Shown: piece after piece, positions 1 to 64,000 of the stretch
How positions within the stretch are numbered: position 1 is the first letter of the stretch
Layout of the letters: each line of letters begins with the position of its first letter
Source of the DNA: Pagrus major
Taxonomy: Eukaryota; Chordata; Actinopteri; Spariformes; Sparidae
Assembly (NCBI RefSeq): GCF_040436345.1
Contig: NC_133230.1
Location: 4,919,297 to 4,983,296 of the forward strand
DNA length: 64,000 bases
Direction of reading: 5' to 3'
Position numbers and translations under genes: made by a program
The notes under the pieces: generated by a model
Databases searched by the model: none
Seen by the model: the letters and a program-made list of their open reading frames with translations, nothing else
What the model was told of the DNA's origin: nothing

Positions 1-94
1 GTATGTGGTACGTCTTTCTGTTTCATAGTATGACCAATATAGTCTGTAATGAGGAGAATACTAAATTCAGTCAAAGTTAAGTGAAGTGCCTCAC

Positions 95-5311
<5,217 letters not shown>

Positions 5312-6868
5312 CTTGGCTGAGTTCGGTGGGCGAGCGCCAGCAGAAGAAAGTGTTTCCCAGGCTGACCGAAGCTGCAGTGGCCGACTCCAAGCAGAACCTC
5401 CACCTGATAAAGAACACAGCTCCGCTCTGGCTGGCAGACTCAAGGGCAGGGCTTGTGTCCTTTGAACTCAGTTGTAGATCGCTCGCTGTGACGTGGGAGG
5501 TTCGGCTTGGTTACGATCACACAAACTGACGGACTCGGCCTTCCGCTGTGACCACCAAGACGCACAGCTCCACCCAAAGAGAATCACCTGTCTCAACACC
5601 TGAAGCGCTGCGACCTTTGGTCAGAGCATGCGAGGGTATATAGGCCCGGACGTACTATTTATGCTGCCTGTTTGGAGGTGACACGAGTGAGTCATGGGCT
5701 CCCATAAAGAGAACAAATGAAGATAACATCCGGAGAGCAAGTAAAACAAACCTTGAGAAGTTTCATATTTACACACTTTAATAATAATTCTACGAAAATA
5801 AAATGAGACAGAAAACAAAACTCATTTTGATCATGTAAACATCCACACAGCTGCAGACTCACTGGTTTTTAATTACATAAATGTTGAAACAATTAACAAT
5901 AAACTGACACATAATTATCCTGCAACAATTTTGAAAATAACAACTCATTTATCAGGCAAGAAGGGCAAATATTTTTCAGCTTCGGCTTCTCAGATTTCAC
6001 AGAACGAGACATTTGAAGACATTACATCATTTTATGTTGTGTTATGTCAGCTCACGTCCCTTTTCTAAATAGGTAAACAGCATTTCATTCGAATTTTAGA
6101 CAACATTTTTATGTATATTCATTAAAAATCATTAGTTCTTATCGCCCTGAGAAATGTAGAGGACTCTCATTGTCACCACATACAACGCTACGCTATGTAG
6201 ATAATCATTTCAGTCATTTTTCCAGCAAAAATGTCAAACATTAGCAGGTTGCAGCTTCTTAAATTTGAGGATTTGCTGCTTTTCTTTGTCATTTCTGGCA
6301 GTAAATGAAGAGTCTTTGGGTTTTGAACTGTTGGTTGGACAAAATAAGCCCAGGCCTCATACAGGCTAAATACATTTAAAACTGTATTTCACTCATTATC
6401 ACTTCATATTTGATGTTTGAGACTTACTTTGTTGAATGATGTACGTGCAGAGTTTGCAGAGGAAACATTTCGTGACTAGTAGTTAAACTTTTAAAGTGAA
6501 AAATATTTGCACATCTGCAGATTCCTGTTTTTCAAAGAAGGAGAAGGTGTAGATGTCATTTTAAAACTTAGTAATTTAACTTTTTTGTGGAAAACTTTAT
6601 TTCATTTTGACACATAATATATTTAAAGGACAGTGTAATATGTACTGACATGTTTTATTAGTGTCTGTGCATGTCAAAGCTCTCACAGATGATAAAGAAA
6701 TCATGTAAACATTTAGTTCAAGTAAGTATGAATAAAAAGTATTCTATCATGTGTATTTTGTTCGTCTCTTGTACCCGTGTTTCCTGATTATTCAAAAAGC
6801 AAACAAAAAACTCCTCCATTGATCCACGATTTTTTCACAGCTATACTTTACAAAGAGGTAAAATGAGG
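5312..6868. other. Spacer: ezr 5' UTR/promoter and nenf 3' UTR
   Basis: This holds the region upstream of the ezr start and the sequence downstream of the nenf stop. Both genes are transcribed leftward. An AATAAA signal for the minus strand (TTTATT at 6654-6659) lies about 210 bases past the nenf stop. No coding sequence was recognised. A degenerate copy of a dispersed repeat covers about 6209-6355 (listed separately). Confidence 0.6.
6209..6355. repeat. Copy A of the dispersed fish repeat
   Basis: The block GCTGCTTTTCTTTGTCATTT, then AGTCTTTGGGTTTTGAACTG and TTGGTTGGACAAAATAAGC, is shared with copy D at about 54470-54545. It lies between ezr and nenf. Both ends are worn, and no inverted repeats are visible. 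Confidence 0.6.
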
Positions 6869-8451
<1,583 letters not shown>

Positions 8452-8697
8452 AGTAGGCTTGTTTGTTTGGACGAGATTGATGCGGAAACTGTGAGCCATC
8501 CGCTTCCCTGTAGCTGCTCTATGGGGTTAATGCTGCGTTTGAGGCCGTCGGTCATTTAAACTTCCCCATGCTCGTAGTAATATAACTGTAGCAAGCATCA
8601 TGGCACATTTAGGGAGCAAAACTAAAAATCTGCAGTTATAAACAGGACAGTACAGAGGAAACTCTGCAGAGGAAACAGCTCAGGAGCCGGGAGGTTT

Positions 8698-8716
8698 CAA
8701 TCAATCAATCAATCAA
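8698..8716. repeat. CAAT tetranucleotide microsatellite
   Basis: Almost five perfect tetramer units lie upstream of nenf. Confidence 0.9.
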
Positions 8717-9220
8717 TGAAGTTAAACTGTCCCGTGCGTAAATGCGCACAACGTCTCTCTTGGGGGGAGACGCACTTAATGTTTCTGCTGCTAGAGTCTA
8801 TTGCAGGTTATGTTACCAATATGTTCCTCATTAAAGATCAATTATCTCACCCACCCACACTCCACCCCATAATAATCAGAGTTATAATCGTTATGACCTG
8901 ACCTGTCCGACCAGACGTCTGAGATCATATTACGCGCCACATTACGCACACAGAGACGCACCGCAGCGCTCCTCCTCCTCATCCTCCAGTTAAACAGAGC
9001 TCATATAAAGTCAAACGGAGTTGTTGTCATCATCTTTATTGATTATTCATCACTATCAAAAGTCAGACTCCACGTAGAAAGAGAGGACTGTCAGGAGCTG
9101 TGTCCATGGCGCCTCCAGCTGCTCAAACTCATACCTCCGAGATGTAGATATATATATAAAAAAATAAAGAATGATGTGGAGACTAGCAATTAGCATTAGC
9201 TAGTGTCCATGGTGAACTGT

Positions 9221-9607
9221 TTAACCCTCATGCAACTGTTGATACATTTAATGTTTTTTAACTTTCATTGTTGGATCATTTTGGCTGCATTAATGCATTT
9301 TGCATACATTTTGGTAAAGGTGTTTTTACTTTTAAATTTCAACCTCAGCTCATATAATATGTCTATAACACACTGTGTATATTAGAGACAGACAGCTAAA
9401 ATTTTTCCCTCATAATAAAACTTAACTTTCATGCAACTGTTGATACATTTTATGCATTTTTAACTTTCATTGTTGGATCATTTTGGCTGCAGTAAATTTA
9501 GGTAAAGGTGTTTTTTAATAATATATAGACATAACATGTCTAATCTTTGCCTCATAATAACACTTTTTGTGTATTTCTGTATTTCTTATCAGTTGCACGA
9601 GGGTTAA
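9221..9607. mobile_element. Non-autonomous piggyBac-type element (MITE)
   Basis: The element is flanked by TTAA at 9221-9224 and 9604-9607, the piggyBac target duplication. It begins CCCTCATGCAACTG and ends CAGTTGCACGAGGG, giving 14-base terminal inverted repeats that match at 13 positions. Inside, a stretch of about 65 bases at 9222-9289 is repeated nearly exactly at 9423-9492, so the left end was duplicated. It has no transposase frame; about 387 bases long. Confidence 0.8.
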
Positions 9608-9979
9608 AGAGAAAATGAATGTGGTCCAGTTCAGTTTTGAGCTGTTTGTGACCTTTACGAGCAGCACCTTAAGGCAGCACTATGCAGGCAAGGAGTAAGG
9701 AAGCAAGGAAACAAGGACACAAGTTGTAGTATCGGTACGCGGGCGGTAGGTGCCTCATTATTATCATGGGATGGGCCTTTATCGTCGTTGGTGTTTGTGG
9801 TGAGTCTCCCTCTGGAGCGGACAACTGGGACCTAAACACGGACCAGAGGGAATTAAATCCCCTTAAAAAAAATGCACCTGTCATTTATAAAAAATAGGTT
9901 TCAAACTTCGCACACATAACCAAAGTTTCCTCACGAGGAGCAGAGGTAGTTTCGGGTCATTGGAGGAAGCGCCAGAGGA

Positions 9980-12900
9980 ATGCTCAGGAAAGAAAACTCC
10001 CGGTCATACCAAGAGGTGAGACATCGTTACAACTTCCTCCAATGGCTGCGTTTGGACACTCAGTGTTTGTCAGCAGTTTATCTAAATGTTTGTCTCATTG
10101 ATCTGAAGGCAGCAGTTTGGTAACTGTAACTTCCTGACGACACGGAGGGTCCTCAAACTGTCCCTGTGATATCATGTGACTGCTGCAGCTGGAGGCAGCT
10201 TCCAGTAACATGGAATGAGCTGACTGCATGTTTTCTGTCTGTCTGGTGATTGTGTTGTAGTTTCATCCTGCTCATGTCTGCTCTGAAAGAGAAAGGAGTA
10301 TTTCAGAGGTTAATTGACTCATTTAATAAATGTTAAAACACTGTAACTGACACATTATAAGCCCAATTAAGTGTCAGAGCACAGTAGTGATGCATTTTAC
10401 TGTGCTACAGTCACATGTGTGTGATATTTTAATTGCATTACAGTACGAAAGAAATGTAGGAATGGTTGTTTGTAATATTGTTTTGTTGTCTTGTTGTGTT
10501 TGTGTAACAGTGTTCACCTTGTGATGCAAGAAAATATTATAAAATATTAAATTAAATGTTTTCTAATAATATGAAAGTTTAAATGAATAATTGGTCATTG
10601 AGTTCAAATGATAGTCCAGGCAAGTTAGTGATATATTAACAGCCCACATCAGGGATGTTAATCATTAATCGGTTAATCCCCGTTAAGAATTTAACCGATT
10701 AAAAATGTCTTAATCGACAATAAGAGATAAAACTTCAAAGAGTATCTTACAGTAACAGATTACAGATACTTGTTCTTCAAATATATCCAAATAAAACACA
10801 AAATACTGGTATGAGAAGTAACTTATGACATTTGAACCATTTAGTCGCCTCAGTATGGGCTGGATTTTGTTGCCAGTTGTTGGAAAGCGACAGCTGGGAG
10901 CCTCGTAATTAAAATGAAGTCATTATTTTGTGTTATTTCATTTAAAATTCAAGTAACTTTATGTTAATCTGTTCTTTTATCTCCTAATGTAGCCGGCTCT
11001 GATTTTACATCAAGCACAGATCATGTCAGTGGTTAAAACAGTTTGCTGAAGGAAAAATGTCCAACATATTTCATATATTTTCATTGAACCAGGAAAGACC
11101 TTGACTATTTAAAACGATGTGTGGTGATCAGTTTGTTTTTTGCCATAATCTCATTTTAAATTTAAAATCACTGAAGCTGCAGCTCTCTCATATATTAACA
11201 CATTGATACTGGATAATGCATGAAATTGCATTTTTCTAATCTACTCTCTAATTTAATGTCCCTTTTCTCAACCTCACAGTTCAGTGATGACGATGACGAA
11301 GGGGACGCACGGCCTCCAGACTATTATGAAGACGATGTCACTGAACACCTGGAGGACGAGGAGCCGGACTGCAGCACCTCGCAAGGTGATGACCCGTGAA
11401 GAGCCTCCGTGCCAATACGGTGGACAGACACTATTATCAGACAGATCTCTAACTGGTCACTCTACATATATTTTATTGAAGTAGTTCCTCTCCTTAATGC
11501 AACCATAAAAGCAACCTCCCTGCACGCTTCCCCCTCGTCTTTCATTACAGAGGACGACATCAGAGGAAGCAGTCCATCGATGAGATTCAGCAAAGCCTGT
11601 CTGAAGAACGTCTTCACTGTCGTCCTCATCTTCATCTACCTGCTGCTGACTGCCGGGGCGATCTTCCTGGCCTACCAGACCATCTCTGAGTTTGTGGAGA
11701 AACACAACAACCCTGTGATGTCTGTCACCTACCAAGAGGTCGACAAGTTCTCCCCCCCAGGTCTGTATGATTAAAAACATAGGGCGGGTAATCGGCTTGA
11801 TGGTAGTTGTTTGTAAAATAGCTAACAATGTTTCTGTGTGTGTGTTTTATTGAGCAGGTATCGCTCTGTTCCCTGGCAATGCTCAGCTGTTGAGCTGCAG
11901 ACATCACTACCACGACTACATCCCGCCTTTAGTGAACCCAGGCAAACCTCAGATCGGAGACTGTTTCATTAAAGAAGTGACTTACTTTGGACCATTTGCC
12001 AATGAAACTGAGGTCAGCCATTAAAACATCCAGCTGGTGTTGTTTGTCAAGATAGATATTGCATCCTAGATTAAAGTTATTCTCGTCTTTGTTTTCACAG
12101 AAAAAAGCTCTGGTGGTCCGCGGTCCGTCTGATGTCAGAAACAAAGAGCTGATCTTCATGCAGTTCAGTCAAAACCAAACGGAAGAGGACTTCAGCGGCA
12201 TCACTTACATGCTTTTTGCCAAGTTTAATGACTTGGTTCAAAGGTAAATGCAAAACAACAATTATTCCTCCTGTGATGTCTGACTAGTGTGGTAGTTGAG
12301 CTCAGACACTGACCCTGGTGATACCAGACACTGGCATCTTGACAGTTGCCACAAAAGAGTAGTTATCTGGGCGCTCTCAATCTTGTTTTACTGGTTTTAC
12401 TGGTACTGTGAACACTTTGATAAGTTAGAGCAAAAAGTTTTCTATTGCCAGTTTAAGTAAAACCATTATGTGACCTACAACTTAGATTAAATACCATCAT
12501 CATTGAGCTACTTAATGACTCATGGAACAGAGTGATTTGTAAAAGGCTATTGAACCTGTCTGATGGTAACACGTTTATTTGCTTTTTAACTTCAGTATTT
12601 ACTTGTGCTTTCTGCCTCTCCAGTGCAAATAGATCCAGGTTTATGAGGGATTGTGAGAGGAATTACTCCATGCGGACCTTCTCCGGAGGATTCAGAACCT
12701 GGGTCAAGATGTCTTTGGTGAAGACGTCGGGGAAAAGCAGCGAATCTGTCGAGTTTCGGCAAGAGGTAGATATTATCCGACCCAGTGTGCACATAATGGC
12801 ATACATGATGCAGAAGCATTAATTCAATTATTTTTGTTGCACCTTCTAGTCCACCGTGGTGACGTTCAACGACAAAAGGCCGGTTGAAGAGAAAACCAAT

Positions 12901-13217
12901 CAGCTCTTCTTTGCTGCCTTTGAATGGCGTGATCCTTTTATTCAAGAAATCAGGCTGGTACGTTCCCAGAGACATTTTATCCTCGTCAAAATGCCTCAGG
13001 TCCTCATCAGTGTATCAGTCTGTAACACATTTTTCTTACTTCCAAACAGATTGTGACTGCGAATCCCTGGAGCTCTGTCGCGATTCTCTGTGGGGTCGTC
13101 ATGGCTCTCTTCAAGGCTGCTAATTTTGCCAAACTCACTATTCAGTGGATCATCAAGATGCGTAAGAGGCATCTGAGGAACAAACAACGGGAACTGAATC
13201 TAATTACTGATAGCTGA
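9980..13217 (+). CDS. pacc1: Proton-activated chloride channel PACC1 (TMEM206, PAC/ASOR)
   Basis: PACC1 forms a trimeric, acid-opened anion channel in the plasma membrane and endosomes. Eight exons: 9980-10015, 11280-11385, 11551-11760, 11858-12012, 12101-12243, 12624-12765, 12850-12957, 13050-13217; they total 355 residues (human 350). Exon 1 encodes MLRKENSRSYQE, matching the human start. An acidic cytosolic N terminus is followed by TM1 (about residues 66-88, KNVFTVVLIFIYLLLTAGAI), a large extracellular domain (PGIALFPGNAQLLSC, FSGGFRTWVKMSLVKT, FEWRDPFIQEI), TM2 (ANPWSSVAILCGVVMALFKA) and a basic tail. The TM2 lysine of LFKAA, linked to anion selectivity in human PACC1, is present. The residue aligned with human His98 is Asn (KHNNPVMSV). 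A polyadenylation signal AATAAA is at 13871-13876. Confidence 0.96.
10640..10735. repeat. Possible degenerate dispersed repeat, pacc1 intron 1
   Basis: This stretch is rich in TTAATCGGTTAATC and AACCGATTAA motifs that mirror each other, as in fish DNA-transposon ends. Borders and target duplication are unclear, so this is a weak call. Confidence 0.3.
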
Positions 13218-14533
13218 AGTGATGACACAGTTTATCCAGGTGATTGATCTGCGTTGTATTTTTAAATGATTGTGTTTTAAGAGGTCACTGCTTGCACATT
13301 TTGTAATCACTGTTAAGGATTGTCGGCACTACAGAATGATTATTCAGCACACGGTGATGTGTAGCTGAATATTACTGCTAGATTTATCATCACCTTTGAC
13401 AAGAATTCAGTGAATTTTTTTAGTTGCTGTTGCATTTCAAAAGAAGAGCTTATTCATAAACATTCCTGTCAATTATGTTTTTGTACACATGTCGAAGAAA
13501 ATGTTGCTGAAGCTGAAACGCTGAGAATGTTTGTTCTGGGTTCAGAACTTTTTAAAAGGCTGTTTCAGGTGTAAAACTGAGAAAATGTGAACTTTGGTCA
13601 AAATGTTGCTGGATTTTTAGATATATATCCATTTTAAATATATTCATAACTCAAAGGGAATTTACCATGAGCTACTTTTCTTCCGTCAGCGTGATCTACT
13701 GTTCATTTCTGCAGGGTTTAGGTCAAATCTGTCCTGGCTGAGCTTCGTCTTACTGCTGTCCTTTTTGTTTGATTTTCACATAATGTAGAAATGTATCAGT
13801 GTGCTCATCAAAATTTACTTGAATTCATGTCTTAATCGTTCTATGGACTATGTTCTTCGAAATTTTGGATAATAAAGATGTATTTTTATGCCTTAAGATA
13901 TAATATTTATTCCTTAGCACACTCTGTCCGATGAGGGCTTAAAATTTCATGATACTAAAAACTGCAATTGTGTACAAATTTTGAATAATATGAATTAGCT
14001 GAATACTACGGTGGCCCTGAAGGGCAAACGACAACGACAAAAAGAAAAACACATATAAGAAATGTAAAAAGAAAATAAAGAAATATGTTTTCTATGGAGA
14101 TAAATGGGGAATTGGGGGGAAAAGGGGATATTATCCAGAAAAAAGGTAATAAATTGAAAATTATAAGGGAAAGTTAATAAATACAGATGTAAATAAATGT
14201 CTTTGACTATCATGAAAAGTCAAATATAACTAAAAAAATATATCATTATTATTATCGTTAAATCAAAACAGAAATATCTATTATGTCACATAAATGTCTA
14301 ATAACATACATTAATGAATACCTACATTTATTATGACGTTATGTTGATGCATTTAATAGCAAATTAAATGAACTAAATTAAATGTTTTTATTTTTTATTT
14401 AAGTTCAGCCCTCCAAACAAACCCAAACTGCTTAGTTAGATTAAGCTTTTAAGTAAACACTGAGCTCGGTGTGCTTTTTTCCCCCGAACAGCGATGTTCT
14501 TGAACGCATCGCCGTAGAGCCACACACTCCGCT

Positions 14534-14547
14534 CCAGCAGGGGGCGC
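14534..14547 (+). promoter_or_regulatory. CTCF-like binding motif
   Basis: The sequence CCAGCAGGGGGCGC fits the vertebrate CTCF core CCASYAGRKGGCRS at every position. It lies in the spacer between pacc1 and znf106, near the expected znf106 promoter. Occupancy is inferred only from the motif. Confidence 0.6.
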
Positions 14548-16402
14548 TGTGCATTTTAAAGTCTGTTTGCGATCCCACAATAAACACAACGAAGAAGAAG
14601 CTCCAGTTTGGGGGGCGATGTTGTTGTTAGCCTCAGCGGTGGATGGAGGATGCTGTAGTCCCACACACATTTGGATGTAAAAAAGGTATCCAAAAAGTCG
14701 ATATTTATAAAGTATAAAAACATTATGCCTCAGCTGCACTCCCGACGGCGTTTATAATTAGTAAATCATTAAGCTGCATTAGTTGTGTTATGGTTGTGTC
14801 GCTGGCTAGCATGTTGTTGCTAGCTTGCTAGCCTACTAGCTAACTATGTAATAGCTCTTACTTAGTAGTTGTTTTTGACTGTAAGTCTGCCAGGAGTCAT
14901 AGTTCACATGTCTGCTGATTTTCATTGTTGCTTTTCGGTCCAGTTTTTATAGAGACAGGATATCGGTTGCGATAATACTGTCGAGCAGTTAGCTACAGCT
15001 ATGCTAACAACAAACAAGGACCCAGCCCTTTGCTAGCTGGCCAAGTTGATACAATGCAGATTTTGAAGTGTTATTCAGCTCCAAAGTACGAGTTTTTGTA
15101 GTGTTTGACTAACTTTGCATGCTTTCTAACGTCGCATGTAGTTGTCATCCAAACTGCACACATGTTATGCAACTCCTTGTGCTGCACACAACTGTTAGCA
15201 AGCTAACTCAACAGAACAAATCACTTTGCTTTGTGCAGACTTGAGCTTGCTGCGATTTTCTGTTTCTGCACCATTGTATGCAAATTGGCTTATACCCTTA
15301 AGTTACATGTTGCTATCTCTCAATTCTTTTTAACGTTAAAGTCAGCTGCCATTTTTGAATGTTTGTACGAGCTTTGCAGAGGAAAACTTTATTAATTAAT
15401 CCTATATTAACCATCTTTCTCTGTCCCCTGTCTGTTCATAAGCATTTGCACCATGGGTCTGTTGGTGGCTGATATCACTGTAGAGAGATTAGATTTGGTA
15501 CCGTGCAATGTTCTGCATGCTGCCCCCTAGAGATTCAGTGCCTGAGAGAGAATATGACCCATGGATCATACTGATATTATAAATAGCTGCCCTCTGGTGC
15601 TCTGGGAGTGATGGAGGTTATTGTGAGGCACGTCATAAACAGAAAATAAACCTACTGAAGACTACGAGGTCTCCAGACCTTACCCATAGTCATTATTGGA
15701 CTTATTCTGAATTAAACTTTGCAATTTGACTGATTTCTCACTTGATATGCTAAAGGTAAGCAAGTTATGTAGATGTAAATAAGACACTACCTTAGATTAT
15801 AAGAATAAAGACACATTTATAGATTTTTTTCTTGCAGCTGGAGACCAGGATTTGTAGACCAGGGTGTCTCTGCAGAACTGCAGTACTTCATTATAGTCCC
15901 TTGACCTTGATCAGAAATGGCAGCTTCTGTGTTTTGGTTACTGCTCTTGGCCATCATGTGATTCTGATAATATTTTGATTTATTGTTCAGCCTGAGTTTT
16001 TTCTGTACTTTCTGTCAAAAGCATAATGTTTTGGCCAGATTAGCTTGTATCTGGTCAAGAAGACACAATACCTATAAATCTTTTTACACAAGTATCCACA
16101 ACAATCCAGAGTTGTATCTTGAAATAGCATCCAAGAGTTATTATTTTCTATCAGGCCAAGTGTTGCACTTTCTTCCATGTTCTTATCCGATATCCCCATC
16201 AGAGCCTTGTTGGCTGTTGGCCGAGGGATGATTAGACTGCCAATTTTCCATTTTGTGCAAACATTTGTCTTTGGTAGCAGACAGATTTGAGTTAGAAAAA
16301 GCACTTCAATTATGTTCTTCAACTGCCAATTCGACTTTTACTTGAAGAGGGCCAAGATATTGTGAGTCCATCTCAGTCTGCAGATATCTTTACCTTTCAT
16401 GA

Positions 16403-16818
16403 ATTGATTTTAGGGATGCACAGGTTTTTTTGGCGAAACATCAGTATTGACCGATGGCACATTCATGAGCTGTTGACATCTCTGCCATCAGCTTGTAAGG
16501 CTATGTAAGAACTGTAAAACTCCTCTCATTGAGTAGGTAGTTGCACAAGAGGCTATAAAAGCTTTCCAATCAGTTATTTTAAATCACAATCTTTATTTGA
16601 AAGGAAGTTATATAAAAGGCTGTGTCATAAATTCGTCCGATATGATTTGTGCAAAGCGAATGAGACTGAATGACTTTCAGACAGTTCAGTTATTTCTTTG
16701 CTTCTCTGCCAAAAGGGGAATTAAATAACAACAAAAACAAAAATCCAGCGACTATCTGCCAACTTGTTATTTTAAGCTTTGCTCAGAATTTCCCGATCAC
16801 TGCATCCCTAATTGATTT
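16403..16818. mobile_element. hAT-type MITE with perfect 8-bp target duplication
   Basis: The element runs 16411-16810 (400 bases). It starts TAGGGATGCA and ends TGCATCCCTA, perfect 10-base terminal inverted repeats. It is flanked on both sides by ATTGATTT (16403-16410 and 16811-16818), an 8-base direct duplication, the length made by hAT transposases. It has no transposase frame. The intact duplication suggests a fairly young insertion. Confidence 0.88.
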
Positions 16819-17511
16819 TACTTCATCCTGCACCTGGACGAAAACTTCCTGGATGTTCATGCTGGTTTCTTCTTCTTTAAACTTCAGATTTTACAGTTCA
16901 ATTCCCAAAACTTCAACTTGTTTGCTTTTGTTTGTTTCTCCTACTTTTCTCCATCTCAAAAAGTAAAAACCAGTAACATTTCAGTTGAGAACAGGCCCTC
17001 GTGTGATCAGTGGCATCCTGAGAAGGTGATACAGCCACAGACGTAACTTCACCGGCCTCTGACTCGTGGCCGGCGTTAGTTTCCCACCCTGTTTGTGAAC
17101 GTTAAACAAGTCTAGACATAGCTCTGATGCTGCTGGCTGCTGGCCTCAGAGCTGCTCCATCAGCAGACTGCAATTAGACCAGGGTCCAGGCTGAACTCTG
17201 TGCTGGTATTTGGGTTGTGGTACAGAGGCATGTTGTTGGATAGGTAGGTGTCGTCTTTGAGAGAAAATGAGCCTTGAGTTCTCTCTACTGTGTCGGTTTG
17301 ACGAGTGTGAGTTATTGCTGAGAGCTCAGCTACAAAAATTTGGTGCACAGAATTGTTTTTTAATAATAAAACACACATAAATGTTTAATATTCCAGATGG
17401 TTTTACAGACCTTTGTCGCCCTGTCCTTTGTAAACTGTGACTGATGAGTCCTTTAACTGAATTAAATCCTCTTTATTAACAGTAATGGGCTGACTACGAC
17501 TTGTATTCAAG

Positions 17512-29524
<12,013 letters not shown>

Positions 29525-32099
29525 GGGCTTCTTGAGCCCTCTTCCCTTTCCCCCCATCTTTCCCCCCTACTGTTAACCTCCCATATTGGGGGGGATGTTC
29601 TTGGGACCCACTTCCTGTCGAGTGGCGTCCGACGACTCCATCCTTTATGTTCGGTGTTGGAATCCAACCATAATACAATCATAAACGGAGGGTTGGATGT
29701 GCTGTTGTTGTTGTTTTTTTTACGTTCTACAAACACACGCCTTCCTCTCTTCTTTCTCTCTGTCTGACCACTGCAGTTACTATTTTCACTGACCAAACTA
29801 AGACAAAAAAACATGTGACTTTGTGTTAATTGAAGAAACTTGAGCGTTGCCAGAATCAGAGGGACTTGTCACGCTTTTCTGTTGAAGCTGCAGTGGAAAC
29901 CAACAGTCATCTTCCAGATTGGTTGACTTTAATATGGCATGGGCTGAGAGATGTTTTTATCGTTGTTGTGCAGTTGTGATGTGTCATGTTGAGCAACTTC
30001 TAGTTTTATTTTCTTTCATTGAGAATTATTCACTCAAAGTGACTTTATAAGAATAAAGGAGTGATTCAAAGTTTTTTTAGAAATTGGTGGCGTCGTCGTC
30101 TACCGAGCCGTGTTTCAGTTGTTTTGAAGGAGTTTAATTGAAGTGACAGTTTATTCATTTTTGGTTTGGTTTTTATTTTATTTATTTTCAGAAAGCAAAC
30201 TTAAAACTAAAACACTTTTTGTTTTGTTAGCGGATTACTTTTATTTATTTTTTTGTTGCTCAGTGATATTAAGGTGTTGAGGGACTTTGGTGCAGTGTCG
30301 TGTGACTTGGCCTCAGGTTGCCATTTTGAGAATTTACATTTGCAGTGATGACTGAACCAAGATGTGGTGGCGTGACTGTGTGTGTGTGTGTGTGTGTGTG
30401 TGTTCCTACATGTGTTTATGTGTGGGTTTATTCTTCCTTAACCCTGTTTTCCATGAGTGAGTGTGACGTACTGTTTTTATGACACAATTTCCTCCTCGGA
30501 GATGTTGTTTTTTGGAATTAATTTTATGTTTGGAGCATCGAGCTGCTGTATTTTCCACAGTGAAGATAGTTTTCTAATGAAGTGTGGATGGAGGTGAAGG
30601 TTTCGAGGAGGTGTTCGATGGAAGAGCTTGAAGGGAAGAATTAGGAATTCATCTCCCATGCCATACCTCACCCTCTCAAAACAAACAAGTCGGTTACACA
30701 AAGCCACTTTTTTTTAACGGCAACCGTTTTTAACCAGTTTTGACAGCCCAGCCGATGCTCTCTTTTACACACTTTGGTGTGGTGACAGCTCTCTTGGTTG
30801 TGTCCTCCTTTGAGGATTTTGTTCTCAGCAGAGTTACCGTGACGTTCTCACAGCCGCCGTCTTCCAAACTCGCCTCGTCCGCTCGTTATTTATGACCGAG
30901 GAAAGCGTGCAGTCGACCTCTTACCTGGCATTCCTGAGTTTCTTCAAGTTTTTCAGTTGTAATCAAAGTTGTGAAGAGATATTTTTTAAGAAAGTGCAAA
31001 ACATTGTTAATTATAAAAATAATAAAAATGTTGCAACAATATTAAAAACTATTTTCTGTGTGTCTTCTTTAAAATGTCTTCATTTAAATGAATCTCATGT
31101 GTCATGTGAACATTTCAGGTCAAAAACACCACAATATCACATCAAATCTACTGGTAACGCAGTCAAACCAATAACTACAAATTTATTTATTAGGTTAAAA
31201 TGGTTAAAAATGCAGTACACTCATTTGACCAAAGCCTTAATAGGAAAAAAAAAAATCACAAAAAAGCTGCAGTCCAACCCATTAGCCATATTCTTTCAAA
31301 TCCATATCTGAACCTCGAACGTCGATGTTTCTTCGTAAAAACTTGTCAGCTCCACAGTTTTGTTCTTAAATCTCATCCATCCACATGAAGAGCTGAAACA
31401 CAGGCAGACTTGGGACATGTTGTCGAGGGGTGGGGGGTGGGGGGCTTTGAGATGAACAAAAGAAGCCTGAGATTGCCGACTGGTCACGTGACTGATTCTT
31501 GAGGCCCACAAAAATCCAAGCAGGATCGTTTAATTCACAAAAATAAGTGATTAAAAACAAGATGCGGGGCAGAGAGATCTGTTCAGGAGGCCTGGAAACC
31601 CTGCAGAAAGTGTTGGTTGTTTTATCAGAAATGTAACAGGTTGTAGGAGTGTTTCACAAGTTTATTCACTGTCCACCAGAGAGCCCAGTTCACTGGAATG
31701 AACACAGGAAAAATGACCTTGCTGCTCAGTTTGATAACAGAAGAAGAACATAAGGTGGTTGTTAGATGGAGGTTTGTGAGGTATTGTGACAGAAAAAAAA
31801 GAGGTTGTGTGTGTTTGATGCCTGAGAAAAGTACCGTCCAAGTGTTTTCAAGACTGATATTTCGATGGTAATGGGAGGACAAGAGCAGAGAAAGGAAATG
31901 CCTGAGACCGAGATAGAGGCAAGTAAAACTGAAGAGATGAAAATGGAAGAAGCGTGTTGAACATGTTGGAGGATGTTGGGACTGAGGGAGGTGAAGTGGA
32001 TGAGAGCTAACGACGATCGGGCACACTGAATGTTGAGGTAACGGCTGGCAGGTCTGGTCCTCGTGTGGAGTGGAGCTCACCTGGGAGAAGATGGCCTGT
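29525..32099. other. Convergent 3' UTRs of znf106 and capn3
   Basis: Tail-to-tail genes share this 2.6 kb. Plus-strand AATAAA occurs at 30052-30057 and near 31019; the minus-strand equivalent (TTTATT) is at 31661-31666 for capn3. A TG dinucleotide run lies at 30377-30403. The open frames here lack codon or homology support. Confidence 0.6.
30377..30403. repeat. TG microsatellite
   Basis: About 13 perfect TG units lie in the znf106 3' UTR. Confidence 0.95.
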
Positions 32100-35000
32100 C
32101 TAGGCGTACATGGTCAACTGGAGCCACTGGGGATGAAAAGGAGGGAAAGATTCAATAAGTGGTGTTTGGTCCTTCTGACTGTGGCTGGATTTCACTCACA
32201 TTACAGTTGAGAAAGGAAAATAAGCTCATATAAATTTGACTTTTGTTTACTAAACCGCACAATTATAATATTATACACTGCCAGTTAGAGTAAGACTAAA
32301 ACGGATTCCTTGGGAGTGATGTACAGTGTTGTATTATAGGTGATACAACTCAAATATTCACTGTGATTACAAAGTCATAAATCTGCAAGAAAAAACAGAA
32401 ATTCTCTGAGATTTTCTTAGATTTTCCAATTATAGTCGTGAATTCATGGGAGGAAAAAAAACTCACAAAACAGGTTCCTTGAATAACAAAGCATACACTT
32501 TTTAATTAAAGTTTTCTCTCTGAATAATACTCCCTCTCCAGTTCTTCTTCTTCTCCTATTTAAACTACAGCAGCCCTAATAAGCCGACATAACAACAGAT
32601 AAAATAATACATTTATGTTATGTTTAGTACCAGCAGTTTTATACAATGGCTATTCTTCCTGGGTGTGTAATGATTTATATACTTCAGTAAAAGTACTATA
32701 TGAGAGCAGTGGTTTCCAACATTTCTTTCCAAGGACTTATTCTTGTCAGGTACTTTTCTCTGCTCTGACCGAAGTAAAGCTGTACAGCATTTTAACATAT
32801 AGAAAGCCCGTCTGTGTCTGATAAGCAGTGGTGGAATGTATCTATATGTACCTTAGTAGAGTACAAATTCAAGGTACTTGTACTTCAACTTTGTACTTCA
32901 ACTGCATGACATCTTAGAGGCAAATATTGTACTTTCAACTCCACTAAATTGTATTCAAGTTTTGTGGAGTGACTTCACAGTTAGCATGTTGTCGTAGCTC
33001 TTACCTCCAGGACACTGAGTCTGATTGTACCGTCTCCATCCTGATCAAAGGCCTGGAACGCCCCTGAAGAGAAAAAGACATCACGCTGCATCTCTGATTC
33101 AACACAGGGGTGACACACACTTCATACAAGAGCCCGTAGAGTATACCAAACTCATATTAACCAAGCCGGATGGTGCTTTATTCAAAACATTAACAGGGGG
33201 TTAAAAAAGAAAAATATTAAGTTTGTAAAAGACACACAAAGTAAAATACTGATGCAAGGCTGGAAGGACACTGCAGCGTATCGTTAACTTATGTTAGTAA
33301 CGGTGCAGGTGAGGCACTGACTTACTGAACATGGCTTCGAGCCGGACCAGACAGCTGATGAAGCTGTCGAAGTCGATGTTCATGTTCTCGTTTGCGTAGC
33401 GCATGGTGATGATGTCGTACAGCTGGTTGTTGAGACGGAAGCCTGAGCGGGACACAAGACACATGACTGTACAGTGACAAGAACATTTAGAGGATGAGTT
33501 CAAGCTGTAGGTTCATCTGCAGCACACACTGAATTAAATCCTACTGCCTTTAATCAAACTTGTGAAGTCTGGATCTTTTTTTTAAGTGTTTGATATACGA
33601 ATATTGTAATATTGAGCACAGACACCTTAATTCCACTTACATTGTATTATAACAACATAAATCTAACAAATATCTCAAAACCTGTGCAGAAACAAACTAA
33701 ATAACTGCAAAAATCTATATGCAGGTGCAAAAAAAAAAAAAATCTGTCGAGTTACCTGCATCATTGACAGCATTCCTCATCTCGTAACTGTTGATGCTAC
33801 CAGACTGGTCGGCGTTATAGTGCTTAAAGATTCCCTGAAAAAGAGAAAGTGTGTGAATGCCTATCACCCTGCTGGGAGTAAATTAATCTTTACAGATTAA
33901 AGCCCAGGACGAGTAGTAGACAAGTAATTTGTAATCACTGCAGAGGTCCGCTGTGATTTCAATCACATGCAATCTGCCATGCTCGAAATTTGTCATATTT
34001 TTCTAAAATAATTTAGCAATCAAGCCACAGAGCATCTGTTATTGATCTAAATGAGCTGCAAATATGTATTTATGCTTGCAACACATGCAGAAAGTGGGCA
34101 AAACAACTCTAAACTATATTATTAACGTAGCTGCTGATGAAGAAGAGATGCTCCAATCCTGAAACACTGATGCTACACAGAGCCTTGACATCATATCCAG
34201 GTGATAATGCCAGTAAATTTGAGTGAAAAGTACACATATATAAGAGGTGATACTTGTCCTGTACAATAAAGGCCTTAGTTCAACTGTGAATAATGTTGTA
34301 AAGTGTTAAAGTGTAACTGCTCTTATATAAAATGAGAGAGAAGGAAAACTGAATTCCCACCTGCCACTGTTTGATCTTATTCCACAGATGTCTGAACTCC
34401 TGAAGATTGAGTCTACCTGTCCCGTCCATCTAAACACAAGCAGTTAAGACCAAAATCGTCTAACGCATCAGTCAGTGTCCACTCAGAAAACAACCTGCTT
34501 CGTATTCCAGTGTTGGTCTGTGAAAACAACATCAGCTTTCCCACAAAGTGAGTTGTGTTTTATGTCAGTAAGAGACTCTATCAAGCAGATAAAGACAAAT
34601 GTTTGATCTATTAGGTGATTCGTCACTGTGTTCGTGTGGTGAAATCAGGCCTAGGCCCTGTGAGCGTCCATCACAGACCCCGCCATTGGGTCTCGGCAGG
34701 TTGTGCCTCCTACAGACAACACAGCCAGCCCGAAGCACTCGATACAAAGGATACGTCCATCAGAGCAATCATGCTCCTGCAGCTCTCCAGGCTGAAGCCC
34801 TCTGTGTTCAGGTCCTTATCTGGAGGGAGACACAGATTGAATTTATTGCAACTGTAGGGAGGTGATTCTTCCAAAACTCTCTTTCAGAATAAGTCTAAGA
34901 GTCGGCCAGCAGGACACATTTTGTCTTTGATGTTGTTCGATGAGTGTGGGATCATGGGAGTTGTTCACCACTGCCGATGATAATCTAGCTGACATGACTC

Positions 35001-38000
35001 AGGCAGAAATGTCCACAGATGAGGTAATGTATTTGTCGATGATTTCCACAGAAGTTATGGCAACGGGCGACCAAATGCACCGTTCCCTCAAATAAAGATA
35101 CAGATTTCTCTGGGTTTGAACATTTAGGATACATCTCCAATCAAAACACTCTAGATGGATAAACAGCACTACAGATGAGAGGGAAAATGCGTATTTTTTT
35201 GACTCACGTTTGGTGATCACTCTGTTGAGAACGTTTTTCAGCTCGTTGGCTGTGATTTCCATGTCCTGCGAGAGAGACCAGAGCGGAGGAGGAAACAGTA
35301 GAAGAAGAGACGAGACAACAATTAAAATCTCACTCACTGATACACATTTTCACACAGAAGTACATGAGGGCTACACTGTTCATTTTGATCGTTTTTAAAA
35401 ACACACTATGGGTTTTTTTGTACTCACCTCGCCAGCTATCTCCTGAAAAATAGTCCTGAACTGCTGGTCCTCCTCGCTCTCTTCCCCCGCTGAGGCCGGC
35501 GCCGGCTGAGGCGTCATGGAGCCACGAAGTAGAAAGAGAGAAAGAGACGAGAGGGAGAAGATGTGAAAGGAAAAATTTGTGAAAAACTTTATTTTTGACC
35601 TGGCATTCAGCACATAAATCCTCCTATGTGTAAGAAATATCTTTTTAGGATTAATGAAGGAACTAAAATGGAAGGATTCACTTTAATTTCTGTGTTTTTT
35701 ATGCAAGAAAAGCTTTAATTGCAAATGGGGATTTGTATGCTTGTTGTTTAAATACATAAATCGTCAAATAATCGTCCTTGCAAAAAAGAAAAAGCAAAAA
35801 AACACACTTACCACTGGATGATCGGCCTCGATCCTGTTCTCTATCTCCCTGGATGAAGACGAACAAACAGCAGTCACGATGGTGACAACAACATCTCATC
35901 TGGAGCACAAGCCTGTGCACTCATCTGTTTACTACAGCCAATCATGTTATTCTCAGCAGGTATTCAACAAACAGTTAAATAAGTCTGATCTCCTGAGACT
36001 TAAACAGGCATTTATTTCATACTCACGCTGGACTAAAAAGGGCAAAATGATTCCACAATTAAAGCTGCAATTAAAATATGTTAGTTTAGTACCACCTGTT
36101 GCTTCTTCCACCAAGAGTACTGTCTCTTGATTTTTCTTATTTTGGGCCATCTTGGTTGTAGAAGCTGTCGTCCTCTTGATTTTACATTTTAAATTAGCAT
36201 TAAAGTAAGTTTGTCAATTAATGAATGACTATGTGCTAACCCACACCCTTCTGGTGCTCAAGTAGATTTGAACTATAGGTATTGATATTATATAATTTGC
36301 AAAGAAAATGGTGAGCTGTTTGCTGTTCACATCCGTCCCACAGCCCTGATTCACAGCCAGGTCCCGGTCCATCAGAGTGCAGGCGGGCTCTGCATGCTGT
36401 CTGGTCCTCCAGGGCAGCAGGCGGAGGGACGGTGGGTGGATGTTTGTTGAGGTTTGAGCATGCAGTATTGAATATTTTGAAAGTTTACCGGTGCATGCCC
36501 AAATCTGAAGTCGCTTGTCCTAAAAAAGATTCCATAACAGCTTCGAACTGGGGCCGATTTCTTCCAGTTCTACAAATCAAATTGCCGTTAAAATTGTTTG
36601 TTCTTGGTGGTTTGTGTCCCACCCACCAAAGCCCCCCACCCTCAGTAACAAACACACAAAACCCCCACAATCACCGTTAAACTCTGTATTTTCTAGGCTA
36701 ATTCAATCCTGCTGCTGCTGCTGCTACTTTAAATATGAAAAGTAGGGCTGGGTATTGTTGGAGATGTATCTACAGTGGCTTATTTGAACTTTTTGTTATA
36801 TACATTCCACTATCTTATAAGATAACATTCATGACTTGGTTTATTCGTGTTTAAAACACAGATCTTCTTTTGTTCTTGTGCAGAAAATTGTGCCAAAAAA
36901 CTCTCGTCATGATTTCTGCTTCAAAAGACTTGCAACCATGTTGAACACTCCTTAGAAATAGTAACATTTTGAGAACAAACTGACTCTTAGAAGAAATACA
37001 GTTTTGATGATTTGAAGCGTCAAAACAGTGCAGCTCAAACCATTTTTCATTTGATTCCTCTACTTAATTAAGACCCAGTGTGGGTTTGAGTGCACAGGTA
37101 ATAAAATAGTAGTTTATTGGGTTGAAACAAATCGTCAATAAATCAATTTGTTGATAATTAATCAAGTAATTTTGTAAGCAAAGACAGTCCCACCATCTCA
37201 TTTGTGGGTATTAAGTGGTTTTCTTTGTCTTACATGGCAGTAAAATTCATATTTTAAAGTTTTGAACAGTTGAGACAAAACAAAATGAGACATCTAAAGA
37301 CTCCCTCGATCGGGAAACTGTGTCATTAACTTCTGAAATTAACAGTTGGATTCTGGATTATTTGAGAAAATAGCTGATGGATTCATCAATAATGCAAATA
37401 ATCAATAGTTTGCAGCCCTGAGTAGTGTTGCATCTCTTTGTGAGGTGAAAATGTTTTTTCACACATAGTAATGTTCAATTTATGTCCTGAAGGAAAACAC
37501 TTTATAGTAAGGCCCTTATAATAATAGGCCCAGTTTTAAATATTTTTCTATTTTGACATTTCTACGTAACAAACTCAATAAATGTGTTTGTAATGCTGTT
37601 AGAAATAATTAAAAGAAACTTATACGGCTTTAGTATGCAGTATGTGAACAAAATTCTTAAAAGTGCTCATTAATATCTAACAAAAGGACCTATAAGGGGC
37701 TTATTACCTTTAAACTAACGCTTATTAGAAGGATCTCAACATAATTTATCAAAACAGCCTCTTGATCTTGATGTGAATCCCAATTTTCTATTTTAATACT
37801 ACCTAAAAGTGCCATGAATTGACATAGTTCTGACATACGTTGTATTTTAATACCCAGCCCTACTAATAAACATAGAAACAACATCAATAGACTGTAATAA
37901 GAATCCACTAACAATCATATCTAACTCTAGCTACATTATTGCTGCTGGGGGAAGGTAACGTGCCCATGCCCTCCTCTTACCCAGCTCGCCCCCTGCAGGC

Positions 38001-41000
38001 CACCCTGATCACCCTCACCCACTCACTCTGAGGTGTTTCTCTTTTCAGAGAAGACTCGCAGGATGAACTCTCCCTCCTGGTGCGGCTCGTACGTGGAGGG
38101 CACGATGACGTACTCCCCGGGGGTCAGGCGGAAACGCTGGGTCACCTCGCGCAGGTTGATGTAGGACTTGCAGCGAGCTTTGGAGGAGCTGAACAAGAAG
38201 AAGTCTTTCTGCATGTGCTGCTTGTTCCCGTGCATCTGGAGAAGAAATAGTAGTATTCACACTCTCATAGGTTAGTCAACTTCAGGACTGTTGCATAGAA
38301 ACTGGTAAAGATGTATGTGGATGAAAAAATGGATATAATAAAAACAAACTGTGTAATTAACTTGCGAACTGCAGCTTCACTGTGAGAGTTTCATTTACAT
38401 CGTCCTTACCTCCTTTGGCACCTGGAGAGAGACAGAGGCAACATCAGTGTTTGTGCCATTAAAGGATGCAAAAGAAGCTTTTTTTCTCATGGTTTCAAAG
38501 TTATTAATGCTATAAAAAAGAGAGGGAAACGTTCAAGATCTTTGATTACATATGTACACTGCATTAGGATCATTGTATGGTAAAAAGAAAAGAAAATTAC
38601 CGGTTTTTGAGGAGTTAAGAAACTGAGAGCGTCATTATCATTATAAGTTAGGAATCAGACTCAAAAATCATCTTTTCTTACAAATAAAGTACCTTTAAAG
38701 TCACAAATGTTCAGAAAAAAAGAAAACTTGGATATTGCTATAAAATCGGGTGATCAAGAGCAGGACACCTCATAAATGGCGAATCCGATGGTGAACAGGT
38801 TGGCTCCCATCTTGCGCTCTTTCCGCCTGTTCTTCTGCATCAGAGCCACCACGAAGGTGCAGCCAACTTCGTTGTCCTCGGGATCGTCGTCCTCCTCCAG
38901 CAGACGCAGGCGGTACTGAGGGTTGGTCCAGAAAGTGTCTGCAGATTTCACAGGTGTAGTGTTAGCCATTTTATTTTGACAGTTCTACTTTTTGAAATAA
39001 AGTTGTTTCATCAGTGAATAAAGCAACAACTGAGACCCCCTCAGTGATCGAGCTCTTCAGTTGGTGAAAAAGGTGTGACTGAGGTACCTGGATAGTTCCT
39101 GCAGCCTCCAGCGGAGCAGCCTCTCACCCAGCGACCTTCGTTCACAGAAACCGTCCACTTGTGAATCTTATCGTCCTCCAGGGCGTCAGGGGTGAGGTTA
39201 CAGATCTCGATCTTAGTGTAGTTCTTCTTGAAGTCCTCAAATGACATCCTAGATGGACAAAGAAGAGATCGGGACATCTCTAAATGTAGCATCACAGTTT
39301 GACAGTTTAGCAAAACTCAGAGCCTCGTCCATTTTTCACAGCTGTAGTTAAACCGTTAAACATGCGACTTACCAGAACTCTCCATCCTCGGCACTCTGGT
39401 GCTGCAGCTTCTCTTTTTCAGACTTGGAGAGCGTGGCCCACTCCTTAGAGCTGTTGGAGAGAAGGCAGACACACATGTACAATCATCAAACTCTCACTCA
39501 GAGCAAAAAAACAGAAAAATAGGGCGAGGAAAGACATTTAAAATCTCCTCACTTGTCACTCCAGGGACCGTTCCATTCCACTTGACCCCACGGGTTCCTG
39601 AGACGCACCAGACGGACTTTAGTGTCCTTGTGCTGAGACGGTTTGCACTGCAAGAAAACACAAAGATGAAGACAGTCTTGTCCTGCTGAAGCCATTTGCA
39701 GTACATTACACACAATATTGCTTTGTTGTGGATCACGAGCTTTACCTCCTCCACTGCTGTCACAGAGTAGGCGTGACCCTTCACAAGTCCTGTCACAGTA
39801 CGAGTCTCAAAACGAGCAGGAACCAGTGACTGCAGACACACAGAACACATGTTGGACCAGTGTGCTTACAGATACGACAGACTTGTTTCAACCAGAAGAG
39901 GTCAGTGAGACAAAGCTTTTCAGTTTGGTCTTTACTCCTAACAATGTCTGACTCACATCGATGGAGCAGCCCATGAGGGAGCCTCTCTCCAGAGCTTTCT
40001 TCATGATCTTGTAGAGCTCTTTGGGAGCCTCCTTCATCTCGTAGAACTCAGTGACTCCACCGGTGAAATCCTCCATGGCCTCGGTGGTGTTTCCACCCTT
40101 CAGGGCCTCGTAGGAGCCGTGCAGCCTGGATGGAGTGGAGCACAAATGTCACATTTAGGAGAGAAAACTTTGTCAAAATCAGTTTTATTTCAGTCTGTGT
40201 TACTTCACTCTGACTCTTGTGCTGCTATCGTCTTAGACTATACGTCTAAATCACAAATCTGCAGTCCGGTAAAACAACAAAGGTGCTCTGTGTAGTTCCT
40301 GACTGTAGCTGGACCCTGTTTAAAGAGGAAACCGCACCAGAAAACGCTCAGTAAAAAAGCTCTTCTACCCTCCAACACAGGATGAAACAGTGTAGTTCTC
40401 ACTTGGCATAGGCCTTCTCCAGCAGGGCACTCCAGAACTCGTTCCTCTCGGCGGACTTAGTGAAGACCAGCTGGTTGTTGAAGGTCGGGATGCGGTCGTC
40501 AATGACGACATCAACCCAGTCGCCATAACGCCAGAACTGAAGGGCAGGAGGGAGTAGAAACAGTACTGAGGATGGAAGGACTGTCTTCGGGATTATCTCT
40601 TATTATATTATCTCATGTTATATGTCCAGATTGTGTCTATCCTCATCCGGCATGTAGCTGCTTTGAAGAGGATAAAATGCTAAAAGAAGGACTGAGTATT
40701 AGCCTGTAGACTGAGTGTGTACGGAGAACTGGGATGTTTCTGACCTGGAAGTGGAAGATGCCGCCATATCCCTCTGAGAAGCTTTGCTCCTGGGGAACAA
40801 CGCGGTACAGAAGCTTCTCATTCAAGGTGAGACAGGCGATGGCAGCCAGCAACCAGCAGTCACCTGGACACAGAGAATCAGCTCATTTTACTTCACGGAA
40901 ACACAACTTTAATGTCTCGTGATACAGGAGAGAAATTCATACGTAACTCTTGGGCTAATGCATGATTTTAAAATATATACGAATATGGTTTGAGGTGAAT

Positions 41001-42710
41001 GTGCTCAGCAGATCAGGACTGGAAATGTCGAAACTTTTTTACCACAATCTGATTAACATTCTGTCTTTGCCAAATTCCTCCAGTGTGGATTTCCTTCATT
41101 CGAGCACTGTGATTTCACTCTCAACACTACATATTTTGTTTTTGCTGGAGGAAAAGATCGCTGCCGAGTGCTGACGTTTGTGTTTCGTGATTGTCCAGGT
41201 GTTCGTGTGTGTGTGTGTGTGTGACAGCTGCGTGGCTGGAAACAATGTAAGTTTTTCAACAGGTTAACAGTGCCTGCCAGGACCTTTGTCCCTTTGGTCC
41301 CCTTTATTTGCAGTCCGAACTGAACAACAATGAGAAGTGCTGCTGGTTGGATTCCCTTCCAAAAGAATAAGCACAATATGGGGAGGCCGCTGCAGGCAGG
41401 GAGGCCGTGTGCGGGGGATCGATGGGATATTTTGCTCCCCTGTCACCCTCCAAAGCTGCCTGAATACAGACTGTGTTTGCCTGTTGAATACAGTATGTTT
41501 AACCTCACACAGTCCTGTCACACTCTTTTTGTTGTAACCACTTTTTCCCCAAAATTCCTCGTGTAATTTTGCTTCTGTCAGTAAGTTTTAACAATACCTA
41601 GAAACAATCAAAGCACCAGAAAACAATGACAGAGCAGCATTCAAGTGTTTTTAAACTGGATTTCCTACTTTTAGTCGTTCTACAGATGTTCTCTTCTTGT
41701 TATTTTAACATATTAACAATATGTTGAAGTTGATTATGAAGTCAGTCATCATTGAAAACTTTCCCTTTCATCTGCTTCACTGTAGTTTGGTGCAAAAAAA
41801 TCAAAGTAATAAAACTTTTGCTGCACAAAATGTCAATGTCAGCCAACACTGTGTTGCTATGATGTAATTGCTGTGCCCAAAGTGTTAAAAAGAGGCATAA
41901 TTTTACCAAGATCTCCCTGGCAGATGTCTGTCCTACTGGCTCCTCCAACAATGAACTGAGGGTTCTCACAGATTTCCTGTAGACAACGATAAACAAAAAG
42001 AGTTAACTTCAGCGAAAGAAGGAGAAATAATCCATCTAAGAGCTGCTAGGAATCTGATTTAGCTAGTTTGAGGCTTTTGTATCGTCTGCTGTACAGATCG
42101 TTAAACTCTCTGGGACAAACTTGACAAACGCTGACAATTTAAGCATCTTTAAAAGGATAAGTAATAAAAACATCCTTTATATTAGAGCCATTAAGCCAGG
42201 AATCATGATGGCAGATTAAAGTTGTGCTGCCACACAGAAACTTAGTTCCAGTCCATCCGTGTAGGACAGGTGGCGAGTGTTTTAATCCCATCAGCATCTC
42301 CAGGTCAGATCCCACAGCAGCAGCAGCTTCCCATGCAGGTTTGATGTCGCTGCATATCAAAAAATAACGTCCCACCTCCCACATGTGTGATCCATCCCCT
42401 CTTTATTAAACTTTGCGTGTAGCTCCGTGTGCCAACCCGGTGTAACCCCCCCTCCTACCTTGGGCCTCTTCCAGACGATGTTCTTGACCTTGTTGGACTT
42501 GTGTCCGAGCTCCTTGAAGCCCAAAGACTCCACAGTGGCTGGGAAAGACTCATCCTCAAACAGGCCCTTGCTCCCAAGGCACTCCTGTCTCAGGACGCTG
42601 AAGTCCTGGCTGTTGAAGCGGAGGGGCTTGTTCAGAGACCCTTCCCCGTCTCTCCTCTCTCGTTCCCGGATCAACCGGTCGCAGAAAAAGCCAGACGGCG
42701 TATAGGGCAT
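32100..42710 (-). CDS. capn3: Calpain-3, form without IS1 and IS2 exons
   Basis: Calpain-3 is a calcium-dependent cysteine protease bound to the muscle sarcomere; its loss causes limb-girdle dystrophy in human. 21 exons: 42459-42710, 41907-41976, 40745-40863, 40403-40536, 39957-40125, 39746-39829, 39553-39647, 39373-39450, 39088-39248, 38769-38938, 38410-38421, 38027-38235, 35812-35848, 35428-35505, 35208-35265, 34755-34819, 34361-34429, 33756-33834, 33326-33442, 33005-33063, 32100-32126; 713 residues (human 821). The catalytic triad is Cys110 ([11 protein letters not shown]), His267 (VKGHAYSV) and Asn294 ([10 protein letters not shown]). The C2-like domain contains [14 protein letters not shown], and the penta-EF-hand domain ends [11 protein letters not shown], both calpain-3 hallmarks. 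Exon sizes match the human gene as I recall it, except that human exons 6, 15 and 16 have no counterpart. Exon 12 is a 12-base microexon (VPKE). capn3a versus capn3b was not resolved. Confidence 0.95.
32825..32945. repeat. Dispersed fish repeat with AGTGGTGGAA start, capn3 last-but-one intron
   Basis: It begins AAGCAGTGGTGGAATGTATC and continues with AAGTACTT/GTACTTCAACT motifs and CAACTCCACTAAATT. This is a repeat type very common in teleosts. Shorter relatives are at 2057-2105 (ezr intron) and about 62320-62480 (tmem87a intron). Confidence 0.55.
34430..34754 (-). other. Predicted U12-type (minor spliceosome) GT-AG intron of capn3
   Basis: Read on the minus strand, the donor is GTATCCTTT, a full match to the U12 consensus. 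The sequence TCTTAAC (34443-34449) resembles the U12 branch site TCCTTAAC and puts its adenine 14 bases from the AG. The flanking exons encode SMIALMD and [12 protein letters not shown] of the penta-EF-hand domain. Confidence 0.8.
36742..37863. mobile_element. Terminal-inverted-repeat DNA element with nested repeat, capn3 intron
   Basis: The left end GTAGGGCTGGGTATT (36742-36756) is the exact reverse complement of the right end AATACCCAGCCCTAC (37849-37863). The 1.1 kb between has no long frame. A copy of another dispersed repeat (about 37120-37425) sits inside. No clear target duplication remains, which suggests an older insertion. The end sequence resembles hAT-like fish elements. Confidence 0.7.
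37120..37425. repeat. Copy C of the dispersed fish repeat, nested
   Basis: It contains AAATCGTCAATAAATCAATT, TTTTGAACAGTTGAGACAAA, GAAAATAGCTGATGGATTCA and AATCAATAGTTTGCAGCCCT. It is related to copies near 6.2, 24.2 and 54.4 kb and lies within the inverted-repeat element. Confidence 0.6.
41205..41223. repeat. GT microsatellite, capn3 intron 2
   Basis: About nine GT units. Confidence 0.9.
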
Positions 42711-42932
42711 CCTGTCTCAGCTGGCTTTTTTCTTTTTTTAAAAAAAAAACTGGCTTTTGCCACTTGTACTAAAGTCTTACAAGCCTAAAAACCCTGGCAT
42801 AAATCCAAACAGCTAATGTCTGATTGGCTCCTTCTTTGTGTGACGTCCCCCTCCCCTTCGTCACAGAGCAGATGCAAAAGCTCGCTGTGAAAGAGACATT
42901 CACTCCACGTGCATTCACCTTTGCATTACCAT

Positions 42933-42957
42933 ACACACACACACACACACACACACA
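42933..42957. repeat. CA microsatellite upstream of capn3
   Basis: About 12 CA units. Confidence 0.95.
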
Positions 42958-43488
42958 TATGCACAAAAACTCACATTTCACATAAACGTCTATTTGTTGC
43001 TCTCCCATTGGTCGAAGCGGACAATGATCTCTCTCCGGCTGTAGTGATACGTTGCCATCATTGTTGGGTGACACAAAGGCCAGCGGGCCGCGCCAGAGGG
43101 CATGTAAAGAGTGGTCGGTAGATGCCCTGCCTCAGCAGAAGGCATTCAACCCCTTTAAACCTCTTCTCAATGGAGCTCAGCGTTGAGCAGTCTCAGCATA
43201 ACCAGAGCAGGCTAATGCTATCAAGAGGAGTATCATCCATTTTTAGCTCTGCTCGGAAAAGTACAAATTCACTCCCAGCGTACAGTAGATGATCACCAGC
43301 CACAGTGTACTGAATGTGTGTACAGTGGATCATCACTGTCTTCAAGAGCAGATGAGAGCAAAAGACTTACAACAATCAGTCTGACATGATGATTCAGAGG
43401 TGGTTCTTCCTTTCAGGTATGACCCACATTCAGGTGGAAAAAATGCAGAATACCTAACAATTTGAGAACCACCATAAAAAATAACTAG

Positions 43489-43560
43489 GGGTCGACCGAT
43501 ATGGCTTTTTCAGGGCAATACTGATTATTAGATATCAAGGAGGCCGATGACCAATATTTG
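43489..43560. repeat. Dispersed repeat fragment (GTCGACCGATATGG type)
   Basis: The sequence GGGTCGACCGATATGGCTTT, then CTGATTATTAGATATCAAGG and AGGCCGATGACCAATATTTG, resembles a repeat widespread in teleosts. Borders are uncertain; later GTCGGCCTCGG at about 43835 may belong to the same copy. Confidence 0.5.
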
Positions 43561-44695
43561 TAACTCATCTGCAGTAAAAATGAAAATATTAGTATCAAAA
43601 TGTATAAGTACAATTCATTTTGAGGTACTTTAATTGAGTATATTCATTATATCTCCTCTTCAAGACATGTATTTGATAAATTTAGTTACTAGTTGCTCTG
43701 CAGATTCAGATTATTTGATCGTTTATAGGCTATTAATTGTGACAGATAATGTTATGGGCCGGATATTGTGTGAGAGGTTGTGTGTTGCAAAAAGCACATT
43801 TTTAACTCTTTTTTATCGACAATCTGACAAAAAAAGTCGGCCTCGGCCTCTTGTGTCTCCGTCCCTCTTTTCTCTTTTCTTCCTTCTATAAAGCGGTTTG
43901 TAGCTTTTAAAAAATGTAAGGATATGAGCGCTTCCTGGACTCAAATTAAGATTGCTAGAGGTGCTCTTTGGATAGAAATACATGCAGACATAAAAACCAC
44001 AAGAAAACTCCTAGACACTCTCTTTTTAAACAATTAAAATGTCTTTAAAGTCATGCAACTGGTTAGTAATTTGGGAGCGTTTCGGCTGAGTACGTCTGAC
44101 GACCATGACATGACGATAAAGCGCCTTGGAGTTCTCATTTGATGTTTAGTAAGTAGCATTTGTTAAATAATGTGCTACATCATTAAAAACCTTGGTGGCT
44201 TGATAGATTATTGTACTACTATGTGTCAGTCTTGAGTAAGCAAACATCTGGGGTCAGGAGGAAGTCAGGTCGCACATCACACCAACACAACGCAGTGGTG
44301 AGATGCTGAACATAAATGAGGGTCTGCTACGAGTGACGAGTTGCAAATCAGTTTGACATTTATTTAGTAAACTTTCACTCAATAACTTTAAAAAACATAT
44401 CATTTCTCTTTGATTATTATTAATTACAATTTCATCTTTCACAGATTAAGGTGCGTCTGGATGTAAAAGAATTACAGAATTCAATGGGCTCAAGAGGTAA
44501 ATCTGAAGTGAAATAAAAATAAATTAATAAAAACATAATTGTGGTTCATATTTTCCCTTTTGCACTTGTGCTGAGACCTTTTTTGTTAGCTACACATGTG
44601 CCAATTTGTCCGAACTTGACTTTAGTCCTTTACATGATTCTCACATGAATAAGAAATCCAGAGGATAATCAGTGACTGACACGTTGACAGTAAAC

Positions 44696-47600
44696 CTACA
44701 GTATCTGTATCTCCCAGTCCTTCGTCACGCTGAGGTTCAGGTTGCTCACTGTCAGCATGCGGCTGGTCTCCGTGTATTGAAAAGCAGCAGAGGAGTCTTT
44801 AGCACCTGGTGACAAAAATAAAAGATGTATATCTAAAGATGTATGTGTCATTGCTTCATTTTGCTGCTGTAGAAATATATTTCCTTGCCTCCTCTTTTAA
44901 ATCACTTCTTAAAACCTATTTTCATAGACTTTCTTTAATGCAATGGTTGTTGTTTTATACTGCTTTTTATTGTTTTTATTGCTCGTATTCTTATTATTTC
45001 TATTATGTATTGTTGTACTGTCTGCTTAGTGTTTGTCATTCTGTTGTTTTAGGACCCTGAGTATCCTGTTTTTGCTTTGTTTGTCAAAGCACTTTGTAAA
45101 CTCTGTTTATAAAAGGTGCTATTATAGTTATTATTACTACTACAATGGCAGAGTTCCTCACCTGACAGATGCACAACCACTGTGGACGGTTTGTTCTTCA
45201 CCCCGAGGACGGTGACTGACTGTATCACCGTATCACAGTCGAACGTTCCTTCTTCACTGGCAGGACTGCGAGACGCAACGACAGATATCAAATGATCACG
45301 TGTGAAGAGTTTTCAGATCAAAAATTCAAATTGTTTGAGCCCTCAGCTTTCATGACCGTAAGTGTTCGGTTTTTTTCCAGCTCCTTTCACATGTGGTCTA
45401 AAACTGGATCCTTCTTTCAGAGGTGTGAGTGATGACTCACCGGCAGAGCAGACGGCCTGACAGCATGTTGAACTTGCGCAGGCAGAAGGCCTTTCTGTCC
45501 CGGTAGCTGAAGGAGTGGCCGTCGTCCAGGTACAACTCACCATCAGCGAGACCCTGCAGAGAGAAGGGGCCGCGGTCAGGATTTTACTAATTAAATGATA
45601 CAAATGACACAGGTCTAAACTTATAAAAAGTTTCATTTCTAAATGTTTTGTGTATTACTGTGTAACGACTCAGAAATAATGTAAACATGATCTGGAAGGA
45701 TCCATACTGTGTTACACGCTGCGACAAAGAAAACATTTGTAGCTACATCTCTTCTATTCAGCAATAAATGTTTTCTCAAAATGTTTCTAATATTTTAGCC
45801 ATCACTCATTATGTCAACAGAGTTTGTCTGAGGTATATCAACACGAGCCAGGTTCACACATCTGTTGATGCTCACCTGAGAGTTGAGAGCCACAGTGATG
45901 TTGAGGGGGAGCTCCTTGAATTCGGCTGAACAGGAGCCGCTTCCCACTGACCTGCAGACCACCGAGCCGCCTCGCTGGAACACAGGAACCTGCACAGAGG
46001 AAACACCAGGAAATTAATCTCAGCTTCCAGAATATAACATCTGGCTATTACTACTGACAAACACTCACTGTGTCCAGGGTGACTGGAAGAGTCAGAGTCC
46101 TGCCTCCTTTATACACCTCTGCAGAGTGGACATCATACCACACCTACAACCGAAACATACAACATCCTCATTGAGGTGTATCATATATTAAAACATATAA
46201 ATGTGTCACCTGGTGGTTGATTTACCTCTTCAGATCCTGGAAGTAAGACTTTGATTTCTTCAACACCCGGTTTGATTACAGGACAGGCCAGCAGAGCTCC
46301 ACCTGCATGATGTAGACAGTTAAACTAAGAGAAAGTACAGGAAGGTACACTGAGTGAAGATGCAAAATTAAAAAGGTATTCATCACCAATCATATACTGG
46401 TTGTCCATGCTGAAGATGCTCTCTTCTCTCTGGAACTCCACCCACAGAGGTCTGTACAAATTTAAATAAAATGAGCATTTCTATATGTTTTGTACACATT
46501 TAATATATCTATAAAAGTCGTTGATCTCTTACGCCTGAAGCTACAGAGGGTTGCTGGGGCTTACAGTACTTCCCCTGAGCAGCAGAGGGCAGCAGCACTT
46601 ACCTGAGTGGAGGCAGACCTGAGGTGTGAGCCTGGTAGAAGAGAGTGTACCAGTAGGGCAGCAAACAGTACCTAAGTACAGAAGAGACAAGAGAGTTAAA
46701 AACCTGCCTCTATCCTGGGATCATTTACACATAACTGTGTCTTATTGGATGCATCAGAAAAGAAAACTGAGAAACACATTACAGATTTGTAATGCATGTC
46801 TGAAAACACCTTTAACATACCTCTGTTTGATCACAGTGCGGATTGCAGCGGTGACCTCCTCTCCAAACAGCCAGGGCTCCCGACGCTTCGACCAAATTGC
46901 GCAGTGACCTCGGAAAAATGGCTGCAGAGCTGCTGCCTGGTACCAGCGCACCAGCAGCTCCGGTTCAGGGTCCCGGAAAAACCCACCGACATCGGCTGAA
47001 ACAAGGAGGAAAATGAGAGACTGCAACTCAAAGGTGTTGAGCACATCACAGTGCTGCAAGTCTTGAAATTCACAATGAACAATACTAAGCTCACCTCCAC
47101 AAAATGCTATCCCTGTGATGCTTAAAGATAAAAGCATTGGAATGGAGATCTTCAGATACTCCCAAGTGGCGACGTTGTCACCTGTCCATACTGCTCCTGC
47201 AGCCCCAACAAGTTCAGTCACAGAAAACAGTTATAGCAGTTAAGGATATAAATACATCGCAGTTTATTTTTCAGTTTTTTAAAATGTACCATATCTCTGT
47301 GACCCAGCGAAGAAGGAGCGTGTAAGGACGAAAGGTCTCTCTGAGCCACCTGAGCGAGCTATCAGACCCTCCGCTGTGGCCATGTGCTGTGAGGCAACAA
47401 CGGAAAAAACTTTGCATTGAATGTTAACATATTAGATTACATACATGGAAAATATATCTCTGTTGCATCAAGTTAAATCACCTGGTAGAAGCCGTACAGG
47501 TTGTGTAATTCCCGGTGTTCCCAGCCCCCATAATGCACTGCGTCCTTTGGCATCGTCTGCTCGGGCCCACCGAACACAGACGGTTCATTCATATCATTCC

Positions 47601-50600
47601 ACAAAAATAACGATGGCGTTGATCCCTGCATCAGACATAAACAATTCAACCACGGCGTATCATTCCTCTGGTTTAAGATCATATCCTGGGGTTGCATATA
47701 CAGTATACATAAGTGAATTTCTTTCTTACCTTGTACTCTTCCAGGCTGAAACATCCGGAGTACCACGCTCGAGTGTCTGGATTGCTGAAGTCAATGTAAG
47801 AGCACGCACCTGTGAGAGAGGTTATAAAATGAGGTTATCATTTTATTTACATTTTCAATTTTATTAATTCATTCTTACATTTATTATATTTATATGCTTA
47901 TTTCTGTATTTTTTCTGTAACTTACCTTGTGCCTTGTATTCCCAAACCCCCATTTATAGTTTATAAGTATTAACTAAAGCCTACATTTATTTTAAATATT
48001 AATTTTGGTGCATTTAATGGCATATCAATTTATTTCTTGATTTATTTTTGATTTGGGTATTTTTACTCCTTGATAGGCGTCATGATATTAAGCGAGATTT
48101 CATTATGTTAGTTCAGAATTAAATAAAAACATTACCAGGCCAGCATGAGCCCAGATAGATCTGCCCCTCTCTGTCCCGCACAAAGTGCCCTCCCTCTCGG
48201 GCCTCATTGTACAGCAACCAACCAGGATCAAACTTGAAGTGGGGATCACTGATAACCACCAACTGAAAAGTAAAAACACAAACAACAAAAATAAGCAGAA
48301 TAAATAAACTACATTTGTAACAAGTGACAACCAAATGAGGCTGTATATATACGATGCATTCTGAAAGTGACCTTTCTGTTCTTCTTCTGTAGGTGGTGCT
48401 GCAGATCAGCTGGTTCAGGGAAAAGTTCAGGGTCCCAGGTGAAGTAACGCTTCCCATCCGTGTGCTCGATATCCAGCCAGATGACGTCATACGGAATATC
48501 GTGCTGATCAAATCCAGCATCTACTGCCTTCACGTCGGCTTCGTCGTTGTAGTTCCAGCGGCACTGGTGGTACCCGAGTGCAAACAAAGGGGGTAGGGCT
48601 TGATACCCTGACAGAGGGAGGGAAGAGAAATATGAGTCTGAGTCAAGCTGATGGATGATGTATGGGCATAATGTCAGCATCACATGGAGGTAACATGTGG
48701 AGGAGATTGACTTTTTTAATTTCAAGACCAAATAAATACATTCAGGCTGCATACACACCTGTCAGCTGAGCAAACTGGGAGAAGAGCTGCTGTGGACTGG
48801 GCCCGAGCAGAACCACGCAGTCAATCACACCACTTTCTGACAGCCAGTGTACGTCAGTCTGCTTCTGGACGCCCTTCGCTGGGGGTGTTTGGTCATCCTG
48901 GGTGAGGTAAGGGGTTTTTAAGTGGTTATGAATGTGTAGTTTGACACGTCTTCTAAAAGGCTTTAACTTGGAAATGGTTTCTCTGGTTTAATTAAAGTTA
49001 AATAAACTTTTCTGTCATCTGTTTTCAACCAAAAGAACCTGCAAAAGCAACACCAAAGGACTGGACTTTAGCTTGCCCGCCAACATCTTGTACCCAGCCT
49101 GGGATTTGATACAAGAATTTCACCTGCTCCTGAGAGGCAGATATGGTATAAGAGCAACACTGGAACAAGGGTTACCTGATGCTCAGATGGGCTGTAATGA
49201 ACGTTCACATATGTTTCGGATGCATTCAGCCAGAATAAACCCAAAGTCCTGTCGGGCTTGTGGGCAACCAACAGCGGCACAGACCCGTACAGGCCAAAGC
49301 GGCTGTACACGTCATAGGCAAAGACATCCAAGTTATACAGCCGATACGGTTCACCACCTCTGTGAAATGAACAATCAATTACATGATGATGATACGTGAT
49401 GGTGACGTGCAAATAAATGAAAATAGATGTCTGTACCTTCATTCTTTGCTACATGCATTCGGTTAAAAAAGACCCTGTGTGTACCTGGTGTCTCTGAGCT
49501 GAAGGTCATCAGCGTGTTCTGGAAGACCGTACACATGACTGAACCCGTGTAAACAAAGGTCCGACCCAATGCTGCTGGGACCTGGAGATAAACAACATGA
49601 ATATTTTAACTTTCATTCATGTAATTATCTTTGTACTGATGTGTCTTTGTGGTTTTCTGAATAAACTACAATGTACTTTATGTATTTCTGACTTTCCATG
49701 CAAATCTAATACCTTCGTACCCAAATTTGAACTGAAGTTAATGCATCTTTGACTTTATAATCCAATTCATTTGTAAGATCTGTCACTACTTTTATTAAGG
49801 TTTTAAGACTTTTTAAGTACCTGCAAAGACCTTGTTTCATTTTGTCAAATTCCTCTTTATACATTTGTCAGGAAAGGTGCTATGTCAATATTATTATTAT
49901 GTAATTATAATATGTATTATAAGTAGAATCATAAATAATACTTAAAGGGTTAGGGTTAGGTAAAGGTGCAAATACAAAATCAGAATATTAATATTTACAA
50001 TATTAATGAGGTAATAATACAAAAAATATATATAAATATTTATATTGTCCACAACTGAATAAACAAGCTGTTCTCAAATGGAAAATAAGGTCCCAGAACA
50101 CTGTTTGAAGCCACAAAGGTGGCAGGGTCCGCCACACATAAACAAAGTAAAACAGAATGAAATGTCCTTTAAGGTCAGTTTGTTTATTTAGTTTGTTTAG
50201 ACATTAAAAAAATAAATCAGTCAAAGAAGAGCTCTAAAACTACATAGTGCACCTTTAACTGTGTTACAGTGTTGGATGAAGTTCAGACAAGACTAACCGA
50301 GCAGACTTAGTCTGTCTTTTGAAACTGTAAAATAGCAGACACAAACCGTTGGCTTTGATATCCACGAAGTCCCTGAAAGTCTCTTTCCATAACGAACTTG
50401 TGTGGTCCTCTTCAAGCTGCCAGAGGAACAAGGATAGAAAAGAATAAATGTATTTATAGACCAGATTAGGCTTCAAGTAGGAGTAATATTACATTTGTAT
50501 TCTCGTACCTCACTGCCATCAGAGGTGGCCCTAAGGACAAACAACAAGGGGAGAAACACAAGATAATGTCATTTAATTCCCCTCTTCATGTGTTATTGTT

Positions 50601-51958
50601 TTTTTTTTCCGGTTAATCATCCATTCCCCGACAGCCTCACCTGGGTGGATCCTGCAGAGTCTCGAACAACAGTTTGCCTTTAGAGTTGAACGTAACCATC
50701 ACTTCGTCTTCACACAGGATCTCCAGACGGAAAGGGAAATGCCACACACGAACCTGGTGACGCCCTGAAGACCAAGAAAGGGTGACAGAGTCCTTTGACT
50801 GTCTCTCCACTCTCATCCTGCCAGATAGAAGAAAAGGTCAACCATTGTCAAAGTGCTGGAGGAATTACACACATCAAGATGTCACCACAACAATAAATGA
50901 TTTCTCCAACAAACATGGGAGTCACGGCTGTGCAACAAAACACAGGCAAAAAGCTCGGAGTGAATCTGAGGAGTGAGGAATGATGCAGATGCAGCTCTTA
51001 CTGGTCACCCTGTGGTTCCTGCACAATCACATCTGGAACTCGGTAGCGAGCTTTAATGGGCCGGAGCTCGTCGATTAATATCCTCACGCTGTCGTTTTTG
51101 CAAGGTGACACAGAAAGGAGCAGTGACGTCTGTGAAAAGAGAGGTTTTTTTTGATTATTCACACTGTGGGGAGATTTTATTTGCATTTTTAACAATGCCA
51201 GTGAAGCTTATCAGGCATTATTCACCTAAAGGGGGGGCTGGGTTTAATGTAACTGTATTGCCCTTCAGATATGCATAACACAGTTGAAAAATACCAGCAA
51301 CTGTATAAAAATAAAAAACAGGAAACAGACCATCCTTCGCTTTCGTTTTCCAGTAAATACAAGTGTTCAGACCTGTGAGTCAGGCTGCAACAGTTCAAAA
51401 CGTGCCCCCTTCTCTGTGAGCACCATGGTGTCCAAAAGGGTGCGATACTGCAGGTTGGGGCCTCGGATCTGTCGCCTGAAAAGTGACAACGACACGACCA
51501 GTGATGACAAGAAACTGATCACACACAAAGGTCAGTTAATGGTGCATGCTTACATAAATACACACATTATTAGTGAAAATAAAACCTACTTGTAGAAAGC
51601 AACATCATCACTTGTCTTGAACTTTGATTGCTCTGCAGGGACTGCAGCACTGAGGAGCAAGCAGAGAGAAAACTAAAGAAACACATATACAAAGCACAGA
51701 TTTACATTTTTACAGATACACTTTATTGCAAAATTAATGGGTCACCTAACACAGCAGAGGAACTTAAAATCTGCACACAAATTAGCACAAAACACACGTA
51801 ATGCAGTAATGTAAACATAGACTACAATTACATACACATTGTAAACACACTATATGGAGACCTGACTACTCACAGTGTCTTTCTGCACACACGTGACACA
51901 TGAGAAGTCTGGAAACAGCTGGTTGTTACCTGACAGTGGGTTGGCTCACTTCCGCCAT
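44696..51958 (-). CDS. ganc: Neutral alpha-glucosidase C (GH31)
   Basis: GANC hydrolyses terminal alpha-1,4-linked glucose at neutral pH and is implicated in glycogen metabolism. 25 exons: 51930-51958, 51590-51649, 51373-51475, 51002-51129, 50641-50817, 50509-50530, 50347-50416, 49485-49581, 49176-49359, 48759-48897, 48372-48607, 48136-48262, 47730-47809, 47482-47625, 47290-47386, 47095-47196, 46821-46995, 46603-46671, 46387-46451, 46226-46302, 46069-46143, 45876-45989, 45441-45553, 45162-45265, 44696-44805; 898 residues (human 914). The start MAEVSQPTV has a good context. The nucleophile is Asp495 in [11 protein letters not shown]; the acid/base is Asp571 in WTGDN, 76 residues later, as in GANAB. 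Other motifs: [48 protein letters not shown]. There is no signal peptide or ER-retention tail. One microexon is only 22 bases. It lies head-to-head with tmem87a, as in human. Confidence 0.95.
44870..45145 (+). mobile_element. Degenerate non-LTR (LINE-type) 3' end, ganc last intron
   Basis: It shows the composition of fish LINE 3' ends: AAATCACTTCTTAAAACCTA, then T-rich TTTTATTGTTTTTATTGCTC, then AAAGCACTTTGTAAACTCTG, GGTGCTATTATAGTTATTAT and a trinucleotide tail. No reverse-transcriptase frame remains. Confidence 0.55.
49780..49905 (+). repeat. Second degenerate LINE/SINE-type tail, ganc intron
   Basis: The motifs AGACTTTTTAAGTACC and AAAGGTGCTATGTCAATATT with an ATTATT tail resemble the element ends at 29.4 and 45.1 kb, more worn. 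Confidence 0.35.
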
Positions 51959-53424
51959 CTCGAGCAGAAACACAGACAGAAGATATGAGCAGGTAAAAGT
52001 CGCTTGTGGTCTTCAGGAATGAGAATTAAACTCTTATTTTCTGTGTTGACTTGTCAGCTCTCTGCAGCGCTGAAGGACCGAGCAGACCTGCCACACCACC
52101 CGCACTTCCGGTGCGGATTTTCACAGTAAACCTCAACCTACTGAGGTTTCTCATCACCTTCAGTTTCGTTTTTGTTAAACACTTTGTACTTTCTAATTGC
52201 ATGTCTCCACTTAATCCCTGATGTGAATAAACCCTTAGAGCATGCGCATTAGGACCCATTCAGACCAAACTGTTATAATAATATATATATATTAATATTA
52301 TTTTTTAACTTTCACTGGGTTACATCAACCAACATCAGTCCTGATAATAAATACAAAATATTCATTCATTCTCAGGATTTTTACCCTTTAAATACCAGGG
52401 TTTTTTTTACATGATGCCACTGAAAAATACACAAAAAATGTTATTTTCCATCTACTAAACATATATTATATTTATATTGTCTTCATTGTTTACTATAAAG
52501 CTTAAATATTTAATTTTCTTTACCTTTATATTTATTCTATGCATATTTTAAGTGCGTATTTTGTTCATTTTTATTATCAGAGTGCTTCTGAATCCTTTCA
52601 GACCATGGACCATGGACATTATATGACTTATTTGTTAGACCTGTGGAAGAGCTGGGTCTTCTGGATGAAAGGTTTGCTCCCCTGTAGCATCTGCTTTGTT
52701 TTATTTCTTTGTCACATTGGATTAGATGTGATTTATGGCGAGTTAGGAAGGTATCCATTATGTATTAGTATTAAAAAGATAATTATTTGTTACTGGGGAA
52801 GTCTGATGAAGGGGAAAGAAACAAAACTCAGCCAGGCAAGTTTTATTTCATAACTGTATGTGTCACCATGGATTAGATCTGTCCAGCAAACATTAGATAA
52901 ATGTGGGCTTTTCATATATTTGGTTGGCTCAGAGATGGGATAATATTAAATGGCCCAGGCTATTTGAGTTTCTAATAGCAGAATTCCTAAAATAACAGGA
53001 AGATACAAAAGGTCTGAAAAGGAATAAAAGATGTTGTACTTTATGTGATGATAATTACCTGGGGTATCGTTGATAATAGAAATAAATATTTGCCAAAATA
53101 CTTTATATTAACCATCCGTCCTTAATGTTTTGCCTTTCTATAAATAACTCTGCTTGTGCTGGGAATCTTTTCTGGTTGTTTACTATTGTACTGTGGTTTT
53201 GTTTTGTTTGTTTACTCCACACCACAATGAAGTAGTCAAGAGTAAATAAAAACAGAAATCACAAATCTCCCTCTGTCGCCATCTTGTGGCAGCAGCGTGA
53301 ACTACAACACACTGCCGGCGGCCTGTGGTGCGTTCTGTCGCCATCTTGTGGCGGCGGCGTGAACTGCAAGAGAAGGCGCCGGACCTGGAGGCGGATACGA
53401 CTCTGACTTGTAGTAGATGCACAA
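51959..53424. promoter_or_regulatory. Shared upstream region of the divergent ganc and tmem87a genes
   Basis: The ganc and tmem87a start codons point apart across 1.47 kb. The ganc side is the GC-richer part near 52050-52120. The tmem87a side has a tandem pair of YY1/CTCF-like motifs at 53273-53369. The AT-rich middle has no recognised gene. Confidence 0.6.
53273..53369 (+). promoter_or_regulatory. Tandem pair of CGCCATCTTGTGGC motifs (YY1/CTCF-like), tmem87a promoter
   Basis: A 35-base block at 53273-53307 returns at 53335-53369 with only three differences, all A versus G. Each copy holds CGCCATCTTGTGGC. CGCCATCTT is the reverse complement of the YY1 consensus AANATGGCG, and the whole reverse complement GCCACAAGATGGCG is close to a CTCF site. 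They end 56 bases before the start codon. Confidence 0.65.
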
Positions 53425-56400
53425 ATGAAGATGCCAGATGTACATTGGTCATGTTTGCTGCTTTTAGCGTTACTTTTCCGCGTCGGGACAGCGGCAGAGG
53501 TGTCCGTATGGAAGGTGGACATCAACTCGGTCAGTGTTACGCCTTCGACAAAGGCATTTTTTAAGGTTATTGCTTTAGCATGTCGTGCTAAATCTTGCAT
53601 AGCAGCAGCTGTTAGCCTGGTAGCTAACTAGCTCCTAGCAGCTCTTCATGTCGCTGTATCTTCCACCTTTTTTTAGACACACAAGGCTTTGACAGTGTTA
53701 GTTTGGGTTGTCGGACACAACGAGCTTATCACTCGGAATGAGCTAGCTTAAATTACTTGCTATTTAAAGTCATAACTCTGCCTGTCAGCTGTGGTTTTAT
53801 CTCCTGCTAGATAGCAACAGTGCACATTTAATATGTCACCAAAGCAAGAAGTGTGTTGGGGTATAATGGTATTCACAGGTGTGTTTAATGTGCCTCTACT
53901 ATCAGATCATGAAAACAAAGGGAGTTATGTTGTGGATGAGATAAACCGGTCATTAAAAGTGTTGACAGGACGAGAAACGTTTATCTTTCAGGCAAATACC
54001 CTACTTAAGTACATAGCACATAGTTTCATAGGCAAATACTGTACTTACCTCGCATGTTTTAACCAAAACCTATGGTTACACAAGCTAATAAAGTATATAG
54101 AGTAGTTAAAATTAGCCCCAAAGTTACCAGCTTCAGATTATTTACACATTGATGCATGCATACTTGAATTCATGTACTTGTCTTGCACACATGCTAAAAC
54201 ATAAAGTAACATGCAGACACACAAAACAAGGAAATATAATGAAAATGAAATAAAATATGCCAAGGAGCTCAGTGGGATAAATTAATCTATAGTAAATAGA
54301 AGGTGTAGATAAATAGTTTGATCATCTATTAAAGAAATAAAAACATTTTATTGTGTCTTCAACTTCATTGGCAACTAGTTTGATAATTGATTATTGATTG
54401 TTTCAGTCATTTTCAAGCAAATCTGTCAAAACATTTGTTGGTACCAGCTTCTTAAATATGAGTATTTGCTGCTTTTCTTTGTCACTTATGATATTAAATA
54501 AAGAGTATTTGGGGTTTTGGACTGTTTGTTGAAGTAAAGAAGCAATTTTAAGACGTCACTTTGGGCTGTAAGAAATGGTGATGTCGACATTTTAGCGACT
54601 AAACGGCGAATCGATCCGTTGTGGATGCAGTCAGGTTAATAGACAGGACTGAACTAGAGTTGTTAGATTCAAAACAATCTGTGTCTGTCGTGTTTTCAGA
54701 CGCAGGATGCCGTGTTTCGAAAGACGCTGTATGCCAACACCACCATCTTCATGAAGTGTAAGTACTCTGACTTTCTTAAAAGATGATTGGGGCATTTCAT
54801 TATTAATGTCAGCAGTGATGGTGCCATTCCCCCCCGAGCTCCTTACTGCACCTACCTACCATCTTTATATAAATATCATGATACAAAGTACAAAGATGGT
54901 TATGTTTGATAGGTGGAATATTTCCTATAACAAGACATTCATTAACGTACTGCCAGGAAGGCCACAGGAACGAAACGCTCGGGTACAGTACATCCTTGGT
55001 TTTGGCGTCGGTGTTTAATCTGGCACCTGTCCAGGTTGTGACACAGAAACACACAAACACAACATGAATAGTTAAGTATAAAAAGGCCCTTTGTGTCCTC
55101 TGCTCTGTCCTCTGAATTTTTATGCAGTTCCTGGGGGATGATTTGGATTCACATCTCTTAGTTTAGACCCTGTTACAATATACCTCAAGCTGGTTTTATT
55201 TAAAAAAGCAAAACCAAATAAACAACTGTAATTCTACTTGCACAAGAACTCAAAACTATGCTGCTTTTAATTAGAGATTATACGTTGTGGTGATTATTGT
55301 TCAACAAGCGTTAGGACTGTTGGGTTTAACATTTAAATATCAGCAATGACGTTGTTGTGCTGATATTCATGTCCCATCATGTGTTTATGGCCTTCACTGG
55401 CTGAACTGCAAACACTTTGCATGGGCCGGATGTCCTACAACCTGCAGGGCTTGTTTTTCTGGAAAATCTGCACGGGGAACCTCTTCACACTGCGAGCAAA
55501 ATGTCATTGTTTGAAATGATAAATCGACAGCATCTTGTCTGCTGTGCTGTACAGACAAATTGTGTTAACTTTTGATCACCTTTTGCATCTTTTTTTATTT
55601 TACTGTGAGCTTATTAAAAGTCATTTTTCACATCTTTGTAGAAAATCTCCCTCTTTGTCACAGTCTAATGTTGGCAGGCGTGGGGCTAAAGTTGCAGGCA
55701 AACTCCTGCAGTCTGTCTAAATTGCAATGTTCGGTGCTAAACCTTCATCAGGCCAAAGAAATAGGTGTCCCAATGTATTAAGTTCTGTCTTGTTATAACA
55801 AAAAAGAAAGATTAACTCCTGTAACATGATGATTTGGATCTTCTAGCGGGACATAAGACCTTATTACCGTCTAACAATCCAGTGCTCCACCCGTTGAGTA
55901 ACAATTCACTTGTATCCCTCTGCAGTCCAGGGTGACATCGTGTCATGTGATAGGAACCTGGCCTTCAACATCAGCTGGTACCTGCGCTCTTCTGTGTGCT
56001 ACAATGAGGTCTTTAACACACCAGTGAGTATTGACTTTTGTCTGCTGATGTGCGAGTCTCATTTGTTTGTTTTGCCATGACTCACTTCCATGTAACTGTA
56101 GAAATGGTAGATAGAAATCACTAAAAATCAAATCCTTTTTGTGGATTTTGTGCAAGAAAGACAAGTTTATCTACATGGTCAAGCTTTTTTTAATCTAAAA
56201 GTTTACTTCTTGGACTTTTCACCAGTTCAGGGTTTTGATTCACATTCAGCATCAGCTATCTGTCAGTCAGAGCAGCTGGTGAGCTCTGCCTGAAAGTGTT
56301 TTCATGGCCTTGAGGCTCAGCTTCCATCTTTGTGCCAGCGCTGTCTCTTTGTCTCAAAGCATCTCAAACTCAGCTGCTGCTTTGGCTTTGATGTACTTCA

Positions 56401-59400
56401 ACTTGTCGCTGGAGAAGAGGGTCAAAAAGAGAGGACGTATCGAGGTCACCAGTAGCCTGATCAGGACATTTTTTGTTCAGATGTGTTTTGAAATGTCTTC
56501 TTCTGCCAAACACTGACTTCAAGCGAGATGAGAGCAGCTGACACAGTTTTCTTCTTTGTTTTTTACCTTCTAAGTCCTGTTGGATCATAAATGTAATATT
56601 CTGTTTAGTCTGCAGTCACTGTCCTCCATTCATTTGGTGTAATGTTGCAACATGAGTAGTTTTATAGTGTCACTGATTTTCCCCTCACTGTCATTTATAG
56701 GACAACAAAGCCATGAACATGTTCGGTATGGACCACATGTTGAAGGACGGCTGGAGTGGCTTCTACAGTCAAGGCTACATGTACTTCGACAACTGCTCGT
56801 CCCTCTTCTTACCGAGGGTAAACAGTAACACACACAGTGAATCACCACTTTGAACACAAGTTTACTGCAGCAGTTATCTAACATCTGAGTGTTTCAGGTA
56901 ACTTCATCCAGGTTTCTTTGCTCTATCTGCTCACCTAGGTGTATTATCCAGACTTCAACCCGTATCAGCCTCTCACCAGCCCGAAGGTGAGTTACTGATC
57001 ATGCATGGATTGGATTGACCATATTGATAATACTATTTAAAAGCTATAAAGAGACTTGTTTTATGAATTTGTTTGTGTTTTCTGTTCAGAGTGACCCATC
57101 CAATCAAAGTCTGATTTGGCCCGACAAGCCGGTAAGACATGTTGTTACTACTTTTTAATGTAAATACGTGTTTTTTAAAGGTCACGTCCTGTGGAGCCCA
57201 TGAAATTATGTATGTTTGCTCACAAACGTCTTTTTGCAGGATATCAGTGCAGTGGCCAAAGCGTGGCAGGACAGTCCATATCTGTTCATAGTCAAGGTGC
57301 AGCCTTTGCTCCGCGGGATAGAGGATGATGACATCGGAGCAGAGCAGTTCAGCTTCACTTTCACAAGTGAGAAATACAATTTTACTTCAAAAGCTTTAGG
57401 ATCTCTCATATTCACTCTGTGTCAGGAGATGTGACTTTTTTTTTTTTCTTTCCTCAGTGAAAGTTGAGATGAAGGGACCACATGACTACTCTTCTCCAGC
57501 AGACTGGCCCCTGATGATGGTATGTACTGAATTAAATAAAGGAAGGGTTTAAATTAGGGGTCAACAACCTTTTAATATCAAAAGAAAACCATTTTGTCAA
57601 AATCTGTCCGGTGCTGCAAAACATATTCGAGCCTCACAATGAGGGTAACACAGCTTACATTAATATTTTCACATATGGCTACTCTGTGGTGGGCTATTTA
57701 TGCATATTCAGTGCCTGATCTTTGCATTTCCATTACAGTTTTACCATGTTTTGTTGCATTTATGAAATTATAGAACTAGCCTACAATAAACAAGAGAACC
57801 TTTTACATTTTTGTCATTTTTATTGGAGGATGCTATACCAACAAAACACAAAAATGTAATCTTGAGTTGTGCATAAAGTTTCAAAGTCTCCAGCCTGAAT
57901 AAGACTGTCTGTAAAATGTGATTTGAAACAAGGCTGAACACTTTTCTCTCCCTCCTGTCCCTCACAGTTCTTCATGGTCATGTGCATCGTGTATGTGCTG
58001 TTCGGGGCTCTCTGGCTCTTTTGGTGTGCTTGCTATTGGAGGGATCTGCTGCGGATCCAGTTCTGGATCGGCGCTGTCATCATCCTCGGCATGTTGGAGA
58101 AAGCTGTGTTTTACTCAGAGTACCAGAGCATCCGTTACAAGGGAGACTACGGTCGGTTGATTTAATATATTTGCTTGTCTGTGGATCTTTTTCTCTTTTC
58201 TCTTCACTGCAGTCTGTTCATAATCATAATTCTGTTTGTGTGTCTTCACAGTTCAAGGTGCTGTTATTTTTGCAGAGCTGCTTTCTGCACTCAAAAGATC
58301 TTTAGCCCGAATCCTGGTCCTCATTGTCAGTCTCGGATACGGCATAGTCCGGTAAGTTTACTCTTTTGAAATTTACCTTTTGCCTCAGGTTATGTCTCAA
58401 TAACAATCAGTGGGGGGCTCACTGCTAATACTCCCATTTCGACCTCCCTCACTTGTGTAGACCCAGACTGGGTACCACAGTCCATCGCCTTGTAGCTGTT
58501 GGGCTTCTCTACCTGCTCTTCTCCTCTGTGGAGGGTGTGCTCAGAGTGACGGGTGTAAGTATCAGCTATTAATAAACTCCACCAGCCTCTTGCTTTGTCA
58601 CCACCCAACAGCAAACATTCTCAGTATTTATTTTTAGCCTATTTTGAGAACAGTGACAGTGTCAGATAAATACAGCACATTTGGTAAAAGGTGACTTTAA
58701 GCAGCCTAAACACCAACAACGACATGCAGTTGAATTAAAGCCTATGCAATCTATTTATTTCCTTAGTTGCTCACTAAAACATGATGTGACAGACCTGTTT
58801 TTGAAGTTGTTGTCTTTTCATTTCATCCTTTTTAACACCTGTGGTTGCAGTGGTAACAGCAATTGCAGTGTCACACTACAGCAAACACTCCTCGAGCAGC
58901 TGCTTCTTGTGAAATTTAATAGAGAGGCTACTTGTGTATTTACAGTGCAGCCACACAAACTCACGCTCAAGCCAGCCTGCATTTTTCCAGTTGATTGATT
59001 TTATTGTGAAGCAGCAGAAGGGAAATGTTTGGTTGTGGTGTTTCGGTTTGTCTTTTATCAATGCGATCAATTCAAACACAGTAATGTTGGATTTTTCATG
59101 CTGCATTGTTTCTTGTGAATCCCTCGAGTGTGTAGAAGAAAATCAGACCCTGCCTGCAAGTGACAGTGATACATGAAACTTGATTAAAAACTTAAAATAT
59201 ATACATTTTAATAACCCTTATATGGTAGAATGTAATACAGTAGATGTACGGTAGACACATGTACATGAGAAGATAACCATATACAGTTATACCACTGCAA
59301 CCCTACTCATAATTAGTATCAAAAGTCAGATCTTATGAAAATCCTAAGGATTATAACTTGAAGGCAACACTCAGATGACCTTGAAAGTAAACTGTTTTGA

Positions 59401-62400
59401 AGCAGCGGTCCTGTTAAGTGGACTCAATGGACTGTACTGGATACACTAATCTATATCAGCTAAACCACCCACTGAAGATTTACTGTATCCTCAAATAAAC
59501 CAAACGGATGAGAAAGAAAAAAAGATTTCTCTTCACTCTCGCAGCTGTTCAGGAGACCATTTCTATTCCCCTTCTAAGCCGTAGTTCATCATTTTCTGTG
59601 GCTGCAAATAAAATGAACCCACTGCACTAGTGCAGATAGGACATTATCTGTTCTAGCCTCCACAATCTGATTGATGCTGATAGTGTTGGTGTATTTTTAC
59701 ATAAAACTCTTGCCTGGCACGGCACTCTGCGTAAATAAACTTGATTCGAGTAGAGGAGACGACAGAGAGAGAGGAGGTTACGCCGGGATTTAGTCTCTGG
59801 TAGGCGGACAAGTGATGATAATAAAGAATGACAAATTTGATCTGAGAGTGATATTCAAATGCAGCCAAAGACGCTGCAGCAAGTTCAGAAAGTCATGAAA
59901 ACACAGAGATACACAAACAAACATTAGAAAAGAAGGCAGGAAGAAGACTGAAGACAGGTTGTGTAGTTTGGTGAGCAGATGTGTTTTGTCAGGAGGCAGA
60001 TCTCAACACAAGCTCATCTCATGTTTATAAAAAGGACTGTGACTTCCCTTATGATTAATTTATTCTGCTCTCTCAGTCCTGTTTACACACACACACACAC
60101 ACACACACACTTTGCCCTCTGCTATCTTCTGTTTTTCAAACCCGACTCTTGTCTTCTTTTTCCAGGGTTTCTATGAGACGGTGGCCCTGGTGGCTAATCT
60201 CAGCCTCTCCCTTATTGACTCCTGTGTCATGTGGTGGATATCCTTTTATCAAAACAGCCACTCAGGACTGATTCAGACAGGATTTGCATTTTCAGAAGCG
60301 TTGCATATATAAGCTTTTGATTATGGTTTGTCCCAATGTATATACAGTATGTTCTCCTTAATTTACATCTACATTTTCATCAGTCTGTCTCAAACCACTC
60401 GCCTCCTGAAGCTTCGGAGAAATATAGTGAAGCTCTCTTTGTATCAGCACTTCACCAACACTCTCATCTTCTCTGTTGTCGGTGAGTACCAACTGCTGCA
60501 AAATGGATCGCCTCTTACAGACATCAGAGTAACACCGTTGTTTACTTTGCGTCCGCAGCTTCCATCATATTCATCATCTGGACCACCAAAGTCTTCAAGC
60601 TGGTGGACTGCCAGACGGTCAGTTTGTTTTCTGTTATTGATTGATTATTGCATTGTGTTGCGGTTCCTTGGTCTTGTCATCTCTGTGGGTTTCTTGTGTA
60701 TACAGAGATGAAAGGCGAAACGTTCCTTCCAACCTGATAACATCCATCTCTGTGTTTCTGTTTGTATCTTTTCCACAGGGTTGGAGGGACTTGTGGGTAG
60801 ATGATGCCTTCTGGCGTCTCCTGTTCTCCACCATCCTGCTGGTGATCATGGTGCTGCTGCGGCCCTCTGCCAACAGCCAAAGGTCGGAGTCTGTCTGGAG
60901 CGGGGCCTGATCCTGCAGCACCAAACTATTGCTGTCATATTAACTTGGCAGCAGCATTTAATTTCTGGTTCTGTTTTCTCTCAGGTTCTCTCATTCTCCT
61001 TTGATTGATGAAGATGATGAAGAGGAAGAGGCCAAGGAGCCCATGCTGAATGAAGCTTTCGGTAAGACTTGACTAAAGGTTGTCCAAAAAATGAGAACAC
61101 AGTATGCGACAGTGTTTACAATATATAAATAGATGGGGTAGAGTTTAATATGGCTCAGATGCCCTGACTTAAAGTCTTGGCATTTTAGTTTTACCTTAGA
61201 TAGCAGCTGTTTTTCTAAATTCGACTGAAGGCCAAGAGCCAGGTTTTGTTACATGGAGCGGACTGAATGCTTATTGATCTCTACAACACAGTGCTTAGAT
61301 AGTTTAGCTCAGATCTCAGCGCCAAGAAAGGCTGCAGGGATAAAAATTAGTCCGTTTTCTTTGTTTGTCACATCCACACAAAAGATCTGGAAACATCCAT
61401 CTTTTCATACGTCTTAATCAATCCATATTTAATCATTATTTTCTGTTCTGTCCTGATGGATGATGATGGAGCCAACGATGTTTTCAATTAGATTTGTGTT
61501 GCAGCTGCAAATAACTCACAATTTGGCCTCAGATCTGATAGAGACGGCCTTGTCATCCGCGGTGTTGTGTTGTATAACCCGTGCCACTGAGGCCACGATC
61601 TAAATCTGTTCACGCAGATATGATTCATTTAGAAATGTTCATCTTCTAATCACATAAGAGTATAAATGGAAAATGTAATAACCTAGTTGTGTAAATCATA
61701 TTATTGCACAAGAGACTTCTATGTGATTTAAACTGGCTTATTTTATTTCAGAGGGAATGAAGATGAGAGGCTCAAAGCCCGATTCTAATGGCTCCCAGAA
61801 ACTGTTGAGTAAAGAGGTGGGTTAACTGTCTTCTGTCAGCGTCTCTACTTATATTATTTAATGGTTTTATGCACAGGTAATTGGTAATTGGTAATCTGAT
61901 TTTTCCAGGATGAAGACCTAAAATGGGTTGAGGAGAACATTCCTACAACTGTAGCTGATGTGTAAGTAAAGTTGATTTAAATTTTAGACATTGAGCTGAC
62001 TGAAAAGTACTAGAAGTAGCAGTAGTAGTAGAACAGTAGCAGTCTGTGGAGTTAGTTTAAACTAACCTTTATAGTGAAGTTTGGTAGTTTAGTCCAGTGG
62101 TTCCCATCCTAGGTGTCGGGCCCCTCCAAAGGGTCACAAGATAAATCTGAGGGGAGAAGAAAGAAGAAAAAAAAAATGTTTTGATACGTAGATTTTATTT
62201 AGTATTTTAGACTTTTTTGTCATCTTTTCGTAAAATATTAGATCATTTGATCTCCTTGGGATTCAAATAGTTGTATTTCATGAGCTGATCATATGGTCTT
62301 TTAATGTAAAATGTCAATTTTAAAAGTATAAGTAACTGCAGGTTGTAAAAAGTACAATGTTTGGCTCTGAAAAGTACCAATACAACTATGTTTAAGTACT

Positions 62401-62967
62401 CCATTGCAAGTAATAGTCACTTAGAATCTATAAAGTACAGTAAAAGTACACAAGTGTTACAATCAGTATCAAAAGTTCTGTGAGTTAAATATTACGCTCT
62501 ATCTGGACTTTGTGAGAATACGTTTTTTAAAACAACAATAATCCTTCTAAATCTGTCATATTGTCATATTTATGTAAGCGTATTAATGTAGCTTACGGTA
62601 TCTAATCAAGGGCAGATCAGACCAGAAAGATATACTGTTAATACTCAAATAGAAACACTTTGGAAGCACAAACAAGCTCTAGGGATTATCTTTAAATATT
62701 GTTTGACCCTGGCTTGGATGCACTCACCGCCTCCCTCTCTGCTTTTTCTCTCTCTACAGCGCTCTCCCTGTAATGCTCGATGAGGAAGAGGTAAAGGGTC
62801 CTTTTACTTTCCCCCTGCTAGTCCCATGATTTCTGTTTACAATGCTCCTGATTATGGCATTCACTGTGCTATCATCCCACGGTCACATTACTGCACATGC
62901 ATTATTCTGTGTTCTCCTTTTCCAGGAAATCCTGAAAACCAAGATGGAGCGATCCAAGATGGAGTAG
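53425..62967 (+). CDS. tmem87a: Transmembrane protein 87A (Golgi GOLD-domain seven-helix protein)
   Basis: TMEM87A is a Golgi/plasma-membrane GOST-family protein linked to retrograde transport and reported channel or mechanosensing roles. 20 exons: 53425-53529, 54700-54757, 55926-56023, 56701-56817, 56939-56986, 57090-57131, 57240-57366, 57458-57519, 57968-58151, 58252-58351, 58461-58554, 60166-60237, 60373-60481, 60559-60617, 60779-60882, 60985-61061, 61752-61816, 61909-61961, 62760-62790, 62926-62967; 548 residues (human 555). The N-terminal signal peptide is [19 protein letters not shown] lumenal domain follows, then seven helices beginning [19 protein letters not shown]. Conserved blocks: [68 protein letters not shown]. 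The acidic tail ends ERSKME, as in human. The start could be Met1 or Met3. The intron after exon 12 is AT-AC. AATAAA at 63990-63995 may end the transcript. Confidence 0.96.
54370..54625. repeat. Copy D of the dispersed fish repeat, tmem87a intron 1
   Basis: It contains AGTTTGATAATTGATTATTG, GAGTATTTGCTGCTTTTCTT, GGGGTTTTGGACTGTTTGTT, AGACGTCACTTTGGGCTGTA and CGGCGAATCGATCCG. It is the longest of the four copies and supports the family assignment of the others. Confidence 0.65.
60085..60110. repeat. AC microsatellite, tmem87a intron 11
   Basis: About 13 AC units, 55 bases upstream of exon 12. Confidence 0.95.
60238..60372 (+). other. Predicted AT-AC U12-type intron of tmem87a
   Basis: The intron opens ATATCCTTTT, the consensus of AT-AC minor introns, and ends in AC. 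TCCTTAAT (60355-60362) fits the U12 branch site with its adenine 11 bases from the 3' end. Joining TGGTGG to ATTTTCATC restores the family sequence [10 protein letters not shown] in frame. It is 135 bases long. Confidence 0.9.
62320..62480. repeat. Degenerate AAGTAC-rich dispersed repeat, tmem87a intron
   Basis: Repeated AAAAGTAC and AAGTACAGTAAAAGTACAC motifs match the fish repeat class seen at 32825-32945. No clean ends. Confidence 0.4.
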
Positions 62968-64000
62968 AAGTAAATGTGAGAATGAAAAGAAGGTGATTTC
63001 ACTGAGGCAGCGATGAATGCGTTCTGAGTGATCTTATTACCAAAAAATGTGGGCAAAGCCAACTGTTCTCTCCGGACACTTTACATTTTTTTAGTTTTAT
63101 TCCACAGGTGATGTGTAACACTCCAATAAGTTCAAAGACACGTGAATAGTGTGTTTCTATGAAGGCAGTACTGTGTGACCCATATGTGGATGGGTTGATG
63201 TCAAGATTCTGGGAAATTCTGTGTGAAACTGAAGGGATTGCACAGCAGAGCACTTTGATAAATATTTTATTTGTGTCAAAGATGTTTCTTCATTGTCACA
63301 AACATGACCAAAATCAAGTAGAAACTGGGTATTTTAATACAATGCCCTCGTGGAAAATATAATATTTATTAAAATCCTGTCTTGTGGTTTTAGACTAATA
63401 CCATATTTAATACGGCGTGTGGTTTCAGGAGCACTGGGGCAGAAGATAGAGAACATTTTAGAGAAGTTTAACTTTTAACCACCTGCTTCAAATTGCAGAA
63501 GTGACCCCAGCGCCTGATTGGCCAGACTTGCAGGACTGTGACGACTACTTTCGAATCTGTTCAACTACAAATCATGATGCTTGGCGGTTGTCTCAGCCAA
63601 GAAATCATGACGATGGTATGAATGAAGGGGGAAACACATGTCGAAAACGCTGCATAATAAGATTATATTTAAGCCAACACAGTGACAGACACCTTCCTTC
63701 AGAGGTGTGCTGATGCTGTTTTTATCATGTGTTTTATTGAATTACATATTTTATAGTTCACATAATGAAATATATTTAATATTGAAATGTGCAAGCAGCT
63801 GTATGGTATGATTAACCATTTAGCCAGATAACTAAAAATCAATGTTTTAATGCTTTTATGTCACCAGTGTGGATTTCTTGAGCTCATTTCTTGTAGCTGC
63901 ACCAACAGATTATTTATGTACATATGTGTTATTCTTAACACATAATTAACACTATGTTGTCTGGCTAACTGAGTAATCCCGAATATAGAAATAAATAAGC
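62968..64000 (+). other. tmem87a 3' UTR and downstream
   Basis: No further coding exon was seen. AATAAA at 63990-63995 is the best polyadenylation signal, at the very edge; weaker ATTAAA occurs near 63368. The next gene lies outside. Confidence 0.55.

Follow-up and report, generated by a model that had tools for sequence, protein, structure and literature searches.

The tmem87a gene of Pagrus major contains a U12-type AT-AC minor intron, 135 nt long and lying at 60238..60372 on the forward strand of the window (the whole stretch of 64,000 nt that was analysed). The assignment depends on its motifs, on the protein junction produced by its removal, and on the same borders occurring in both paralogs elsewhere in the genome. 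Very probably it is orthologous to the minor intron of mammalian TMEM87A and TMEM87B, with two alternative exons competing for one AC acceptor in each paralog and with constitutive use in the window gene. It is an already known minor intron (mammalian TMEM87A/B) and so is not new in itself; the window confirms it in another vertebrate. What is modestly new is the single-exon state of the window gene next to paralogs that have two exons, and it comes from sequence only.

The intron opens with ATATCCTTTT (60238-60247, +), and its first nine bases, ATATCCTTT (60238..60246, +), agree with the U12-type donor RTATCCTTT at 9 of 9 positions. Toward the other end, a TCCTTRAY-like branch-point sequence, TCCTTAAT (60355..60362, +), places the likely branch A at 60361, and the AC acceptor (60371..60372, +) follows 11 nt after it. 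An earlier note had called an AT-AC minor-spliceosome intron here; its coordinates and motifs proved exact (the ATATCCTTTT start, TCCTTAAT with the A 11 nt from the end, AC), and the class it assigned is borne out by the donor, branch site, spacing and AC, and by the same class at both paralogs. The window intron agrees with U12-type AT-AC introns in general in donor, branch site, spacing and terminal dinucleotides, with no difference that matters. Taken singly, these motifs are not rare: RTATCCTTT with at most one mismatch occurs 31 times in the window against 35.5 expected (two of the 31 are perfect, at 34746 on the minus strand and at 60238 on the plus), and TCCTTRAY occurs 10 times against 11.4 expected. 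The ordered combination (a perfect donor, then TCCTTRAY, then AC or AG at 7-11 nt, all in a span of about 600 nt) is found a single time on the plus strand, whereas 300 first-order Markov simulations gave 0.013 per strand on average. RNA structure was looked for in the 135-nt intron and nothing was found (z -0.40), and no Rfam family matched the window at gathering score. A plasmid comparison, made as a check for bacterial contamination, gave no match, a result of little weight for a vertebrate gene.

The exon before the intron (60166..60237, +) is a 72-nt phase-0 exon whose 24 residues correspond to residues 355-377 of human TMEM87A, part of TM5; its counterpart in mouse Tmem87b is exon 11 or 11a. 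A U2-type GT-AG intron of 1611 nt (58555..60165, +; acceptor CTCTTGTCTTCTTTTTCCAG) separates it from the exon upstream of the switch position, where the paralogs carry their two alternative exons. That upstream exon (58460..58554, +) ends in ..GVLRVTG with a U2-type donor GT|GTAAGT at 58555, and is homologous to exons of both paralogs and to residues 323-354 of human TMEM87A. The downstream exon (60373..60481, +) translates to 36 residues over 60373-60480 and has a U2-type donor, GTGAGT, at 60482. Removing the minor intron joins codon TGG (W) to ATT (I) within the TM5 segment, and the joined exons match human TMEM87A (PDB) with E 5.2e-18, gap-free through WW|IFIS. Were the intron retained, the frame would read 24 residues and then a stop, truncating the protein inside TM5.

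A script that enumerated border pairs with donors at 60190-60299 returned 38 in-frame, stop-free combinations (11 GT-AG, 9 GC-AG and 18 AT-AC), just one of which, 60238/60372, restores MWW|IFIS; the claim that this junction needs borders other than GT-AG is thereby upheld. The GT-AG and GC-AG candidates, 20 of the 38 pairs, give WW|IFIS in none. An alternative AC acceptor at 60366 was also rejected: it inserts IY and leaves just 5 nt behind the branch A. Gene predictors restricted to GT-AG borders will misplace tmem87 exon edges at introns of this kind.

The window gene matches Pfam GOST_TM (PF06814, E 5.8e-16), and its nearest solved relatives are TMEM87A chains (E 5.2e-18 to 1.1e-17), which identifies it as a TMEM87 gene of the GOST seven-transmembrane family. 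A protein search of the genome (786 Mb in 25 contigs, the window lying on contig C16) finds two further tmem87 genes, on contigs C15 and C2, making three with the window gene. Over six conserved stretches totalling 207 residues, the window and C2 genes share 157 identities, window and C15 142, and C2 and C15 148; in a 65-residue comparison with human TMEM87A the counts are 49 for the window gene, 49 for C2 and 43 for C15. Also in the window, at 46757-47230 and 48312-48761 of the minus strand, is a GH31 (GANC-like) gene, and the C15 copy adjoins a kinase gene for which Mer accounts for 12 of the 48 listed PDB matches, all at the top (one of its ORFs scores above the Pfam kinase cut-off, another below). 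The human gene order is TMEM87A-GANC, and MERTK neighbours TMEM87B. Because of the GANC-like gene in the window and the Mer-like kinase gene beside the C15 copy, the window gene is better read as tmem87a than as tmem87b, in agreement with the name it was first given. The C15 gene looks like tmem87b, and the other two like copies of tmem87a. A genome-wide search for a GANC-like exon gives one on C16 (the window itself), a weaker one at C18, a short weak one at C1, and none on C2. Elsewhere in the window, an open frame of 640 aa (21340-23262, +), without a Pfam match, appears by eye to be part of a ZNF106-like gene.

At the junction homologous to that of the window gene, each paralog shows AT-AC borders together with a U12-type branch site. 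In C15 the branch site is TTACCTTGAC, 10 nt from AC (acceptor region TTACCTTGACTACCACTAAC|ATCTTT); in C2 it is TTTCCTTGAC, 11 nt from AC (acceptor region TTTCCTTGACCGTGCCGTCAC|ATCTTC). Each gene carries two alternative exons before this acceptor, all on the minus strand. C15 has exon A (upstream, GRDNGPVLITAIVLAVFDSCAIWF, 11215558-11215629, 72 nt, donor ATATCCTTC) and exon B (downstream, AKDSDLALLANIPLALLDSSLCWW, 11215215-11215286, 72 nt, donor ATATCCTTT); C2 has exon A (upstream, DRGDNTSSRLLCDIVLAFTDSCVVWW, 1874632-1874709, 78 nt, donor ATATCCTTT) and exon B (downstream, AEDDVVLLAAIPLAVLDSTLCWW, 1874097-1874165, 69 nt, donor ATATCCGCT). Every one of these exons has its own AT-AC U12-type donor, and one AC acceptor is common to the two exons of a gene, so that an interlocked pair (two exons, each with a U2 acceptor and a U12 donor, before one U12 acceptor) is present in both C2 and C15. 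Counted from either exon, the paralog minor introns span 1125-1734 nt. The C2 exons, at 78 and 69 nt, are unlike the 72 nt of the window gene, C15 and mouse Tmem87b.

Two of these exons have irregular signals. The C15 upstream exon (C15:11215549-11215646, minus) has a poor U2 acceptor, TTGGGGGGCCAAAAATGAAG, in which the 15 nt preceding AG include 3 pyrimidines; the other exons have 13-14 there. It also ends in WF, not WW, though it has an open frame and a nearly perfect U12 donor. Given the acceptor and the WF end, this exon may be decaying or unspliced. In the C2 downstream exon (C2:1874088-1874165, minus) the donor ATATCCGCT is weakened: of its six positions that would pair with AAAGGA of U6atac, two are lost.

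An interlocked U2/U12 arrangement has been described in TMEM87a, TMEM87b and MAPK8/9 (PMC8329584). In mouse Tmem87b, exons 11 and 11a (72 bp each) are reported as mutually exclusive and never joined; 11a is dominant in cortex, and the U12-type donor is needed for both exons (PMC6717393). In the accessible parts of these two papers (Olthof et al. 2019, PMC6717393; Akinyi and Frilander 2021, PMC8329584), mammalian TMEM87A/B resemble the window gene in having a U12-type intron in the same gene family, the likeness being one of U12 class and position; the AT-AC borders are shown here for the fish genes. Mouse Tmem87b, as there described, has its U12-type intron after a 72-nt exon, like the window gene, and its exon pair with U12-type donors resembles those of C15 (72 and 72 nt) and C2 (78 and 69 nt); it differs from the window gene in having two exons where the latter has one exon and a 135-nt minor intron. 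In the MAPK8/9 (JNK) switch, according to the portion of PMC8329584 at hand, two U2 acceptors and two U12 donors compete as in the TMEM87 pair, though in another gene family and another protein segment, and the window gene shows no second exon. AT-AC introns make up about 24% of minor introns in mouse and 22% in human (PMC6717393, in the part available). The TMEM87 minor intron is merely listed in the available part of PMC10565666, and tmem87 is absent from the main text of PMC13216214 and PMC9501576. A literature search, with subscription papers and supplements outside its scope, found no description of the fish tmem87 exon arrangement.

In the mechanism we favour, U11 and U12 would bind the donor and branch site of the window intron, and U6atac, U4atac and U5 would complete its excision. 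In C2 and C15, exon definition would pair the U2 acceptor upstream with the U12 donor downstream of each alternative exon, and the two exons would compete for one AC acceptor, exactly one entering the mRNA. As U12 donors cannot be spliced to U2 acceptors, the paralog exons would be neither joined together nor both skipped, and one would be used. In the window gene, with one exon, the minor intron would be constitutive and the choice of TM5 segment gone. Within this explanation we infer the splicing in the cell, the exclusivity, the loss as against ancestral absence, and the effect on the lipid slot.

Splicing of the junction by the major spliceosome at GT-AG borders, with the AT-AC motifs arising by chance, is almost certainly wrong: in-frame GT-AG pairs do exist, such as 60231 or 60234 with 60383, but these remove the conserved WWIFIS segment, all 11 in-frame GT-AG pairs fail to give WW|IFIS, and both paralogs have AT-AC borders and U12 branch sites at the equivalent place. 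It is also very improbable that the AT-AC intron is itself excised by the major spliceosome as a U2-type AT-AC intron. Several AT-AC introns are so spliced, according to work cited in the accessible part of PMC6717393, yet the window intron has the U12-type signals, with a donor at 9/9 to RTATCCTTT and a branch site 11 nt from the acceptor, inside the 11-13 nt optimum given in that same source.

An improbable reading, if less so, is that the window gene keeps a second exon diverged beyond recognition and that the switch is intact. Exon class A is loosely conserved (9/20 between C2 and C15), and the upstream intron is 1611 nt long. Against this, a similarity scan of the 1611-nt and 135-nt introns found no second exon-11-like segment; its best scores, 21 (A) and 15 (B) in the longer intron and 7 (A) and -1 (B) in the shorter, fall within those of 20 shuffles, and the identical scan recovers both exons in C2 and C15 with scores of 44-87, although, as it compares 20 residues, a strongly diverged exon could escape it. 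No other open segment of 54-99 nt in the window gene has AG before it and a donor of at least 7/9, beyond the known exon and its internal start at 60178; stops break all three frames of the 135-nt intron; and the assembled stretch examined contains no N. The window gene thus lacks the interlocked mutually exclusive pair, one exon having been found, and by parsimony across this genome's three tmem87 genes it has most likely lost one of the two arms of an old U2/U12 exon switch. A broader version of this loss, which we regard as tentative and rather unlikely, has the switch older than the tmem87a/b split and dismantled differently in each copy, with the window gene dropping one exon, the upstream acceptor failing in C15 and the downstream U12 donor weakened in C2. 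If true, which of two TM5 segments lines the lipid slot would come to depend on which gene is used, where before it was settled by splicing inside a single gene.

The age of the two exons can be judged from their conservation. Class B is tight, with C2_B, C15_B and the human sequence sharing 13-15 of 20 residues pairwise, which places exon B before the tmem87a/b split. Exon A is likely older than the split as well, with less assurance than for B; C2_A and C15_A, as noted, form a loose class, and A and B within one gene share 9/20 residues in C2 and 7/20 in C15. The solved human isoform can be assigned to class B because the C2 protein scores 126.9 bits against human TMEM87A with exon B and 107.0 bits with exon A. 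The window exon is intermediate. Over its last 20 residues it scores 62 (10/20 identical) to C15_B, 54 (8) to C2_A, 50 (8) to C2_B, 41 (6/20) to human and 39 (6) to C15_A. Six columns are identical among the three B sequences and differ from both A sequences, and the window exon agrees with B at one of them; two other columns are shared by the A sequences and not seen in B, and it agrees with A at one of these. By total score the exon leans to B, by diagnostic columns away from it. Taken together, the three genes suggest that the two-exon arrangement predates the separation of tmem87a and tmem87b, and that a gene can lose it yet keep its minor intron. Side by side in one genome they make a natural comparison: two have the two-exon U2/U12 arrangement and the third does not.

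The swapped segment is tied to lipid-contacting residues of TM5 (D371, C375 and W376 in human TMEM87A), the helix that lines the lipid slot according to the available part of PMC11239671. The equivalents of D371 and W376 are invariant in the six exon sequences compared, whereas position 375 varies: all three B sequences have C there, and C2_A, C15_A and the window exon have V, I or M. From this pattern, an A/B switch would retune the lipid slot with the phosphate ligand kept.

Genes for three of the minor-spliceosome RNAs, sought in this genome with Rfam models, are present above the Rfam cut-off: U12 on C23 (131.2 bits), U6atac on C6 (134.2 bits) and two U4atac matches on C9 and C24 (93.8 and 87.7 bits). 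In the minor spliceosome, U12 pairs with the branch site and U6atac with the donor. By eye, the U12 RNA (..GAGTAAGGAAAA.., GTAAGGA) is complementary to the branch-site TCCTTA with the second A bulged, and AAAGGA in U6atac (..GAAAGGAGAG..) is complementary to TCCTTT, donor positions 4-9. The motifs, these pairings with the genome's own RNAs and the presence of U12, U4atac and U6atac genes point to a tmem87a intron that is most likely dependent on the minor spliceosome.
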